64,000 nt of DNA. Origin: Sutcliffiella horikoshii DSM 8719. GTDB lineage: Bacteria; Bacillota; Bacilli; Bacillales; Bacillaceae_I. Of this stretch, positions 1 to 64,000 are shown piece after piece (position 1 is the stretch's first letter; each line of letters starts with the position of its first letter). The notes under the pieces were generated by a model, which saw nothing but the letters and a program-made list of their open reading frames with translations, searched no databases and was not told the origin of the DNA. Both the position numbers and the translations under genes were made by a program. The stretch is from the NCBI GenBank assembly GCA_001648575.1, contig LQXN01000057.1, forward strand, positions 1-64,000. Reading direction: 5' to 3'.

Positions 1-261
1 GTCTAAATCATTGATTCTTCGGCTTAATTGAGAGCTACTGATACTCTCAATTCCAATATCTTTCATGAGATCGGAATACGCACGCATTTTGATATCAAAT
101 TCCGGATATGATTCCCAATGATCTAATTGAGCTGTGATAAAAAGCTTTACCAATTGTTCTACAGATAGCTTTTTCATCTCATAATTTAGGAGGGGACAAG
201 CTAAATCTTCTGTAGGTAATAAAGATAAACATTGACTTATAACTGATTTATGAGCTATCAT
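1..261 (-). CDS. IS4-family transposase, N-terminal fragment (cut by window edge)
   Basis: There are 87 codons from an ATG at 261, open to the window edge. The protein begins MIAHKSVISQCLSLLP and continues with a helical segment containing LVKLFITAQLDHW and SSSQLSRRINDLD. This matches the N-terminal helical domain that precedes the DDE catalytic domain in IS4-family transposases of Bacillaceae. An AAAGGAG ribosome binding site lies at about 278-284, well spaced from the ATG. The catalytic part is outside the window, so whether the gene is intact cannot be judged. The site is sequestered in a long stem-loop (see 276-334), a usual safeguard against expression from outside transcription. Confidence 0.7.
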   Translation of the reverse strand, partial: MIAHKSVISQCLSLLPTEDLACPLLNYEMKKLSVEQLVKLFITAQLDHWESYPEFDIKMRAYSDLMKDIGIESISSSQLSRRINDLD

Positions 262-275
262 AATATTGCTTTTGT

Positions 276-334
276 GCTCCTTTGTAGGTGGATTGTTTAT
301 GGGAACAAACATCCAACATACCTACAATAGGAGC
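276..334 (-). promoter_or_regulatory. Leader stem-loop sequestering the transposase ribosome binding site
   Basis: Positions 276-298 and 307-334 form a long imperfect inverted repeat (arms start GCTCCTTTGTAGGT and end ACCTACAATAGGAGC). The transposase ribosome binding site is within one arm. Transcripts entering the element from outside would fold it shut, whereas transcripts starting inside would not. On the plus strand the hairpin is followed by a T-run (335-341), so it may also terminate transcription in that direction. Confidence 0.6.
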
Positions 335-399
335 TTTTTTTGTATTTGTCTAGAGATAATATGGATTATTTTACATATATAGGAACTCATGCAAAGCTA

Positions 400-481
400 G
401 TGGGTCTTACCTGTCCCTTCCTCCCACAGGAGTCTTCGATCCTTCCACTGCGATCAACTAGGGAATTTGTCTACACACTGA
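400..481 (-). mobile_element. Terminator-associated repeat element, copy A (truncated by the IS4 element)
   Basis: This is half of the dispersed element seen at seven other sites in the window. The terminal inverted repeat is at 466-481 (TTTGTCTACACACTGA on the plus strand). Next to it is the conserved block containing TTGATCGCAGTGG (minus strand). The terminal repeat abuts the tuaH terminator hairpin (480-504). The copy stops near 400, where IS sequence begins. Confidence 0.75.
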
Positions 482-504
482 GGGATACCTAAATGGTATC
501 CCTC
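480..504 (-). terminator. tuaH terminator stem lacking its T-tract
   Basis: The stem GAGGGATACC / GGTATCCCTC with a 5-nt loop lies immediately downstream of tuaH. On the minus strand the stem is followed directly by the end of repeat copy A instead of a T-run, the same arrangement as at the other repeat insertions. Confidence 0.65.
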
Positions 505-510
505 ATATTT

Positions 511-1674
511 TTACTCTAATACTTCTTTATACATTTCGTTGAATATATTGGTCCAATCTTTTTCTTTGGCTAAGGTTTTTCTTCTCAGTATCCACTCTTT
601 TTGATTAACTGTATCAGCTATCTTCTTGCACATGTTTACAAAATTTTCGGCATGTGGATTATTCTCATATTCGTATACATTATCCTCTTTAAACTTCTCA
701 GTAGAGGGAAGGTTCATTCCTACCACAGGTTTTCCGGACCCTAAAAATTCGAATAACTTCAATGGAAAAACAGCATTGTTATAAATTGATGATTTGTAAG
801 GCAATATACCTATATCTAAACAGTTCATGTAAAGAGGAACTTGGTCAGGTGGAACCTTTCCGGTCCATGTAACATTTGACATGTTTATTAAACGTTGAAA
901 ATCCGGATGATTATTTGTCCCATCAGGTCCAACCAATAATAAATGCCATTGTTGGTTGTTTTCCATTATCTTGTAAAGTAAATCAAAATCCAGCTTTGGC
1001 TTTATTCCTCCGATGAACCCAAGAACAAGATCACTTTTAAGATCAAGATTCTGTGCTTTTTCCTCCGTTTGGAAAAGTTCGTACTCTACTCCATTTTCCA
1101 ATACTTGGATTTTTTTTGTAAGGCTATATTTACTTTTAAGATTTTTGTGAAGAAAATCTGATGTACAAAAAATCTTATCTACATTCTTAGCTACTCTGGC
1201 CTCTGCCTGCTGAATACTTTTACTTCTCATTGTCATCACAAGGTTATTGCTCCCGCTTATGGAAGACCCCCACAAGTCACTGCAGTCGTATGTAGTTCTA
1301 TCCCATTTCAAAAGATCTAGCATACCAGGGAACCCCGGGAAAGTAATCCACAAACAAAGGTTGCAGGTTTCTTCTTTTTGTAAAAGGTAATCCTTAAGCT
1401 CTTCAATCTTTCCGCGATAAAATATATCAAAGTACCTTCCAAAGCGAAGTAGTTTATTTGAATGAAGGTCATTAATTGTAAACTGTTTTATGCCATTTTC
1501 TAAAGTGGTGAGGCTCTTCGTTTTCTTAGTAATTGAAGGACAAACCCAAATAACTTCCCCTGTATCAGGTTTGGCTGCCAAATACTCTGCAAGACGGTGT
1601 CTCCTGTACCTCAAGTGATCTTGGCCCCATTCACCAGTAGCTACAACTACATGTAGATTTTGTTTATGATCCAT
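511..1674 (-). CDS. tuaH: Teichuronic acid glycosyltransferase TuaH
   Basis: This 387-residue protein is a GT-B glycosyltransferase and the last gene of the teichuronic acid operon; length and position match B. subtilis TuaH. The N-terminal half contains VVVATGEWGQDHLRYRRHRLAEY. The C-terminal nucleotide-sugar domain has GFIGGIKPKLDFDLL, LLLVGPDG and the PLKLFEFLGSGKPVVG motif typical of GT4-like enzymes. It is probably cytoplasmic and membrane-associated, adding a sugar to the lipid-linked teichuronic acid unit. AGAGGTGAT precedes the ATG at 1674. tuaG lies only 12 bases upstream, so the two are co-transcribed. The assignment rests on operon order as well as sequence; the exact sugar transferred cannot be read from sequence. 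Confidence 0.88.
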   Translation of the reverse strand: MDHKQNLHVVVATGEWGQDHLRYRRHRLAEYLAAKPDTGEVIWVCPSITKKTKSLTTLENGIKQFTINDLHSNKLLRFGRYFDIFYRGKIEELKDYLLQKEETCNLCLWITFPGFPGMLDLLKWDRTTYDCSDLWGSSISGSNNLVMTMRSKSIQQAEARVAKNVDKIFCTSDFLHKNLKSKYSLTKKIQVLENGVEYELFQTEEKAQNLDLKSDLVLGFIGGIKPKLDFDLLYKIMENNQQWHLLLVGPDGTNNHPDFQRLINMSNVTWTGKVPPDQVPLYMNCLDIGILPYKSSIYNNAVFPLKLFEFLGSGKPVVGMNLPSTEKFKEDNVYEYENNPHAENFVNMCKKIADTVNQKEWILRRKTLAKEKDWTNIFNEMYKEVLE

Positions 1675-1686
1675 ATTACATCACCT

Positions 1687-2445
1687 CTAGGCCTTCACTC
1701 TTTTTTTCAATGCATAGAATGCATAGTTCAAAAAGCACCAGCTTGCATAAGGAAGACTTAATTTCTCAATTTCTCTATACACATACCAGTTTCTTTTTGC
1801 CGTCTTTAATTTGTTACTTGAAATAGAACCCTCAACCAATCGGTAAACTGACAATGGTTCCGACAGACCATAAGCAGTATGGCCATCTCTTAATACTGAT
1901 AACCACAAAGCAAAATCCTGTCTCGTTCTAATATTCGGCATCCTTACATCTCCCACTTGACCCTTGTCCAAAATAACTGTCAAACAGCCAATTATCGTGT
2001 TCTTCAGGAGACCTTTATAGTCGATTTTGTTGGGGGCATTAATCGTTTTATTCAGTAAATCCCCATTTTCATTCATCAACTCGTAGGCTGTAAATGTAAA
2101 TGCATAGTTATTCTTTTGCATAACGGCAATTTGTTTCTCTAGTTTTTTAGCTTTCCACAGATCATCACTGTCCAAGAATGCGATATATCTTCCTCTTGCT
2201 TGCTCCAGGGCAGTATTTCTAGCCACTGCAGCTCCGCCATTCTCTTCCAAGAGAACCACCTTTAACCTTGAATCCAGCTCGGCTATTCTATGGAGTATGT
2301 CTCTTGTTTTGTCTTTTGAGCAATCATCAACAATTATCATTTCCCAGTCTGTCAATGTTTGATTCTGAACAGACTTTATCGTTTCTTCTATAAATTTTTC
2401 AGCATTATATGAAGGGGTAATGATAGATACTAAAGGTGAGGACAT
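1687..2445 (-). CDS. tuaG: Teichuronic acid glycosyltransferase TuaG (GT2)
   Basis: This 252-residue GT-A family 2 glycosyltransferase has the same length as I recall for B. subtilis TuaG. It starts SPLVSIITPSYNAEKFIEET, with the nucleotide-binding VDDCSKDKT and the DxD-type metal motif FLDSDDLW near residue 96. The acceptor-side RTRQDFALWL gives the conserved (Q/R)xxDxxLW signature near residue 175. The C-terminus is short, with no clear membrane span. It lies between tuaF and tuaH with short gaps (16 and 12 bases), fifth to seventh in a single transcription unit. It is expected to extend the repeating unit on the lipid carrier at the inner face of the membrane. Confidence 0.88.
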   Translation of the reverse strand: MSSPLVSIITPSYNAEKFIEETIKSVQNQTLTDWEMIIVDDCSKDKTRDILHRIAELDSRLKVVLLEENGGAAVARNTALEQARGRYIAFLDSDDLWKAKKLEKQIAVMQKNNYAFTFTAYELMNENGDLLNKTINAPNKIDYKGLLKNTIIGCLTVILDKGQVGDVRMPNIRTRQDFALWLSVLRDGHTAYGLSEPLSVYRLVEGSISSNKLKTAKRNWYVYREIEKLSLPYASWCFLNYAFYALKKRVKA

Positions 2446-2461
2446 GATATTAACACCACCA

Positions 2462-3148
2462 TTACAGATTATCTTCTTCTCTAAATAGTACTGGTATTAC
2501 TAAGAATCCGAATACTACCGTTACTCCTACCATCCCACCAAGGACCGCTCGTTTCACAGGTGAAAATTCTTCTTGTGTGCGTTCATTCACCGTAACAGGA
2601 TCTGCGAGTTGGGCTGGATAAATGGTTAACAATTGATTTTGTAATTCATAAATAAATCGCTGTTTATCAACTTTTGAGCCTTGGTCTACCTCTTCAGTTC
2701 TTAACTCTTCATAGTTATCCTCTAATACTTCATACCTTTCTTCAAATTTAGAAAGGTCATACTCAAGAAAGCCTTCCACAAGTTCTTTAAGTGTGCTTCT
2801 TGATTCTTCATCGGTCGCACCCTTATATCTGATTTCTAATTTTGTATCTGAGGGAGTCTTCACTTCAATATCTCTCTTAAGGGAATTCAATTCCTTATTC
2901 TCCAGCTCGGTAAATATCCCGCTTAAAAAATCATGATTGGTTAGAAGTGATTTTGCTGTATCTGCTTCGTTAAGATTAAGGTCTTCATAATAACCAAGCT
3001 CTACCTTTGCTTTTGCTTCATAAGTTATCAAGGGCTTGGCTTCCACCTGCCAAAAATATCCCAAACCACCCAAAAGCAATGGAATTATAATAAATAACGG
3101 AATGGTTTTTATCGCTCGTTTTTTTAATGTATTAAATAACTGTTCCAT
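2462..3148 (-). CDS. tuaF: Teichuronic acid chain-length/export protein TuaF (Wzz-like)
   Basis: This 228-residue membrane protein has an N-terminal span (about residues 16-33, IPLFIIIPLLLGGLGYF), a long charged extracytoplasmic domain with coiled-coil character, and a C-terminal span (about 200-222, AVLGGMVGVTVVFGFLVIPVL). This is the Wzz/polysaccharide co-polymerase layout. Order and size match B. subtilis TuaF. It lies one base after tuaE, so it is translationally linked to the polymerase gene, consistent with a chain-length or assembly role. Ribosome binding site GGAGGAT precedes the ATG at 3148. Confidence 0.82.
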   Translation of the reverse strand: MEQLFNTLKKRAIKTIPLFIIIPLLLGGLGYFWQVEAKPLITYEAKAKVELGYYEDLNLNEADTAKSLLTNHDFLSGIFTELENKELNSLKRDIEVKTPSDTKLEIRYKGATDEESRSTLKELVEGFLEYDLSKFEERYEVLEDNYEELRTEEVDQGSKVDKQRFIYELQNQLLTIYPAQLADPVTVNERTQEEFSPVKRAVLGGMVGVTVVFGFLVIPVLFREEDNL

Positions 3149-3149
3149 A

Positions 3150-4631
3150 TTATCCTCCTTCAGTTAAAGAGACGGACTGTACATATTTTGAATGGTTCTT
3201 TCTTAAAATGTTTAATGTGGCTAAAGCAAAAGCAAACAGTACCCAATGGAAATAAAGGTTTGCTACAGAACTAGGACTGATACTAGAAAATACAAATGCT
3301 CCAAGCGATACAAGAATAGCTTCTACAACCAATCGATAATTGGTCGCTAGCTGCGCTTGGTGATATTTATATAATTTGTAGAGCAGATATCCGTATAGAG
3401 TCAGATAGCCCAGCAACACAAATATACCGAAATTTGTTAGTATCTCCAAAAACCAAAAATGAATATTGACCACTCCATCTGTATCATGGATTTGATAATT
3501 CTGCATATAATACTCCGCATTCCCTGCTCCTATCCCCATACCCAAAGATTCTAAGGAAAAGTTAAAGGCATTTCTTATTAGGTTTGCCCGTCCTTCATTG
3601 GAAGGTAGCCGTTCACTAAAGTCACGAACTGTAGGGGTTAAAAACAATTCTGTAAAAGTGCTCCAAATCTTGCTATGAAAAACTATAATAAACAACATGG
3701 TGCTGACTGTGCCAAGTAACAGTAATAACTTTTTGATTTTTTTACTACTAAGAATAAATACATAGATTCCTACACCAGCAATAACCCCCAGTTGACTCGC
3801 CCTCGAACCCGTAAGAATAATCTGATGGATAGAAATCAGTGATAAACCCACTCCGGCGGCACGCCAATAAGCATTTTTCCCATTTCTGATCAGAGATAGA
3901 AAAAAGAATAGTGAAAGGGACAAAAAGGTAGCATAATCATTCTGATTATGGAAAACTGATGTCGGAAAATGTTGCTTGTACTGCGGACCCTCATATAATG
4001 TGGAACTCGGCAGGTGATTTCTTGTTAAATAATTCCAGTATCCAATCAACATTAAGAATACAGTCATTGTTATCCATATGTAATAGAAGTTAGTAATTCT
4101 GCGAAGATCGTTAATAAATATAGTAACAATGAAAAGCAGAAAAATCCCCATAATTAAAATGGAAAGATATTTTATGCCATCTGTTACCGACTTAGCCCAC
4201 AATAATGTAAGCATTGCATAATAAAGCCAAAAAACAAAAAATAAAAGGCTTCCTTTTACCTTAACTTGTTTCCAATTTCTCCATAAATCCTTTCTGAATT
4301 CATATTTAATTAAATTAAATACAATTAGAAACCCTACTATTATAAGTAAAAATCTATAGGGAAATAGACTGAAAAAGCCTAAATTTATTGCAAAGAATGC
4401 ATTATTCAAAAAGGTGGCAGCAAGTAGCGCATACACAGAAATCATTAAAAAACGTTCATCTAACAAATACCTTTTAAGAAGCAACAAAACGATTAAGGAA
4501 ACCATTATTAAAAAAAGAAGCACATAACTTCTTGTTCCCACTTGTAACAGGACGATAGTAAGGAGTGATCCTATTGCAAGAAGAACTAGGCCTATAAATA
4601 TCTGCATTTTGCCAAAACGTTCGAGGCTCAT
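3150..4631 (-). CDS. tuaE: Teichuronic acid polymerase TuaE (O-antigen polymerase/ligase family)
   Basis: This 493-residue polytopic membrane protein of about 10-12 spans belongs to the Wzy/O-antigen ligase type. It has a large loop in the middle to C-terminal half and the segment GMGIGAGNAEYYMQNY followed by DGVVNIHFWFLEILTNFG, which resembles the conserved Wzy_C region with its HNxxLxxxxxxG-like motif. It is expected to polymerise lipid-linked repeat units at the outer membrane face. There is a 90-base gap after tuaD, the largest inside the operon, and no obvious stem-loop in it. GGAGGGG precedes the ATG at 4631. Confidence 0.85.
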   Translation of the reverse strand: MSLERFGKMQIFIGLVLLAIGSLLTIVLLQVGTRSYVLLFLIMVSLIVLLLLKRYLLDERFLMISVYALLAATFLNNAFFAINLGFFSLFPYRFLLIIVGFLIVFNLIKYEFRKDLWRNWKQVKVKGSLLFFVFWLYYAMLTLLWAKSVTDGIKYLSILIMGIFLLFIVTIFINDLRRITNFYYIWITMTVFLMLIGYWNYLTRNHLPSSTLYEGPQYKQHFPTSVFHNQNDYATFLSLSLFFFLSLIRNGKNAYWRAAGVGLSLISIHQIILTGSRASQLGVIAGVGIYVFILSSKKIKKLLLLLGTVSTMLFIIVFHSKIWSTFTELFLTPTVRDFSERLPSNEGRANLIRNAFNFSLESLGMGIGAGNAEYYMQNYQIHDTDGVVNIHFWFLEILTNFGIFVLLGYLTLYGYLLYKLYKYHQAQLATNYRLVVEAILVSLGAFVFSSISPSSVANLYFHWVLFAFALATLNILRKNHSKYVQSVSLTEGG

Positions 4632-4721
4632 CGTTCCCCTCCTATTTAATACAGTTCGTTTATTAGGAATAGGGACCGTCCGATTACCTGTATCAGAAAA
4701 TCCCTTTTCCTTGTGCGTTTA

Positions 4722-6029
4722 TTATAAAACTGTTGGTCTCCCGATTGAATGATAGATGTATTCGAGCTCCTTCATTTGCTCTAATGAGAAGCAGTTTCGT
4801 CCATCAATGATAATTGGATTACCCAGTTTATTCTTAGCCTTTTCGAGATCCAGATCAAACACTTCAGGTATGTCTGTTAATATAATGCATGCTTCGGCAC
4901 CATCTAATGTTTCATATATGTCATCAACATAGTTAACGGTATCACCAAAGTGTTTAAAAGCTTCCTGTTTTGCAATTGGTTCGAAAGCTTTAATTTCCGC
5001 CCCTTGTCTCACAAGATCAGGAATGATTTCCAATGAAGGTGCATCCCTCATATCATCTGTATTTGGTTTAAAGGCAAGTCCTAAAATTGCGAAGGTTCTT
5101 CCTTTTAAATCACCGAATATATCTTGAATCTTTTCGGTTACTCTATGCTTTTGGTAATTATTCGTTTCTATGACTGCCTCGATTAATTTAAAATTATAAC
5201 CAACAGAATGAGCGATATGAAGCAAGGCACTTGTATCCTTAGGAAAACAAGAACCTCCATAACCAATGCCTGCTTTCAAGAACTTACTTCCAATTCGACT
5301 ATCTAACCCCATCCCTTCCGCAACCTTCGTAACATCCGCACCAACCTTCTCACAGATATTTGCAATATCATTAATGAAGGAAATCTTTGTCGCCAAGAAG
5401 GCATTGGATGCATATTTAATCATTTCTGCACTTTCCAGATCTGATTTAATAATGGTGGTTCCAAAAGGTTGATGAAGTTCCTCTATCAGGAAGGCTGCTT
5501 TTTCACTTGTAGCGCCGATAACTGCCCTTTCCATATTCATGGTATCTGCAATTGCCGAGCCTTCACGTAAAAATTCTGGGTTAGATACTACATCAAATTC
5601 TTGCTTTCCACCTGAGGAATCCTTTATTATATTAAATACTCTTTTCCCAGTGCCTATAGGAACCGTACTTTTATTAACTACTACTTTATAGGAATTCAAG
5701 TTTTCGCCAATTGTCTTTGCAACAGCATCTACATACTTGAGGTTTGCTTCACCGTTTTCCGCCATCGGTGTCCCTACAGCAATATAAATAATATCAGCTT
5801 TCTTCATTGCTCCGGCAACATCATTAGTGAAACTTAGTTTTCCTTGTTCCACATTCTTCGTTACTAGCTCCTCTAATCCAGGCTCAAAAATAGGAATAAT
5901 CCCATTTTTTAAGTTGTTGATTTTCTGTTCATCTATATCACAACAAGTGACCTCGTTACCAATTTCCGCAAAGCATGTACCGGAAACCAATCCGACATAT
6001 CCTGTTCCAATAACTGCTAGCTTTTTCAA
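4722..6029 (-). CDS. tuaD: UDP-glucose 6-dehydrogenase TuaD
   Basis: This 435-residue enzyme oxidises UDP-glucose to UDP-glucuronate with NAD+, supplying the acidic sugar of teichuronic acid. The Rossmann motif GTGYVGLVSGTCFAEIG is at residues 8-24. The catalytic Cys lies in GYGGSCFPKDT (about residue 259), with the conserved NPEFLREGSA near 150 and the C-terminal ILGLAFKPNTDDMRDAP. The start is a TTG at 6029, set by AGAGGG nine bases upstream. It follows gtaB by six bases, so the enzyme making UDP-glucose and the enzyme consuming it are translated side by side. Confidence 0.93.
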   Translation of the reverse strand: MKKLAVIGTGYVGLVSGTCFAEIGNEVTCCDIDEQKINNLKNGIIPIFEPGLEELVTKNVEQGKLSFTNDVAGAMKKADIIYIAVGTPMAENGEANLKYVDAVAKTIGENLNSYKVVVNKSTVPIGTGKRVFNIIKDSSGGKQEFDVVSNPEFLREGSAIADTMNMERAVIGATSEKAAFLIEELHQPFGTTIIKSDLESAEMIKYASNAFLATKISFINDIANICEKVGADVTKVAEGMGLDSRIGSKFLKAGIGYGGSCFPKDTSALLHIAHSVGYNFKLIEAVIETNNYQKHRVTEKIQDIFGDLKGRTFAILGLAFKPNTDDMRDAPSLEIIPDLVRQGAEIKAFEPIAKQEAFKHFGDTVNYVDDIYETLDGAEACIILTDIPEVFDLDLEKAKNKLGNPIIIDGRNCFSLEQMKELEYIYHSIGRPTVL

Positions 6030-6035
6030 AAGTAT

Positions 6036-6926
6036 CTACCCTCTCGTGTTGAAATTGTTTTGATGCAATGTTTGGAGGTAGTTTTTTACATCTTCTTTCA
6101 AATCATCTCTGTTAAGAGCAAAATCTAGTGTCGCTTTCACGAATCCAAATTTATCTCCAACATCATAACGAATCCCATCAAACTGATAAGCTAAGACTCG
6201 TTGAGTGTCATTCAAAGTATTGATTGCATCTGTCAATTGGATTTCTCCTCCCGAGCCCCTAGGAGTATTTTCTAAAATATCGAAAATTTCCGGTGTAAGT
6301 ATATACCTGCCCATGATTGCATAATTGGATGGCGCTTCTTCAATAGAAGGTTTTTCAACAAAGCCATCCACTTGTACAACATTTTCTTCTAACTCTCTTC
6401 CCTTCGGTGCAATGATGCCATATTTAGAAACATCTTCTTTTGCAACAGTTTGAATTCCAACAACAGAGGACTTGTAAGTATTAAAAACATTTATCAATTG
6501 TTGCAGACATGGCTCTTCTGCATTTACAATATCATCACCCAGCATTACACCAAATGGGTCATTTCCAATAAACTTTCTTGCACACCAAATCGCATGCCCC
6601 AATCCCAATGGCTCCTTTTGACGGATATAGTGGATATTGGCCAAGTCAGCAATCGACTGAATCTCTTGTAGCATGTCATATTTTTCTTTCTTCACCAACG
6701 TTTCTTCCAACTCATAAGATTTATCAAAGTGATCTTCAATTGCTCTTTTACCTCGTCCACTTACAATGATAATATCTTCAATTCCGGATTTGACCGCTTC
6801 TTCCACGATATATTGTATTGTCGGTTTATCCACAATTGGAAGCATTTCCTTCGGTTGAGCTTTTGTGGCAGGTAAAAAGCGCGTCCCCAAACCTGCTGCA
6901 GGGATGATTACTTTTTTGATTGTCAT
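6036..6926 (-). CDS. gtaB: UTP-glucose-1-phosphate uridylyltransferase GtaB/GalU
   Basis: This 296-residue protein makes UDP-glucose from UTP and glucose-1-phosphate. The nucleotidyltransferase signature [22 protein letters not shown] occupies residues 8-29. Further family blocks are [24 protein letters not shown] and FVEKPS. In B. subtilis gtaB is outside the tua operon; here it lies between tuaC and tuaD with gaps of 29 and 6 bases, so precursor supply is built into the operon. GAGGTGG precedes the ATG at 6926. It may also serve glucosylation of teichoic acid and glycolipids; a second gtaB elsewhere cannot be excluded. Confidence 0.93.
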
Positions 6927-6955
6927 ATTTCCACCTCATAGTTAGGATTCTTCTC

Positions 6956-8122
6956 TTACAGTTGTTTATACAAATTTATTAAATCTATCGTGTTCTTCTT
7001 AACATCAAACTTTTCTTTGACTTTCGTATAAAGGGAATTTCGAACCTCTTCAGTATAAACGATGCCTGCGGAATATTGCTCTACTTTTTCCACAATCTGT
7101 TCTGATGATTTTGGATCTATCAATAAATTACCGTGTTCACCGAATAGCTCAGGAACCCCTCCAACATTAGAAGATAAAACTGGTACCTTAAGCGAAAGTG
7201 CTTCTATAATTACAGTAGGCATCCCCTCATTATAGGAAGGTAGTACAAATAGATCGGAAGATAACAAATAGTCCTTAACTGCTTCGTTTGGTAGTTGACC
7301 CGTCAAAATAATTTTAGGATCACCTTTGACTTCCTCCATTAGGGGCCCGTCCCCTATAAGTACCAGACGATAATTATCATCTAATTGTTTCATTGCTTCT
7401 ACCAGTTCCCTAATACCTTTTTCATTAACTAATCTCCCAATATACAAAAGTATCTTCTTGTCATTTGGGAGTTGTAACTTATCTCTAATCGCCCTTTTAT
7501 TCTCCGCATCTAAACCTGTTCCATTAAACCTCTCCATATCAATCCCAATGGCAAGGACTCGAGGCTTTACACCTGTCAGCCTTTCCGTCTCATCGGCCAA
7601 GGCTCCACTGACGGCGATTACTTCTTGAGCATTTTTCACAGCAAATTGGAAGGCCTCCATAGCACCCTTGCTATAATGTGGATACACATTAACGTCACTG
7701 CCGTGCAAGGTTAGTACGTAAGGCTTATTGTATTTCTTAGCTATAATGGCTGCTGCACCGCCTGCAGGCATGGCAAGATGTGCATGAATCACATCAAATT
7801 CCAGGTTGTTTTCCTGAATTGCTTTCTCTACCGCTGCCGCAAATCTTTTATGGGGCTGTGCCCATTTCAATTGGCCTGGTAAGGCAAGAAAACGCGGACG
7901 GTAGATATCAATTCCTTCCCAACGATAATGCAACGGCTGATTTAAGTACTCCTTGTATCGTTTATTGATCATACCAAGTATTTTAGGTGTCTTCGGGACA
8001 GGACAAACAACCTCAACTTTCATCCCAAGCTGTTGCAAGGAATCCGCCTGTGTTTGATGAAACACACCTGCGGCTGGTTTATTTTCGGAAGGGTAGATAC
8101 TTGTTATAAATAACACTCTCAC
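6956..8122 (-). CDS. tuaC: Teichuronic acid glycosyltransferase TuaC (GT4)
   Basis: This 388-residue GT-B glycosyltransferase resembles B. subtilis TuaC in size and place. The N-terminal domain begins MRVLFITSIYPSENKPAAGVF. The acceptor-domain HAHLAMPAGGAA and LTLHGSDVNVYPHY are typical of GT4. The C-terminal donor domain has ILLYIGRLVNEKGIRELVEAM, LIGDGPL and the EX7E block PSYNEGMPTVIIEALS. The GTG start at 8122 overlaps the tuaB stop by four bases (GTGA), so translation is coupled to the flippase gene. Confidence 0.88.
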   Translation of the reverse strand: MRVLFITSIYPSENKPAAGVFHQTQADSLQQLGMKVEVVCPVPKTPKILGMINKRYKEYLNQPLHYRWEGIDIYRPRFLALPGQLKWAQPHKRFAAAVEKAIQENNLEFDVIHAHLAMPAGGAAAIIAKKYNKPYVLTLHGSDVNVYPHYSKGAMEAFQFAVKNAQEVIAVSGALADETERLTGVKPRVLAIGIDMERFNGTGLDAENKRAIRDKLQLPNDKKILLYIGRLVNEKGIRELVEAMKQLDDNYRLVLIGDGPLMEEVKGDPKIILTGQLPNEAVKDYLLSSDLFVLPSYNEGMPTVIIEALSLKVPVLSSNVGGVPELFGEHGNLLIDPKSSEQIVEKVEQYSAGIVYTEEVRNSLYTKVKEKFDVKKNTIDLINLYKQL

Positions 8123-9591
8123 ACCGATTCCCTCCTTTTACGCCTTAATAATTTTTTTGTTATATTCCATTCTTTTATTTCAGGATAGGCCAAAAAGATT
8201 GCAGTAAAATAGATAAGTCCGCCCACCGCGACTGATATCGCCATGATGACAGGTGTCGGCATCCACTCAGTTGCATAAAGCCCGGTTTTCAAGAAATAAA
8301 CAATTCCCGCCATCAATGCAGTTACAAGTAAGGGCTTCAGCAACGTTTTAATGTATTCTCCCAAATGGAGGTCAATCAGCTTTTTCAATAACCATCTTCC
8401 GATGAAGAAATTTATGAAGCTTGTAATAACATATGTCCAAGCTACAACATAGATATCATACTTTGTCGCATAATACATCGTGAATCCGTAGAGTAGCATG
8501 ACCCCGAAATCCCAGTAAAAGGCGATATTCGCTTTTCCTTTTGCAAGGATGACAGAACCGTTGGGATTCATTAAAACCCGAAGTATGCCGACAACCGCCA
8601 GGATACTTAAAATCGGAGCTGCCACGAGCCATCTCTCTCCGAAAAACACTTCAATGAACACATCGGAAATCGCTACCAGACCGAGAAGAAGCGGCAAGCT
8701 GACAAGCGCCAAAATCTTCGTGACATTCAAGAATCCCTCAGACAAGAGGGCGTTATCTGACTGACTCCTAGAGAAGACAGGGAAGGCAACCCTTGTAATG
8801 ATCGGGTTGATTTTTTGAACCGGAATGGTTACTACCTGATAAGCCAGTGAATAGATCCCCAGGGCCTCTGCTCCAAGAAACCTACCGATTAGAATATAAT
8901 CTATATTTGCACCAATCCTGTTCACAAGTCTTGACATCAGTTGAAAAATACCGAATGACATCAACTCTTTAATACAGGCGAAATTAAATATAAATGAAGG
9001 CTTCCATTTTTTTGAATAGACAACAAAGAATAATATTCCCTTTAAAGAGTGCAAGAAAACTTGCGAAATGACGTAAGCGTATAGCTCCTGTATGAAAAAA
9101 ATAAGTGCTACAAGACTGAAGAAGGATGCTACATTGGCAAGCACTTCTATTCGGCTCAACAAATTGAAATTCAAATCTTTTTGAAGAAGATATTGAAACT
9201 GCTGGCCAATCGGCGCAATCAAGAACATGATCCCAAGCAACTGGATAAGCGGAATCAATTCATCCTGATTGTAAAAACCAGCAATCAACGGGCTTGTAAA
9301 ATATAACAGCACAAATAAAACAATTCCTACTATTATATTGAGCCAATATAGAGTAGATAATTGCTCATTTGTTACTTTTTCCCGTTGGATGATTGCTGCA
9401 CTGAATCCCATATCTAAGAGGATTTGGGTGAAAATCACGACCGTAGTGATCATCCCTACAATCCCGAATTGTTCTTTTGATAATAAATTTCCGAGTAAAG
9501 CAAATTGGACAATCTGGATGACGGTAATGATAACAGTGGAAATACCTGTCCATTTCGCCCCTGTCAAAATCTGTTTTGTTATAGTCGACAT
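8119..9591 (-). CDS. tuaB: Teichuronic acid lipid-linked repeat flippase TuaB (MOP/Wzx-like)
   Basis: This 490-residue protein of the polysaccharide exporter (MOP) superfamily has about 14 predicted spans. It starts with the conserved GAKWTGISTVIITVIQIVQF. It contains ILIGRFLGAEALGIYSLAYQVVTIP, the signature of the Wzx/TuaB/MurJ-like flippases. It would move the undecaprenyl-linked repeat unit across the membrane. It is the first gene of the visible operon. tuaA, the priming transferase that precedes tuaB in B. subtilis, is absent; the upstream neighbour is a divergent acyltransferase gene. The leader carries a 19-bp tandem duplication. Confidence 0.88.
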   Translation of the reverse strand: MSTITKQILTGAKWTGISTVIITVIQIVQFALLGNLLSKEQFGIVGMITTVVIFTQILLDMGFSAAIIQREKVTNEQLSTLYWLNIIVGIVLFVLLYFTSPLIAGFYNQDELIPLIQLLGIMFLIAPIGQQFQYLLQKDLNFNLLSRIEVLANVASFFSLVALIFFIQELYAYVISQVFLHSLKGILFFVVYSKKWKPSFIFNFACIKELMSFGIFQLMSRLVNRIGANIDYILIGRFLGAEALGIYSLAYQVVTIPVQKINPIITRVAFPVFSRSQSDNALLSEGFLNVTKILALVSLPLLLGLVAISDVFIEVFFGERWLVAAPILSILAVVGILRVLMNPNGSVILAKGKANIAFYWDFGVMLLYGFTMYYATKYDIYVVAWTYVITSFINFFIGRWLLKKLIDLHLGEYIKTLLKPLLVTALMAGIVYFLKTGLYATEWMPTPVIMAISVAVGGLIYFTAIFLAYPEIKEWNITKKLLRRKRRESV

Positions 9592-9605
9592 TTTTTTCCC
9601 TACTT

Positions 9606-9643
9606 TATGTAAACTTACCTTCTCTATGTAAACTTACCTTCTC
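9606..9643. repeat. 19-bp perfect tandem duplication in the tuaB leader
   Basis: Two head-to-tail copies of TATGTAAACTTACCTTCTC (9606-9624 and 9625-9643) lie 15-52 bases upstream of the tuaB start. Each contains TTTACA on the minus strand, which fits the TT(A/T/C)ACA form of a PhoP half-site, but the 19-bp spacing is not the usual 11-bp PhoP arrangement. Function unknown. Confidence 0.8.
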
Positions 9644-9660
9644 TTTAGTTATTTACTATT

Positions 9661-9686
9661 CCACATAAACTAAAACTTTTATGTAG
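9661..9686. promoter_or_regulatory. Inverted repeat in the tuaB/acyltransferase divergent intergenic region
   Basis: The arms CCACATAAA / TTTATGTAG (8 of 9 paired) are separated by 8 bases. It may be an operator or an mRNA leader hairpin for tuaB. The rest of 9592-9902 is AT-rich and holds the acyltransferase promoter but no other gene I can support. Confidence 0.4.
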
Positions 9687-9840
9687 AAATTTGGTGAATA
9701 ATTTTTGATTATAGCATAATTAATTGGAATTATTTCTATTTCTCACAGGAAACATAATTAAATTTAGATTACAAAATAGCAGGTAGTTTTACGCTCATTT
9801 CAACTCATTTTCCCCTTTCCAGCTTTTCAAAATATAACCA

Positions 9841-9869
9841 TTGTTATACCGATATAATTTCGTTACAAT
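9841..9869 (+). promoter_or_regulatory. Sigma-A-type promoter for the acyltransferase gene
   Basis: TTGTTA (9841-9846), a 17-base spacer and TACAAT (9864-9869). Predicted transcription starts just before the AAGGAG ribosome binding site at 9886-9891. Confidence 0.6.
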
Positions 9870-9902
9870 ATGGTCGGTCCTTTAAAAGGAGTGATGATCA
9901 TA

Positions 9903-10997
9903 ATGAAATCAGCTAAAAAGAGCTATTTATTCGAGATACAGACCATAAGGGCAGTCGGTTGTTTGCTTGTCCTTTTAGTGCACGTTTCTGCCACATACTA
10001 TTACCAGCAGAACGGATATAACGATCTGACTTTCTTTCTAAATCAAATAGGAAGATTCGGCACACCACTTTTTGCAGTCATAAGCGGATTCTTACTCTTT
10101 TATCAAGTGAGAAAAAAGGGATTTGACTTTAAGCGATTCCTTTCCTCCAGAACTGTCAAGATCGGGGCACCTTTCGTCTTTTGGAGTGTATTTTATCTTT
10201 TATTAATGTTCGTTTTCGAAGGAAAGAATCCTCTAAGCGATGGCGAAAAAATATTTACGGTCAATTTTTTATTAGGAAATTCTTATGTGCACTTATATTT
10301 CATGTCCATCGTCTTTCAATTTTATCTATTGTTTCCTTTGCTGCAGTTTTTCCGTTCAAAGAAAAGCTGGATTTTTCTTTTAATAGCAGCATTAGGATTA
10401 AACCTATATGCAGTCCAGTATTATACTTCACCTGAAGAAATGAATACGGTAAATTACATCATGGATCAGCGGGCATTCTTGTTAAATTGGATATTCTTCT
10501 TTGTATTGGGCGGATTCCTGGCATATAACTGGGAATCAATTCAATACTACGCGAAGAGACTTAAGCTTGTTTCCATTGTCGGGGTCATCATGGTTGTACT
10601 ATTTACTATGTATGAATATCAAAATAAAGGATCTGTTTCTTCCAACAGGGCTTGGAATTTCTTGAATGTTCCCATTATCATTTTTGCCATTATCGGGCTT
10701 TATGATTATGTGAGCAAGTCTAAGTTATTAACGAACACTTTGAATATGATTGGCCAATTCTCCATGGGCATCTACCTTGTGCATATGTTTGTCATCTATG
10801 TATTTGTGCGTACTGTGCCGGAGAGTATTTGGACAACCATGAATTTCCCATTCGTATTTTTAGCCATTTTAGCAGGTTCTGTTGCCATGGTTAAGATTAT
10901 TCAATTACTACCTTGGAACCACTTAATTATAACAGTCCCTAAACCTAAAAACACAAAGTCCACTACTCAAAGACTACAGGAAAAAGCTGCTTCTTAA
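9903..10997 (+). CDS. Membrane O-acyltransferase (acyltransferase family 3)
   Basis: This protein of about 364 residues and 10 spans belongs to the Acyl_transf_3 family, which transfers acyl groups to surface sugars. The N-terminal span carries the conserved TIRAVGCLLVLLVHVSATYY, with the family histidine. Further in are RFGTPLFAVISGFLLFY and a C-terminal SMGIYLVHMFVIYVF. No SGNH hydrolase domain is fused, unlike OatA. I chose the ATG at 9903 (11 bases after AAGGAG) over 9894 and 9870, which are too close to or upstream of the site. It diverges from the tua operon, so modification of a wall polysaccharide is plausible, but the substrate is not known. The stop codon lies in the loop of its own terminator hairpin. 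Confidence 0.8.
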   Translation: MKSAKKSYLFEIQTIRAVGCLLVLLVHVSATYYYQQNGYNDLTFFLNQIGRFGTPLFAVISGFLLFYQVRKKGFDFKRFLSSRTVKIGAPFVFWSVFYLLLMFVFEGKNPLSDGEKIFTVNFLLGNSYVHLYFMSIVFQFYLLFPLLQFFRSKKSWIFLLIAALGLNLYAVQYYTSPEEMNTVNYIMDQRAFLLNWIFFFVLGGFLAYNWESIQYYAKRLKLVSIVGVIMVVLFTMYEYQNKGSVSSNRAWNFLNVPIIIFAIIGLYDYVSKSKLLTNTLNMIGQFSMGIYLVHMFVIYVFVRTVPESIWTTMNFPFVFLAILAGSVAMVKIIQLLPWNHLIITVPKPKNTKSTTQRLQEKAAS

Positions 10998-11011
10998 TAT
11001 TTGAAGCAGCT
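10983..11011 (+). terminator. Acyltransferase terminator hairpin, upstream copy (no T-tract)
   Basis: The stem AGCTGCTTC / GAAGCAGCT spans the stop codon. It is followed at once by the end of a repeat element (CAGTGTGTAGACAAA) instead of a T-run. A nearly identical hairpin with seven T's lies at 12998-13029 on the far side of the element. Confidence 0.8.
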
Positions 11012-11099
11012 CAGTGTGTAGACAAAGTTCAAATATGATAAATATCCCTAGTTGATTGTAGTAGAAGGCGCGCAGACTCCCTCAGAAAAGGTGATTATA

Positions 11100-11480
11100 C
11101 CAGGGTTAATCAAGTCTTTTTAAACTAATAAAAATATTTTTTTAACAGACAACTTCCAAATCCGTGACTATATTTGATATTTATGAAAAATAAAGGGTTT
11201 TAGGCTTACGCGATGCGGCAGGCGAGTGGTAAACACTCCCTTTGATTGCTTATGGGCACGTAAGGACTCTGCTTGTTAGGGGGACTAACCATCCCACGTC
11301 TCCTGGCATCGTGTGCCTACATTCCTTCGTTGGGTCTCACCCTAACGCAGAGGCCGGCAAATGCTCCCGCATGGACTGATCAAAGGACCGTCGAATGTCT
11401 CCTAGTGGCCGGCTTATCCGTGTCTGAGTTGTATACTGCTAGATGATACATTTGAATAAATAGACCTTGGTTACAGCGGT
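11100..11480 (-). ncRNA. Possible IS110 bridge RNA region (non-coding end of the IS)
   Basis: No protein is encoded in this stretch. It is GC-richer and more structured than its surroundings, with many short inverted repeats. IS110-family elements of the IS1111 type are known to encode their guide (bridge) RNA downstream of the transposase, which is where this lies. Short matches to the insertion site occur: GCTCCCGC at 11363-11370 equals the right target side, and GGACTCTGC at 11264-11272 is one mismatch from the complement of the left side. These are too short to prove guide loops. Confidence 0.35.
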
Positions 11481-11481
11481 C

Positions 11482-12761
11482 TTAAGCTGCGGTTGGCTGC
11501 GCTAAAATGGGTAAATCCTCCATCATTCGATTGGCGTCAAAGGCTTTTTGATGCTGACTTAGTCCATGAAATATCTTAAGCAGCTTACTGCACAGAACGA
11601 CAATGGCTTCTTTTCCAGCTAAAGGATTCTCTTTCCGGGTTCGGTAATACTCATAAAGTTTCATGAATGCTTGATTGTTTCGAATCAAGGGAAACACAGC
11701 TTTGTACAACAGGGCTCTTAGTCTCCTTCGTCCCCGTTTGGAGATTCTCTTTTGGCCATCATACTTCCCGGAGGAATTGGTCGCAAGCGTTAACCCCGCA
11801 TGTTTAATAAGTTGGCGTGGGTTATCATAGAGCTTGAGTGAACCGGTCTGCGCGATGAGTTCCATGACGGTATTTTCGCTAATGCCAGGAATCGAAACCA
11901 GGTATTTAAATTCAGGAAGGCGTCTCGCAATCTCTGTGAGCTCAGCGGTGATCGCCTCCAGTTGGTCTTCAAGCATATGGTATTGGTCAAGTAAAGCATG
12001 GATCTCATTGCGGGCCATAACTGGACTATAAGTTAAGCCAATGGAGTGCTCGGCTACTTCAAACAGGCGTGAGAGAGCGTCTTTACGAAGGGCTTTCAGC
12101 CCTTGTGTTTTTAACTCGGCAACGAGTTTGTCATAGGTCGTGTTTCTCACATCACTTGGCAAAGGAACCAGACGTAACAACGCACACGCCTGAACGCCAA
12201 GGCCCTTGTACACTTCCTCAAATTCAGGGAAATAGAGATCCATCCATCTGCGTATTCGATTTTTCACCGAGGTGATGGTTTCTTGAAGCCGAGTTCGAAA
12301 GGCGGAGCCTTGTCGAAGTTCATGATCATCTTCGCTCATCGTGCGTTGAACACTGTAATTCCCCTGAGGAATTAATTTGGCAATGACACGAGCGTCCTTT
12401 TGATCATTTTTACTTTGACTATTATCATCCAATTCTTTGACTTCTTCACGTGCATGGGATTGACCAGAACGGTGGGGATACCTCGATCCTTTAAAAAGGA
12501 GGCAAGGTTCATCCAGTAGTGCCCCGTGGGTTCAAATCCCACGTAGACCGTCGTTTTCCCATGGATCTTCATCAGTTCTATCAGCTTGTCATAAAATTTT
12601 TCGAAGCCTTGAGCTGACTGAGCGACTAACCAACTCTTACTTAGCTCACGACCTCGTTCATCAATGGCAATTGCATAATGAAAGCTCTTGGCAATGTCGA
12701 TTCCGATGATTAAGGTGTGTTCATTTATTTGATTAATTTTTTGATTTCTACTATGATGCAT
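11482..12761 (-). pseudogene. IS110-family transposase, inactivated by a one-base frameshift
   Basis: The start is ATG at 12761 after AAAGGAG. The N-terminal RuvC-like DEDD domain shows LIIGIDIAKSFHYAIAID and VYVGFEPTGHYW. The remaining Asp pair, NDQKDARVIAKL, is in another frame. The C-terminal Transposase_20 domain has LVSIPGISENTVMELIAQTG and the catalytic-serine region NSSGKYDGQKRISKRGRR. Reading breaks near 12435: inserting one G into TCAAAGAATTGG would restore SKELDDN and give about 426 residues. The break separates catalytic residues, so the protein should be inactive unless ribosomes shift here. I see no slippery heptamer, so mutation is more likely. Confidence 0.85.
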
Positions 12762-12997
12762 GTAAAGACTCTCCTTTATGTGCGAATTGGTTTTGTCACC
12801 TTGCATCATAACGGAGGGTCTTTTTTTGTGCAATAGCCGTTGGACTATCTCACAGGAATAGCTCCCGCGGGAGGAAGGGACATGTAAGACCCCGCAGGCG
12901 TAAGCCGAGGAGGCTTACGGACCGCCCGCAGGAAAGCGAAGCGCCTGGAACGAAAATCAACTGTTCCAACAGATAACTTAGTTTGTCAACAGTCTGA

Positions 12998-13029
12998 AAG
13001 CTGCTTCTTAATATTGAAGCAGCTTTTTT
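12998..13029 (+). terminator. Acyltransferase terminator hairpin, downstream copy with T-tract
   Basis: The stem AAAGCTGCTTC / GAAGCAGCTTT is followed by T's, a near-copy of 10983-11011. It is presumably the original functional terminator, now displaced by the repeat and IS. The following 13030-13163 is AT-rich and holds the upstream region of the next gene; I see no other feature there. Confidence 0.8.
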
Positions 13030-13163
13030 TCATATTACTGTTTATCTTCTATTTAAAAACGGGTATTAATATATGAACTTACATATCTAGCAAAAGTATT
13101 CATAGAGTGAAAAACGGAATCATAGAATATATAAATTAAGTTAGAAATGAGGGTGAATAATAA

Positions 13164-13538
13164 ATGACTGCCATCTCCAACAAGTTTGTCCCGTTTATGA
13201 AACATACATTCACCACCGCCAAAAAATGGAGACCTGATTTGAATTGGTCCGCTATTCACGAAGTGATGTCCGCATACGGAATCAGACTGATTATCCTCAC
13301 CTGTTTGAGTCCCGTTCTGACTATACTGCCGGCACTTGCTTTTAAACTTGCATATGATGCATCTTCTATTATCGGTTACCTGCTTTCCATTCTAATGCTC
13401 ATCCCATGGCTTATAGTTCCGGCACTATTTATCCAGCACATCACTTCCCGCTCACGTTTCGGTCGGATTGCTTCCTATATATATGCCGGAATCCTGTTTG
13501 CAACCTTTATATTATGGATACTTTTTATTAAATTTTAA
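13164..13538 (+). CDS. Small membrane protein of unknown function
   Basis: This 124-residue protein has a polar N-terminus (about 45 residues with KKWRPDLNW) and three hydrophobic segments at roughly 42-62, 68-92 and 100-122. GAGGGTG lies nine bases before the ATG. I recognise no family. It stands alone between two terminator-repeat insertions, so it is a monocistronic unit. Codon use and ribosome binding site look normal for the genome, which supports a real gene. No catalytic motif is visible. Confidence 0.6.
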   Translation: MTAISNKFVPFMKHTFTTAKKWRPDLNWSAIHEVMSAYGIRLIILTCLSPVLTILPALAFKLAYDASSIIGYLLSILMLIPWLIVPALFIQHITSRSRFGRIASYIYAGILFATFILWILFIKF

Positions 13539-13576
13539 TGACAGAAAATAAGTACCAATCACTTTGATAGGTGGGG

Positions 13577-13679
13577 TCAAGTTGTTGAAAAACTATTAAG
13601 TAGGTATGTTATCTGTTGGAACAGTTGATTTTTATTACAGGGTTTTTATAACTCAAAAATAACTTCGTCTAAATACTAG
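13577..13679. mobile_element. Terminator-associated repeat element, copy C (decayed, internally deleted, reverse orientation)
   Basis: This 103-bp remnant has a left end resembling TGTTGAAAAA, followed by the conserved TATCTGTTGGAACAGTTGAT of the element's right arm. The other end, TTCGTCTAAATACTAG, is a worn terminal repeat. It is flanked by two related hairpins, GTACCAATC/GATAGGTGG at 13552-13574 and GCACCAAT/ATTGGTGC at 13681-13702, so it shows the same terminator duplication in decayed form. Confidence 0.6.
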
Positions 13680-13680
13680 C

Positions 13681-13709
13681 GCACCAATTCTCTGATTGGT
13701 GCTATTTTC
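13681..13709 (+). terminator. Terminator after the small membrane protein gene
   Basis: The stem GCACCAAT / ATTGGTGC with a 6-base loop is followed by TATTTTC. It is the better-preserved of two hairpins flanking repeat copy C. Confidence 0.65.
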
Positions 13710-13770
13710 ATTTCCCTTCTTCTTATATACATATAATTACATTCCCAAGTAGTATCTAGGTTACTAAATA

Positions 13771-13799
13771 TTGTGTAAATTAAAAATAAACCATATAAT
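13771..13799 (+). promoter_or_regulatory. Sigma-A promoter for the LCP gene
   Basis: TTGTGT (13771-13776), a 17-base spacer and a perfect TATAAT (13794-13799), 36 bases before the start codon. Confidence 0.7.
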
Positions 13800-13834
13800 C
13801 ATTAGTAGAAAAATAAAACAAAAGGAAGCGTGCT

Positions 13835-14761
13835 ATGTTTAAGAAAAAATGGTTTATTATGCTGGTCAGTTTTTTGGGAATCACCACACTTGGTGTAGGA
13901 ATATTTGCTTTCACGGTCTATAAATCTCTTGAGAGTGCAGCAACATCCATGCATACACCATTAGATAGGTCCAATTCCGACAAGCGAATGACTCAAGTTG
14001 ATTTTAAAAACCAAGATCCTTTGTCCTTCTTGATTCTTGGTGTGGATGAACGCCCTGGCGACAAAGGTCGCTCGGATTCCATGATTGTCCTTACAGTCAA
14101 TCCAAACAATAAGTCGATGCAAATGGTCAGTATCCCTCGTGACACCAGGACAGAAATAATCGGCAAGGGCTTTGAGGATAAGATTAATCACGCGTATGCC
14201 TTTGGAGGGCCGGAAATGTCCATTGCTACAGTTGAGAATTTCCTGGACATACCGATAGATTATTTTGTGCAAGTCAACATGGAAAGCTTTAAGGATATTG
14301 TGGATGCGGTTGGGGGAGTAACAGTAAACAATAAACTGGAATTCAGTCAAAGCGGACATCATTTCCCTATAGGTGAAATTGAATTGAATGGCGAGGAAGC
14401 ATTGAGCTTTTCACGCATGCGTTCAGTTGATAGTGACTTCGGTCGTCAACAAAGGCAGCGAGATATCATTCAGGGAGTAATCAACAAGGGAGCAAGCATC
14501 TCTTCTGTTACTAAGTTTGATGATATATTGGAGATTATGGGGAATAACGTTCGGACAAACTTAACCTTCGATGATATGGTCGATATTCAATCAAACTATA
14601 AAGATGCACGTCATGAGCTTTCCCAGCACCAGCTGACAGGCTCGGGGACTAGAATTGACAACATCTATTATTTAATCATTCCTGAAGAAGACCGTTTGGC
14701 CATTTCCAACCAACTGAAAGAACACTTGGAACTCGACTCTGAAGTGGCAAGTAATAACTAA
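13835..14761 (+). CDS. LytR-CpsA-Psr (LCP) family wall polymer ligase, TagU-like
   Basis: This 308-residue protein has a short cytoplasmic N-terminus, one span (about residues 7-29) and an extracellular LCP domain. LCP enzymes transfer lipid-linked anionic polymers (teichoic or teichuronic acid) to peptidoglycan. Family residues are visible: LGVDERPGDKGRSDSMIVL near 69-88, SIPRDTRTEI near 102, the INHAYAFGG block near 118, and FSRMRSVDSDFGRQQRQRDI near 192. The last supplies the arginines that bind the pyrophosphate lipid. Size and neighbourhood (tua cluster, ywqE) match B. subtilis TagU, but LCP paralogues are hard to tell apart. It ends in a strong bidirectional terminator shared with ywqE. 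Confidence 0.88.
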   Translation: MFKKKWFIMLVSFLGITTLGVGIFAFTVYKSLESAATSMHTPLDRSNSDKRMTQVDFKNQDPLSFLILGVDERPGDKGRSDSMIVLTVNPNNKSMQMVSIPRDTRTEIIGKGFEDKINHAYAFGGPEMSIATVENFLDIPIDYFVQVNMESFKDIVDAVGGVTVNNKLEFSQSGHHFPIGEIELNGEEALSFSRMRSVDSDFGRQQRQRDIIQGVINKGASISSVTKFDDILEIMGNNVRTNLTFDDMVDIQSNYKDARHELSQHQLTGSGTRIDNIYYLIIPEEDRLAISNQLKEHLELDSEVASNN

Positions 14762-14771
14762 AACGAAAAAG

Positions 14772-14807
14772 GAGAAGGCTGCAGGATCTTTGCAGCCTTC
14801 TCCTTTC
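14772..14807. terminator. Bidirectional terminator between the LCP gene and ywqE
   Basis: The stem GGAGAAGGCTGCA / TGCAGCCTTCTCC has 13 paired bases, with A's before and T's after. It serves both convergent genes. Confidence 0.9.
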
Positions 14808-14822
14808 CTTTATTAAGAACAA

Positions 14823-15593
14823 TCAGCCCAGCAGACCGAACAATTTCTTTCTTTTTACTCTTTCCGGTATTTCCTTCATGATCATAGAACCTTCCACCAA
14901 TAACTCTGCATTTTCCATGAGCATGTATTGGGCATCTTGACCACACTCTTTTTCTATCACGTTAAACGCATCCTTCATTTGAAAGTTCCTATTCTTCAGG
15001 TTGTGCGCATCAGAAGCCACAAGATGGGTTAAATTCGCATTGATCAAATCCAATGAAAACTTTTTGATTTTTTTTCCGAATTTCCCGGCCACACTTGCCG
15101 CGGTAATTTGCGTACATGCACCTTTTTTTACTAACTGATATAGTTTTTCAGGATTCTCTATCAATTCCGCATTCCGCTCAGGATGTACAATGATAGGTAT
15201 CAGACCTTTCAGTTGAACATCATAGATGATTTTTTCCGTGTAAAGAGGAACTTGACTGGAAGGAAGTTCAATAAACACATAACGTCCTGTATCATTGATT
15301 GTTAGCAGTTCGTTGTTTTCATACTGCTCAAGAAATTCACCTGAGATCCGACATTCTTGACCAGGCAGGATGATTATATCAATTCCTTCCTTCACTAACC
15401 GGTCATTCAATTCCTGGACCTTCACCAGAATCTCTTCTTTTGTATTCATATACTGTCCATTATTATGGTGAGGTGTCGCTACTATCTTTGTAATTCCTTC
15501 TTTAGTAGCCGCTCTGGCCATTTCTAAGCTTTCGGTCATATGTCTGGCTCCATCATCGGTTGCCGGAAGTATATGACAATGCACATCAATCAT
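14823..15593 (-). CDS. ywqE: Tyrosine-protein phosphatase YwqE/CpsB (PHP family)
   Basis: This 256-residue metal-dependent phosphatase of the polymerase-and-histidinol-phosphatase fold dephosphorylates bacterial tyrosine kinases and their targets that control polysaccharide synthesis, in B. subtilis including the UDP-glucose dehydrogenases Ugd and TuaD. Metal-binding motifs: MIDVHCHILPATDDGA at 1-16, ATPHHNNGQY near 40, PGQECR near 75, IVHPERN near 135 and ASDAHN near 193. GGAGGGG precedes the ATG at 15593. The usual partner kinase genes (ywqC, ywqD) are not adjacent here, so partners must be encoded elsewhere. Proximity to tuaD makes TuaD a reasonable substrate. Confidence 0.88.
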   Translation of the reverse strand: MIDVHCHILPATDDGARHMTESLEMARAATKEGITKIVATPHHNNGQYMNTKEEILVKVQELNDRLVKEGIDIIILPGQECRISGEFLEQYENNELLTINDTGRYVFIELPSSQVPLYTEKIIYDVQLKGLIPIIVHPERNAELIENPEKLYQLVKKGACTQITAASVAGKFGKKIKKFSLDLINANLTHLVASDAHNLKNRNFQMKDAFNVIEKECGQDAQYMLMENAELLVEGSMIMKEIPERVKRKKLFGLLG

Positions 15594-15912
15594 TTGAACC
15601 CCTCCACAAGTAGTACTTTAGTACCATCTATCTCTCTTTAATAGTCTATAATTATATTATCATAGTAGTAATCCTATTAGAATGGGTGTATTTTGTCGAA
15701 TAAAGTAAAATCAAGGATATTCGAACTTGTTTATTGGTTATTCCTTCCTATAATTCTATTCTAGGATACTTATAAACGACAGAAAATCCCATTAAAACGG
15801 TAATTTGGTGTAAAAATTACTTTTATTAAAAAAGACTACTTTATAACTATTAATTTTTTAAAAGTTTTGCCGATAGGGTTCGAAAATAAAAAACACCATG
15901 AAAGGTGTCTTT
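15594..15912. other. AT-rich intergenic region upstream of ywqE
   Basis: No gene is seen. It contains a short dyad GGTACTAAAGTAC (near 15613-15625, minus strand) just upstream of the ywqE ribosome binding site, several TATAAT-like hexamers on the minus strand near 15640-15665 that could serve ywqE, and the sortase terminator at 15889-15912. Confidence 0.4.
15889..15912 (-). terminator. Terminator of the first class D sortase gene
   Basis: On the minus strand, ACACC / GGTGT with a 6-base loop is followed by six T's, directly after the stop codon. Confidence 0.75.
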
Positions 15913-16503
15913 TTATCTTGTATCCATAGGTTTTGCATATAGAATATATCTTTCCGGGGCTGCCCCGGTCAGGGTGAATGGATAACATGTAGTCAAAAGA
16001 AGGTCTTCTTTTTCTTTTTGCAATGTTATGACAGTGCGGTCATCTTCATCCACAATTTTAGAATCATAGATTTCATACATATAATCCCCGTAAGACATCC
16101 TGACAAAGAACCTATCTCCCACCTCAAGCTCTCCCAGGCGCAGGAAAACTGTATCCCTGTGTCCAGAAAAGACAATTTGTCCTTCCTCACCCGGGAAGGA
16201 TGCCCCTTTATAGTGTCCTACCCCTTTTTCTAGCTCAGCAGGGTCTGTACCTTCCACAATCGGAAGTTCCGCCTCAAGTCTAGGAATTTCCAATAAGCCG
16301 ATGACTTCTCCGGTCTGTGGGTCAAAGTCATCCGGAACTGGCGGACGTTCTTTTTTCTCTGGATTCACTTTCGTCATCCCTACTGCTTCTCTTAACGCAG
16401 CCTCGGTTTTTCGATCCATGTTGATTTTCTCAAAAAGGCCATAACCTATAAATGAAATACCGGCAACAATAAACAGGACGGCAATGATCATTCCTTTTTT
16501 CAA
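15913..16503 (-). CDS. Class D sortase
   Basis: This 196-residue membrane-anchored cysteine transpeptidase attaches proteins with LPxTA-type C-terminal signals to the wall. The N-terminal span is at about 4-22. The catalytic domain has His115 in FSGHRDTVF, Cys173 in LLLTTCYPF and Arg185 in APERYIL; the TTCYPF and PERY blocks are typical of class D. The start is TTG at 16503, ten bases after AGGGAG. No substrate gene is adjacent. A candidate substrate is the LRR protein at 55822 with LPLTA; the other sortase (27319) sits with its own substrate. Confidence 0.88.
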   Translation of the reverse strand: MKKGMIIAVLFIVAGISFIGYGLFEKINMDRKTEAALREAVGMTKVNPEKKERPPVPDDFDPQTGEVIGLLEIPRLEAELPIVEGTDPAELEKGVGHYKGASFPGEEGQIVFSGHRDTVFLRLGELEVGDRFFVRMSYGDYMYEIYDSKIVDEDDRTVITLQKEKEDLLLTTCYPFTLTGAAPERYILYAKPMDTR

Positions 16504-16582
16504 TGTGTTTAATCTCCCTAACGTTATTTACTTCCATTCTACAATATCTAACAGAAACAACAAGTCTCATTGGTTCGACATT

Positions 16583-16900
16583 TTACAAAACTTTGTCAAA
16601 AACACCAGATAAATTTTTCATGATGATTGGTAAAAAAGCAGCAATGAGGTGCAAGCCAATCAATGCGAAATGATAAAATCTACTCTTTGCCAATCGAAAT
16701 ACCAATGGAATGACAACCAACAGGATGCCTGCAACGCTTATCATAGAATAAATCATGGCCCCTTGCCCTTCCCCATAAGTCACAATTAAGTAGAAGAATC
16801 CGACAATACTGATATTATAAAGTAAAAATAATAGTGCTAATGCAAAGCAGATGAAATTGGTGAAACTCTTCATTTTTGACCGCCAATCAATAGATTTCAT
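16583..16900 (-). CDS. Small three-span membrane protein, unknown function
   Basis: This 105-residue protein has hydrophobic stretches at about 14-40, 47-67 and 74-95 and a basic C-terminal segment. I do not recognise a family. The upstream GGGGG is about 11 bases from the ATG at 16900; an alternative start at the internal Met10 (MKSFTNF) is possible. It lies in the same direction as the following sortase gene with 79 bases between them, so co-expression is possible but not shown. Confidence 0.5.
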   Translation of the reverse strand: MKSIDWRSKMKSFTNFICFALALLFLLYNISIVGFFYLIVTYGEGQGAMIYSMISVAGILLVVIPLVFRLAKSRFYHFALIGLHLIAAFLPIIMKNLSGVFDKVL

Positions 16901-17009
16901 TCTTTCTATATCCCCCTAAAATCCCATTTCAATTGTCTCCCCTATTCATTCGATATATAAGTACATTTTCCCTGTTTTTTTCTTGATATTGGAGAAAAAA
17001 TGTCGAAAT

Positions 17010-17033
17010 AAGTAAAAGCCCCATTTAGGGGCC
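17010..17033 (-). terminator. Terminator on the amidase strand
   Basis: On the minus strand GGCCCC / GGGGC with loop TAAAT is followed by TTTTA. It lies beyond repeat copy D, so the amidase transcript must read through the repeat to reach it. Confidence 0.65.
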
Positions 17034-17252
17034 TTACAGACTGTTGACATACTATAAAATAGTTAGGTTATTTACTGGAACAGTTGATCTTCGTTTCAGG
17101 AGCTTCGCTTTCCGCGGGGCGACCTTGAGCCTCCTCGGGTTTACACCCTGCGGGGTCTCAAGAATGTCGCTATCCCCCCGCTGGAGTCTTCGCTCCTTAC
17201 ACTACGATCAACTAGAGAATCTCATTATTTTGAGGTTTTTCTTCACACATAG
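17034..17252. mobile_element. Terminator-associated repeat element, copy D (reverse orientation)
   Basis: This copy of about 219 bp has one end ACAGACTGTTGACA next to the terminator at 17010-17033 and the other end TTCACACATAG, worn. The central stem pair is CTTGAG / CTCAAG. It lies between the amidase stop codon and its terminator. A second hairpin copy on the amidase side is not recognisable. It accounts for the coding-like open frames seen here. Confidence 0.75.
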
Positions 17253-17258
17253 ATCCCA

Positions 17259-18047
17259 TCATGTGCTAATGAATGTTGAATAGCCTTGTGATCTAAGTGT
17301 TGCCGCCAAGCGGTCGGCATTTTCTTTTTGAGAAAAAGCTCCTGCTTGCACTTTATATAGATTCTGCTCTCTGAATACAAACGTATTGAAGCCCTTTCTA
17401 TTTAGTTCTGCTGCAAGATTGTCCGCATTTTGCTTAGCTTGGAAGGCTCCGACCTGTACCTTATAAATTCTAGTTGATGGTGGGGGAGTCGGTTTGAGCC
17501 TCAAGTTGAAATATTCCACAAGTCCCTCTGCAATGGCAATCGCGCAGGTTCTGCGATAACTATCGGTTTTGAGCAGCTGTGCTTCTTGGTAGAATGTCAT
17601 AAAGCCGCATTCACATAATATTGAAGCCATAGTCGTTTCCCTCAGAACGTGGAAGTTTGCGGTTTTGATTCCTCTATCCCTTCTGCCTGTCGCTTGAATA
17701 AGCCTGCGGTGAACCATGTTGGCAAGTCTGTCGGAGTTTGGGGAGTTGACAACAGGCGTGTAGGTCTCTATTCCTTGGGCAGTGTTCCAGCCCCCGTTGC
17801 CGAATGCATTTGCGTGAATGGAGACAAAAGCTCTTGCCCCCCAGCTGTTTGCCCGGTCTGTACGTTCTTGCAAGGGGACGTCCCTCTCATCTGAATGGGT
17901 AAACAGAATCTCGACATCTTGATAGCGCAATAGTTCCTGCCTTGCATACTGGGCGACCACCCTATTAAACTCATACTCTCTCATTCCATCAGGAGTTCGT
18001 TTACCAGGTGTACTATAGCCGTGACCAGCATCTAACACTATTTTCAA
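17259..18047 (-). CDS. N-acetylmuramoyl-L-alanine amidase with SPOR repeats (CwlC-like)
   Basis: This 262-residue zinc amidase of the Amidase_3 family cleaves the bond between muramic acid and the stem peptide. LKIVLDAGHGYSTPGKRTPDG carries the first zinc His. The remaining blocks are YEFNRVVAQ (Glu), SIHANAFGN (His) and LCECGFMT (catalytic Glu). The C-terminus has two short SPOR-type repeats, IYKVQVGAFQAKQNADNLA and LYKVQAGAFSQKENADRLA, that bind denuded glycan. No signal peptide is present, like B. subtilis CwlC, which acts in mother-cell lysis. I use the TTG at 18047 because AGAGGTG lies six bases before it; the longer frame to 18065 would place that site inside the gene. Confidence 0.85.
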   Translation of the reverse strand: MKIVLDAGHGYSTPGKRTPDGMREYEFNRVVAQYARQELLRYQDVEILFTHSDERDVPLQERTDRANSWGARAFVSIHANAFGNGGWNTAQGIETYTPVVNSPNSDRLANMVHRRLIQATGRRDRGIKTANFHVLRETTMASILCECGFMTFYQEAQLLKTDSYRRTCAIAIAEGLVEYFNLRLKPTPPPSTRIYKVQVGAFQAKQNADNLAAELNRKGFNTFVFREQNLYKVQAGAFSQKENADRLAATLRSQGYSTFIST

Positions 18048-18171
18048 TAATCCCACCTCTTTCAATAATTTTAGATCTTTTGTACTATCATTGTATGTCC
18101 AACATGTAAAACATTTACAAAAAGGGGCTTATGACCAATTGGATCACTTGTAACCTTTTATATAATTTAAC

Positions 18172-18195
18172 GTCTAACAATACAAAGAGGGGTAT
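18172..18195 (+). promoter_or_regulatory. Sigma-B-like promoter candidate for the lipoprotein gene
   Basis: GTCTAA (18172-18177), 12 bases, then GGGTAT (18190-18195), one mismatch from GTTTAA-N12-15-GGGTAT. It is 77 bases upstream of the start codon. A short GGGG/CCCC hairpin (about 18226-18242) lies in the leader. Confidence 0.45.
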
Positions 18196-18271
18196 GGTAT
18201 ATATAAGTTGTGAGAACGCAGGAAAATGGGGCATTTCCCCATTACTAACAAGATAAATGGAGGCGTAGGAC

Positions 18272-18808
18272 ATGTATAAAATAATGATATTAGTAACAAT
18301 GTCTTTAATGTTGGCTGCATGTGGAACGAACGGTAATTCCACGCAGGAGGAACCTGTTGAAAACAACTCCTCTGCAGGAAGCGGGATTCCAGATGGAAAT
18401 GAAGAAGAAACTCCTGAATCGGACAAGTCAAAGGAAGAGCTTAAAGAGAACTTAGAAGAGAGCAAGGACGGTGAACTGAAAGGGCAGCTTGAGCGCAATA
18501 ATCAGGATTTCCTGTTCACTGTTATTAACAACCAGGAAGAAGATGCGGAAATCACTTTTTCATCCGGCCAGGAATATGATTATGTAGTCGTTGATGAATC
18601 AGGGGCAGTGGTTAAAAAGCTGTCAGAGGGCATGATGTACACGCAGGCAATTAAAGAGGTTGCTTTGGCACCAGGTGAAAAACTGGAATATCCAGTATCC
18701 TATGATGAAGTAACAGCAGACCTTCCTGAAGGGAAATACACCATCGAATTTATCTTCACAGACTCCAACCACCATGCTTCTGCAAAAGAAACGTTCACCA
18801 TTGAATGA
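18272..18808 (+). CDS. Lipoprotein with BsuPI-type domain
   Basis: This 178-residue protein has a lipoprotein signal peptide (LMLAAC, Cys17) and an acidic, Ser/Glu-rich linker (about 20-70). The C-terminal domain (about 72-178) is beta-rich and contains FLFTVINNQEEDAEITFSSGQEYDYVV, LAPGEKLEY and LPEGKYTIEFIF. This matches the BsuPI family, named after the intracellular proteinase inhibitor but common in exported proteins. It would be anchored outside the membrane. Actual inhibitor activity is not shown by sequence. GGAGGCGTAGGAC precedes the ATG. Confidence 0.75.
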   Translation: MYKIMILVTMSLMLAACGTNGNSTQEEPVENNSSAGSGIPDGNEEETPESDKSKEELKENLEESKDGELKGQLERNNQDFLFTVINNQEEDAEITFSSGQEYDYVVVDESGAVVKKLSEGMMYTQAIKEVALAPGEKLEYPVSYDEVTADLPEGKYTIEFIFTDSNHHASAKETFTIE

Positions 18809-18973
18809 TTTATGCATATTTGTCATAAGGTTGTAACTGCACCGTAAACTATCTATAATAGAATAAGAAGATTTTACCGTTAAAGGTCTACGAGTCAAAG
18901 TAGACCTTTTCCTTTTTTGGGATGCAGGAAACAGGAGAGTAACAACTTACAAGCAAATGGAAGGTGACACAAA

Positions 18974-20524
18974 ATGGAGCAGTTCACATCATGGCTAATA
19001 GATACATATCCACTCTCGGATGATGCCAATCGTCACACCCTGGGAGAAGGCTTAAAGCTCTTCCGTCAAGGCCATGTCATCAACACCTATGAGGAAGGCA
19101 AAAGCTTGATTGGGAAAGTGCAGGATAACGGCCAAAAGCACGTACTGCTTGATGCGGAAATCGGTGATCTCAGCAGATGCTCATGTGGCGCTTCTACCCT
19201 CTGCTCCCACCAGATAGCCACCTTTCTAACCATATGGTCCAAAAATCATACCATTGCCTCCCTCATTGATAACTGGAAAGCACAATCAGCAGAAGACGCT
19301 GTACCTTTCCTAACTGAGGTACCTAAAAAGAAGGCAACAAGTTACGGAGATAATTCTCTTTCAAGCTGGCTTGAATATGTGGAAGGTCAACATGCAGAAT
19401 TTAAAAGTTCCATTCCGACTAAAAGGACCTACCTGACAGGGCTGACTCATGCATTTTTTCCAAAATTGCGTTTACAGGCACCTAAAAAGGCTGAAATCCG
19501 TCCATTGTTTTTAGTGCACGCCTCCATCTTTTGCATGGAGCAAGTGATCAAAAGCTATGACAATACACAGCCTTATCAATATATAGCAGACATTCTGCAC
19601 CGTTTTGTGGACATTGTGGAAGAGGAAGCAAAAGGTCTTTTTCACAGCGCGATAGCCTTTCAGCTTGATTCATTGCTGAAGGAAAGCAGACAACTGATCC
19701 GTGAAAAGCTATTGCACCAAGAAGAACCTTTTATACGGGAAATGTTTTATATTTATCAGTTCACATGGAATGATGTTTTCCAGCGCCGCAACTGGATGTC
19801 CTCCGAGTTAAAGGAGCTTGAAGGAGAAGATTCCCTGCAAGCAGAACTTGCCAAAACCCATCTTCTGTTTTTACAAAAGAAAGATGAAGAGGCTTTGAAG
19901 TACGTCAAAAAACATGGCAATGAGTATGCGCCATATATCTTTCATTGGTTACAGGCCCTTGTCAGTGCAAAAGCTAAGGATAGACTCGACAACTGGCTTT
20001 CTATGTCGCTTCCTATCGTGACGGAATATATCCATTCCGAACCTACTTATGATAGGAAAAGGCAGCTTACCAAGCATCTTTTGAAACTGCTGACAGATTA
20101 TGCATTGGAAACCAAGCATGACAGATTGTATAAAGAAGCACTTCGCAACCTCATGCCATACAGCTACGGGGAATACGAATGGTATCTATTTGAAACAAAG
20201 AGCTACCGTAAATGGGTGGAGCTCCAGCTTTGGATGGGATTTGATTTAAACGGCCTCGAGTCCTACAAGCTTAAGGTGATTAAGAAAGCAGATCCCTATG
20301 CCCTTTTCCCGCTATATCATGTTGCGATTAATAATGCGATAGAACAGCGGAACAAGACTGCTTATAAAGAGGCCACCTCGCTTTTGAAAGCTTTACATAG
20401 CCTGTATAAAAAAGAAAAGCTCGAGGATGTCTGGCTTCAATACTTACTACAGCTAAAAGAAGGAACCAAGCGTCTTCGCTCCTTCCAAGAAGAATTGAAA
20501 AAAGGAAGATTCAGTTATGATTAA
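18974..20524 (+). CDS. ywqB: SWIM zinc-finger protein YwqB-like
   Basis: This 516-residue protein has a CxCx5CxH SWIM zinc finger at Cys69, Cys71, Cys77 and His79 (RCSCGASTLCSHQ). SWIM domains bind DNA or protein partners. The remainder is alpha-helical with no recognised catalytic motif. Its 3' end overlaps ywqA by eight bases, so the SNF2-type protein is translationally coupled to it; the same pair occurs in B. subtilis (ywqB, ywqA). This supports a joint, still undefined role in DNA transactions. AGGTGAC lies seven bases before the ATG. Confidence 0.82.
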   Translation: MEQFTSWLIDTYPLSDDANRHTLGEGLKLFRQGHVINTYEEGKSLIGKVQDNGQKHVLLDAEIGDLSRCSCGASTLCSHQIATFLTIWSKNHTIASLIDNWKAQSAEDAVPFLTEVPKKKATSYGDNSLSSWLEYVEGQHAEFKSSIPTKRTYLTGLTHAFFPKLRLQAPKKAEIRPLFLVHASIFCMEQVIKSYDNTQPYQYIADILHRFVDIVEEEAKGLFHSAIAFQLDSLLKESRQLIREKLLHQEEPFIREMFYIYQFTWNDVFQRRNWMSSELKELEGEDSLQAELAKTHLLFLQKKDEEALKYVKKHGNEYAPYIFHWLQALVSAKAKDRLDNWLSMSLPIVTEYIHSEPTYDRKRQLTKHLLKLLTDYALETKHDRLYKEALRNLMPYSYGEYEWYLFETKSYRKWVELQLWMGFDLNGLESYKLKVIKKADPYALFPLYHVAINNAIEQRNKTAYKEATSLLKALHSLYKKEKLEDVWLQYLLQLKEGTKRLRSFQEELKKGRFSYD

Positions 20525-23327
20525 TGAGGCGTTATATGCCAATTCAACCTACATCGAAGAACGAAATCAGTTTTTTCTACATGTAAAATTAAGATCTTCT
20601 GTCCTTCCGCCTTCAAGATTCATCCCGCTCTTATTCACTTGGCATGAAGGTTCTTTTTTTGGTTCCTTTTTTCAGGAATCCACCTATGACGGAGTCGCTG
20701 GTGTATTTTTGAATCCCGGTGGCGCTTTGGAGCTTTTTGCAGACAATACGGAAAATTCCTTTCTAGAGCTTGAATGGTGCGACCAGTCTGAGCAATACCG
20801 CCTGATTGCCCCGACTGTATCGGAAGTGTTGAACCAAAAAGCCTTTCAGCCGGATTTCTCCTCTTGGCAGGAAGGAAAACTCAACTTCTCTTTGACTGAG
20901 GAGGGGATGCAGATCATTAAGCAGAATCCCCTACTCCCTTCTTACAAGGATAAAATGCAAGAGTGGATCAATGCCATCATGAAGGATTGGCTTGACAGGA
21001 ATGAAACCGAAAACCTTCAAACTTATTGGATGAATTATGGCGGCGATCCCCGCCAGCTTGCGGCAGAAGGCAGACTTGTTCAGTATTTAGACGAAGAAGA
21101 TTGGCTCCGGGATATCGGTTGGACGAAAGACTCCACCCCATTCAAGCTTGGCCTCCGTTTATTGGAACCGGAAAAAGGCGAGCAGGACTGGAAGCTGGAA
21201 ACCCTTCTAAGAGATAAGAAAACTGAAGAACTTTATGTTTGGGAGCAGGATTCCCTTCCACCCTCCTATAAAAAATACAAAAAAGAAGTGAACCGCGGCT
21301 TTAAAAAATGGCAGCAGCTGACCCCTTCCCTCTTTTCAAACGGGCAAATAAGAAGCTACCTGACGGAAGAAGATGCCTGGCGTTTCTTAGTGGATGGAAG
21401 CGAAAAACTGCTTGCAATCGGCAGCTTTATCTACCTGCCTCCATGGTGGCAGGCAATCAAGGATTCACGCATCAAAGTAAAGGCACGGGTGAACAGTTCC
21501 AAAAAAGGCGGCGCTTCCCAATCCTTCGTCGGGCTTCAATCGCTTGTCAATTTTGAATGGCGCTTTTCGACACGCAACACAGAGCTGTCAGAAGAGGAGT
21601 TCCTGGCCCTTGTGGAAGAGAACCGCCGACTCGTGCAGATAAAAGGCGAATGGGTGGTACTTGACCCGGGATTCATTGAAGAAATCAAGCGAATGATGAA
21701 GCATGCAGAAGAAAACGGAATCCGTATGGAGGATCTGTTGAAAAGCAATGCCGCTGGGATGGGTGGCGAGATTCCGGATGGTGCAGATTCGAATGCAAGC
21801 TATTCGGTCCAGGATATCTCTTACGAACTGACCGGATCAGCCGAACGCCTGATTGAACAGCTGTATCAAGGCAAGGACATCCCTCCTTTTGATGTGCCAG
21901 AGACATTTAAAGGGGAGCTTAGACCTTATCAGGAACATGGAGCAGCATGGTTGTCCTTTTTAAGGGAGCATGGCTTCGGGGCTTGCCTTGCAGATGATAT
22001 GGGGCTTGGGAAAACGATTCAGCTTATCGCCTACTTCCTCTCCTGCAAGGAAAAGGATCCGGAAGGACCGCCAATATTGATCATCTGCCCCACCTCCGTC
22101 CTTGGCAACTGGCAAAAGGAGCTCGAAAAGTTCGCTCCTAGCTTGGATGTTATGTTGCACTACGGACCAAACCGCGGGAAAGGATCTATTTTCCGGGAGG
22201 CAGTATTGGGGTTTGATGTCATATTGACTTCCTATGCCATCTCCCATCTTGATGAAGAGGAGCTGACAAGTGTCGGCTGGCGCACCATCTGTCTGGACGA
22301 AGCACAAAACATCAAAAATGCGGATACGAAGCAGTCTCAGGCAGTACGGAACCTGAGTGGCGGACATCACATCGCCCTCACAGGAACTCCAATGGAAAAC
22401 CGTCTATCTGAGCTTTGGGCCATTTTCGATTTCATCAACCCTGGTTATCTCGGGTCCCTCGGCTCTTTTCATAAACAATTCGTGATGGCGATTGAAAAAG
22501 ATCAAGACAAAAAGAAAATACAACAGCTGCAAATGCTCATCCAACCATTCTTATTGCGCCGCACCAAGCAGGATGAACAGGTCGCCCTGAACCTCCCTGC
22601 AAAACAGGAACAAAAGGAATATTGCCCGCTTACCATTGAACAAGCGTCCATATACGAGCAGCTTGTAAAAGAAACATTAGATAAAGTGGAAGAACTCGGC
22701 GGCATCCAGCGCCGCGGCCTTGTTTTGAAAATGCTCGGCCAATTGAAGCAGGTGTGCGATCATCCTGCCCTTTATTTAAAAGAAGAGGCCCCGGAAAATC
22801 TTTTGATGCGCTCAAGCAAGATGGAAAAACTGGTGGAATTGGTGGAGCAGATCCGTTTACGCGGGGAGAGCTGCCTGATTTTCACCCAATACATTTCGAT
22901 GGGCAATATGATCATTGAGACTTTAAAGGCATCATTAGGGGAAACAGGAAGGTTTCTGAATGGAAGTGTGGTCAAAAAGAATCGCGATCAGCTTATCCAA
23001 GATTTTCAGGCCGGGGAATTCAATGTATTGGTGCTTTCCTTGAAAGCTGGAGGAACCGGGTTGAACCTCACAGCCGCCAACCACGTCATCCATTACGATC
23101 GCTGGTGGAATCCCGCAGTAGAGAACCAGGCAACCGACAGGGCATATCGAATCGGCCAGAACCGGTTTGTGCATGTGCATAAATTCATTGCCACCGGAAC
23201 CTTGGAAGAGAAGATAGACGCCATGATCGAATCCAAACAAGCGCTGAATAACAAGATCATCACCAGTGAGGGCTGGATAACGGAGCTTGATAATGAAGAA
23301 TTGAAGGACTTGTTGACATTGCAGTGA
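20517..23327 (+). CDS. ywqA: SNF2-family DNA helicase/translocase YwqA-like
   Basis: This 936-residue protein has an N-terminal region of about 450 residues of the bacterial SNF2-associated type, then a complete two-lobe SF2 motor. Walker A is ADDMGLGKTIQ near residue 491, motif II is LDEAQNIKN near 592 (DEAQ), and motif III is LTGTPMENRLSELW. The helicase C lobe has LIFTQYISM, LSLKAGGTGLNL and DRWWNPAVENQATDRAYRIGQ. ATP-driven movement on double-stranded DNA is expected. It is the second gene of the ywqB-ywqA operon and is convergent with the VanZ gene, sharing a terminator now split by repeat copy E. Confidence 0.88.
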   Translation: MINEALYANSTYIEERNQFFLHVKLRSSVLPPSRFIPLLFTWHEGSFFGSFFQESTYDGVAGVFLNPGGALELFADNTENSFLELEWCDQSEQYRLIAPTVSEVLNQKAFQPDFSSWQEGKLNFSLTEEGMQIIKQNPLLPSYKDKMQEWINAIMKDWLDRNETENLQTYWMNYGGDPRQLAAEGRLVQYLDEEDWLRDIGWTKDSTPFKLGLRLLEPEKGEQDWKLETLLRDKKTEELYVWEQDSLPPSYKKYKKEVNRGFKKWQQLTPSLFSNGQIRSYLTEEDAWRFLVDGSEKLLAIGSFIYLPPWWQAIKDSRIKVKARVNSSKKGGASQSFVGLQSLVNFEWRFSTRNTELSEEEFLALVEENRRLVQIKGEWVVLDPGFIEEIKRMMKHAEENGIRMEDLLKSNAAGMGGEIPDGADSNASYSVQDISYELTGSAERLIEQLYQGKDIPPFDVPETFKGELRPYQEHGAAWLSFLREHGFGACLADDMGLGKTIQLIAYFLSCKEKDPEGPPILIICPTSVLGNWQKELEKFAPSLDVMLHYGPNRGKGSIFREAVLGFDVILTSYAISHLDEEELTSVGWRTICLDEAQNIKNADTKQSQAVRNLSGGHHIALTGTPMENRLSELWAIFDFINPGYLGSLGSFHKQFVMAIEKDQDKKKIQQLQMLIQPFLLRRTKQDEQVALNLPAKQEQKEYCPLTIEQASIYEQLVKETLDKVEELGGIQRRGLVLKMLGQLKQVCDHPALYLKEEAPENLLMRSSKMEKLVELVEQIRLRGESCLIFTQYISMGNMIIETLKASLGETGRFLNGSVVKKNRDQLIQDFQAGEFNVLVLSLKAGGTGLNLTAANHVIHYDRWWNPAVENQATDRAYRIGQNRFVHVHKFIATGTLEEKIDAMIESKQALNNKIITSEGWITELDNEELKDLLTLQ

Positions 23328-23338
23328 TAGAAAAAAAG

Positions 23339-23374
23339 AAGCGCAGGGCCATCTACATTGATGGCCCTGCGCTT
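23339..23374. terminator. ywqA terminator hairpin, upstream copy (no T-tract)
   Basis: The stem AAGCGCAGGGCCATC / GATGGCCCTGCGCTT has a 6-base loop. It runs straight into the repeat end CAGTGTATAGACAAA. A second copy of the hairpin, with T's, is at 23585-23622. Confidence 0.85.
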
Positions 23375-23585
23375 CAGTGTATAGACAAAGTTCTTTTTGA
23401 GCTATAATTCCCCTGTTGATCGTAGTGGAAGGAGCGTAGACTCCTGTGGGAGGAAGGGACAGGTAAGACCCCTCAGGCGGAGTGAGGAGGCTTACGGACC
23501 GCCCACTGGAAAGCGAAGCTCCTTCAACGGAGATCAACTGGTCCAACTGATACTTTTATTAGTTTATATTTTATCAACAGTCTGA
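23374..23585. mobile_element. Terminator-associated repeat element, copy E (212 bp, complete)
   Basis: The left end TCAGTGTATAGACAAA (23374-23389) and right end ATCAACAGTCTGA (about 23573-23585) are imperfect inverted repeats. The internal arms TTGATCGTAGTGGAAGGAGC and GCTCCTTCAACGGAGATCAA pair, with a central stem GTAAG (23463-23467) / CTTAC (23491-23495). Flanking hairpins of about 36 bp are duplicated on both sides. Confidence 0.9.
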
Positions 23586-23622
23586 AGCGCAGCTTCCATC
23601 TACATTGATGGCCCTGCGCTTT
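23585..23622. terminator. ywqA/VanZ shared terminator, downstream copy with T-tract
   Basis: The stem AAGCGCAGC...CCATC / GATGGCCCTGCGCTT has three mismatched bases on the left arm and is followed by TTTATTAG. The VanZ stop codon (23600-23602) lies within it, so the hairpin doubles as the 3' end of that gene. Confidence 0.75.
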
Positions 23623-24130
23623 TATTAGTTTCACCTTTACGGTTCTTTTTAATATAGGTAGACAGAAATCCGGTGATGATCCCTTTCACCCCACCCATTC
23701 CGTTCAACCAAACATCCGCCCACTGCCCATTTCGTTCTGGGTGCAGATGTTGCAAAAACTCATCCAGCATACTGATTGTCAGAAGGATGGATAGGCTGAA
23801 CAAACATACCCTCCAATACTTCCTTCCTAAAGAACTCGCAAAATACCTGACAAGCAGATACCCAAGGACACTATAAAAAAATAGATGTGCTCCCTTCCGA
23901 AAAAGAAATTCCACAAACTGATAGCCTCCCACACTGTCGACACTCACCATAGAATTTCGGTACGGTATCTCCACATTGGAAAATAAATGTGCAAGATGTT
24001 CTTCCGCCACCAAAATTCGCAAATACGGCCGGATATCCTGCTCCGCATAAGACATGGAAGACAAATAGAACAATATGAGGGTCCAGCCGAAAGCCAGAAA
24101 CAAATAGTATAGGATTCTCTTATTTTTCAT
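23600..24130 (-). CDS. VanZ-family membrane protein
   Basis: This protein of about 176 residues has four spans. It contains the family blocks LFFYSVLGYLLVRY, SILLTISMLDEFLQHLHPERNGQ and WADVWLNGMGGVKGIITG, the (D/S)E..Q...P.R..Q..D signature of VanZ-like proteins. The biochemical role is not known. I place the start at the ATG at 24130 after GGTGGTG rather than the GTG at 24142. A second VanZ protein lies at 51869, so the genome carries paralogues. No operon partner is visible. Confidence 0.8.
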   Translation of the reverse strand: MKNKRILYYLFLAFGWTLILFYLSSMSYAEQDIRPYLRILVAEEHLAHLFSNVEIPYRNSMVSVDSVGGYQFVEFLFRKGAHLFFYSVLGYLLVRYFASSLGRKYWRVCLFSLSILLTISMLDEFLQHLHPERNGQWADVWLNGMGGVKGIITGFLSTYIKKNRKGETNKSAGPSM

Positions 24131-24174
24131 AGGAGCCACCACCGTTAATATGTTAGATCTTTTTCACAAAAAAT

Positions 24175-24393
24175 CCAGGCAGGTGAAAAGGTATTAATCT
24201 TTAGGAATATGTAATGCCCATGTTGATCGTAGTGGCATGCGCGCATACTCCTGCGGGAGGAAGGGACATGGGAGACTCCCCCAGGCTTGCCGAAGAGGCT
24301 CCCGGACCGCCCGCTTGAAAGCGAAGCTCCTGGAATGAAGATCAACAATTCATATGCAAATCTAAAGATTATTACGGTTTGTCACCGATCTGA
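24175..24393. mobile_element. Terminator-associated repeat element, copy F (worn)
   Basis: The arms TTGATCGTAGTGG and GATCAACAATTC are present, and the right end TTTGTCACCGATCTGA is at 24378-24393. The left end (about 24175) is poorly preserved. The central stem here is GGGAG (24270-24274) / CTCCC (24299-24303), a third sequence version that still pairs. A T-run follows the right end. The interval 24394-24462 is AT-rich, with a repeated TTACGGTTTGTC, and no other feature is seen. Confidence 0.75.
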
Positions 24394-24462
24394 GGCTTTT
24401 TTTAAAAAAGATTCTACTTAATTACGGTTTGTCCTATATAGCCAACCCTTATACACTACAAG

Positions 24463-24951
24463 CTAAATTCTCTTGCTTGTCACACCAGGTTTCGATTCCT
24501 TCATGGAAAGATAGGCGGTCTTACCTTTGTATTTAACAATTATCCGTTGCAGAAGCCCTTCTATAACATCCTGTCCCACTTGTTCCGGATAGTCGACTTT
24601 CAGAAAAGCTTTTCGATGACGGTACCACGCATAAGAGGAAATATCCAATTGATAGCTGGGGAGATTGATGGTGACCGAAATGATTCTTTTCACCTCATAG
24701 GAACGGAAATGGAGTTCCACCGCCTGATTGCCGGTAGTGGAAATGCAACGCCAATTTTCATTCAACGACGACTCTTCCTTACTTATTTCCAACGCATCAA
24801 AAAATGAAGCCCTTGCTGCTGAATAGCCTTCCAATGGTTCTTTTACATAAATAAAGTAGTTCTGTCCATCTGCGTTCCGGTCATTCAGACCAGGATGAAA
24901 ACTGACTGTCGTCAACTTAAAACCTGCCACATCCATCACTCCCTCTTGCAT
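24463..24951 (-). CDS. Hypothetical protein, 162 residues
   Basis: Not recognised. It is a soluble, mixed alpha/beta protein without signal peptide or spans. It contains KLTTVSFHPGLNDRNADGQNYFIYVKEP and a basic segment YRHRKAFLKVDYPEQVGQDVIEGLL. GGAGGA lies eight bases before the ATG at 24951, which supports this start. It is flanked by repeat copy F downstream and the divergent XRE regulator upstream, with 232 bases between; a regulatory link to the XRE protein is conceivable but unproven. Confidence 0.55.
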   Translation of the reverse strand: MQEGVMDVAGFKLTTVSFHPGLNDRNADGQNYFIYVKEPLEGYSAARASFFDALEISKEESSLNENWRCISTTGNQAVELHFRSYEVKRIISVTINLPSYQLDISSYAWYRHRKAFLKVDYPEQVGQDVIEGLLQRIIVKYKGKTAYLSMKESKPGVTSKRI

Positions 24952-25107
24952 AGTTCATTCCTCCTCATTATAGATAATTTTACTTATTATAGTAAATAAA
25001 GGTAATTTATGCTTATGTGGTATTAATCTGGGTATTCTTACCTATCCTCCATTATCCTCTATATCTTGCTAAATTCGACATTTTCTATATAGGAACAATT
25101 CATCCAT

Positions 25108-25126
25108 TTGTTCTGTATGAGAACAA
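25108..25126. promoter_or_regulatory. Operator-like perfect dyad upstream of the XRE gene
   Basis: TTGTTCT (25108-25114), a 5-base spacer and AGAACAA (25120-25126) form a perfect 7-bp-arm inverted repeat. A further half-site, GGAACAAT, lies at about 25092-25099. The position between the divergent 162-residue gene and the XRE gene suits autoregulation. Confidence 0.55.
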
Positions 25127-25180
25127 TCACTCCTTCTCTTATCTATTACGGTAAAAGAAATGTGAAAAGAGGAAGGAGAT

Positions 25181-25582
25181 ATGATGAATACGTCCTTTTT
25201 AGCCAGAAACATCAAATACCTTCGCAATCAGAAAAACTGGTCACAGCAAGACCTTGCAGATCGCCTGAACAGGGTCCATGCCACCATCAGTAAGTGGGAG
25301 ACGGAGAAGGAAGTTCCCCCATTAGAAACCCTCGTCGAACTAAGCAAACTATTTCAAGTGTCCATCGATTACCTGGTGGGCAACCATTACGAAGAAGAGC
25401 ACTATGTAAAAGAATTCAACCAACTCTATCAAATCAACAAAACCGACGAAGAACTCATGCAAATCGTCGACTACTTAAAGCAACATCCAAACTTTAAAGA
25501 AATCTTACATAAATACACCACCCAGAGCATCATAGACAGAAAAGTATTTGAAGAGATGATGGGAATCTATGTGAAAAAGTAA
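25181..25582 (+). CDS. XRE-family transcriptional regulator
   Basis: This regulator of 132-133 residues has an N-terminal HTH_3 domain (about 7-66: NIKYLRNQKNWSQQDLADRL, then HATISKWETEKEVPPLETLVELS) that reads like the SinR/Xre fold. The C-terminal helical tail is short (about 70-133) and likely for dimerisation. AAGGAG lies two bases from the first ATG (25181) and five from the second (25184), so the second Met is at least as likely the start. The dyad at 25108-25126 is a candidate autoregulatory site. Confidence 0.8.
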   Translation: MMNTSFLARNIKYLRNQKNWSQQDLADRLNRVHATISKWETEKEVPPLETLVELSKLFQVSIDYLVGNHYEEEHYVKEFNQLYQINKTDEELMQIVDYLKQHPNFKEILHKYTTQSIIDRKVFEEMMGIYVKK

Positions 25583-25621
25583 TTCACATGAAAAAAACCA
25601 TGTCCAACAAGCCTAAAAAAA

Positions 25622-25642
25622 GCCAACCCCTTAAAGGTCGGC
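25622..25642 (-). terminator. Distal terminator on the ssb strand
   Basis: On the minus strand GCCGACC / GGTTGGC with a 7-base loop is followed by seven T's. It may also end transcription arriving from other minus-strand genes. Confidence 0.65.
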
Positions 25643-25733
25643 ACCCATGAAATGGAGATACAATGTGGTAAATCTTCTCTATAGAGGAACCTGGAGGGCT
25701 TATCCTCTTCTCATGCTGATAAGCAAAAAGAAA

Positions 25734-25757
25734 GGCAGCTTGTTTCCGCAAGTTGCC
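25734..25757 (-). terminator. Proximal terminator of the ssbB-like gene
   Basis: On the minus strand GGCAACTTG / CAAGCTGCC (8 of 9 paired, 6-base loop) is followed by TTTCTTTTT. The interval 25583-25867 holds only this and the distal hairpin. Confidence 0.65.
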
Positions 25758-25867
25758 TTTATCATTGAAAGGCCAAAGCAAATATGGGAGGGGAGCCCTT
25801 TGCTTTATGGATATTAGGTTAAAGATTACTTGATACATAAATACGGATGACTTAATTGGTTTTGTTG

Positions 25868-26437
25868 TTAAACGTGTACCTTTTCTGGCTGCCTGTCCAT
25901 GAAATTCGGGAGTTCCTGTGTTTGGGAGGACACTTGAGGCTCCTGTGATTGATGATTCTGATTCTCTTGCGGCACCTGATCCCGAATCCATTCCCGAGGC
26001 CGGCTTCCGCTTTCCGCTTGTACGTGCGGTTGGGAATACTGCCCATCGTCAGGGCTTGGCGGGGGCGGCGGAGGCACTGTGGTATTGGAAGCCGCAGGGG
26101 ACGCCTGCTTTTCCTCACGTTTCTTTTCAAGAAATCTCACATTGTCCACCACTATGTCCGTCACAAAAACAGTGGTGCCATCCTTCCCTTCAAAACGGCT
26201 CGTCTGAATCCTTCCTGTAACTGCCACCAAAGCACCTTTCCGACAATAATCGGCGGTTGTCTTTGCAAGGTTTCTCCAGGCAGTACAAGAAACAAAATCC
26301 GCCTCCACCACTCCTTCGTGGTTTTTAAAGGTCCGGTTGACAGCTAAACGGAAGCTTGCAACAGGTATACCTTCCTTTGTATACCGCAGGTCGGGATCTT
26401 TCACCATCCTGCCTATGAGCACTACTTCATTTATCAT
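25868..26437 (-). CDS. ssbB: Single-stranded DNA-binding protein, SsbB-like (competence type)
   Basis: This 189-residue protein has an N-terminal OB fold (about 1-105) with the SSB signatures VVLIGRMVKDPDLRYTKEG, FRLAVNRTF, DFVSCTAWRNLA, YCRKGALVAVTGRIQTSRFE and VVDNVRFLEK. The C-terminal tail is long, with a proline run near 122 and many Gln and Asn. It ends PEKVHV and lacks the acidic DDDLPF-type tip of housekeeping SsbA. Together with ywpF next door this points to SsbB (YwpH), which protects incoming single-stranded DNA during transformation. B. subtilis SsbB is much shorter (113 residues), so the tail is an addition. Two exact ComK-type boxes lie upstream. Confidence 0.82.
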   Translation of the reverse strand: MINEVVLIGRMVKDPDLRYTKEGIPVASFRLAVNRTFKNHEGVVEADFVSCTAWRNLAKTTADYCRKGALVAVTGRIQTSRFEGKDGTTVFVTDIVVDNVRFLEKKREEKQASPAASNTTVPPPPPPSPDDGQYSQPHVQAESGSRPREWIRDQVPQENQNHQSQEPQVSSQTQELPNFMDRQPEKVHV

Positions 26438-26478
26438 ATACTTCCCTCCTTTTTCTACAATTTTCGTGCTGCTTCGTT

Positions 26479-26507
26479 ATCATAACTGCTTATGGAAATC
26501 TGGTAAA
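26479..26507 (-). promoter_or_regulatory. Sigma-A promoter for the ssbB-like gene
   Basis: On the minus strand TTTACC (26507-26502), a 17-base spacer and TATGAT (26484-26479). A degenerate ComK-type box (AAAATGAGGGTTT on the plus strand, from 26505) overlaps the -35 side. Confidence 0.55.
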
Positions 26508-26545
26508 ATGAGGGTTTTGGGTTTTTAGCTGACGGTTTTCTTATA

Positions 26546-26581
26546 AAAACATCATTTTATCTAAGGGGAAAATACGATTTT
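26546..26581. promoter_or_regulatory. Two ComK-type AT boxes (AAAA-N5-TTTT) upstream of the ssbB-like gene
   Basis: The boxes AAAACATCATTTT (26546-26558) and AAAATACGATTTT (26569-26581) are both exact matches to the ComK half-site. They are separated by 10 bases; classical K-boxes use 8, 18 or 31. They lie about 40-75 bases upstream of the -35 element, further than usual. Confidence 0.55.
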
Positions 26582-26634
26582 GTTTGCCAATGTGTGTGTC
26601 GAATCATGATATTTTAAGAAAGGAGGATTTTTTT

Positions 26635-26679
26635 ATGATTCTTTTGGAGAAGGTATCTTTCCTTGCGCTTATGTTATAA
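26635..26679 (+). CDS. Candidate 14-residue leader peptide upstream of ywpF
   Basis: An ATG at 26635 lies eight bases after a near-perfect AAAGGAGG, with the frame MILLEKVSFLALML and a stop at 26677-26679. Its end overlaps a TATAAT-like hexamer that may be the ywpF -10. No family can be assigned to so short a peptide; only the ribosome binding site argues for translation. Confidence 0.25.
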   Translation: MILLEKVSFLALML

Positions 26680-26777
26680 TAAGACAAAATATTGGTACAT
26701 GATTTCGGTATTTTCCAGTGAGAGAGTCTGGTTTGACGCTGTGAATAATCCGAAAAATGACCCGTTGGAGGAAAATC

Positions 26778-27206
26778 ATGAAAACGTTCAAACTAGTAGC
26801 ATTATCCCTGGTACATGGCGAAGATGTTGAACAGCTGGATTTACAAGACGGACTGATTATCAATAGAGAGTACGGTAAAGAAAACTGGTTGATAGAAGCA
26901 TTGCTCCCAAAGAGCGAGCCGGAAAAATACGAGGAATTCCGTGATAACGAAGAGATGATCCATATTCAAGCCACCATCTCGAAACCAACAAACGACCCCG
27001 CTTCCTTTGAGGCCGTTGTTCGGCAAGTGGCTGTGATGGAGGATAAAATGAGTATTCTCTTTGAAGGAGAGCTCTTCCGCAAAAACTCCAACTATCACGA
27101 AAAACTGCTCGAACGCCTAGTAATCGAAGGCTACAAAGGCGAAGAACTCGTCAACGCCTTCAAAACCAAAATCAAAGAAAAACCCGTACTGGAAAAAAGC
27201 AAATAG
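26778..27206 (+). CDS. ywpF: YwpF-like protein
   Basis: This 142-residue soluble protein of the YwpF family (function unknown) begins MKTFKLVALSLVHGEDVEQLDLQDGLIINREYGKENWLIEALL and continues VVRQVAVMEDKMSILFEGELF. GGAGG at 26767-26771 fixes the start at 26778; the upstream in-frame ATG (26757) has no site. In B. subtilis ywpF is close to ssbB (ywpH), and the divergent arrangement here preserves that neighbourhood. Confidence 0.8.
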   Translation: MKTFKLVALSLVHGEDVEQLDLQDGLIINREYGKENWLIEALLPKSEPEKYEEFRDNEEMIHIQATISKPTNDPASFEAVVRQVAVMEDKMSILFEGELFRKNSNYHEKLLERLVIEGYKGEELVNAFKTKIKEKPVLEKSK

Positions 27207-27265
27207 AAATTATTGAGCTGCGGATGGGGTTTTTGTTTTGTGGTAAAGCGTTAGAGAGTTGAAGA

Positions 27266-27313
27266 GGGGTCTGACCCGCAGTGCGTTAAAGCGCTGAAGA
27301 GGGGTCTGACCCC
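27266..27313. repeat. Pair of GGGGTCTGACCCC-type palindromes
   Basis: GGGGTCTGACCC is at 27266-27277 and GGGGTCTGACCCC at 27301-27313, each preceded by a GTTrrAG...TGAAGA stretch. The same paired module recurs at 50204-50251, and single copies at 32885, 41003 and 51760. REP-like. Confidence 0.8.
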
Positions 27314-27318
27314 TTCAC

Positions 27319-27996
27319 TTATTCTACCCCTCTCCCCAAGAACTCCGCTTCGACCACATACCGCTCTGGTGCACTCCCAATAAATCGGAATGGATAGCAT
27401 GTTGTTATGGTCAGCATTTCTCGTGGTTTTGGGACCACAACGGTAGTATCTTCTTTATCTACTATCCTGGTCCTGGCGACTTTGTATACGAATTTCCCAC
27501 CGTCACCATTCACCCCTACTACAATCTTATCGCCGACTTTAAGGTCACCAAGCCTCCGGAACACCGTATCCCTGTGACCCGAAAGCACAATGTTTCCTCC
27601 TTCTCCAGGTAACCTGCTTCCTAGAATGTGACCAACCCCTTTTACCAGTTCATCATCTGTCACACCATGGAATACAGGCATCCCGATTTCTAAAACCGGG
27701 AAGTAGACTTCACCTATCTCCTCACCCGCCACTAACTTAACAAACTCACCCTGTTCCCTTTCACCAGCGACTCCAGATTCAGTCCAAGGCAATCCCTCCA
27801 AATCCTCCAATCCAGAAGAAGATAACTCCTCAACGGAATCCGCTCTCCCCGACCTCTCCTCCACCGCCGAAATTCCCTGCCAATACAAAAGGCCGCTTCC
27901 AACAAACAAAGCAGCCCCAACAGTAAACAACACTATTCCAAATATCCGCAGCACACGTAATGACATTACAGGGAAGCCTCCCATCCCAATACCCAT
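27319..27996 (-). CDS. Class D sortase paired with an acidic surface protein
   Basis: This 225-residue membrane-anchored transpeptidase has a span at about 15-40, a variable linker, and a catalytic domain with His141 (LSGHRDTVF), Cys200 (TITTCYPF) and Arg212 (APERYVV). The ATG overlaps the stop of the upstream gene by one base (TGATG), so the two are translationally coupled, and AGAGGT sits inside the end of that gene. The partner's MPDTA signal is the expected substrate. The initiation Met could be further in (MSLRVLRIFG, residue 11). Confidence 0.88.
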   Translation of the reverse strand: MGIGMGGFPVMSLRVLRIFGIVLFTVGAALFVGSGLLYWQGISAVEERSGRADSVEELSSSGLEDLEGLPWTESGVAGEREQGEFVKLVAGEEIGEVYFPVLEIGMPVFHGVTDDELVKGVGHILGSRLPGEGGNIVLSGHRDTVFRRLGDLKVGDKIVVGVNGDGGKFVYKVARTRIVDKEDTTVVVPKPREMLTITTCYPFRFIGSAPERYVVEAEFLGRGVE

Positions 27997-28940
27997 CAGC
28001 TACCTCTTCTTGCCAAGCCCATTCTGCTCCATCTCACCAACATAACTGACGCTCCGAGCATACATAGCCCAACCAGCATCCCTAATCCATAAAGAGAAGC
28101 AGTATCAGGCATCCTGTTTTGATAAAGCTCATCACTCATCTTTACACCAACCTGGCCGAGATGCACAAGTTCCGTCCCTGTAGTTTGCACATATGTCGGC
28201 GACACGATCTGCTCATCCATCACTGCAGAAGCAAGCAGGCTGCCTTCCCCATTATATAAATCCAAATGGACGGCCTTTCCCTCCAGCCAACCCGGTTGCA
28301 TCAGCGTTTCCTCTGTCACCTGCACCCGCTCCCCGTCCTCTACATGCAGATCGGCGTCCACTTGGAAAACACTCATCATTTCTGTCCAAATGGAAAACAC
28401 CTTATCAACGGAGTTTGGCTCCTCTTCAAGCATTGCCTCCAGCCGCTTCAATTCTTCTGCAAGCACGTCTTTAGGAAGACTTAGGATATGATGAAAAATC
28501 AATCTTGCTTCCTCTGCCTCAAATCCCATGGAGACAAGAAAATCCTCCGCCCTTGCCACTTCCTCCTCATGCGTCATGTAAAAGTCCACGGCAATTTCCA
28601 AATCTTCTATGAAAGTATAATCCTGAACTTTTTCACCAAACCTGGACAACAATACTTCCAATTCTTCCTTCGTCAAATCATACGTTTCAAGCATGATCAA
28701 TAAATTTTCCTCATTGATTGGGGTGCCAAGCTCATCACGAAGATGATCGATATCTTTAAAATCTTCTAAGCTTATCTCATAGAATTTTAAATAGTTATCC
28801 AAGTCGCTTCTCGTCCAACCGATTTCCTTCAGGTAAGAGTCGACTTCATCCTCACTCGGGGCAGCACCAACGCTCATTGGCCCCATAAACAAGGTGGATC
28901 CCACCATTAAAGCACATACAAACAATATAATCCGCTGCAT
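27996..28940 (-). CDS. Processed acidic surface protein, class D sortase substrate
   Basis: This 314-residue exported protein has a signal peptide (about 1-27, cut near VGAAPSED). The acidic helical body contains two related segments (YLKEIGWTRSDLDNYLKFY and FLVSMGFEAEEARLIF). It ends in a sorting signal: MPDTA at about 277-281, then a hydrophobic span (LYGLGMLVGLCMLGASVMLV) and a basic tail (RWSRMGLARRGS). It fits the family known as processed acidic surface protein, which travels with class D sortases. The first residue of the motif is M instead of L. It sits directly upstream of, and overlapping, its presumed sortase gene. Function at the surface is unknown. Confidence 0.82.
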   Translation of the reverse strand: MQRIILFVCALMVGSTLFMGPMSVGAAPSEDEVDSYLKEIGWTRSDLDNYLKFYEISLEDFKDIDHLRDELGTPINEENLLIMLETYDLTKEELEVLLSRFGEKVQDYTFIEDLEIAVDFYMTHEEEVARAEDFLVSMGFEAEEARLIFHHILSLPKDVLAEELKRLEAMLEEEPNSVDKVFSIWTEMMSVFQVDADLHVEDGERVQVTEETLMQPGWLEGKAVHLDLYNGEGSLLASAVMDEQIVSPTYVQTTGTELVHLGQVGVKMSDELYQNRMPDTASLYGLGMLVGLCMLGASVMLVRWSRMGLARRGS

Positions 28941-29049
28941 CCTTCATGCCTCCCTTTACTCGCTGAACTTTTTAGTAGGATGCACCTAAACGGAAAATTT
29001 ATACAAAAGAAGAATGACTCATCTTTGGGACAATATTATCCTCCCCAAC

Positions 29050-29092
29050 AAAAAAACACCCGGTTCCCACTGCCAAAAATGACGTGGAAACC
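29050..29092 (-). terminator. Terminator of the SEC-C protein gene
   Basis: On the minus strand GGTTTCCAC / GTGGGAACC is followed by GGGTG and seven T's, just after the stop of the gene at 29111. Confidence 0.75.
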
Positions 29093-29110
29093 AGATGCCG
29101 ATTGACTATA

Positions 29111-30166
29111 TTACGATGCGCCTTCCAATACTGCATCAATATCCTCTGCAAACGTTTGGAGAACAGGCTGCAGGACCTCATCCAGCTTGCGGTAAGTCGA
29201 TGAAACACTACCAGGTGATCCCCCGAACTCATCAGCAAGCGCCTTTTGGGTCTCCATTTGTTCTTTCATGAAATGGGTATCCAAGAAGTAAATAAGTGCT
29301 GCCGCGTAGTTCTGTTCATTGCGGATTGCCGGGCTCTCCTTCATGCAGTAGATGGACCACAGCATTTTGGCAAATTCGAGGAACCTCTCCGGATATCCGC
29401 GTTTATTAGCGGCCTCAGCAAAAAGCTCCAATACACGCCCCTGTGCTGCATTTTGAACTGGAAGCTCCTGTACATCCTCTTCCCTCAATTCAAACTCAAC
29501 CATGCTGCCTGCAAGATCTGGGAAATTGTCACGGATGTAAGCTTCGTCGATTGCCACGTCCTTAAGCTCTGACTGCATCTTCTCCTCTAAGCGGATTGCC
29601 TCAAGCACCCCTCTTTCAAAGGTCGACATGAACACCACTTTAGCCTGTTGATATGGAACGAACATCCCGATGACCAGCTCATTTTTGCTCAAGCTGTCTT
29701 CCCTTCCGATATAAGTGACCTTCACCTTTTCCTTCGTAAAGAAATCCTCCATCGTGTAAACATCCCCACGGATATTAGCCACCTTGTAGATGGAAGGATA
29801 AGCGTCCTGCCAGCTCTCAGCCCACTCTTTAACTTGGGCACGTGAGAACTTCCCTGCATGAACCTCTCCAAATTCCTCCACAATCGTGAGGCCGTTATCC
29901 CGTTTGACCGTGAACATATACCAGAGATGGAGAAGCTCATTGAAGGCCTCCTCCTTCATCTCATCCATTGTATACTTATGTAGGTATTTAGCGCTGACAC
30001 CTTCAAGCTCGCTTGCAAATTTTTCGTAAGCAAAGCGCATTATATCAACTTGCAGGCCCATTAATTCCGATTCAAGCACTTTTCCAAGACCGTCCTGCTT
30101 CTTATCACAGCATTTCTTATATTTCTTCCCACTGCCACAAGGGCATGGTTCATTTCTTCCAATCAT
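29111..30166 (-). CDS. SEC-C motif protein of unknown function
   Basis: This 351-residue protein has an N-terminal SEC-C zinc motif (residues 5-19, NEPCPCGSGKKYKKCC), the same metal-binding module that ends SecA. The rest is helical. The C-terminal part, with ALADEFGGSPGSVSSTYRKLDEVLQ, resembles a helix-turn-helix-like segment. No catalytic motif is seen. It is monocistronic with its own terminator. It may bind ribosomes or SecB-like partners through the zinc motif, but that is only an analogy. Confidence 0.75.
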   Translation of the reverse strand: MIGRNEPCPCGSGKKYKKCCDKKQDGLGKVLESELMGLQVDIMRFAYEKFASELEGVSAKYLHKYTMDEMKEEAFNELLHLWYMFTVKRDNGLTIVEEFGEVHAGKFSRAQVKEWAESWQDAYPSIYKVANIRGDVYTMEDFFTKEKVKVTYIGREDSLSKNELVIGMFVPYQQAKVVFMSTFERGVLEAIRLEEKMQSELKDVAIDEAYIRDNFPDLAGSMVEFELREEDVQELPVQNAAQGRVLELFAEAANKRGYPERFLEFAKMLWSIYCMKESPAIRNEQNYAAALIYFLDTHFMKEQMETQKALADEFGGSPGSVSSTYRKLDEVLQPVLQTFAEDIDAVLEGAS

Positions 30167-30299
30167 TCTATCACCTTACACTTTTAGTTTTATCGTAGTT
30201 GCTCGTCCTTCAAATTACAGACAACGAGTTTAATTCTAACATACTTCCTCCCTTCATGGAGTAATTCAGGGGCTGGGTATCTTAGCCAAACCCAAGGAA

Positions 30300-30332
30300 G
30301 AAAAAACACTCCCAACCAAAAGGTCAGAAGTG
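30300..30332 (-). terminator. Terminator of the 48-residue protein gene
   Basis: On the minus strand CACTTCTGACC / GGTTGGGAGTG (with G-T pairs) is followed by six T's, 20 bases after the stop codon. It supports a real transcription unit here. Confidence 0.6.
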
Positions 30333-30351
30333 CCATCTAGCAATCTATTAT

Positions 30352-30498
30352 TTATTTTATAAGCGTCTGCAGCTTTTCTCTCATTTCATCTACTAGTTCC
30401 ATCATGGAGATATTCTCCCGTTCTGTCCCTTGTTGATAGGCATATTGAAGAACTTTTATGATTTCATCTTTATTGTCTATTGTTTTCACATCATTCAT
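30352..30498 (-). CDS. Small 48-residue helical protein
   Basis: The frame starts at the ATG at 30498: MNDVKTIDNKDEIIKVLQ continuing YAYQQGTERENISMMELVDEMREKLQTLIK. It is predicted to be two amphipathic helices, rich in Glu and Lys. Only a weak ribosome binding site (GGTG) precedes it, but a good terminator follows at once. I do not recognise it; size and composition recall the small regulators of sporulation kinases and phosphatases, but no Spo0E SQxLD or Sda signature is present. The remaining interval 30499-30724 is AT-rich leader DNA. Confidence 0.45.
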   Translation of the reverse strand: MNDVKTIDNKDEIIKVLQYAYQQGTERENISMMELVDEMREKLQTLIK

Positions 30499-30724
30499 TT
30501 CAGAAATTTCACCGCCCAATAAATTACAAAATATATTACAATTCTACTATTTTTTTATAAAAAAACAAGATTTATTTCAAAAATTTTCAATTAATGTAAG
30601 ATTATCGTTGCTGTCCTTTATCTTTTCTTACCCCTTTGTGTCATATTTTGAAACCTATTCTTCTTGTTTGCTTACGGTATAGATATTTTATATAGTTAGA
30701 AGTGAAAGTAGGTGACCTTCATTT

Positions 30725-31150
30725 ATGAGGATATTAAAAGGATTATTTATAACCGTCATTATAATTGGCGGACTTGGTTTTGCCGGGTATTATTTTATTA
30801 ATAAATACATTGAAGATCAGGCTGTGGAGTATGTGGAAAATGATATGGTGAATAACAACGACCTTGAGGTTGCAAGGCAATATGTGGATAGCTCCCCGGC
30901 GTTGAAGAACTATATTGCTGAGGGTTCAAATGCGAATTTGGAAGAGCTCCCGATTCAAACAAGGGAAGAAGCAACAAGAATGGTCATGAGTAAACTGAGC
31001 TTACAAGAAATGCAGCAAGTCCAGTCAAAGGTTTCCAACGGCATGACGGAACAGGAAGCCATGGAGATGATCCAAACCTTTGAAAACAAACTGACAGACG
31101 AGGAATTGCTTGCACTGAAGGCAATTGTGTATAAAGAATTATACGAATAA
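30725..31150 (+). CDS. Membrane-anchored small protein, unknown function
   Basis: This 141-residue protein has an N-terminal span at about 5-27 (GLFITVIIIGGLGFAGYYF) and an acidic, helical extracytoplasmic domain with many Glu and Gln and no Cys. The C-terminal part (LSLQEMQQVQSKVSNGMTEQEAMEMIQTF) has a helix-loop-helix look. Family not recognised. AGTAGGTGA lies nine bases before the ATG. Its terminator has been hit twice by the dispersed repeat (31159-31690). Confidence 0.6.
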   Translation: MRILKGLFITVIIIGGLGFAGYYFINKYIEDQAVEYVENDMVNNNDLEVARQYVDSSPALKNYIAEGSNANLEELPIQTREEATRMVMSKLSLQEMQQVQSKVSNGMTEQEAMEMIQTFENKLTDEELLALKAIVYKELYE

Positions 31151-31158
31151 CACAAAGA

Positions 31159-31191
31159 AAGCGAATCACCATATTTACTGGCGATTCGCTT
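31159..31191 (+). terminator. Terminator hairpin, copy 1 of 3 (no T-tract)
   Basis: The stem AAGCGAATC-CC / GG-GATTCGCTT lies nine bases after the stop of the small anchored protein gene and is followed immediately by the repeat end CAGTGGGGAGACAAAG. Sister copies are at 31408-31440 and 31653-31690. Confidence 0.8.
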
Positions 31192-31408
31192 CAGTGGGGA
31201 GACAAAGCTTTGAGAATATTTAAATCCCCTAGTTGATCGCAGTGGAAGGAGCGTAGACTCCTGCGGGGAGATAGCGACATTTTTGAGACCCCCCAGGGTT
31301 GTAAACCCGAGGAGGCTCAAGTCGCCCCGCGGAAAGCGAAGCTCCTGCAACGGAGATCAACTGTTCCAACAGATAACCTTACTTCTTAATGGTTTATTAA
31401 CAGTCTGA
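31191..31408. mobile_element. Terminator-associated repeat element, copy G (218 bp, complete)
   Basis: The left end TCAGTGGGGAGACAAAG is at 31191 and the right end TTAACAGTCTGA ends at 31408. The outer arms TTGATCGCAGTGGAAGGAGC / GCTCCTGCAACGGAGATCAA pair, with inner GCGAC / TCGC and TTGAG / CTCAA pairing and apex AGGGT / ACCC. It is flanked by terminator hairpin copies 1 and 2. Confidence 0.9.
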
Positions 31409-31440
31409 AGCGAATCACCACATTCACTGGCGATTCGCTT
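31408..31440 (+). terminator. Terminator hairpin, copy 2 of 3 (no T-tract)
   Basis: The stem AAGCGAATC / GATTCGCTT has inner ACC / GGC bases. It lies between repeat copies G and H. Confidence 0.8.
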
Positions 31441-31653
31441 CAGTGTGGAGACAAAGGTTAGAAAATGAAATCCCCTAGTTGATCGCAGTGGAAGGAGCGT
31501 AGACTCCTGCGGGGGGATAGCGACATTCTTGAGACCCCGCAGGGTGTAAACCCGAGGAGGCTCAAGGTCGCCCCGCGGAAAGCGAAGCTCCTGCAACGGA
31601 GATCAACTGTTCCAACAGATAACTTGACTTCCTTATAGTTTTTCAACAACCTA
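31440..31653. mobile_element. Terminator-associated repeat element, copy H (214 bp, complete)
   Basis: The left end TCAGTGTGGAGACAAAG is at 31440 and the right end TTTTTCAACAACCTAA ends near 31653. It is the same orientation and subtype as copy G (CTTGAG at 31528-31533 pairing with CTCAAG at 31561-31566). It is flanked by hairpin copies 2 and 3. Confidence 0.9.
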
Positions 31654-31690
31654 AAGCGAATCGCCATAATCAATGGCGATTCGCTTTTTT
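31653..31690 (+). terminator. Terminator hairpin, copy 3 of 3, with T-tract
   Basis: The stem AAGCGAATCGCCAT / ATGGCGATTCGCTT is followed by seven T's. It is the best-paired and presumably original terminator, also facing the end of the convergent mannosidase gene. Confidence 0.85.
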
Positions 31691-34365
31691 TATGTCAGCT
31701 TAATTGTGATATATCCTTTAGACGGAATGACAATCTCCCCATCCAACTCTTGCTGTACCTCTTCATACAGGTTGACAAGCTCCTGCTTTTTGAACTGTTC
31801 GGTACGAAGTGCAACATTCTGAATGTTACCGGTAGGATTGAACAAACGCACTACCACGCCGTCACCCTCATATGCCTGCTTACATGTACTGACAAACACT
31901 TCCTCATTGGTAATAGAAAACAGCGAAGCAGTTGCAGGAATCGTCGCAAGGGGCTGCGGCAGCTCAAAACGTTCCAATCGTTCTTCAAAAGTATTGAGGG
32001 ACTGCTTCTGGTAGGTAGCATAGTGCCCAATGTAATGGTCGGTAAGGCTGAACAGCTTTTCTGCTTGGACGCTCCCATCTGCAAAGGAAATGGCATATTC
32101 AAATGTCATGTTCTTTTTCAATTGTGCATCCGGTGTATAGACAACTTTATTATTGATTCCCGAAGCTCTTCCGGGCCTCCATGCGAGATTGTCTTTACCC
32201 AGCAGCCCGACACTACGGAATAGCGTAAGGGCAAGCTCGTTGGAATCTGCGAGAACCTCGTATTCCTTGATTCCTTTTGTGATTGTGGCAAAGGTTTGGT
32301 TGCCGTCTGTCACAGCTGCAAAATTCTCCAGCGGGTACATCGGGACAGGCGCTTCGGCAAACTTATCTTCACGCCAGTTTGCAAGGTAAGGATTCACCAC
32401 AGGGCGTTCAATGATACTGAAAGCCTGATCTACATAGGAGTGTTCAACCCCTGTAAGACTAGTGTTGAGCAGGACACGGATTCGATGGTCCTCACATGTG
32501 TTATCGATTTCATGCTGGACGCGTACCAATTCCTCATCCTTGTGTAATTCTAGAGATGTAATAATCTCCATGGTCGATGTTGCACGTTTGTTTTCTCTTT
32601 CCTCAAGGTCAGCAGGAAGATTCAAGGTTGCTTTCACCTTCAGTCTTTCAATCAGTGCTGCCTTTTCCACAGAAACAAGCTCCAACTGTTCCACATAAAT
32701 AGGATTATCCCCATCAAGTGGTGAGAAATCATACGAATCCCCTGCATCCCCCACATTCTCAAAACGCAGCAAGTCACTGATCGTTCCGCCACTCACCTTA
32801 TTTTCCAACGATAATGTTCCATTATTAAAACTTACCGCATAAAACTCGTTCGAGATGTTGGTGCTATTGGAGGTTGACCATAATGGGGTCTGACCCCTTT
32901 TTTCTTTTTCATTTTCCACAATAACAAATGTTGCATATCCCATTGGTGGCACATGGGAGGTTTTAATGGCGATTTCGGTACGGTAGTAGCCTGGGACTTC
33001 GACTTCTTTTTCGCCGTCTGCGGTGACGACGATTTGTTTGCCGCCGCTCAAGTATTCTTGGTCGCGCATCGTGTATTCAAGGGCATCACCATTTGTCGTT
33101 TCCACCGTGAAGCCTTTTTCTTTTGTAAAGATGACGGTTTCCATCAGGCCATTGAATGGCTTTACATTTGTGTTGAACAGAACAAGGATGTTATCTTGTC
33201 CCACCTGATTGCTGATGGCACGTGTCATCTGTTTTTTCAAAATGTTGATCAATCCGTTTGCGATGCGGTCGACCTTTTCAAGGCGAACAATGATATCGCG
33301 ATTGGTGTCATCTGAGTTACATCCGCCAATACTGTCATGTGCATGGACATCAAATAGTTGTTTCCACATCTGGTCGAGCCATGTTTGCGGGTACTTCAAA
33401 CCAAATGATTTTCCAAGTACCGCTAGCGGTTCCAAAACATACAGAATTTTATTTTCCACGTCATAGTTCAGCTTTTTCAGGTCGTAGCGCTGGGAACGGA
33501 TGGTGTTATGGATCCGGGATCTTTGGGAGGCAATGAGCTCACCCTCGATTTCATTTTTGAAACTTTCCCCATCCTTTTCCCATGTTTCCTCCATGAATGT
33601 TTCAAAGTCACTCAGGATATAATCATTTGTGGAATTTATCTCATTCAACTTTTTCACCGTCTCAGGAAAATGGTCGCGGACAAGCACCTGATCTCCTCCT
33701 GCCGGTAGCAGAAGGTTATCTGTATTCCCATTCATTTCACCCAAGGTTTCTAACAATGGCAAAAGGCGTTCCTCTACATAACTTGAGTCTGTATCAAGGA
33801 ATTTCCCTGGACCATAGCCAAAATAAATATTGTTGGCCTTGACGGTCTTGCCGTCTGGTGATTTCCATGTGAAGTTCAGATCCCCATTCAGTTGATCCGT
33901 ATAGATTCCGCGCTGCAGGATGCTATAGTCGATACCGAACCCTTCAAACATGGAGGGCAGGTACATATTCTGTCCAAAAATATCAGGAAGATAGCCGATG
34001 TTCATGCTATGTCCCATCTCATTCGCCATACGTGTTCCATATAGCAGATTACGAATGACGGACTCCTTGTTCACCAAAAGGGTGTCTGCCTGGGTATACC
34101 AAGGACCGACGAAGATACGTTTCGCAGCAACGAGCTTTTGAAAACGCTCGCGCTGCTCCGGACGTATTTTTAAATACTCATCAACAATGGACATTTGCGC
34201 ATCAAACACATAACCATGATATTCATTGTCATTTTCCAGCACGTCCATTAAATAATCGATGTTCTCCACCAACAACACATTTGAATCTTCTATTGTAAAA
34301 TACCACTCACGGTCCCAGTGGGAATGTGGTACCACATATACTTTCTTTTGTTTATCCGTACTCAT
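31690..34365 (-). CDS. Alpha-mannosidase GH38, MngB-like
   Basis: This 891-residue cytoplasmic glycosidase has the GH38 signatures VVPHSHWDREWYF (zinc His16 and Asp18), YTQADTLLV (Asp94), GYLPDIFGQN (nucleophile and zinc Asp128) and DVHAHDSIGGCNSDDTN. It is followed by mid and C-terminal beta domains. No signal peptide. The gene directly follows an EIIABC gene (39-base gap), the arrangement of E. coli mngA-mngB, where MngB splits 6-phosphomannosyl-glycerate to mannose-6-phosphate and glycerate. GGAGGAGAT precedes the ATG. An in-frame GGGGTCTGACCCC palindrome (32885-32897) encodes part of a KRGQTPLWS stretch near residue 490 and looks inserted. Confidence 0.87.
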   Translation of the reverse strand: MSTDKQKKVYVVPHSHWDREWYFTIEDSNVLLVENIDYLMDVLENDNEYHGYVFDAQMSIVDEYLKIRPEQRERFQKLVAAKRIFVGPWYTQADTLLVNKESVIRNLLYGTRMANEMGHSMNIGYLPDIFGQNMYLPSMFEGFGIDYSILQRGIYTDQLNGDLNFTWKSPDGKTVKANNIYFGYGPGKFLDTDSSYVEERLLPLLETLGEMNGNTDNLLLPAGGDQVLVRDHFPETVKKLNEINSTNDYILSDFETFMEETWEKDGESFKNEIEGELIASQRSRIHNTIRSQRYDLKKLNYDVENKILYVLEPLAVLGKSFGLKYPQTWLDQMWKQLFDVHAHDSIGGCNSDDTNRDIIVRLEKVDRIANGLINILKKQMTRAISNQVGQDNILVLFNTNVKPFNGLMETVIFTKEKGFTVETTNGDALEYTMRDQEYLSGGKQIVVTADGEKEVEVPGYYRTEIAIKTSHVPPMGYATFVIVENEKEKRGQTPLWSTSNSTNISNEFYAVSFNNGTLSLENKVSGGTISDLLRFENVGDAGDSYDFSPLDGDNPIYVEQLELVSVEKAALIERLKVKATLNLPADLEERENKRATSTMEIITSLELHKDEELVRVQHEIDNTCEDHRIRVLLNTSLTGVEHSYVDQAFSIIERPVVNPYLANWREDKFAEAPVPMYPLENFAAVTDGNQTFATITKGIKEYEVLADSNELALTLFRSVGLLGKDNLAWRPGRASGINNKVVYTPDAQLKKNMTFEYAISFADGSVQAEKLFSLTDHYIGHYATYQKQSLNTFEERLERFELPQPLATIPATASLFSITNEEVFVSTCKQAYEGDGVVVRLFNPTGNIQNVALRTEQFKKQELVNLYEEVQQELDGEIVIPSKGYITIKLT
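32885..32897. repeat. GGGGTCTGACCCC palindrome inside the mannosidase gene
   Basis: A perfect copy of the dispersed palindrome found elsewhere only between genes in this window. It lies in a polar, Lys/Glu/Ser/Asn-rich stretch that reads as a linker between the catalytic and beta domains. Confidence 0.8.
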
Positions 34366-34404
34366 GTTAAATCTCCTCCAACTACTTGGACTTCCCTGCT
34401 CTGT

Positions 34405-36381
34405 TTAGCTTATTGCTTTACGCTCTTTGCGTTTGATAAGGGCAAAACGGATGAAGATGTTGGAGAATGCGATGAAGCCCGCACCAACGATCAACCCGAT
34501 CAGATATGCCCATACATTTTCGACTAACGGCCAGCCCCAAATCGCTGGCAATGGATACCACTGAACCGCTCCTAGGATAACAGCTGTACAAGCACCGATG
34601 ATCGCGCCGATGATATTCAACGGAATCGTCAATAACGGATTGCGCAGCATAAATGGAATGGCACCTTCACTGATTGCGATGAATCCCAATAGCAGGGATG
34701 TGTTACCTGCCACACGAAGGTCTGCTTCAAACACACGGCGGCCTACTACATAACGGTCGATCACCGTTGCCAATCCCAGTCCGATCGGCGGGATGACGAT
34801 GGCCAACACACGTGCCGTCAAAGGGAAAATCTCATCTGCCGCAAGTCCGATCGCAATCGCTCCTGCCGCTTTGTTGATAGGTCCTCCAAGGTCAAATGCG
34901 GTTGCACCTGCAATGATGGAAGAAAGGAATAATGCCCCGGAGCTTTCTGCTGCTGCGATCACATTCGTCAGCCAAAGGTTCAATGCTCCGAAAACAGGAT
35001 CTACAAAATAAAAGTTCAAAAAGAAGACTGATAGTACACTGATTGCCGGAATGATCAACATAGGCTTCATAGCTTGGAAATTCTTGCCGAGCTTGATTTT
35101 CTCATTTGCAATTTTTGATACATAACCTGCTGTTAAACCAAGTACCAATGCTCCCAAGAACCCAGAAGCGACCCCATCTTCCACTCCCCAGAAGGTGAAG
35201 TGCAGTCCTGCTGCAAAAGCACCACCAATGAATCCGGACACCAACCCTGGTCGGTTGGCCAAAGCATACGCCACAAAGGCACCGAATACGGGGTACATAA
35301 ATTTAAATATCATACCGCCGAATTTATCAAGGTGATGCAGGATTACTAATAATGAGTTTGAATGAGTTGCAAATTCAGGTTCGTTTATTGTCTGCACAAG
35401 GCCGAATGGCATGGCCCCAAGCTTTGCGATCCCGATCATCAAACCCGCAGATACGATGACAGGAATCATGTAAGAAATACCAGTTAAAATGGCTGCTGCC
35501 ATCTCAGAAAAGAAACCTTTCTTCTCTTCTTTTGATTCAGACATTTCATCGTTCACATTCACCGTACCGTCCGGCTTTTCCAATACGCGTTCAATCATCT
35601 GTTTCGCTTCACGCAACGGCTGCGCCACCTTTGTGCGGATATATGGCTTTCCGTTGAAGCGCTCCATCCCTTTAGGCGCGATGTCTGTTGCAAAAATAAC
35701 TGCGTCTGCTTCTTTAATCTGTGCTGCCAGATGTTCATCTTCAATTCCATTTGCACCCTGCTTTTCGACCTTTACGTCGATGCCAAGCTCACGCCCTGCC
35801 TTTTCTAGTGCTTCTGCGGACATATAGGTATGTGCGATACCTGCAGCACAAGCAGTGATTGCCAAGACTTTCTTTTTCGGGCCATTGGCAGCAGGTGTTA
35901 CTACCGGCTCCTCCGCCTTATTTACATGATCCAATGCTGCCAAGAAGCTTTCCGCGTCATTGGCTTCATACAGACCTTTCAAATAGGTCGGATCCATCAG
36001 GCGCGTGCTCAATTCGGATAGCAGCTTCAAATGCGTGCTGCCAGCCTCAGCGTCCGGTATTGCCAAAAGGAAGACAAGCTTGACTTCATTTGTCGGATCG
36101 ATGCTTTCCCAATCCGCTACAGGAGTCTTCAGCTTTGCTACTGCAAATGCCGCCTTTTTGACCGCTGTCGACTTTCCGTGAGGGATTGCAAGTCCTGCTT
36201 CCATTCCTGTTGCAGAAAGCTTTTCCCGGTCCATGACCGCTTGAAAAAAAGCTTCCTTTGAATCGATATTTCCATTTTTATATAAAGAATCAACCAGATT
36301 TTCTATTACTTGTTCTTTTGTTGACCAATCTGCGTCAAAAAAGAGCAAGTCTCGATCAGTCATTTTTTTCAATTCCAACAT
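34405..36381 (-). CDS. PTS fructose-family EIIABC, mannosylglycerate-type (MngA-like)
   Basis: This 658-residue sugar phosphotransferase imports and phosphorylates its substrate. Domain order is IIA (about 5-150, active His68 in LAIPHGKS), IIB (about 170-265, active Cys178 in ITACAAGIAHTYMSAEAL) and a membrane IIC domain (about 300-650) with several spans and LGGPINKAAGAIAIGL. The A-B-C order and length resemble E. coli MngA (2-O-alpha-mannosyl-D-glycerate permease). B. subtilis ManP, as I recall, is B-C-A. The downstream GH38 enzyme supports mannosylglycerate or a related mannoside; fructose cannot be ruled out on the permease alone. A cre-like site lies 32-45 bases upstream of the start. 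Confidence 0.85.
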   Translation of the reverse strand: MLELKKMTDRDLLFFDADWSTKEQVIENLVDSLYKNGNIDSKEAFFQAVMDREKLSATGMEAGLAIPHGKSTAVKKAAFAVAKLKTPVADWESIDPTNEVKLVFLLAIPDAEAGSTHLKLLSELSTRLMDPTYLKGLYEANDAESFLAALDHVNKAEEPVVTPAANGPKKKVLAITACAAGIAHTYMSAEALEKAGRELGIDVKVEKQGANGIEDEHLAAQIKEADAVIFATDIAPKGMERFNGKPYIRTKVAQPLREAKQMIERVLEKPDGTVNVNDEMSESKEEKKGFFSEMAAAILTGISYMIPVIVSAGLMIGIAKLGAMPFGLVQTINEPEFATHSNSLLVILHHLDKFGGMIFKFMYPVFGAFVAYALANRPGLVSGFIGGAFAAGLHFTFWGVEDGVASGFLGALVLGLTAGYVSKIANEKIKLGKNFQAMKPMLIIPAISVLSVFFLNFYFVDPVFGALNLWLTNVIAAAESSGALFLSSIIAGATAFDLGGPINKAAGAIAIGLAADEIFPLTARVLAIVIPPIGLGLATVIDRYVVGRRVFEADLRVAGNTSLLLGFIAISEGAIPFMLRNPLLTIPLNIIGAIIGACTAVILGAVQWYPLPAIWGWPLVENVWAYLIGLIVGAGFIAFSNIFIRFALIKRKERKAIS

Positions 36382-36412
36382 GACTATTCACTCCACTCTC
36401 TCTTTCAAAATT

Positions 36413-36426
36413 TGAAAGCGGTTGCT
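36413..36426. promoter_or_regulatory. cre-like catabolite site upstream of the EIIABC gene
   Basis: TGAAAGCGGTTGCT matches the TGAAANCGNTTNCA consensus at all but the last base. It is located for CcpA repression of the PTS-mannosidase transcript. Confidence 0.6.
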
Positions 36427-36470
36427 AAAATCGCTTACATATATGTTTTACCACAGAGTCGCATACTATG

Positions 36471-36511
36471 ATTGTACGGTCGGTGTACAATTGTACGGAT
36501 TGATGTACAAT
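36471..36511. promoter_or_regulatory. Two overlapping palindromic operators for the RpiR regulator
   Basis: ATTGTAC-N7-GTACAAT (36471-36491) and ATTGTAC-N8-GTACAAT (36490-36511) have perfect 7-base arms and share two bases. They lie in the divergent region between the EIIABC gene and the rpiR-type gene, about 40 bases before the latter. Confidence 0.7.
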
Positions 36512-36551
36512 GAGAACGCAGACTTTAAATAATGAGAGGGGGAAATAGGGT

Positions 36552-37307
36552 ATGGGAAGAGTGATAGAGAGGTTTGCAAGCACAGTGCCCAGCTTAAGCC
36601 ATTCGGAAAAACATGTACTCTACTATATCGAAGATCATTTAGAAGAGGCCAAAAACCTTCCATTGACAGAACTTGCACACCTTAACAATGTCAGTACGAC
36701 TACCATTGTGAGAATGTGCCACAAACTTGGACTCGACGGTTTCACAGAATTGAAATACATATTAAAAACCATGGACGAGGATCAAATCCCAAGCGATGAA
36801 AACATTATCAGCCGCCACCACCAAGACATCAACGGCATGCTCAGTCAGCTTCGGATCGAAGATATCAATGATTTGACACAACAGCTGGTCCGTGCGGAAA
36901 AGGTCATCATTGTTGCGGTAGGGCTTTCCAAAATGATGGGGGAATACTTCAGCAAACTGCTCATGCAGGTCAATAAACCGACCTTTTATGTCTATGAATC
37001 CCATATCATTGACCTGCTTTCCAATATGGTCGGCCGCAATGACCTCGTCATCTTTATTTCTTCAAGCGGGGAAACACAGACCATCATTAACATTGCAGAA
37101 AAGCTGAAGTACCATAATACAAATACCGCTGCTATAACAAACACAGTCGACAGTAAGCTGAATAAATTGGTTTCCTGCAGTGTAAGCGCAAATGTCGAAC
37201 GGGTGAAATTTGCCGGCTACGACCTGACCGCACGCTCTACATTGTTAGTGCTGATAGATATTATTTTCGAATCATATTTAATGCAGAAGTTACGGAAGCG
37301 GAAGTAA
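36552..37307 (+). CDS. RpiR-family transcriptional regulator
   Basis: This 251-residue regulator has an N-terminal HTH_6 domain (about 1-77: VPSLSHSEKHVLYYIEDHLEEAKNLPLTELAHLNNVSTTTIVRMCHKLG). The C-terminal SIS sugar-phosphate-binding domain (about 105-235) has KVIIVAVGLSKMMGEYF, DLVIFISSSGETQTII and AAITNT. It is divergent from the PTS-mannosidase operon and faces two palindromic sites in the shared upstream region, so it probably senses a phosphosugar (mannosylglycerate-6-phosphate or mannose-6-phosphate). E. coli uses a GntR-type MngR instead. GAGGGGG precedes the ATG. Confidence 0.88.
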   Translation: MGRVIERFASTVPSLSHSEKHVLYYIEDHLEEAKNLPLTELAHLNNVSTTTIVRMCHKLGLDGFTELKYILKTMDEDQIPSDENIISRHHQDINGMLSQLRIEDINDLTQQLVRAEKVIIVAVGLSKMMGEYFSKLLMQVNKPTFYVYESHIIDLLSNMVGRNDLVIFISSSGETQTIINIAEKLKYHNTNTAAITNTVDSKLNKLVSCSVSANVERVKFAGYDLTARSTLLVLIDIIFESYLMQKLRKRK

Positions 37308-37313
37308 ACCCAT

Positions 37314-37364
37314 AAAAAAATCCGCGATACACAGCTCCGATCAGCCATGTTTCACGGATTTTTC
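37314..37364. terminator. Bidirectional terminator between the rpiR-type gene and manA
   Basis: The stem AAAAATCCG / CGGATTTTT has a partly paired loop and lies between the two convergent genes. Confidence 0.7.
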
Positions 37365-37373
37365 CATTTTCCA

Positions 37374-38330
37374 TTACGGGTGGGAAACGATCAACTGAAG
37401 ATCCCCTTCAATCGTGAACTCCCCAGCCCCAAAAGGAATAATAAAATGATCGCCCTTTTTCAAGGGATGGGTAGCGCCATCAAGCTTCACTTCCCCGGAG
37501 CCTTCAATCACACTCCCTATTAAGAAATGCTTATCCTGTACAGATTCAAACGAACCAATCACATCCCATTTGTACACAGAAAAATACTCCGCATTTACAT
37601 ACGTGGTCACTTTTGTACCATCCTGCTCAAAAAACTCCGGAGTGACATTTACATTCGTGTGGGGAATGGTTGATACATCAATGGACTTTTCAATATGCAA
37701 CTCACGCGCATTCCCCTCCTTATCCTTGCGATCATAATCATACACCCGGTAAGTGGTGTCTGAGCTTTGCTGCGTTTCAAGGATCAACACCCCGGAACAA
37801 AGCGCATGAATGGTACCGCTCGGGACATAAAAGAAATCGCCAGGCTTCACACTTACCCTTGTCAGAAGCTGATTCCATTCTCCTTTTTCGATTCTTGCTA
37901 CAAATTCCTCTTTTGTTTCAGCTGTATGACCGAAGATGATTTCCGCATCCTTTTCACAGTCAATGACATACCAGCATTCTGTTTTACCTAGTTCCCCATT
38001 TTCATGGGCATGGGCATACTCGTCATTCGGATGAACCTGGACAGACAAATCTTGGTTTGCATCAAGTATTTTCGTCAACAACGGGAATTTCTCGCTGTCA
38101 TAGTTGCCAAAAAGATCCCTTTCCTCCACATATAAATCCCCTAAAGCCATTCCTTCAAAAGGTCCATTTTTGATGATACTCTGGCCATTAGGATGTCCGG
38201 AAACCGCCCAGCACTCCCCTGTCAGTTCAGAAGGTATCTCATAGCCAAATTCATCAGCAAGCTTGGTTCCACCCCAAATGCGTTCCTGGAAAATCGGTTC
38301 GAGGAACAGGATGTCTCTTTTGTAATTCAT
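37374..38330 (-). CDS. manA: Mannose-6-phosphate isomerase, class I
   Basis: This 318-residue zinc cupin enzyme interconverts mannose-6-phosphate and fructose-6-phosphate. Family blocks: FLEPIFQERIWGGTKL near the start, LSVQVHPNDEYAHAHENGELGKTECWYV (zinc Gln and His), FFYVPSGTIHALC (zinc His) and YDYDRKD. The start at 38330 is fixed by AGAGGTGAT six bases upstream; longer frames lack a site. It completes the mannosylglycerate route by feeding mannose-6-phosphate into glycolysis. It is transcribed separately from the PTS operon, convergent with the regulator. Confidence 0.93.
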   Translation of the reverse strand: MNYKRDILFLEPIFQERIWGGTKLADEFGYEIPSELTGECWAVSGHPNGQSIIKNGPFEGMALGDLYVEERDLFGNYDSEKFPLLTKILDANQDLSVQVHPNDEYAHAHENGELGKTECWYVIDCEKDAEIIFGHTAETKEEFVARIEKGEWNQLLTRVSVKPGDFFYVPSGTIHALCSGVLILETQQSSDTTYRVYDYDRKDKEGNARELHIEKSIDVSTIPHTNVNVTPEFFEQDGTKVTTYVNAEYFSVYKWDVIGSFESVQDKHFLIGSVIEGSGEVKLDGATHPLKKGDHFIIPFGAGEFTIEGDLQLIVSHP

Positions 38331-38447
38331 ATTAATCACCTCTACATTATTATTGGCTGTTTTTCTATACTTTGTTGCCTTTTCGTATTTTTCAATCAAC
38401 CCGTTATATTTCTTAATGTCCTTTATAGGATGTTTTTGTCCACCAAC

Positions 38448-38456
38448 ATTATAGCA
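38448..38456 (-). promoter_or_regulatory. Extended -10 promoter candidate for manA
   Basis: TGCTATAAT on the minus strand is a TGn extended -10, about 118 bases before the start. The rest of 38331-38684 shows no other gene; a leader with AAAGGAGG serves the next plus-strand gene. Confidence 0.4.
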
Positions 38457-38684
38457 GAAGTTATAGTTTGAACCAGTCTTCGTTTTTATTCAACCAATAA
38501 GGTGTCTCCAACTACCCATTTTTCCCTTCCATAAATCCAGTTCAAGGTGGATTGCCAGTTAACTGTATGGAAGTGCAATTTTTTAAAAAGAAAATTATTC
38601 CAACAAGGCTCCTACCCTCGCCAAATAACCATGACAAGCATATGTTATGAAGTGGATAGTATGTCTAAAGGAGGCATTAATACT

Positions 38685-39209
38685 ATGTCATTGTATTTTG
38701 AATGGAGGAAGAGCTGCGGATGCCGTGTACCTTGTAACTGCGATATTCAACCGAAGAGTGATGAGCCGAGATATTATTTCACTCAGTCGGATGAGATGCT
38801 CGGTATACTGGCTGATAAGCCGACACAGGCCATTGAGCTGGAGGTAACAACCTTTTCCCCTAATGAAATCGTTAAATTGGATGCCATGCTTGAGGCTTTC
38901 ATCCTTACAGAAAATGACCCGTACTATAGTTTCATCGTGGAATTTTCTTTATTGCGGGGAGCAACTCCACTGACAAGTGAAAGCTTTGCCATGATTAATC
39001 AAGTGGGAAAAAGTGAAAGCGAAAAAACCATCATCAATACGACTAAAATAACCTGGACTGATATAGTTCCCCTCCCAGGAACTTATACTTATGTCATAGA
39101 GGTAAATCACATCACCCTTCCTGAACAGCACATCGCGAGTGTTGAGGTACAGGATCGATCGCTAACAGCCATCACCTTCCCGCCCCGTAAAATCCCAATC
39201 ATAGAATAG
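38685..39209 (+). CDS. Hypothetical protein with Cys-rich N-terminus
   Basis: This 174-residue protein has a perfect AAAGGAGG ten bases before the ATG at 38685, which excludes the longer upstream frame. The N-terminus carries four clustered cysteines (KSCGCRVPCNCDI, about residues 9-21). The rest looks beta-rich (FIVEFSLLRGATPL, TYTYVIEVNHITLPEQHIASVEV). No signal peptide. The Cys cluster recalls spore-coat or exosporium proteins, but I recognise no family. It is followed by a repeat-rich non-coding region. Confidence 0.6.
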   Translation: MSLYFEWRKSCGCRVPCNCDIQPKSDEPRYYFTQSDEMLGILADKPTQAIELEVTTFSPNEIVKLDAMLEAFILTENDPYYSFIVEFSLLRGATPLTSESFAMINQVGKSESEKTIINTTKITWTDIVPLPGTYTYVIEVNHITLPEQHIASVEVQDRSLTAITFPPRKIPIIE

Positions 39210-39452
39210 TATTTTTTAAACAAACGTTTGTTGAAAGGGAAATGAAAATTCAGGATTCCCATGGTATTCAGTCGTTGCAAAAAAAAATAACTTTTGAGAA
39301 AGATATATCAGGAACATTTTTAAGGATATGTCGAAATCTCTAGAACAATAGTAGATCTTGTTGTTTTGACTGAGCTGAGATAGTAATTTTTAAACAAACG
39401 TTTGTTAAAGGGAAAATGGGAATATAGGTTTCCCAAGGGATTCAGCTGTTGT
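39206..39452. repeat. Two direct copies of a palindrome-bearing module
   Basis: Copy 1 (about 39206-39274) and copy 2 (about 39381-39452) share TAGTA(T/A)TTTTTAAACAAACG onward, with the perfect palindrome AACAAACGTTTGTT at 39219-39232 and 39393-39406. Each is followed by a GGGAA...TTCCC hairpin and ATTCAG(T/C)(C/T)GTTG. They lie in a 540-base stretch without a gene. Confidence 0.7.
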
Positions 39453-39510
39453 AATTCGGATTAACTTTTATAAAAACTATTTCAATAAAGTAAACCCTCT
39501 CAAATAAATG

Positions 39511-39599
39511 GTGGTCACTGAAAAAAAGAAGCCGTTTGCGGAAACGAAAAGCGGTATGAAACTGATCACTAATCATAATGCACCTTTTTCAGTGGCCTC
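39511..39599. repeat. Short element with terminal inverted repeats
   Basis: GTGGTCACTGAAAAA and TTTTTCAGTGGCC enclose about 65 bases with an inner GCCGTTTGCGGAAACG stretch. It could be a tiny MITE or a stem-loop. No coding content. Confidence 0.45.
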
Positions 39600-39649
39600 A
39601 TATAATTGATGGGGTTTTTTTTGAGCAATTAGAACATTTTTCTAGGTTG

Positions 39650-39676
39650 GTTTACGTTTTTTCTTGTACCGGGTAT
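39650..39676 (+). promoter_or_regulatory. Sigma-B promoter candidate for the stress-type protein
   Basis: GTTTAC (39650-39655), 15 bases, GGGTAT (39671-39676); close to GTTTAA-N12-15-GGGTAT. 76 bases upstream of the ATG, fitting a general-stress gene. Confidence 0.65.
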
Positions 39677-39752
39677 ATAACATGTAAGTAATTTCTTAAA
39701 TTCTTCAAGATAAATAGATAAAAATAAAGCAAATTTTTGAGGAGGAAGTCGC

Positions 39753-40946
39753 ATGACAGAGCAACGCAAAAAAATTATCGGATCATATTTGATGGAAGAA
39801 GAGGCAATGAATAAAGTCAATTGGTTAAAGGGAGAAGGCTATCGCCCGGAGGAGCTTTGGATCATCCGGGACCGACGCGGCGTCCTGGAGCAATTAGGCG
39901 AAGAGCCAATCACCCGTTCTGGAGGCATCAATGATTCCGGTTACCAACCTGAGCAGCCCACAAGTTCCGTCGTGTCACCAAGCAGCCTTTTAACTCCCGA
40001 GACAAAGAGCGTGGCTGTCACCCTGATGGAGCAAGGTATAAATAAAGAAGAAGCCTACCGCTATGAATTTGATGTTAAGGTTGGAAAGATGCTCATTTTG
40101 GCAGATTCTGACCCAACAAGTGACTTCAACCACAATACCGGAATGCAAGAAGGCCTTACCGGAAAAGGTGAAGAGCCTGCTTTGATGATTGAGGATGACG
40201 AAAAGATTGATTGGAGACCTGAGCGCGATATCAAAATTGATGGGCGTGAGAATGCAGGTGGCAAGGCTGATATGGAATCTGGGAACGTGACCGGCAGTTC
40301 CATAAACAAACCTTTACCTGATACCAATATTGATAGCAGCATTCCGTTGGACGAGCAATTGCTCACAGAGGAACCTGTGATGGACGGGAAGACGGAAAAG
40401 GATTATGCGCGGGAAGAAGTGATCTCCCTACACGATCAGGCTAGACTCACTAATGAATCCCAAACGTTGCAACGGGAGGAAGTGCGTGCGGATACTACCT
40501 CGGCGGAGCCTGACAACGGCAAACGTTATGCAGAGAATAAACGTGAGGAAGATGTAGATAAGGCATTGCTCTATGAGCACGGTCAACCGTTTCCTATGGA
40601 AAAACCGTACGAGGAAGACGTTTATGATAGAAATGTCATGGCTGATGGTCCGTTGCATGTCGAGGATGTCCCAGGTGACGGAACCACAACGGAACGCGAC
40701 AGTCCGAAGTTCCAATCCAAAGATGGAGGGTTAAGACCTAAATCTGACTATGAATTAGAAGAACATGGTGACAGTACAGATGAGGAGAACGATATTCATT
40801 CAGAGAGCTCATCTAACCAAGAAACCGATCCTTCATTATACGAAGAAGAGCACTCCGCCCCTTTCTCCTCCAGCCAAAAGGACAGAATGGAAAAAAAGCG
40901 CACAAGCCTCTTCGACACAGAAGACGACGATCTATTTAGGAAATGA
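39753..40946 (+). CDS. General stress protein with YflT/17M-type N-terminal domain and long acidic extension
   Basis: This 397-residue protein has at residues 1-112 a YflT-like (heat-induced stress protein 17M) domain: KKIIGSYLMEEEAMNKVNWLKGEGYRPEELWIIRD, then a second half ending YRYEFDVKVGKMLILADSD. The remaining 280 residues are very polar and acidic, poor in hydrophobics and probably disordered. Such extensions are common in this family in Bacillaceae. GAGGAGG lies seven bases before the ATG. A sigma-B-like promoter upstream fits stress induction. Molecular function unknown. Confidence 0.72.
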   Translation: MTEQRKKIIGSYLMEEEAMNKVNWLKGEGYRPEELWIIRDRRGVLEQLGEEPITRSGGINDSGYQPEQPTSSVVSPSSLLTPETKSVAVTLMEQGINKEEAYRYEFDVKVGKMLILADSDPTSDFNHNTGMQEGLTGKGEEPALMIEDDEKIDWRPERDIKIDGRENAGGKADMESGNVTGSSINKPLPDTNIDSSIPLDEQLLTEEPVMDGKTEKDYAREEVISLHDQARLTNESQTLQREEVRADTTSAEPDNGKRYAENKREEDVDKALLYEHGQPFPMEKPYEEDVYDRNVMADGPLHVEDVPGDGTTTERDSPKFQSKDGGLRPKSDYELEEHGDSTDEENDIHSESSSNQETDPSLYEEEHSAPFSSSQKDRMEKKRTSLFDTEDDDLFRK

Positions 40947-40954
40947 TGGATAAG

Positions 40955-40983
40955 AGCACCAGCCTGGGGCTGGTGCTTTTAAT
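40955..40983 (+). terminator. Terminator of the stress protein gene
   Basis: The stem AGCACCAGCC / GGCTGGTGCT with a 3-base loop is followed by TTTTAATTT. Confidence 0.85.
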
Positions 40984-41002
40984 TTGAAATTTTTTTTGAA
41001 AA

Positions 41003-41015
41003 GGGGTCAGACCCC
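41003..41015. repeat. GGGGTCAGACCCC palindrome
   Basis: A single copy of the dispersed palindrome between two convergent genes. Confidence 0.8.
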
Positions 41016-41049
41016 TAAAGGAATTTCCCTTCGAATGTCGAAACCCCTC

Positions 41050-42087
41050 TTACAAACTGACGCTTTTGCCGGTTTCGCTGCTGCGGTAGATGGCGTCGAT
41101 GATTTGGGAGGTTTGCATGGCTTGTTCGGGTTTGACTATGAGTTCTTCTATGCCGAGGCAGCTGTTGACGAAGTTGAGGGCTTGTGGCAGGCTTGGGTCG
41201 TCTTCGCCTGGCACCCAGTCGGCTTCTGTGTTCAAGAGCAATCCGTGTTTCATCTGGTTGAGGTGGAATGGGAACAGGTCCACTCCCCCGCTCAATCCGG
41301 AAATGCTGACACTCTCTTCATCGCTTTTCACATTGGCAGACCAGGACGTTTCGAACATCATCGACGCTCCGCCTTCGAACTTGATGTATGCTGTCACATG
41401 GTCGTCCACTTCAAATGTTTCGTGGTCAAAGTTCCCCCACTGATTCACCTGACCCGGCATTTTGCTCAATTCATTATAGGTTGTTCCCATCACTTCAACA
41501 GGCTTAGGATTGCCAAGCAACCACAATGACAGGTCGAGTAAATGGCATCCATAGTCGATCAGGCTACCGCCGCCCTGCAACTCCTTGTTTGTAAAAACAC
41601 CCCATCCAGGTACCTTGCGGCGGCGCATCCCTTTTGCCCTTGCGACCATCGGGCGGCCGATTTCATCTTCCAGCACAAGACGCTTGGCTGCAATCGATTC
41701 CTTCATAAAACGGTAATGGTACGCAATCGCAAGCTTCTTCCCAGCAGCCTCTGATGCGGCAATCATCGCCTCACATTCATCAGGACGCATGGCCATCGGC
41801 TTTTCACAGAATACATGCAAGCCTGCCTCAAGTGCGGCAATCGCAATTTCTGCATGAAATTTATTTGGTGTGCAGATCGTCACTGCATCCACTTCCTCAA
41901 ACATATCGGCGTAATGCGCATACACTTTTGAAATACCGAACTTCTCTCCCACCATTTCCGCTGTCGCTTCATTCACATCACTGATCGCGACAATCTCCAC
42001 TTTATCGCTCATTTTTAAAAATGTGGGGATATGGCGGTTCTGCGCGATGCCACCCACTCCGATAATTCCCATTTTCAACTTTTCCAT
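41050..42087 (-). CDS. Gfo/Idh/MocA-family oxidoreductase
   Basis: This 345-residue NAD(P)-dependent sugar dehydrogenase type has an N-terminal Rossmann fold (KMGIIGVGGIAQNRHIPTF), the CEKPMAM motif near 95-101 with its catalytic Lys, and C-terminal substrate domain blocks AYHYRFM and GGGSLIDYGCHLLDLSLWLLG. GAGGTG lies seven bases before the ATG at 42087. It is the last gene of the ABC transporter/two-component operon, so it probably acts on a sugar released from the imported oligosaccharide. Substrate unknown. Confidence 0.85.
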   Translation of the reverse strand: MEKLKMGIIGVGGIAQNRHIPTFLKMSDKVEIVAISDVNEATAEMVGEKFGISKVYAHYADMFEEVDAVTICTPNKFHAEIAIAALEAGLHVFCEKPMAMRPDECEAMIAASEAAGKKLAIAYHYRFMKESIAAKRLVLEDEIGRPMVARAKGMRRRKVPGWGVFTNKELQGGGSLIDYGCHLLDLSLWLLGNPKPVEVMGTTYNELSKMPGQVNQWGNFDHETFEVDDHVTAYIKFEGGASMMFETSWSANVKSDEESVSISGLSGGVDLFPFHLNQMKHGLLLNTEADWVPGEDDPSLPQALNFVNSCLGIEELIVKPEQAMQTSQIIDAIYRSSETGKSVSL

Positions 42088-42116
42088 TCGTCTGCACCTC
42101 ATATCTCAGTATTCTT

Positions 42117-42875
42117 TCACTTCACTAGCGAAGCCCTGTATTCATTAGGGGTAATGCCATAAAACTTCTTAAAAACCTTACTGAAGTATTTTTCGTTATG
42201 ATAGCCAATATGATAGGCAATTTCATAGATTTTGGAGCCCGGTTTGCCCAGGAGCTCCTTTGCCTTTTCCATCCGAATCCTTGTCACATAGTCTGTTATG
42301 GTCTCATGGTATTCCTGCTTGAATTTCCTGGAGATATGCTCCCTGCTCAAGTAGAAGCGGTCAGCAATCTCCTGGAGGGTGATATCCTGCTGATAATTGG
42401 TCCGCAGGTATTCCTCTATTTTTTCCATACTAGAAGGAGAAGCATGAACGGAAGAGGAAGGAATCGTTTCCACACTGCTTGAAGCACGCCTCATCAAGGC
42501 CTCTTCTTTCCACTTCTTTACCGCCCGCTCCAATGTCTCATTCAGTAAATCCGGGTCAATCGGTTTCAAAATATAGTCAAAGCTCTTATACGTGATGGCG
42601 TTGCGCATAAACGTGTAATCGTCATAGCCGCTGACCACAATCGTGATACTCGTTAGCTCAGATTCTGCAATCCACTTCAGCAGACTGATTCCATCACGCT
42701 TTGGCATTTGCATATCCGTGAAAATGATTTCGGGGCGATGCTCTTTAATAAGCGTGATTGCCTCATCCCCATCTTCAGCCTCATAGATTGTATCGATGCC
42801 ATTCCCTTTCCAATCCGCCAGCAGCTGCAAGCCATCCCGCACATGCTTTTCATCATCTATGATGATTGCCTTCAT
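42117..42875 (-). CDS. YesN-type response regulator with AraC DNA-binding domain
   Basis: This 252-residue regulator has a receiver domain at about 1-120 (KAIIIDDEKHVRDGLQLL; phosphorylated Asp in IIFTDMQMP; FDYILKPID with the conserved Lys). The C-terminal AraC domain (about 150-250) has EEYLRTNYQQDITLQEIADRFYLSREHISRKFKQ and AYHIGYHNEKYFSKVFKKFYGITPNEYR. I place the start at 42875 (MKAIIID), 23 bases inside the kinase gene, so translation is coupled. It is expected to activate the adjacent sugar transport operon. Confidence 0.88.
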   Translation of the reverse strand: MKAIIIDDEKHVRDGLQLLADWKGNGIDTIYEAEDGDEAITLIKEHRPEIIFTDMQMPKRDGISLLKWIAESELTSITIVVSGYDDYTFMRNAITYKSFDYILKPIDPDLLNETLERAVKKWKEEALMRRASSSVETIPSSSVHASPSSMEKIEEYLRTNYQQDITLQEIADRFYLSREHISRKFKQEYHETITDYVTRIRMEKAKELLGKPGSKIYEIAYHIGYHNEKYFSKVFKKFYGITPNEYRASLVK

Positions 42876-44652
42876 TCCTCTGTTCACCCCCAACTTCAAG
42901 CGGAAGCTTCAGCGTTACCATGAAACCACCGTCCTGATGATTTTCCAAACGAAGCGCCGCTAAATTATCATAATATAGCTGTATTCGGGTATAGATGTTT
43001 CGAAGTCCTATATGTGTTTCTTCTTCCTCCGTACCCTGATTTCCTTCCGAAAAGCTCCTGTAAATTTCGACAAGCCTGCCTTCACTCACCCCAGCACCAT
43101 TGTCACGGATGATCAAATGCAAATACTCATCCTTCAATTTGCCAGAAATGCAGATTTTCCCGACTCCTTCGCGGATATCAAAACCATGTTTAAAGTAGTT
43201 TTCAATGATCGGTTGCAGGATCATTTTCGGAACCTCGACATTCAATGCTTCCTCTTCCATATCAAACTCGTACTGAAAGTGCTCGCCGAATCTTTCTTTT
43301 TGCAGCAAAAGGAAGGCTTTCAAATAATTGATCTCCTTTTTCAAAGGGACCATATCCTCTTCCATGTTCATGCCATACCGCATGATCTTCGAAAGATGGG
43401 TCAAAAGGGTATAAATCTGAGGCACATTATTTTTCAAGGCCAACGTCCCGATGGACTGCAGGGCATTATAGAGAAAATGCGGATTCAGCTGGGATTGCAG
43501 CACCTTCAGCTGATTGGTCTTATTTTCAATCTCCAGCTTATACTCCCTGTTGATCAGCACATTGATTCGTTCCATCATCTGCTTGAAACGATATCCCAAC
43601 ATACCGATTTCATCGTTCCCCAATGATTCAAACTGCACCTGCATATTCCCTTCCTTAACCTGCTGAATGTTTTGCAAAAGAACCCGGATTGGAGAGGTTA
43701 TTTTAAAAGAAACAATCAACGAGGCCAGGATGACCAGGCATAATCCGATGACCCCGAAAAGAATATTGATTTTCGTCACGACAAACGCATTATCATAGAG
43801 GGTCGAATACGGAACACGTTTGACTAAAATCCAGCCACCAACTGCAAGATCTGTCCGGTCGAACATCATGACCCCCTGAAAATCGCCATTCTCCCATTCC
43901 ATCGTCCCTTTTTCCATCTCAGAATCCATGATGGCGGGAATCCACTTTTGTTCCACCTGCTCAGTCGAAACGACGGGATTCGAACTGTAAATAAGGTCAC
44001 CTGTCGGGGAAAGGATGAAAAACTCCTCTGTTTCTTTTGTAAAAAGATTTTCGCTCAGCTCCAAGATTTTTTCCGTTCCCACTTCAAGTGTAAGAAATGC
44101 AAGCACCCTGTCGGAAGGGACATTCCTCAACACCCGGTGCACAAAAATCGTATTGCGACCCTGCTGAAGCTGGTCTGTTTCAATGTGATAGTTGAACGGA
44201 CTGAGCTGTGCACGCTTATACGCTGCGTCATAGGCATCCGAAACCCTATCAGAAAAGACCACGGTCGATCGCTTGGAAGCGGTGATTCCCCTGTTATCAT
44301 CTGCAAAAGAAATTTGGACCCTAGTGATGTTATCCTCTGCATAAAGAATGGTCTGCAGGACGTTCCGGACCATCCCTATTGTGATATAGTTATCATCCTT
44401 GTCAGGAGCTCTCATGTAATTGATAAAATCAGGATTATTATAGAGGGATAGTGTAAGGCCGTTCAGCTCCCCCAGATAGTTTTGCAGATTAATTTTACCC
44501 TGGTAAAGCAGATTGCTATTTTCCTGCACGACCAGATCCTTGAATGCTTCTTTTGTCTGGTAATAGGTAATGATGATCGACGTTCCGAAGGGCAGGATGG
44601 TGATGATCAAAAGAAGTGCGATTAGCTTATTGCGAATACTTTTCCTGAACAT
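42853..44652 (-). CDS. YesM-type sensor histidine kinase
   Basis: This 599-residue kinase of the HPK7/LytS-like class has two spans (about 10-30 and 280-302) enclosing an extracellular sensor domain. A HAMP region (SFKITSPIRVLLQNIQQVKEGNMQV) follows, then the His_kinase block SQLNPHFLYNALQSIGTLAL (phosphorylated His in NPHFLYN), then HATPase_c with MILQPIIENYFKHGF and DNGAGV. The start at 44652 is set by GGAGGTGG seven bases upstream. It probably senses an extracellular sugar, perhaps through the binding protein encoded just upstream. Confidence 0.88.
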   Translation of the reverse strand: MFRKSIRNKLIALLLIITILPFGTSIIITYYQTKEAFKDLVVQENSNLLYQGKINLQNYLGELNGLTLSLYNNPDFINYMRAPDKDDNYITIGMVRNVLQTILYAEDNITRVQISFADDNRGITASKRSTVVFSDRVSDAYDAAYKRAQLSPFNYHIETDQLQQGRNTIFVHRVLRNVPSDRVLAFLTLEVGTEKILELSENLFTKETEEFFILSPTGDLIYSSNPVVSTEQVEQKWIPAIMDSEMEKGTMEWENGDFQGVMMFDRTDLAVGGWILVKRVPYSTLYDNAFVVTKINILFGVIGLCLVILASLIVSFKITSPIRVLLQNIQQVKEGNMQVQFESLGNDEIGMLGYRFKQMMERINVLINREYKLEIENKTNQLKVLQSQLNPHFLYNALQSIGTLALKNNVPQIYTLLTHLSKIMRYGMNMEEDMVPLKKEINYLKAFLLLQKERFGEHFQYEFDMEEEALNVEVPKMILQPIIENYFKHGFDIREGVGKICISGKLKDEYLHLIIRDNGAGVSEGRLVEIYRSFSEGNQGTEEEETHIGLRNIYTRIQLYYDNLAALRLENHQDGGFMVTLKLPLEVGGEQRNEGNHHR

Positions 44653-44788
44653 CCCAGCCACCTCCGAAGCGCTTACATTTTTTTGTATACCTTTTAAACT
44701 CCCTGTTCCCATTCGTCGCTTTCAGCAGGAGTCTCACACCTTGCACTCCAGTAAACAAGGGGGAATTTCTTTTCTATAATTATAGCAG

Positions 44789-44818
44789 AAAAGCATGCCC
44801 GCTAAGAGACATGCTTTT
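44789..44818 (-). terminator. Intercistronic stem-loop between the binding-protein and kinase genes
   Basis: AAAAGCATG / CATGCTTTT encloses a 12-base loop; on the minus strand TTTT ends the stem. It could partly terminate or protect the binding-protein mRNA, leaving less transcript for the kinase and regulator. Confidence 0.55.
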
Positions 44819-44828
44819 CAAATTTCTA

Positions 44829-46106
44829 TTAGTTCAGGTTATCCCATGTAGTCTGGAAACGCTCGAGTACTGTGTCGTAATCGATTCGTCCAGCTGCATA
44901 CTCCTGGATGGTTGCAGCAAACTCTTTGTTCGCCCCATCCGGCCACATGAACCAAGTCCAAGGAACCGTTTTCTCTGCAGTGGAGTATTCAAGAATGGAC
45001 TGACCAAGGTCACCTAGACCTTCCGGCTCGATGTTATCGAACGCTGGAATGAAGGCGAACTCTTCTGTGATGTAACGTTGACCTGTTTCAGAGGAAACCA
45101 TCCAGTTAAGGAATGTTTTCGCTTCTTCCAGGTGCTCTGATTTATTGTTGATAGCCCAGTTGTTTGGTACTCCAACAGGCAGGCTGTCTGCACTTGCATC
45201 GTCATTGATAGGGATTGGCAGGAAGCCCATATTCATGTCTGGAGAAATTTCATAGATCATGTTCTCCGTCCAGTTCCCTTGTTGAAGCATAGCTGTTTTT
45301 CCGCTGGCAAATTGCGTAACTTGTGTGTTGTAGTCTGTTGTTAAAGGGTTTGCGTTTCCAAAGTTGATTTCTGCATCAAGAACTTCTTTGAATTCCTCGA
45401 AATGCTTGTTGCCGACAATTTTCTCCGTGCCGTCATATAGACCAGCGATGAACGCTTCCGGATCGTCTTGCTGTGCAAATGGAATGTTAAGTAAATGTTG
45501 TCCGATTACCCACCACTCGCCATAACCCGCTGAGAATGGTGTGATTCCTGCCGCTTTTAATTTCTCCGCAGCAGCTTTCAATTCTGTAATGTTCGTTGGA
45601 GCTTCTGAGATTCCAGCTTCTTCAAACAGGTCTTTATTATAGATGAAACCGTATCCTTCAAGGTTGACCGGCATTCCGTAAAGCTTGCCGTCATCAGGAT
45701 CTGTCATTGGAACTTTTCCGATTGGAAGAACGTGCTCTGCCCAAGGCTCTTCAGAAAGATCAGCCAGATGCTCTTTCCATAGCTCAAGCTCCTTGAATCC
45801 ACCATTGTTGAAAATGTCTGGTTGCTCACCAGATGCAAATTTCGCTTTAAGCGCCGCACCGTAATCGGCACCGCCCCCGACTGTTTCAAGCTTCACTTTG
45901 ATATTTGGATGCTCTGCTTCGAATTCTTTGATCATTTCCGCTAACTGATCAGCGATTTCCACTTTAAATTGGAAAAGGTTCAATGTTACTTGATCTCCAT
46001 CCCCGGAGTTATTGCCATTGTTGCCGGAAGAATTATCGCTAGAACAGCCTGCAAAAATCCCAACCACTAATGACAATGATAATAAAAGAAGTACTAAGCG
46101 TTTCAT
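44829..46106 (-). CDS. ABC transporter sugar-binding lipoprotein
   Basis: This 425-residue extracellular solute-binding protein of family 1 has a lipoprotein signal with GIFAGC (Cys21), a short Ser/Asn/Gly linker, then a two-lobe fold. VTLNLFQFKVEIADQLAEMIKEF and the GKTAMLQQGNWTENMIYEI block are typical. The order permease-permease-binding protein is less common than binding protein first. It binds an unidentified sugar or oligosaccharide. No ATPase is encoded here; a shared one such as MsmX would be needed. Confidence 0.87.
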   Translation of the reverse strand: MKRLVLLLLSLSLVVGIFAGCSSDNSSGNNGNNSGDGDQVTLNLFQFKVEIADQLAEMIKEFEAEHPNIKVKLETVGGGADYGAALKAKFASGEQPDIFNNGGFKELELWKEHLADLSEEPWAEHVLPIGKVPMTDPDDGKLYGMPVNLEGYGFIYNKDLFEEAGISEAPTNITELKAAAEKLKAAGITPFSAGYGEWWVIGQHLLNIPFAQQDDPEAFIAGLYDGTEKIVGNKHFEEFKEVLDAEINFGNANPLTTDYNTQVTQFASGKTAMLQQGNWTENMIYEISPDMNMGFLPIPINDDASADSLPVGVPNNWAINNKSEHLEEAKTFLNWMVSSETGQRYITEEFAFIPAFDNIEPEGLGDLGQSILEYSTAEKTVPWTWFMWPDGANKEFAATIQEYAAGRIDYDTVLERFQTTWDNLN

Positions 46107-46155
46107 TGAAATGCCCCCCTTGTTTTTAAATGAAAAATTTTATAGTAACCTGGCA

Positions 46156-46190
46156 GGGACTGCATAGTGCGCATTTGCAAGATGCAGCCC
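46156..46190 (-). promoter_or_regulatory. Stem-loop between the permease and binding-protein genes
   Basis: On the minus strand GGGCTGCAT / ATGCAGTCCC has a loop of about 16 bases and is not followed by a T-run. It probably acts as an mRNA processing or stabilising element that raises binding-protein levels over the permeases. Confidence 0.5.
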
Positions 46191-46199
46191 TTGCAAAGC

Positions 46200-47027
46200 T
46201 TACTTAACAGAACCTGCAGCAATACCTTTGATGATATGCTTTTGTAAAAATAAGAAGAAGATGATGATTGGTGCGATACCGAGCATCAAGGCCGCAAGCC
46301 CCATATCCCACTGCTTCGTATATTGGGCAAAGAACGAGCTTGTGGCAAGCGGGATCGTTCTGAGCTCTGCGGATTGAAGTACCAGTAATGGCAACAGATA
46401 ATCGTTCCAGATCCACAGTGTGTTCAGGATGACGACAGTGACAGTGATCGGCTTAAGCAACGGGAATACGATTCTCCAAAATACCCCGAATTGGCTGCAA
46501 CCGTCGATTCTTGCCGCTTCCTCTATTTCCACCGGAACCGTTTTGACGAATCCGTGGTAAAGGAAAAGCGATAGCGGGACCCCGAAACCGAAGTACATGA
46601 TGATGATCCCTGGGATGCTGTTGATCAGATTAAGTGCGCCACCTAGCTTCATCAATGGGATCATGACCGTTTGGAACGGGATGACCATAGCAGAAACGAT
46701 GATGACAAATAATATTTTACTAAACTTTCCGGGAGTGCGGACCATTTTCCAAGCTGCCATCGAACTGATGACAACAATTCCTGTATTACTGAGAACCGTG
46801 ATGATCAGCGAGTTCCAGAAGGCTCGTGGGAATTGGATGATCTCCCATACTTTTGCATAGTTGCTGAAAAGGATTTCTGTCGGCAATGCAGCCGCGTCAA
46901 TCAGTATTTCACTAAAGCTTTTTACTGAGTTTATGATGACAAAGTAAAAGGGAATGAGGAAGATGATCGCAAGCAGGATTCCGATAATCTCCAGCACCAA
47001 GGTTCGTTTTGTATACTTTTGATCCAT
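46200..47027 (-). CDS. Sugar ABC transporter permease (MalG-type)
   Basis: This 275-residue inner-membrane subunit has six spans. The EAA loop is EIEEAARIDGCSQFGVFWRIVFPLLKPI near 175, where the ATPase docks. Its ATG overlaps the stop of the preceding permease gene by one base (TAATG), so they are coupled. Carbohydrate uptake 1 family. Confidence 0.9.
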   Translation of the reverse strand: MDQKYTKRTLVLEIIGILLAIIFLIPFYFVIINSVKSFSEILIDAAALPTEILFSNYAKVWEIIQFPRAFWNSLIITVLSNTGIVVISSMAAWKMVRTPGKFSKILFVIIVSAMVIPFQTVMIPLMKLGGALNLINSIPGIIIMYFGFGVPLSLFLYHGFVKTVPVEIEEAARIDGCSQFGVFWRIVFPLLKPITVTVVILNTLWIWNDYLLPLLVLQSAELRTIPLATSSFFAQYTKQWDMGLAALMLGIAPIIIFFLFLQKHIIKGIAAGSVK

Positions 47028-47995
47028 TATGCCTCAACCTCCCTTTTCTTTGTTGCCATTACTTGGAATGTCGTGAAGATCGCCACGACTACAAAGAAGA
47101 TGATTGCTTTTGCCGTCCCAAGGCCATATCGGTTATTCTGGAAGGCTTCTTGATAAATGTTGATGGCCACAGACTGTGTCGAGTTGAATGGCCCCCCGCC
47201 TGTTAAGCTCAGGTTCAGGTCGAATATTTTGAATGCCATTGCGATCGTCAGGAAGAAACAGATCGTAAATGCCGGTAAAATTAGTGGAATGATAATTTTT
47301 GTGATAAGGGTGAAGCTGTTGGCTCCATCGATTCTTGCCGCTTCGAGCAGGGTATTGTCCACCCCTTGCAGGGCTGCGATATAGATGATCATCATGTAAC
47401 CGCTGATCTGCCAAGCAAATACGATGACGATGCCCCAAAATGCTGTTGTTTCATCTCCAAGCCATGGCAGCTGGAAGAAGGAAATGCCGGTAAGCTCCCC
47501 AACAGATGCGAATCCTCTGACGAAAATGAACTGCCAGATGAATCCGAGCAAAAGTCCCCCGATGACATTGGGGATGAAGAAGACCGTTCTCAATATATTT
47601 TTCGTTTTCAATGCTGCGTTTAATAACAGCGCGAGGCCGAAGCCTATTAGGTTACTGATGATAACTGCCGCAAACATGAATTTAGTGGTGAACATAAAAG
47701 AGTTGAAGAACACATCGTCATTCGTGAAAATTCGTTTGTAGTTCGCAAGCCCAACCCATTCAATGGTGGAACTGACACCATTCCAGGATGTAAAAGAATA
47801 ATAGATTCCCATCAGGAACGGGATGATTTGGATGACAAAGAAAAAGATAAGTGCAGGGCCGACAAAAGCCGTGTACGTCAAAATACTCTTAAGCCTGGCT
47901 TTCCTTTTCGGATCGCCCTTCACATCATGCAACTTCGTCCTGCCTGACGTATTTGGCACAACAGGATCCACCTTAGGTTCAATTCTAGTCTCCAT
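47027..47995 (-). CDS. Sugar ABC transporter permease (MalF-type)
   Basis: This 322-residue permease has six spans and an N-terminal cytoplasmic segment. The EAA loop is NTLLEAARIDGANSFTLITKIIIPLI near 235. It is the first gene of a six-gene minus-strand operon (two permeases, binding protein, kinase, regulator, dehydrogenase). A cre-like site lies 24-37 bases upstream of the start. GGCGGTGA is the ribosome binding site. Confidence 0.9.
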   Translation of the reverse strand: METRIEPKVDPVVPNTSGRTKLHDVKGDPKRKARLKSILTYTAFVGPALIFFFVIQIIPFLMGIYYSFTSWNGVSSTIEWVGLANYKRIFTNDDVFFNSFMFTTKFMFAAVIISNLIGFGLALLLNAALKTKNILRTVFFIPNVIGGLLLGFIWQFIFVRGFASVGELTGISFFQLPWLGDETTAFWGIVIVFAWQISGYMMIIYIAALQGVDNTLLEAARIDGANSFTLITKIIIPLILPAFTICFFLTIAMAFKIFDLNLSLTGGGPFNSTQSVAINIYQEAFQNNRYGLGTAKAIIFFVVVAIFTTFQVMATKKREVEA

Positions 47996-48018
47996 CGTTA
48001 CTAACTCACCGCCTATTT

Positions 48019-48032
48019 TGTAAACGCTTTCC
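48019..48032. promoter_or_regulatory. cre-like catabolite site upstream of the sugar ABC operon
   Basis: TGTAAACGCTTTCC matches TGTAAACGNTTNCA at all but the last base. Likely CcpA control. Confidence 0.6.
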
Positions 48033-48121
48033 TACATTATAAAACGCTCCCTAGGTATTTCAGGGTCACTCAATTGACACCTTAGGAGTACTCGATTGAC
48101 CTGTACAATAGAGTGTGGCGG

Positions 48122-48410
48122 TTCGACATGGAGGCGGAAATTCCTTTGGGGGTCAGGCACCATTTTGAAATTTTTTTCCGCCCTTCGACATGTGAGGGAG
48201 TTTTCCTGCGGGGGTCAGGCACCATTTTGAAGTTTTTTCGGCCCTTCGACATGTGAGGGGGTTTTCCTGTGGGGGTCAGGCACCATTTTTGAAGTTTTTT
48301 CGGCCCTTCGACATGTGAGGGGGTTTTCCTGCGGGGGTCAGGCACCATTTTTGAAGTTTTTTCGGCCCTTCGACATGTGAGGGGGTTTTCCTGCGGGGGT
48401 CTGACCCCCG
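48122..48410. repeat. Five tandem repeats of about 62 bp
   Basis: Units begin TTCGACATG at 48122, 48184, 48245, 48307 and 48369 (periods 62, 61, 62, 62). Each contains GAGGGGGTTTTCCTG and GGGGTCAGGCACC followed by ATTTT...GAAG(T)6. The first unit is diverged and the last ends in the palindromic form GGGGTCTGACCCCC. The period is not a multiple of three, so the open frame through it is not coding. It fills the gap between the ABC operon and the GGDEF gene. Confidence 0.9.
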
Positions 48411-48455
48411 CCATTGTTTTTTTTCAAACCTTTCTGTTAATTAACACCAATTTTT

Positions 48456-48464
48456 TGGTATAAT
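48456..48464 (+). promoter_or_regulatory. Extended -10 promoter of the GGDEF gene
   Basis: TGGTATAAT (TGn-TATAAT, 48456-48464), 42 bases before the start codon; no good -35. Confidence 0.55.
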
Positions 48465-48506
48465 AGAAGGAAATTTCACTATATTTATGAGAAAAGTAGG
48501 ATTGCT

Positions 48507-50135
48507 ATGAGCATAGAACAACAGTTTTCATTGTTTTTCGAGAAGATGACGGATATGGTTTTTTTGGTGGAATGGAGAAATCGCGAATTGTGGTATACGA
48601 GTGTGAATCCATCTGCACAACAGAAGCTTGGAATTGAAATGATCGGCAGAAGGTTGGCAGATGTACTACCTGATTCCGTTTATTCTTTATTAAGTAAGCA
48701 CTATATGAAATGTATTGAGTCGAAACTAGTTGTTACCTATTCTGATTTGAACCTGTTTGTATCCGACCTCCCAGCATCTGAGACAAGTTTGACCTTAATT
48801 GAAGAGAGCGGAAAAACATATGTCCTTGCTATCACCAGGGATGTTAATGCATTAAAAAAGAAAGCGGAGGATTATATTTTCCTAGAATCCTTGGTTGCAA
48901 ATACTGTAGATGCCATGTTGGTCATTGATAGTGATGGTTATATATTGAAGATAAATGAGGCCTTTGTCCGGCAATTTGGCTGGAGTGCCTCCGAACTGCT
49001 TGGACAGTATTGGGAGTCACTTCCCATCATTCCGGAAAAATTGAAATCTCAATCAAGAAATGCCATAGCCCTATTGAAAGAGGCAAAATCCATTCCTACT
49101 GAAGAAACCATTCGCGTGACTAAAGATATGGAGGAAATTCACACCTCTGTCAGCTATTCGCCCATAATGAATGAAAATGGTAAAGTCGTTGCGATTTCAA
49201 TGATCTATCGTAATATCCAACATCTAAAAGAGCTTGAAACAAAACTTCAAGAAAGCAATGAAGCCTATAGATCATTGTTTTCATATCATAAAAATGCGGT
49301 CTGTATGCTTAATGAAGAAGGAGTCATTGAAAACATTAATGATGCTTGTATAGAAATCACAGGTTTCCCCAGAGAAATATTAATAGGCTTTAATGTTGTT
49401 AAATATGCGAAGAAAGCTGTTCCTGAACTTGATTTGGACAAGTCAAGGCGCGGAGAAGTGACAAACTATGAGCTCCTCTTTCCGGATGCGTATGGACGGG
49501 ATCTCTATTTATCTGTAACGAATGTCCCGATCATTGTTAAGGGAGTCAGCAAAGGGACATACATGATCGCACAGGACATTACAGAAAAACGACTTATTGA
49601 AAGAGAAAAGGAAGAACTGCAGGAGCAGCTTACTTTTCAAGCCTTTCACGACAGCTTGACTGGGCTGCCTAATCGGAGGCTGCTTGAAAGGAAATTGGAA
49701 GATTCTTTGAACGAAGCAAAAAGAACCAATACTATGCTTGCGCTGCTATTCCTTGATTGCGATCACTTGAAGGCAGTGAACGATACCTTTGGACATGAGG
49801 TTGGGGATGAGTTACTTATTGCCTTCTCTCGCCGTCTTTCAAACTGCATAAAAGAGCAGGATGTTGTAGCGAGATTGGGTGGGGATGAATTTGTGATCAT
49901 CTTGCACGATATGGAGGATCTATATCAAGTCGAGCAGGTGACAAAACGTATACTGGCAAGCCTGGAAAATCCTTATACTCTCCAAGGAAACCTAATACAA
50001 GCCACCTCTTCCATCGGTGTTTCTACCTACCCGGCCAATGGGGCAACAGTCAAACACCTATTACGAAAAGCGGACCAAGCCCTCTACACCGTCAAAAACA
50101 CCACCCGCAACAGCTATAAAATCAGCACCCACTAG
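48507..50135 (+). CDS. PAS-PAS-PAS-GGDEF diguanylate cyclase
   Basis: This 542-residue cytoplasmic protein has three PAS-like domains (about 5-115, 125-245, 250-365; e.g. NTVDAMLVIDSDGYILKINEAF) then a short coiled coil (KRLIEREKEELQEQ). The GGDEF domain (about 380-542) has FHDSLTGLPNRRLL and the intact active-site motif RLGGDEFVII near 458. It makes cyclic-di-GMP from two GTP. The inhibitory I-site (RxxD five residues before GGDEF) reads KEQD, so product inhibition is probably absent. No EAL domain and no spans. The gene is flanked by repeats on both sides. Confidence 0.88.
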   Translation: MSIEQQFSLFFEKMTDMVFLVEWRNRELWYTSVNPSAQQKLGIEMIGRRLADVLPDSVYSLLSKHYMKCIESKLVVTYSDLNLFVSDLPASETSLTLIEESGKTYVLAITRDVNALKKKAEDYIFLESLVANTVDAMLVIDSDGYILKINEAFVRQFGWSASELLGQYWESLPIIPEKLKSQSRNAIALLKEAKSIPTEETIRVTKDMEEIHTSVSYSPIMNENGKVVAISMIYRNIQHLKELETKLQESNEAYRSLFSYHKNAVCMLNEEGVIENINDACIEITGFPREILIGFNVVKYAKKAVPELDLDKSRRGEVTNYELLFPDAYGRDLYLSVTNVPIIVKGVSKGTYMIAQDITEKRLIEREKEELQEQLTFQAFHDSLTGLPNRRLLERKLEDSLNEAKRTNTMLALLFLDCDHLKAVNDTFGHEVGDELLIAFSRRLSNCIKEQDVVARLGGDEFVIILHDMEDLYQVEQVTKRILASLENPYTLQGNLIQATSSIGVSTYPANGATVKHLLRKADQALYTVKNTTRNSYKISTH

Positions 50136-50203
50136 ATCCTGCGGAACAAAAGGGCTGTAAAGTGCTGTTGTGGTGATGAGGTGAAGAGGTGATATGTTAA
50201 AGA

Positions 50204-50251
50204 GGGGTCTGACCCTCACTCCGTTAAAGCACTAAAGAGGGGTCTGACCCC
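50204..50251. repeat. Pair of GGGGTCTGACCCC-type palindromes
   Basis: GGGGTCTGACCC is at 50204-50215 and GGGGTCTGACCCC at 50239-50251, each preceded by GTTAAAG..., the same paired module as at 27266-27313. Confidence 0.8.
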
Positions 50252-50268
50252 TCCCCTTTTCCACCCCC

Positions 50269-50299
50269 AAGAACCCCCGAGGCTTCTCGGGGGTTCTTG
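50269..50299 (+). terminator. Terminator of the GGDEF gene
   Basis: The stem AAGAACCCCCGA / TCGGGGGTTCTT is strong, followed by GTGTTTTG. Confidence 0.8.
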
Positions 50300-50357
50300 T
50301 GTTTTGATTGTGTTATACTTTTTAGAAAATATAGAGAAATTGGAGGTTGTTTTTGTC

Positions 50358-51743
50358 ATGATTAGTCAGACTAGGATGATTGTTCAGGATTCATTGGATG
50401 CTTTATTGGAGGATACTGCGTTTTTGCCGGGTCTTGAGGGGGAGGCGCGAAAACAGGCTTTCACCTCGCTTGGTGCCATCCTTTCAACACCAAATCACTT
50501 ACATAAATCATTTCTGAGAGTTGCCCTTGAGAATGGAAGCGTTGTCAGGATCCCTGCCTTCCGGGTGCAGCATAACAACGCTTTGGGACCTTATAAAGGC
50601 GGGATTCGTTTCCATGAGTCGGTAAATGAGGATGAAGTCATCAACCTCGCTTCCCTAATGACGTTAAAGAATGCCTTGCATGATGTCCCATATGGCGGAG
50701 GAAAAGGCGGGATTGTCCTGGATCCCCGCGCATATTCCGAAAAGGAGCTACATTTAATTTGCAAAAAATACGTCCAATATTTCAGTGACATACTTGGACC
50801 AGACAAGGACATCCCTGCCCCTGATATGGGATCTGGTGAACGCGAAATGGACTGGATGATGGCCGAATATAAATCAATCCGACCTGGCCAGGCCTATAAG
50901 GGTAGCTTTACAGGAAAAAGTGTCATAAACGGCGGATCCTTGGGGCGCAGGGAAGCCACCGGTAAAGGGGTGTATTTTACATTCCGCTACTTGCTGCATG
51001 ATTTCCTTCAAAAACAAAGAGAGTTCCTTTCAAATTCTGAGAGCATTTTTGCAAAAACCGCCCTTGACTACGACAATAGCGAAAGCCCGTTGACAATTGC
51101 CGTTCAAGGCTTTGGTAATGTGGGGTCTGTCGCTGCACTTGAAGCTTACCAATGCCAGCACCTCCAGAATAAGGTGGTCGCGGTCAGTGATCGAAATGTC
51201 ACGTTGTTTAACGCCGACGGACTTGATATCCCTTCGTTGATAAAATTCACCTCCCTTCATGGAGGAGATCTTCCAACAACTGAATTGGAACTAGCTGAAG
51301 CAAATGTCAAAGCCGCGATTCAAAACCGCAGCGACGTTTTGTACCTGGACGTGGATGTGTTATTCCTTGCAGCGCTTGAAGATCAGATCCACGATACCAA
51401 TAAAGGAAAAATAAAAGCCCGGATCATCGTGGAAGGTGCCAACGCACCGGTGACAAGTGAAGCAGATGAATACCTCAGTAATAAAGGCGTGATTGTCATA
51501 CCGGACATCTTGGCCAATGCCGGTGGGGTGATCGTATCCTACCTGGAATGGATGCAAGGCCGCGAAACCCAATTCTACTCAGAGGAAGAGGTGTACAGAC
51601 TCCTTCTCGAAAAAATGAAAAACACCATGGACACCATCCTCCCTGCCTTCTTCGGTGACCCCCACCCACTAAGGCAAAACTGCTACATCCACTCCGTTAT
51701 GAAGCTCTCCACCGTCCTTTACAGGCAAGGGAAGCTTTATTAA
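50358..51743 (+). CDS. Glutamate dehydrogenase
   Basis: This 461-residue enzyme of the Glu/Leu/Phe/Val dehydrogenase family deaminates glutamate to 2-oxoglutarate. The dimerisation/catalytic domain has NALGPYKGGIRFHESV, MTLKNALHDVPYGGGKGGI (catalytic Lys region) and APDMGSGEREMDWM. The NAD domain has VQGFGNVGSVAALEA and VEGANAPVTSEADEYL. It is longer than B. subtilis RocG/GudB (about 425) because of a longer N-terminus and an insertion (QKQREFLSNSESIFAKTALDY) before the Rossmann motif. The start at 50358 follows GGAGG by 11 bases. Paralogue type (RocG, GudB or other) is not decided. Confidence 0.9.
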   Translation: MISQTRMIVQDSLDALLEDTAFLPGLEGEARKQAFTSLGAILSTPNHLHKSFLRVALENGSVVRIPAFRVQHNNALGPYKGGIRFHESVNEDEVINLASLMTLKNALHDVPYGGGKGGIVLDPRAYSEKELHLICKKYVQYFSDILGPDKDIPAPDMGSGEREMDWMMAEYKSIRPGQAYKGSFTGKSVINGGSLGRREATGKGVYFTFRYLLHDFLQKQREFLSNSESIFAKTALDYDNSESPLTIAVQGFGNVGSVAALEAYQCQHLQNKVVAVSDRNVTLFNADGLDIPSLIKFTSLHGGDLPTTELELAEANVKAAIQNRSDVLYLDVDVLFLAALEDQIHDTNKGKIKARIIVEGANAPVTSEADEYLSNKGVIVIPDILANAGGVIVSYLEWMQGRETQFYSEEEVYRLLLEKMKNTMDTILPAFFGDPHPLRQNCYIHSVMKLSTVLYRQGKLY

Positions 51744-51759
51744 GGTAGAGGAGTGAAGA

Positions 51760-51821
51760 GGGGTCTGACCCCTAAAAAGCCGGCATGAGTAGATTTCCCA
51801 TCTCCCCATGCCGGCTTTTTT
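51760..51821 (+). terminator. GGGGTCTGACCCC palindrome followed by the glutamate dehydrogenase terminator
   Basis: The palindrome is at 51760-51772. From about 51774 the stem AAAGCCGGCATG / CATGCCGGCTTT, with a loop of about 19 bases, is followed by seven T's. Confidence 0.8.
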
Positions 51822-51868
51822 TATCTCATTCACAGTTAGTTTATCAACAGCATTTTATTGACTGTTCG

Positions 51869-52354
51869 TTATTTTCCCGGTTGTACAGTTCTGGAAGCAT
51901 ATTTCCTTTTTACCACCAACCGGCTTGTCAGGGTGTACAGGAGGATTCCAACCAATGCCCCTGCGCTATCCAGCAGCACATCACTTACCTGGCCGCTCCT
52001 GCCTGGTACAAATAGCTGATGCACCTCATCTGATATGGCGTACAGGACAGAGATGACTAAAGCCACTACCATACTCACCAGTCCACGCCCCCCACTTCTT
52101 CTCACTGCATTCAAAGTAAGGATCGAAAGCAGCATGTATGCAAAAAAGTGAGCGTTCTTTCTAACGAAGAAACTAATCTCATCTATCTGAAATTCAGCTG
52201 CAGGTGCCACGTTTTCTATTACCTCATTCACCCATTCTGTAATGCCTCCGCTCAAATCAGCTGATCGTTCTGCATGCTGAGCCGAGAGGTAGAAAATCAG
52301 TGCCATCCAACTAATAACCAGCGCCCATGAAATGAAAATTTTATAATGCATCAT
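51869..52354 (-). CDS. VanZ-family membrane protein (second copy)
   Basis: This 161-residue protein has four spans. Family signature: SFFVRKNAHFFAYMLLSILTL, then ISVLYAISDEVHQLFVPGRSGQVSDVLLDSAGALVGI, i.e. the DE..Q...PGR..Q..D block. The start at 52354 (MMHYKIF) follows GAGGGTG by nine bases. It is about as diverged from the VanZ protein at 23600 as family members usually are. Role unknown. Confidence 0.85.
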   Translation of the reverse strand: MMHYKIFISWALVISWMALIFYLSAQHAERSADLSGGITEWVNEVIENVAPAAEFQIDEISFFVRKNAHFFAYMLLSILTLNAVRRSGGRGLVSMVVALVISVLYAISDEVHQLFVPGRSGQVSDVLLDSAGALVGILLYTLTSRLVVKRKYASRTVQPGK

Positions 52355-52459
52355 GCAAGTAAGCACCCTCAATAATTGAAAAACTTGGATTATAACTCAA
52401 ACAGTATATCATACAACCCTGCCATTAACCCGAATTATTTAAAGAGAAACTCCTAGTTG

Positions 52460-53518
52460 CTATCCCCTCTCCTTCCTTACTTTCGGCATTGCCCGGATTG
52501 GACCGACAATGTACTTTCCTATCGGCAGAAGGTTGATAGCTATTGCGAGCAATACTGAGCCGAATAAGCCAGCCAAGAACATCACTAATGCGTAGGCACG
52601 GATATCCATTTCAGGTAAGAACAAATCGGCAATATCGAATGCTAAAAAATGCAGCAGGAAAATCTGAAATGAATATTTGCTGATGAACATGACTGCTCCT
52701 GGTACATTGGGAAAGTAGGAAAAAAGGAATAACAACACAAAAAATAAGGAAATCGTGTAAAACATGATATCAAGTCGAACCGAAGAAAGCTGTGTGAATA
52801 TTCCACTCGTAAATATCTTGAACAGTAAAAAACCTGTTACTCCAGTGGCAACAATGGCCATGGGGAAGCCCCAGCTCTTGTTTGCCTTGACCTCCTCCAT
52901 GTACTTTCCTACATAAAATGCCACGCCAAAATAAAAGATCCATGCAAGGAAAGGCATACGTACAAATGATAATTGATCTTGCATGAGCTGTGGAAGCAGG
53001 TCGCTCCGCAGGTTTGCGATGGCAAGATAGGCCACATTTATTACAAAAGTGACGGATAGGATAAGCCACGGAGATACGTTTTTCAAGAACCGGATAAATA
53101 GATAATGTATAAGGACAAATTGTAGAATGATAATGATGAAATATCCATGCCATGCACCAAGCAAAAGCTTGTCCATGATGCCATTTTTCACAATCCTCCA
53201 GGAATCATTTTCCACCAAGAGATGGAATAGGCCATAAAGAAAAGGTGTAAACACATATGGAAGAAACAAAAACAGGAACCGTTTCTTATAGAAGCTTCCT
53301 GGAAGTTTATCGGGATAAACCTTCGCAATGACAATTTCTGATATTAAAATAAACATTGGTGTAGCATAGAGCAGGACAATCTGTATCGATCTGATAAAAT
53401 CCACCGTAGAATTAGGCAGGTCATAGGTGGCATATGTCCGTGTCAGGGAATGGATCATTACCACCGTCAAGCAGGCGATGGCCCTTATCCAGTATATTTC
53501 ATGTATCTGCTTTTTCAT
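52460..53518 (-). CDS. Membrane O-acyltransferase (acyltransferase family 3), second copy
   Basis: This 352-residue protein of about ten spans has the N-terminal family motif EIYWIRAIACLTVVMIHSLTRTY and later YATPMFILISEIVIA. It belongs to the same family as the protein at 9903 but is clearly diverged, with the feel of IcaC/YfiQ-type enzymes that O-acylate extracellular polysaccharide. GGAGG lies ten bases before the ATG at 53518. It stands alone, divergent from galE. Confidence 0.8.
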   Translation of the reverse strand: MKKQIHEIYWIRAIACLTVVMIHSLTRTYATYDLPNSTVDFIRSIQIVLLYATPMFILISEIVIAKVYPDKLPGSFYKKRFLFLFLPYVFTPFLYGLFHLLVENDSWRIVKNGIMDKLLLGAWHGYFIIIILQFVLIHYLFIRFLKNVSPWLILSVTFVINVAYLAIANLRSDLLPQLMQDQLSFVRMPFLAWIFYFGVAFYVGKYMEEVKANKSWGFPMAIVATGVTGFLLFKIFTSGIFTQLSSVRLDIMFYTISLFFVLLFLFSYFPNVPGAVMFISKYSFQIFLLHFLAFDIADLFLPEMDIRAYALVMFLAGLFGSVLLAIAINLLPIGKYIVGPIRAMPKVRKERG

Positions 53519-53747
53519 GTTGCGAGTACCTCCAGTCAAAATACTGTTAAGTTTAACATGCCAAAAAGCCCTTCCCCATATGTAATGGGACTTTTAATCA
53601 CATTGAAAAGTACCCGCTACTTTTGTAACAACAACATTATATAAGTAACATACCCGTCTTCATCAAAAATCACCAATATAGCCGTTCATGGTACAATTTG
53701 CGCATTTATGCTACTATGTAAGAAAACTCAATTTGGAGGAAAATAGG

Positions 53748-54761
53748 ATGGCGATTTTAGTTACTGGTGGAGCTGGCTATATAGGCAGCCATACTTGTGT
53801 GGAACTGTTAAACAATGATCAAGATATTGTAATTGTTGATAATTTATTAAATAGTAACCATGTCTCGCTGGACCGGATCAAAGAGCTCACTGGAAAGGAC
53901 TTCCCATTCTATGAAGTGGACCTTTTAAATAAGGATGGGCTTGAAAAAGTGTTCCGTGAGCATAACATTGATGCTGTCATTCACTTCGCGGGACTGAAAG
54001 CGGTCGGTGAGTCTGTAGAAAAGCCTTTATTTTACTACCACAACAATATTACTGGGACGTTATACTTGTGCGAGGTTATGCACAAGCATGGCGTTAAAAA
54101 CATAGTATTCAGTTCTTCTGCAACCGTATATGGTTTACCAGAAAGTGTGCCTATTTCAGAATCATTCCCATTAAGTGCCACAAATCCTTATGGACAGACC
54201 AAATTGATGATCGAGCAAATCCTGCGTGACCTACATGTAGCAGACAACGAATGGAGCATCTCGCTGTTGCGGTACTTCAATCCAATTGGAGCACATGAGA
54301 GCGGGCGTATCGGGGAAGATCCCAACGGCATCCCTAACAACCTGATGCCTTTTATCACCCAGGTTGCCATTGGAAAATTGCCTGAGCTTGCGGTGTTTGG
54401 AGATGATTACGATACGGTCGATGGAACGGGAGTGCGTGATTATATCCATGTGGTGGACCTTGCTAAGGGTCACCTGAAAGCACTTGAAAAAGTCATGAAA
54501 GATAAAGGTGTCAATGCCTATAATCTCGGAACCGGAAAAGGCTACTCTGTTCTGGAAATGGTAAAGGCCTTTGAAAAAGCGTCTGAAAAAGAAGTACCAT
54601 ACAAAATCACCGGAAGACGACCAGGGGATATCGGTGCATGCTTTGCAGATCCTGCGAAAGCTAAAGAAGAACTTGGATGGCAAGCGGAAAAAGGACTTGA
54701 GGAAATGTGTCAAGACTCCTGGAAATGGCAAAAAAACAATCCGAACGGGTATAAAGAGTAA
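53748..54761 (+). CDS. galE: UDP-glucose 4-epimerase
   Basis: This 337-residue short-chain dehydrogenase interconverts UDP-glucose and UDP-galactose. NAD motif GGAGYIGSH at 7-15; catalytic Ser in SSSATVYG; Tyr-Lys pair in NPYGQTKLM; substrate region [24 protein letters not shown] precedes the ATG at 53748 by six bases and decides against the longer frame. It is separate from galK-galT (59.9-62.7 kb), so it may mainly serve wall polysaccharide synthesis as well as galactose use. Confidence 0.95.
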
Positions 54762-54802
54762 ATAACAACGGTGTTAACCACCATAACATTGGAAAGCAAT
54801 CT

Positions 54803-54834
54803 AAGACGGCGGGCACATAGCTCCCGTCTTTTTC
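54803..54834 (+). terminator. Terminator of galE
   Basis: AAGACGG-GGG / CCC-CCGTCTT type stem with TTTTTC after it. Confidence 0.65.
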
Positions 54835-54894
54835 AAATTCAGCGTCCTCATAATTCCAAAGACCTACTTTTTACAAAATAAAACAAATTTCCCG

Positions 54895-54951
54895 AAAAAA
54901 TGCTAGGTATTTTTTACCACTTTATTTATAATGAATATGTAAGCGCTTTTA
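54895..54951 (+). promoter_or_regulatory. comK promoter region: AT dyad, -10 and a cre-like site
   Basis: AAAAAAT-N7-ATTTTTT (54895-54915) is a symmetric AT box resembling but not equal to AAAA-N5-TTTT; it covers the expected -35. A perfect TATAAT is at 54927-54932. TGTAAGCGCTTTTA (54938-54951), one base off the cre consensus, overlaps the likely start site. No good -35 is present, as expected for an activator-dependent promoter. Confidence 0.5.
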
Positions 54952-54975
54952 TTTTAATTTGTGTGGGAGGGATTT

Positions 54976-55509
54976 ATGGGTATGGATAAAGATTGGAATG
55001 TGATTCATCAGTATCGGATCGGACTAAGTACTATGGCTTTATTTTCTCACCGGCATCCTCAATATCAGACAATGATATTGGATATGGAAGGGAAATTCAT
55101 CACAGATGAAACTGCTAGGGAAATATTGCATAGAGGCTGCCTGGATGACAGTTGCACCTATGAAGGGAGAAGGATTGCAACCATCCACTTCACAAATTAT
55201 ATCCAAAAAACACCGATTTTGATTGACCAAGCGGAAGGGATAATAGCCATTCCGACACATTCCCCTGATCAGGAGGCATGCTGTTGGTTGTTCCTTCAGC
55301 ATCTTTCACATGTAGAGTCTGTTTCCTCAACAAAATGTATTGTTTATTTTAACAACCATCAATATTTGGAACTTGATGTATCAGCCATCACTGTTTATGA
55401 GCAGGTGAAAAAGGCATCTGTTGTATTGACAAGGTTCTGTTCCAACAAACAGTTTAATTTTTCATTGAATCCAAAAGCAAAGCGCTCACGAAAGGATCTC
55501 AGAAGATAA
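54976..55509 (+). CDS. comK: ComK-family competence regulator
   Basis: This protein of about 177 residues is the ComK type, the DNA-binding activator of genetic competence. Family blocks: GCLDDSCTYEGRRIATIHFT and KTPILIDQAEGIIAIPTHSPDQEACCWLFLQHL, corresponding to the RSCRFFGSSYAGR and KPPIMVDPSNQIFLFPT...CGW regions of B. subtilis ComK. It ends soon after FNFSLNPKAKRSRKDLRR; the MecA-binding FMLYPK element of B. subtilis is only loosely represented (FSLNPK) and the C-terminal extension is missing. Some species have two ComK paralogues; which one this is cannot be told. GGGAGG is five bases before the ATG at 54976. Confidence 0.83.
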   Translation: MGMDKDWNVIHQYRIGLSTMALFSHRHPQYQTMILDMEGKFITDETAREILHRGCLDDSCTYEGRRIATIHFTNYIQKTPILIDQAEGIIAIPTHSPDQEACCWLFLQHLSHVESVSSTKCIVYFNNHQYLELDVSAITVYEQVKKASVVLTRFCSNKQFNFSLNPKAKRSRKDLRR

Positions 55510-55821
55510 GCCGTCTACCCTTTTCACCATGAATTAGTAAGATATTGCTGCAACCTTTATAGGGGTAAGGTTACAACAATCTGTTGCTAATAGACAGGAT
55601 TCCAGGTTCTCGTTGCAATTCTTTGAAGTGGAACAAGAACCCGGATATTTACCTCTTCTACTCTTTCCCCCTTCCACCAATCACTCCTCAAACCAAAATC
55701 ACAAGTTTCCAATTTTTTCTACAAAATTACATAAAAAAGTAATTCTCTAAAACGAACTTTGGTAGTATAATCTTTCTGTTGGGTAAATTTTATATAATTT
55801 GGAATTGGGGGATTGTTTTAG
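55510..55821. other. Structured intergenic region between comK and the LRR gene
   Basis: There are two imperfect stem-loops: about 55538-55583 (GCAACCTT / AAGGTTAC with flanking pairs) and about 55602-55650 (GGTTCTCGTT / AACAAGAACC). Neither has a clear T-run. A TATAAT near 55766 may belong to the LRR gene. No gene is seen. Confidence 0.45.
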
Positions 55822-58758
55822 TTGAAAAGGAGTTTTTGGCTAAATGTAACAGTTGTATTCACCTTACTACTTTCTTTACTTAGTCCTGCTGCACAGGCTT
55901 TTTCGGAAGGAACCGGAGAAGAGTTTGCCAAGGTATTATTAACGAAAGCAGTATCATTGGAAGAAGGCAATGTTTTGGTTTGGGAAACGCATGGCGAGGA
56001 TTTGATGTCTTCCGCCGAGGTTCAAAGTTTCTACGTAGTAAAGAACAGTGAAGAAGTAGAAGTTACCCCTGAAGAAGTGGCTGTCTTGGCTACTGAAAAC
56101 AAGAAAGTCTATACATATACGGACAAGGTAGAAGACCCAACTGCTATCATGTACAGTGTTGTGTGGAAAAAGGGTGAAGAAATTCATCAGAGTAATGAAA
56201 TTACTGCAGAGGCACCGGCAGCATCAGTAGAGGAAGAAACACCTTCCAACGAAGAAAATGCAGATCCATCTGAACAAACGCAGGAAGAAACAGTTCAGGA
56301 AGAGGAATCTGAAGGCAGTACCGTTGTCACAGATGAGGAACAAACAGAAGAATCCTCCTCAGAACCGGTTGTCACAGATGAGGAACAAACAAATGAATCC
56401 TCCTCAGAACCGGCTGCAACCGAAGATACTGATGAAATCGTTGAAAATGCTCTCGCATCCGTTGAGGAAGTAGAAGGAGCAGAAGTGAATTTCATCCCTT
56501 CGGAAAAAGAAAACCACCTTAAAAATGCATTGATTGATGAAGATGCAGAAGCATTCATGTTCCTTGACAAAATGTATGTCAATGAGCACTCCTTTGGGAT
56601 TGTATGGTTTGGTTTTGTCGACAAGAGTCTTGGAAGAATCTCTACGTACGAGTTATATCTTAATGACACACTCATCACAACCGGCGGTCCTAGATTATCA
56701 GATTATGAGTTTACAAATCTAACGCCTGACACCGTATATGAGGTCAGGGTGAAAGCTTTAAATAAAACGAATGATGTATTAGTGGAAGAATCCTTGAAAA
56801 TCAAGACCCTTCCTGCACCATCTGGCAAGGTGATTAAATTCGAAGATGCCAATTTAAAGAAGGCAATCCAAAGCCAAATGAATTTAAATCGTGAAATTCA
56901 AGAGAGCGATATGGAGCATCTGACAATGCTTGATGCAGGCTCCCTTGGCATCAAAAGTCTAAAAGGACTTGAAAAAGCAGTCAATTTGGAGGTCCTATTC
57001 TTATACTCCAACAGCATTAAGGACATCACTCCTCTTGCTGGCTTGACGAAACTTTTCCTCCTGGACTTGGAGGAGAATAATATTACGAGTATTACTGCTC
57101 TAAGCAATTTAAAGGAGCTGTATATCTTTGGCTTGGCTTACAACCCGATCTCTAACATTCAACCATTGGCGGGACTTACAAGTTTGGAAGGGTTATTCCT
57201 GCACAATACGGAAATCACTGATATTTCTATCCTGGAAAATCTGTTAAACCTGACTTTTGTAACAATAGCAGATACAAAAATCGATTTTTCACCAGAATCA
57301 TCCGTATGGGACCTGTTGAATATTTGGGCAGAAGCTGGAGTTTATGTGGATGTTCTCGAGGAGGAATATATCGAACCTCTTGAGTTGTATTTGTATGGTG
57401 TCACAGAACAAAGCATCTCTGCTTCTTGGTGGTATTATCCCGAGAATGAAGAGGACTACGAAAAAGAATACACGTATAAAGTGTATGTGAATGATAGCGA
57501 CAACCCTTATGATGATAACGACACCCCTTATATAGAGACAAAAATGACTGAGGTTACCATTTTAGGACTTGACCCATTGAAAGATTACATCATCAAAGTG
57601 AAGATGTTTGATTCCAATGGGGAGATGCTCCATGAGACATTTGAAATGGCGCAGACTCTTTCAAAACCTTTTGGCCCTATCATAAACATTCCTGATAAAG
57701 GCTTGAAAGCAGCAATCCGTGGTGAGCTTGGACTTGAGGCTATCAACCGTGATATTCAGCAATCCGATATGGATAGGCTTGGATATTTATTTGCCGGGTG
57801 GATGGATATCAAAAAACTGGATGGATTGGAGCATGCAGTCAACCTTTATGACTTGGATGTCACAGGTAACCAGATCAAGGACCTTACTCCTTTAAAAGGA
57901 CTAAAATCCTTGGAATCTCTAAATCTATCAGATAACTTGATCACAAACATCAAACCATTGAATGACCTGTATATTTTATCTCTTGACTTGTCTGATAATC
58001 CAATTACGGACATTTCCGGCTTGAACGGGTTGCTTGACTTGGAATATGTCTACTTGCACAACACAAACATCACAGACATCAGTGTTCTACTTGAACTTGA
58101 CTACCTTTGGGAAGTTACCCTTTTTGGGATTGCGGGATTAACTTTTGAAGAGGGTTCTCCTGAGCTTGACGTGGTGGAAAAACTAAGAGCACTAGGTGTT
58201 ATGGTATATCTTTCTGAAGAAGACTATTACGGTCCATCCCCGTTAACGATCGATGTGGTGGATGTAACGGATAATTCCATTGAAATTGAATGGTACTATG
58301 AGTGGGATGAAGATGTGGATTATTACGTGGTACTTCTTAATGAGGAAGTAATTGATATTACGGAAGGTAATTCTTACATCTATGAAGATCTTGATGCAGA
58401 TACCACTTACGAGCTTGCCATGGCTCCAGCGGTAGTTGATGAGGATGAAGAGTATTGGACGGATTATATGTCCATTACAGCAACAACTCTACCGGCAACT
58501 GAAAAGCCAGTGGAGGAAGAAAAGCCGGTAGATGAAGAAGAGCCACAAGATGAAGATAAAGCACCTGTTGTAGTGAAGCCGGTGGATAAAGACAAGAACA
58601 AAACAGATAAAAAGCCAACACCAGTAACAGATACGAAAAAAGGAAATAAGCTTCCTTTAACTGCTACCAACACATTAAATTATATCCTGATTGGATTGGC
58701 GTTATTTTTGGTTGGTACTGCAGGAGTTTTGTGGACACGACGGAGAGTTGTGGCTTAA
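55822..58758 (+). CDS. Internalin-like LRR surface protein with LPLTA sorting signal
   Basis: This 978-residue exported protein has a signal peptide at about 1-26 (cut after AQA). An acidic region (about 130-215) includes a tandem VVTDEEQTxESSSEP repeat. Three fibronectin-type-III-like domains follow (about 250-330, 525-610 and 800-890), interleaved with two blocks of 22-residue leucine-rich repeats (about 340-500 and 620-780; e.g. LVNL..L.L.SN.IKDITPLAGL). The C-terminus has a Lys/Glu/Pro spacer, then LPLTA at about 944-948, a hydrophobic span and RRRVVA. The LPxTA form points to class D sortases, two of which are in this window. TTG start after GGGGG. It probably acts in adhesion. Confidence 0.85.
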   Translation: MKRSFWLNVTVVFTLLLSLLSPAAQAFSEGTGEEFAKVLLTKAVSLEEGNVLVWETHGEDLMSSAEVQSFYVVKNSEEVEVTPEEVAVLATENKKVYTYTDKVEDPTAIMYSVVWKKGEEIHQSNEITAEAPAASVEEETPSNEENADPSEQTQEETVQEEESEGSTVVTDEEQTEESSSEPVVTDEEQTNESSSEPAATEDTDEIVENALASVEEVEGAEVNFIPSEKENHLKNALIDEDAEAFMFLDKMYVNEHSFGIVWFGFVDKSLGRISTYELYLNDTLITTGGPRLSDYEFTNLTPDTVYEVRVKALNKTNDVLVEESLKIKTLPAPSGKVIKFEDANLKKAIQSQMNLNREIQESDMEHLTMLDAGSLGIKSLKGLEKAVNLEVLFLYSNSIKDITPLAGLTKLFLLDLEENNITSITALSNLKELYIFGLAYNPISNIQPLAGLTSLEGLFLHNTEITDISILENLLNLTFVTIADTKIDFSPESSVWDLLNIWAEAGVYVDVLEEEYIEPLELYLYGVTEQSISASWWYYPENEEDYEKEYTYKVYVNDSDNPYDDNDTPYIETKMTEVTILGLDPLKDYIIKVKMFDSNGEMLHETFEMAQTLSKPFGPIINIPDKGLKAAIRGELGLEAINRDIQQSDMDRLGYLFAGWMDIKKLDGLEHAVNLYDLDVTGNQIKDLTPLKGLKSLESLNLSDNLITNIKPLNDLYILSLDLSDNPITDISGLNGLLDLEYVYLHNTNITDISVLLELDYLWEVTLFGIAGLTFEEGSPELDVVEKLRALGVMVYLSEEDYYGPSPLTIDVVDVTDNSIEIEWYYEWDEDVDYYVVLLNEEVIDITEGNSYIYEDLDADTTYELAMAPAVVDEDEEYWTDYMSITATTLPATEKPVEEEKPVDEEEPQDEDKAPVVVKPVDKDKNKTDKKPTPVTDTKKGNKLPLTATNTLNYILIGLALFLVGTAGVLWTRRRVVA

Positions 58759-58785
58759 TTGATTTAGAATTATGAGTCAATAGAA

Positions 58786-58826
58786 AAAACAGCCGGGCAG
58801 GGCTTTCACTGCTTGGCTGTTTTTAT
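58786..58826. terminator. Terminator between the LRR gene and the EamA gene
   Basis: AACAGCC-GGCAG / CTGC-GGCTGTT stem with T's after it and A's before; suitable for both convergent genes. Confidence 0.8.
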
Positions 58827-59759
58827 TTATCTTCCAATTCCCCTTAAATGGTTGACCGTTTCTTGTTTCGATGCTTTTTTACGCTCCAAAGCCCCAGACC
58901 CCAATAAAACACCTGCAACAATCAGCACCAATCCGGTGAGATGAAATACCGTCACCTTTTCACCAAGCAAAAAGACCGAGCCAATGAGTGCGAAAAATGG
59001 CGTGAAATTCAGGAAAATGGATGCTTCTGCCGGTCCGATTTTTCCAATGATAAAGTTATAGGACATATGCCCAAGCGCAGTGGCTATAATGGCTGAAGTG
59101 AAAAAGGCAAGCCATACCTGCCACGAGATAGTTGCAAACTCCCTTACTGCCCCGGGCTCCGTAATCAACGCGATAACCATCAATGTGAGCGAGCCAATGA
59201 CAAGCATGTACCCCGTCAGCAAGCGTGGATCAAGGGTTTTTGCCAGCTTACTGATGAGGATGAAACTGAAGGCTTGTGTGAGAATCGAAATGAAAACATA
59301 GATATCTCCGATGTTGATTTCGGACACCCCATTGCTTCCAACTAAGATGGTGACTGCAACACCCGCTCCGCCAAGGAGGAAGCCGATCCATCGTTGGCGG
59401 TTTGTTTTCCTGTTAAGTAAAACAGAGGCTATCAGGGCAGTCAGGATCGGTCCCGCTCCCAAGATGATACCTGCATTTGTACCAGATGTACCTTTGAGGC
59501 CAATCGATAGAAAGTAGTGATGGCAGACTACATTTAGGAAGGCTCCTAGAATGATATAGTAGAATTCTCTTTTTGTAGGAAGCCTGACAAGCTTGAATAT
59601 GGAGAGGATCAAAAAGACGGTGATGCCTGCTGTCATGATGCGGAAAGCGGTCATGGTGACAGGGCTCAAGTTCTCCACAAGGATTTTAACTAACGGAACG
59701 TTCATGCCCCAGAATATCATGATGATCAGGAGCGATAGGTAGTATTTAGTGTGGTGCAT
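58827..59759 (-). CDS. EamA/DMT-family transporter
   Basis: This 310-residue protein has ten spans formed by two EamA repeats. It starts MHHTKYYLSLLIIMIFWGMNVPLVKIL with the family (W/F)G motif; the second repeat has ATALGHMSYNFIIGKIGPAEASIFLNFTPFFALIGSVFLLGE. It is a probable exporter of small metabolites (amino acids, nucleosides or similar); the substrate cannot be deduced. AAGGAG lies ten bases before the ATG. The 152 bases to galT hold no feature I can name. Confidence 0.85.
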   Translation of the reverse strand: MHHTKYYLSLLIIMIFWGMNVPLVKILVENLSPVTMTAFRIMTAGITVFLILSIFKLVRLPTKREFYYIILGAFLNVVCHHYFLSIGLKGTSGTNAGIILGAGPILTALIASVLLNRKTNRQRWIGFLLGGAGVAVTILVGSNGVSEINIGDIYVFISILTQAFSFILISKLAKTLDPRLLTGYMLVIGSLTLMVIALITEPGAVREFATISWQVWLAFFTSAIIATALGHMSYNFIIGKIGPAEASIFLNFTPFFALIGSVFLLGEKVTVFHLTGLVLIVAGVLLGSGALERKKASKQETVNHLRGIGR

Positions 59760-59911
59760 TACGGCTGGACTCCTTGGTACGGAAGTGTGATATCAATGTC
59801 CTTCCGTAATTTAGTTTCTTCATATGGTAGCATATTGAAGAATCAACCGTATAGTGGTAAAACAGATTTTTCATCCTTGCATTATTACAGCCCCCAGCCT
59901 CCACCACCGAG

Positions 59912-61447
59912 TTACAACGTCCGGTAAAACCTCCTAAATGCTTCCCTGCCTTCCCTGTCGCGTTTGAAGACTCCTGCATGTTCGAGGATCAACGCAAAGA
60001 TCAGACCAACTTCTTTTTTCAAAATCGCCTGGACATCCACGTCTTCAAAAGCTGTGGTGATCTCTGGATATTTCTCTATCATTCTCCCAGCCCAATGTAA
60101 ATGTTTTTTCATATTCTCATCAGCGGCTATTCGGTCCAATCCATCAGCAGATATCATCAGGTCTCCAAGAATCCGGAATTCTTCCTGAAGGCGGCCGGGC
60201 AGGACAGCAAGCCCCATTACTTCTATAAGGCCGATGTTTTCTTTTTTGATGTGGTGCACTTCCTCATGGGGGTGGAAGATGCCCATGGGATGTTCTTCAC
60301 TTGTTCGATTATTCCGCAGTACTAAATCCAATTCATATAGCTCCCCTTTTCTGCGGGCAATAGGGGTGACAGTATTGTGCGGGGTTTCCCCTGAATAGGC
60401 ATGAATGGAAACCGTCTCATCGGAATAATTTTTCCAGGCCTGATAGATGGTATCTGCAGCCTCGATGATTTCCTCTTTTACAAGGCCATTGAGACGAATG
60501 ACACTCATCGGCCAAGAAAGCCGCCCGGCGGTCATATTTGGAAAGCCAGATAAGGAAAAGGATTCCTCTATCTCGGCTTTGGCCATCGGGAAATCATGAA
60601 AACCACCTTGGAAGTGGTCATGACTTAGGATGGAACCTCCTACAATAGGCAGATCCGCGTTGGAGCCGACGAAATAGTGTGGAAGTTTTTCTGTGAACTC
60701 TACCAATCTGTGAAAGGTGTCTTTTGAAATTTTCATCGGTTCGTGTACACCCTTTAATATAATGGCATGTTCGTGATAGTAAACATAAGGGGAAAATTGA
60801 AGATGCCACTGCTCTCCCGTTAATGAAAGGGGAATGGTCCGGAGGTTTTGACGTGCAGGATGATTAACCCTCCCGCCGTAACCTACATTTTCCACACATA
60901 ACAAACAGGATGGATATCCTGTCTCTTTCAGATTCCGTGCAGCGGCGATAGCCTTTGGATCCTTTTCAGGTTTGGAAAGGTTAATGGTTATTTCTAGATT
61001 GCCATACTCCGTTTTCGCCAACCAGTGCTCATTCTTTTCGATGCGGTCTTTGCGAATATAATGGGAATCATTCGTTAGTTTATAGAAATAATTTGTAGCC
61101 TGAATCGGCCCTTCTTCTTCCTTGATTCGATTGAATTCTTTTGTTATTTCTGATGGTCTTGGTACAAAGCAACCCATTATTTTGGTATCCAAAAGATCAC
61201 GGTAAGTGACAGTATCTGCCTCCAGCAAGCCTTCCTCTGCCGCCCAATCCAATATTTTTTCTAAAATAGGGACGGGAGAGTGAAGCTTGCCAGTCTCCAC
61301 AGAATTTGAAGCTGGTGTATAATCCTCCAGCTTTAAAATGGATAGGATCGAATTCCTTGTGTAAGCTATATCTTGGTCCTCTATCAGCTTCTTTTGCAGG
61401 CCATATTGAATGAGCTGGTCTATTTGTCCGTAAATGTTTACAGTCAT
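59912..61447 (-). CDS. galT: Galactose-1-phosphate uridylyltransferase (Firmicutes type)
   Basis: This 511-residue GalT of the longer Gram-positive class (GalT2 family) exchanges UDP between glucose and galactose-1-phosphate in the Leloir pathway. It contains GSNADLPIVGGSILSHDHFQGGFHDFPM, whose His-x-His pair is the nucleotidyl-binding site, and NRTSEEHPMGIFHPHEEVHHIKKENIGLIEVMGLAVLPGRL. GGGAG precedes the ATG by nine bases. It follows galK by 57 bases in one operon with a GH43 gene upstream. Confidence 0.93.
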   Translation of the reverse strand: MTVNIYGQIDQLIQYGLQKKLIEDQDIAYTRNSILSILKLEDYTPASNSVETGKLHSPVPILEKILDWAAEEGLLEADTVTYRDLLDTKIMGCFVPRPSEITKEFNRIKEEEGPIQATNYFYKLTNDSHYIRKDRIEKNEHWLAKTEYGNLEITINLSKPEKDPKAIAAARNLKETGYPSCLLCVENVGYGGRVNHPARQNLRTIPLSLTGEQWHLQFSPYVYYHEHAIILKGVHEPMKISKDTFHRLVEFTEKLPHYFVGSNADLPIVGGSILSHDHFQGGFHDFPMAKAEIEESFSLSGFPNMTAGRLSWPMSVIRLNGLVKEEIIEAADTIYQAWKNYSDETVSIHAYSGETPHNTVTPIARRKGELYELDLVLRNNRTSEEHPMGIFHPHEEVHHIKKENIGLIEVMGLAVLPGRLQEEFRILGDLMISADGLDRIAADENMKKHLHWAGRMIEKYPEITTAFEDVDVQAILKKEVGLIFALILEHAGVFKRDREGREAFRRFYRTL

Positions 61448-61504
61448 GTTAAGACACTCCCTTCCTTATGATGTTGATGCCACATCCAAGTCAATTTCAA
61501 TTCC

Positions 61505-62677
61505 TTAGTCCATATTCATCTCCCTTGCCCCATCACCAATTTCTACTGTGTAAAACTCAGGAACCAATCCGGTTGCTTTTTCATACTGCCCTTTCACATT
61601 CTTCAGGAACGCATCCAAATGTGCATTCTCCACGAGATTGACAGTACAGCCGCCAAATCCGGCGCCAGTCATTCTGGCTCCAATGGTTCCTTGTTGATTC
61701 CATGCTGCTTCCACAAGAGCATCGAGCTCCCGGCCAGTCACTTCATAGTCATCTCTAAGGGAACGGTGGGAGTCATTCATCAGCTGGCCAAACCCTTTAA
61801 TATCACCCATTTCAAGGAGATGGACCGCTTCTTTTGTCCTGTCATTTTCATACACGGCATGTTTGGCACGCCTTTTGATGACATCATTGGACAAGTGGTG
61901 TTTCACTTCTTCAAACTGGCTTGGGGTAAGGTCTCCTAAGGATTGGATGGAGTGGTGCTCCTGTATTTCCTTTAATGCCTGTTCACATTCTGTTCTTCGT
62001 TCATTGTATTTAGAGTCTGCAAGCCCACGCCTTTTGTTGGTGTTGCCAATAACCAGTGTGGCATCCTTGAGGTGGATTGGACTGTATGTGTAGGAAAGTG
62101 TATTGCAATCAAGGAGCAACGCATGATCTGCTCTCCCCATTCCAATGGAGAATTGATCCATGATGCCGCAGTTCACCTTCATGAATTCATTCTCTGCCTT
62201 TTGACTCATCTTCACCATCTCGACCATTTCCACCTGCAAGCTGTACAAAGTCTTCAGGAGGACAGATGTAACAAGTTCAATGGATGCAGAGGAGGATAAA
62301 CCCGCACCATTTGGGATGTTTCCGAAAAATAAAACGTCCAACCCGGCATCCGCCTCATGACCATTCTTCACAAATTCGCGGATGACACCCTTTGGGTAAT
62401 TGGCCCAATTGTCTTTCTCATCGTAAACCAGGTGATCAAGCTGGAAATTAATGATTCCCGCATCAGGAAAATTCTTGGAATACATATTCACTTCCCTGTC
62501 GTCCCTTTTCCTTGCGATCGCATACGTCCCAACGCTTAATGAACATGGAAAAACATGACCTCCATTGTAATCCGTATGCTCTCCAATCAAATTGACACGG
62601 CCCGGTGCGAAGAATGCCCGGACATGTTGAGCATCACCAAAAACCTTTTCAAAATCCTTTACTAAACCTTCAAGCAT
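61505..62677 (-). CDS. galK: Galactokinase
   Basis: This 390-residue GHMP kinase makes galactose-1-phosphate. The galactokinase signature GRVNLIGEHTDYNGGHVFP is near 30-48. The ATP loop PNGAGLSSSASIELV and the C-terminal GARMTGAGFGGCTVNLV are present. The start at 62677 is set by GGAGGTG six bases upstream; the GTG at 62686 lies inside that site. It follows the GH43 gene by 28 bases, so the glycosidase is co-transcribed with galactose metabolism. Confidence 0.95.
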   Translation of the reverse strand: MLEGLVKDFEKVFGDAQHVRAFFAPGRVNLIGEHTDYNGGHVFPCSLSVGTYAIARKRDDREVNMYSKNFPDAGIINFQLDHLVYDEKDNWANYPKGVIREFVKNGHEADAGLDVLFFGNIPNGAGLSSSASIELVTSVLLKTLYSLQVEMVEMVKMSQKAENEFMKVNCGIMDQFSIGMGRADHALLLDCNTLSYTYSPIHLKDATLVIGNTNKRRGLADSKYNERRTECEQALKEIQEHHSIQSLGDLTPSQFEEVKHHLSNDVIKRRAKHAVYENDRTKEAVHLLEMGDIKGFGQLMNDSHRSLRDDYEVTGRELDALVEAAWNQQGTIGARMTGAGFGGCTVNLVENAHLDAFLKNVKGQYEKATGLVPEFYTVEIGDGAREMNMD

Positions 62678-62705
62678 CAAGGGCACCTCCTTTCCATTTA
62701 AAGCA

Positions 62706-64000
62706 TCATTTTTCCTTCAAGGATGTCAATACTGTCCCTTCCACTTTAAGCCCTTCATCATCGTGAAACGGAAAATTAATAGTACCATCCCCCTCTCCCA
62801 CCAGTTCAATGGAGCAGACAAGTAGCTGGTTTAAATAGAGAGAAAGGTTAGAATTCCTTTTCTTGACCTGAACAAAATGATAAGCAGAAAAATCATGGCC
62901 ATCAGGCAATGGATATTCTTCCTCCACCTGTTCTGATTCGGACTCTCCTTGTATGATCGTTTTGAGAATGGATTTTTCCCTATCAAATGACCATCTCACC
63001 TTATTTCCGTCACCTTGGAGGAATGACAGGAAGCACACCAGTTTTTCTCCGTTACTTGGAAGAGAGATATTCGTCTCAAAATGAAAACTTGGATATTGAT
63101 GCGCTAACAGTCCGGCATTCAGCTCACTGATAGATGAAGTGAAGCGACCATCATATGTCGGCGCTGAAGGGAGCGGAAGTTCACCTTTCACTGGAGGCTC
63201 CAGCCATATGTGGTCCCCTTGCCATTGAAAGCGGCCAACCCTGACCCTTCTTTCCCCGACATTCTCTTCAGGTTCATAGCCGTGGTAGACGATATAGTCA
63301 TCTACACCATTCGGGCCTTTCACCACGACATGATGTCCCGGCCCATGACATGCATCATTGGTTTTTAAAATAGGCTCTCCGCCTTTCCATTTCGACCAGC
63401 TCTTATCTTCCATTCCGTGGTCCCCCATCGGTTTGGAAGATGTCGCATAATAGACACCGTACGTATCATCTCCAAAGAAGCCTGCACTGTACATCTGATA
63501 GTAAGTACCATCTTTCTTCAAAACAAACGGTCCTTCATTCCAGAAGAAGCTGTGCTCTTTGTTTCCCTCCCACAAATGCTCAGGAGCAACTACCATGGTC
63601 GGATTCCCGCTCAACGTTTCCAAATCAGTCATCCGATCGACCACATTTCCCGTTCCGATGACATTGTTTGGCCCCCTGGTGTACTCGTTGCGGACATTAT
63701 AAAACATATAATAGCTTCCATCCTCGTCCTTGAAAGGGTGGGCATCGATGGACCATTCATCTGTCAATGGCTCCTTTGCAAGCGTGAATGGTCCTGTCGG
63801 GCTTTTACTTTTAGCCACTCCTATTCTTCTTATCTCATCATTTCCGTGTCCATTCTCATCTCTGACGGCACCTGTCACATACATATAAAAAGTGCCGTTT
63901 TCATGGATGATTTCTGGCGCCCATAAATCTACCTGGGCCCAATGGCCATCTTCATCAGAGGCATGCAATGCGACCCCGCACGCCTCCCAGTTCACTAAGT
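62706..64000 (-). CDS. Glycoside hydrolase family 43 protein (5' end beyond the window)
   Basis: At least 431 residues are visible; the frame is open through position 64000, so the true start and the first catalytic Asp are outside. Seen in the five-bladed propeller: SDEDGHWAQVDLWAPEIIHENGTFYMYV, WSIDAHPFKDEDGSYYMFY (pKa-modulating Asp), FFWNEGPFVLKKDGTYYQMYS (general-acid Glu) and CHGPGHHVVV. A C-terminal beta-sandwich module (about 285-430 of the visible part) follows. GH43 enzymes mostly release arabinose or xylose, but some are exo-galactanases. Direct coupling to galK-galT makes a galactose-releasing activity plausible. The visible part gives no evidence for or against secretion. Confidence 0.85.
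   Translation of the reverse strand, partial: LVNWEACGVALHASDEDGHWAQVDLWAPEIIHENGTFYMYVTGAVRDENGHGNDEIRRIGVAKSKSPTGPFTLAKEPLTDEWSIDAHPFKDEDGSYYMFYNVRNEYTRGPNNVIGTGNVVDRMTDLETLSGNPTMVVAPEHLWEGNKEHSFFWNEGPFVLKKDGTYYQMYSAGFFGDDTYGVYYATSSKPMGDHGMEDKSWSKWKGGEPILKTNDACHGPGHHVVVKGPNGVDDYIVYHGYEPEENVGERRVRVGRFQWQGDHIWLEPPVKGELPLPSAPTYDGRFTSSISELNAGLLAHQYPSFHFETNISLPSNGEKLVCFLSFLQGDGNKVRWSFDREKSILKTIIQGESESEQVEEEYPLPDGHDFSAYHFVQVKKRNSNLSLYLNQLLVCSIELVGEGDGTINFPFHDDEGLKVEGTVLTSLKEK

Follow-up and report, generated by a model that had tools for sequence, protein, structure and literature searches.

Background

In the genome of Sutcliffiella horikoshii DSM 8719, a short non-coding element lies between two copies of the same stem-loop, which raises the question whether these hairpins are parts of the element or whether a complete hairpin was duplicated as its target upon insertion. 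The latter had been claimed in a preliminary description of the locus. We examined this element, referred to as copy E, together with its relatives in the window (the 64,000-nucleotide stretch of DNA that was analysed, i.e. positions 1-64,000 of contig LQXN01000057.1, forward strand), in the remainder of the genome and in other genomes.

Results

Copies in the window

The upstream hairpin of copy E abuts the start of the element (CAGTGTAT) directly, without a T-tract between them (Table 1). The preliminary description had correctly recognised an element flanked by hairpins with a T-tract on the downstream side only, but its length of 212 bp has to be replaced by the 210 bp measured. The same architecture, which it had reported for other places in the window, is two-sided at copies B, G and H as it is at E, one-sided at A and D, decayed at C and lacking at F. 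At A, C, D and F the intact two-sided form is thus lacking. Four relatives are empty and possess a single hairpin at the site of copy D, where congener G010 has an element that points the other way. Copy F does not qualify as a terminator insertion: it has no hairpin, four of five relatives are hairpin-free at this site (by eye) and the fifth, G016, carries an unrelated insert. The IS110-family element that splits copy B (Pfam Transposase_20 and DEDD_Tnp_IS110, with the gene in two pieces) sits in the core of this copy, at a short palindromic stretch GACTCC...CTCCCGCGGGAGG.

Table 1. Positions of the MITE copies and their hairpins in the window
Feature	Position	Strand	Remarks
Copy A, partial	402..480	-	single adjoining hairpin ~481-504
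Upstream hairpin, copy B	10985..11011	.	
MITE copy B	11012..12996	+	split by IS110-family element ~11081-12860, transposase pieces on - strand
Downstream hairpin, copy B	12997..13025	.	T-tract present
Copy C, decayed	13583..13677	-	decayed or different hairpins on flanks
Copy D, decayed	17037..17248	-	one remaining hairpin ~17014-17036
Upstream stem-loop copy, copy E, 36 bp	23339..23374	.	AAGCGCAG...CTGCGCTT (also given as AAGCGCAGGGCC...CTGCGCTT)
MITE copy E, 210 bp	23375..23584	+	CAG at 23375, CTG at 23584; ends CAGTGTATAGACAAA...TTTATCAACAGTCTG
Structured core repeat within copy E	23416..23539	+	TTGATCGTAGTGG...GGAGATCAACT; non-IS; standalone in congeners too
Downstream stem-loop near copy, copy E, 37 bp	23585..23621	.	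T-rich TTATTAG right after; single such hairpin in element-free congeners
Copy F, core with badly decayed ends	24187..24398	+	without flanking hairpin
Hairpin 1 of three around copies G and H	31159..31191	.	
MITE copy G	31192..31407	+	
Hairpin 2, common to copies G and H	31408..31440	.	
MITE copy H	31441..31652	+	
Hairpin 3 at copies G and H	31653..31686	.	T-tract present

Copies in the genome and in congeners

In a search of the genome (4.68 Mb, 67 contigs) 45 matches were obtained, and a first look yielded 288 candidates, of which 40 were scored; the 30 best copies were fetched. A hairpin is visible by eye at each side of 28 of these 30 (the exceptions being L023 and L024). There are 127 occurrences of the end word GTAGACAAAG, 68 forward and 59 reverse, compared with 10 and 28 for the reversed-pattern control. 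A 364-kb sample of consecutive stretches of this genome (the window plus 15 of 20 kb) contains 31 core matches, 20 of them two-ended, which would correspond to about 250 two-ended copies genome-wide if extrapolated. Sixteen of the 20 possess a matching direct repeat, and 14 of these repeats fold at -4 kcal/mol or better; no duplication was found at the remaining four (window 17079, window 24217, L056 14435 and L060 9707).

A stricter end search, which missed copy H, covered 264 kb of this genome and 280 kb each of the congeners G016 and G010, and found 16, 10 and 5 elements with duplication, respectively (31 in total); from 80 kb each of G005, G009 and G007 no elements were listed. For 27 of the 31 elements the better hairpin copy reaches -8 or lower on folding. 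Their targets lie at most 150 bp 3' of an ORF stop in 29 cases (the random-position control was run for IS targets only), and in 30 the flank is rich in A or T, with at least five A on the left or five T on the right per 8 nt. Most copies are therefore found at terminators and not away from them, as the preliminary description had supposed. Two elements with the same type of ends and a hairpin duplication possess longer interiors (364 bp in G016, C1:2344775, and 282 bp in G010, C1:1002915), and the ends may accordingly mobilise more than one kind of cargo.

Empty sites and shared terminators

Inspected by eye, 14 of 15 congeners have one such hairpin and no element where copy E lies in this genome, and G011 has a different insert; unrelated repeats occur nearby in some congeners. 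Another hairpin-forming repeat (GACAATCTCACT...GGATTGTCTTCAT) is located beside the copy E terminator in four of them (L151, L152, L157, L159). For the 31 elements, 74 ortholog comparisons were tried, in 43 of which both flanks were found (not in the other 31). Among the 43, 25 comparisons, representing 16 elements, were scored as empty and 18 as 'occupied?', although three of the latter are without element ends (copy E and 170529 versus G010, 112090 versus G016). A single target hairpin, often diverged, was recognised by eye in 24 of the 25 empty comparisons, the ambiguous case being G016 111177 versus G000. Relatives that lack the element thus clearly possess one hairpin and not two, and these single-hairpin empty sites bear out the earlier claim that the entire hairpin acts as target duplication.

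Five terminators are occupied in two species by elements of opposite orientation (G000 68988 / G016 73775; G000 88260 / G016 93261; G000 143600 / G010 152915; G016 89178 / G010 77069; window copy D / G010 22933). We read these as independent insertions, although inversion between the palindromic flanks could also flip the orientation at a shared terminator. In one such case (G000 C65:88260 versus G016 C1:2413261) the hairpin copies are identical within each species and different between them, pointing to either separate recent insertions or concerted change.

The interior of the element

The interior of the MITE is formed by a repeat of ~123 bp (GTTGAT[CT]...ATCAAC) with covarying stems, which has matches in each of the 18 family genomes searched. 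In the loci read, this core occurs either alone (e.g. L192, L193, L194, L196, L208, L209) or between IS1182-type ends. Ten standalone cores have a mean pairwise identity of 0.89 over their first 20 bases and of 0.91 over their last 20, against 0.40 and 0.30 in the respective flanks, and when the MITE is compared with three IS copies (blastn) only the end matches stand out. An interior derived from an IS by deletion was rejected, since only the ends match the IS and the core stands alone with sharp borders; the MITE is accordingly a chimera, with IS1182-type ends around an independent repeat.

The fold of the core is branched. For 10 of its 33 pairs, at least one of the 17 sequences aligned has both partners changed and pairing preserved; one of these sequences (L213) is probably in the wrong orientation. 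The whole stretch has a folding z of -8.3. Rfam at gathering threshold gave no match in the window, the sole weaker hits at copy E being Atu_C9 and tsr24; in plasmid records only two weak core matches were found. Structured repeat families, Bhal-1 and Bhal-2, have been described from B. halodurans (PMC2267715).

The partner insertion sequence

Two copies of a putative partner were located in this genome by a search with an IS1182 model combined with the end word: a broken element at ~C4:393191-394725 (ends CAGCTTGTAGACAAAG...TTTGTCTACGGTCTG), situated between two copies of one hairpin of which the left one is shortened, and a truncated copy at C58. No intact autonomous copy of the CAG-ended clade was found in this draft assembly. 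The MITE, which is 210 bp long and has no transposase, possesses ends that closely resemble those at C4 and C58, and MITE and CAG-ended IS show the same target choice and the same duplication. A close transposase relative (E <= 1e-40) is present in four of 18 genomes of the family, this one included. In G009 (L065) an open transposase gene of 448 aa has exact 30-bp hairpin copies on both sides, and in G001 a transposase 67% identical lies between 22-bp hairpin copies. The IS1182 family model scores 477 bits for L065 and 483 bits for L067 (cut-off 270), and the Pfam matches in both (DUF772, DDE_Tnp_1 and DDE_Tnp_1_6) mark the transposase as a putative DDE enzyme. Terminal inverted repeats match at 12-15 of 16 positions in 13 labelled IS copies.

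The preliminary description had proposed a search for a full-length IS with the same ends, and such an element does exist, with an open gene in G009 and two damaged copies here. Its guess of an IS1182-family origin holds for the ends, but the interior is not an IS deletion derivative, nor do the elements belong to the IS1272-type branch. An intact IS1182-like gene at C67 was rejected as partner, being only ~22% identical to L065 and with no CAG ends found, and transposase fragments at contig ends (L035, L036, L038, L039, L042, L043) did not match any of 13 representatives.

Hairpin repeats at transposase-bearing copies

From a scan of named genomes we took the best 80 of 500 relatives, which belong to Bacillus, Cytobacillus, Lysinibacillus, Ureibacillus, Sporosarcina, Neobacillus, Saccharibacillus and other genera. 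Six were dropped, five with too little flank (L070, L072, L075, L076, L077) and one at a contig end (L074), and the addition of L065 and L067 to the remaining 74 resulted in 76 tested copies, chosen by transposase match and not by gene intactness; many come from the same genomes, but from different sites. In this set (best 80 of 500 plus two), a direct repeat of 19-42 bp (median 26) was found at 69 of the 76 copies and is exact in 66 of the 69; with a wider search L081 was added, so that 70 of 76 have a whole stem-loop repeat. The 69 repeats stop within about one base of CAG...CTG, except for L102, where the repeat extends a few bases over the right end.

Of the 69 repeats (best 80 of 500 plus two), 67 fold at -8 kcal/mol or better; among 4140 random segments, matched in length and drawn from these loci, 113 do so. 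Each of the 69 is more stable than the mean of its shuffles by at least 3 kcal/mol (mean -14.8 versus -2.5). Counted from the foot, positions 2-8 are complementary in 61-64 of the 69. The foot is not always the last base pair, as the outermost base pairs in 50 of 69 only and the first base outside the foot could pair as well in 55 of 68. A matching hairpin repeat was not found in six of the 76 copies (L079, L080, L115, L116, L123, L145); here either a single end has a hairpin or the hairpins of the two ends are dissimilar, both ends being visible in L123 and L145, and this points to rearrangement.

IS targets in the same set (best 80 of 500 plus two) lie at most 150 bp 3' of an ORF stop in 57 of 69 cases, against 310 of 1380 random positions, and within ORF calls of at least 80 aa in seven of 69, against 951 of 1380. 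The flanking gene is on the left in 25, on the right in 15, on both sides in 17 and absent in 12; orientation relative to the gene is not fixed, and 25 versus 15 is no strong bias. The location 3' of ORFs agrees with PMC9208149, according to which a convergent gene-IS-gene arrangement is over-represented for IS1182, among other families.

Distribution among IS1182 transposases

A second sample comprised 199 genomes of the phylum and 150 of the order, of which 29 and 35 had a match at 1e-100. Three of the 58 loci fetched were without usable protein (L241, L244, L248), and the remaining 55 transposases were placed in a tree of 73 together with 18 chosen from the earlier set. All 36 CAG-ended rows fall on one side of one branch (support 100/99), the end-type labels being pattern matches, some of them one-sided, with 13 tree rows unlabelled; the tree tool warns of long branches for L260, L292, L254 and L259, of which L254 is CAG-labelled. 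Where flanks were measured in the second sample, a hairpin repeat was present in 15 of 18 CAG-ended copies (exceptions L238, L242, L275) and in none of 37 non-CAG IS1182 transposases, one of which (L251) has a flank too short to test. The repeats of L268, L271 and L273 are those of L132, L113 and L122, probably from the same sites, and L242 and L145 have the same transposase, so the two samples overlap. Judged from sequence, hairpin duplication is confined to one transposase clade in the samples examined.

For the GGCTG-ended members, which we take from their ends to be of the IS1272 type and which show no hairpin duplication, the best end pairs mostly have 0-bp direct repeats (2 bp in L277, 4 bp in L255). 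Four of them (L279, L269, L245, L281) are bordered by an A-rich and a T-rich stretch, have no hairpin repeat and look as though the stem of a terminator had given way to the ends of the IS. GACCA-ended copies possess 7-bp direct repeats (GACGGTC, AACCGTC and GACGGTT in L253, L290 and L291), whose relatedness suggests a sequence-specific target.

Discussion

How does a complete hairpin come to be duplicated?

Sequence comparison establishes that MITE and IS have the same ends, that both are flanked by a duplication of the whole stem-loop, that empty sites have a single hairpin and that the duplication varies in length. Taken as a whole, these features are explained with high probability if the MITEs are non-autonomous passengers of a distinct CAG...CTG-ended IS1182 clade, whose transposase would recognise a palindromic target, usually a terminator, folded back as cruciform or hairpin. 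As a rule the transposase itself determines the stagger, and its duplications are accordingly near-fixed in length. A variable duplication equal to the stem-loop would be hard to make with a fixed stagger; here its length instead tracks the target hairpin, from 18 to 42 bp, an indication that shape is what the enzyme recognises in its target, and not a sequence or a fixed length. We infer that the points of attack of the DDE transposase are the two 5' feet at the base of the cruciform or hairpin and that gap repair would then put a copy of the whole stem-loop on both sides, so that the shape of the target sets the length of the duplication. The MITEs would be mobilised in trans by the IS transposase, as their shared ends and target imply. 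Since the left hairpin is followed by the end of the element (e.g. CAGTGTGT or CAGACTGT) and by no T-tract, transcripts would read past this first hairpin and terminate at the second; it follows from the sequence that insertion should leave a working terminator in place. With less assurance, yet as the better bet, we extend this to a DDE clade that picks its targets by DNA shape, cutting at the feet of the four-way junction of an extruded palindrome, for which terminators genome-wide would be a reservoir of safe sites, open to the IS and to a captured structured passenger.

Much of this could also be had from hairpins formed on the single-stranded lagging-strand template, which would be attacked during replication, the complementary strand being attacked or replicated later. 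Single strands form hairpins readily and the foot-to-foot geometry fits either state, but the Pfam domains of the transposase are those of DDE enzymes, which normally join both strands of a duplex target, and orientation relative to the gene shows no strong bias (25 versus 15; best 80 of 500 plus two); we give this course a minor share of the probability. We think it improbable that the actual target is a terminating transcription complex or an exposed non-template strand, with the palindrome duplicated incidentally. The position of 57 of 69 IS targets (best 80 of 500 plus two) and 29 of 31 MITE targets just 3' of ORFs would suit it, and strong intergenic hairpins are mostly terminators anyway; the ends of the duplication, however, follow both feet of the stem without strong directional bias, and nine of the 69 IS targets have no A- or T-rich flank and 12 no ORF stop within 150 bp, so that a canonical terminator seems unnecessary.

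That the hairpins are parts carried by the element, as their presence at each side of 28 of the 30 best copies might suggest, is hardly credible, being contradicted by the variation of the hairpins among sites and by their similarity to the one hairpin of the orthologous empty site. The elements might, finally, be domesticated host regulatory RNAs of 3'-UTRs, which multiplied by duplication and were retained for the effect of their core on the stability or control of mRNAs. The conserved structure of this core, with its two-sided changes in 10 of 33 pairs and the folding of the whole stretch (z = -8.3), speaks for such a role, but empty sites in at least one congener for 16 of 31 elements and the decay in place of copies A, C, D and F speak against it, and the structure may serve the mobility of the core itself; we regard such an origin as rather unlikely.

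Hairpin targeting offers a reason why many copies can accumulate with little gene disruption, and a doubled terminator hairpin may be used in annotation as the mark of an insertion. Within IS1182 the outcome, i.e. hairpin duplicated, no duplication or a short fixed one, appears to follow clade and end type, which would make this family well suited to the study of how DNA structure is read by transposases.

Comparison with known systems

A 2015 review by Siguier is said to state that some IS1182 members target palindromes. Group IIC introns insert at terminators. Like these introns, REP-targeting insertion sequences also prefer palindromes or terminator hairpins and spare genes; unlike the elements described here, they rely on particular REP sequences or go in next to the stem, and they are not known to produce a variable duplication of the whole stem-loop. 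Insertion sequences that target REP palindromes are treated in PMC1525189, and palindrome targeting by IS1182 members is already in print, as quoted in PMC5678879 and PMC4923244. Within the literature searched, most subscription journals and ISfinder lying outside its reach, we found neither a description of the MITE family, in line with the preliminary description, nor whole-hairpin duplication reported as an observed fact.

MITEs related to ISMac2 of the IS1182 family (PMC3852290) and other prokaryotic MITEs are likewise short and non-coding, with IS-like terminal repeats and high copy number. The present elements differ from those related to ISMac2 in that their interior is an unrelated structured repeat and their duplication a whole terminator stem-loop. 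ISPse1 and ISCaa15, as well as the GACCA-ended group, have transposases of the same family but only short duplications (4 bp for the former two according to PMC3281130 and PMC3196728; 7 bp in L253, L290 and L291) and no hairpin duplication.

A close likeness in family, targets and orientation exists to IS1272 and TnSha1 of staphylococci, which also belong to IS1182 and which, according to PMC4923244 and PMC5678879, target potential stem-loops including terminators in either orientation and with no primary-sequence consensus. According to the same two sources, however, IS1272 deletes all or part of its target hairpin and leaves no duplication; a duplication route appears in Fig 13 of PMC5678879 as an alternative 'pathway b', not as an observation on IS1272. 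The CAG-ended IS, by contrast, duplicates the whole stem-loop in 70 of 76 copies (best 80 of 500 plus two), and the CAG-ended elements therefore represent a different branch of IS1182.
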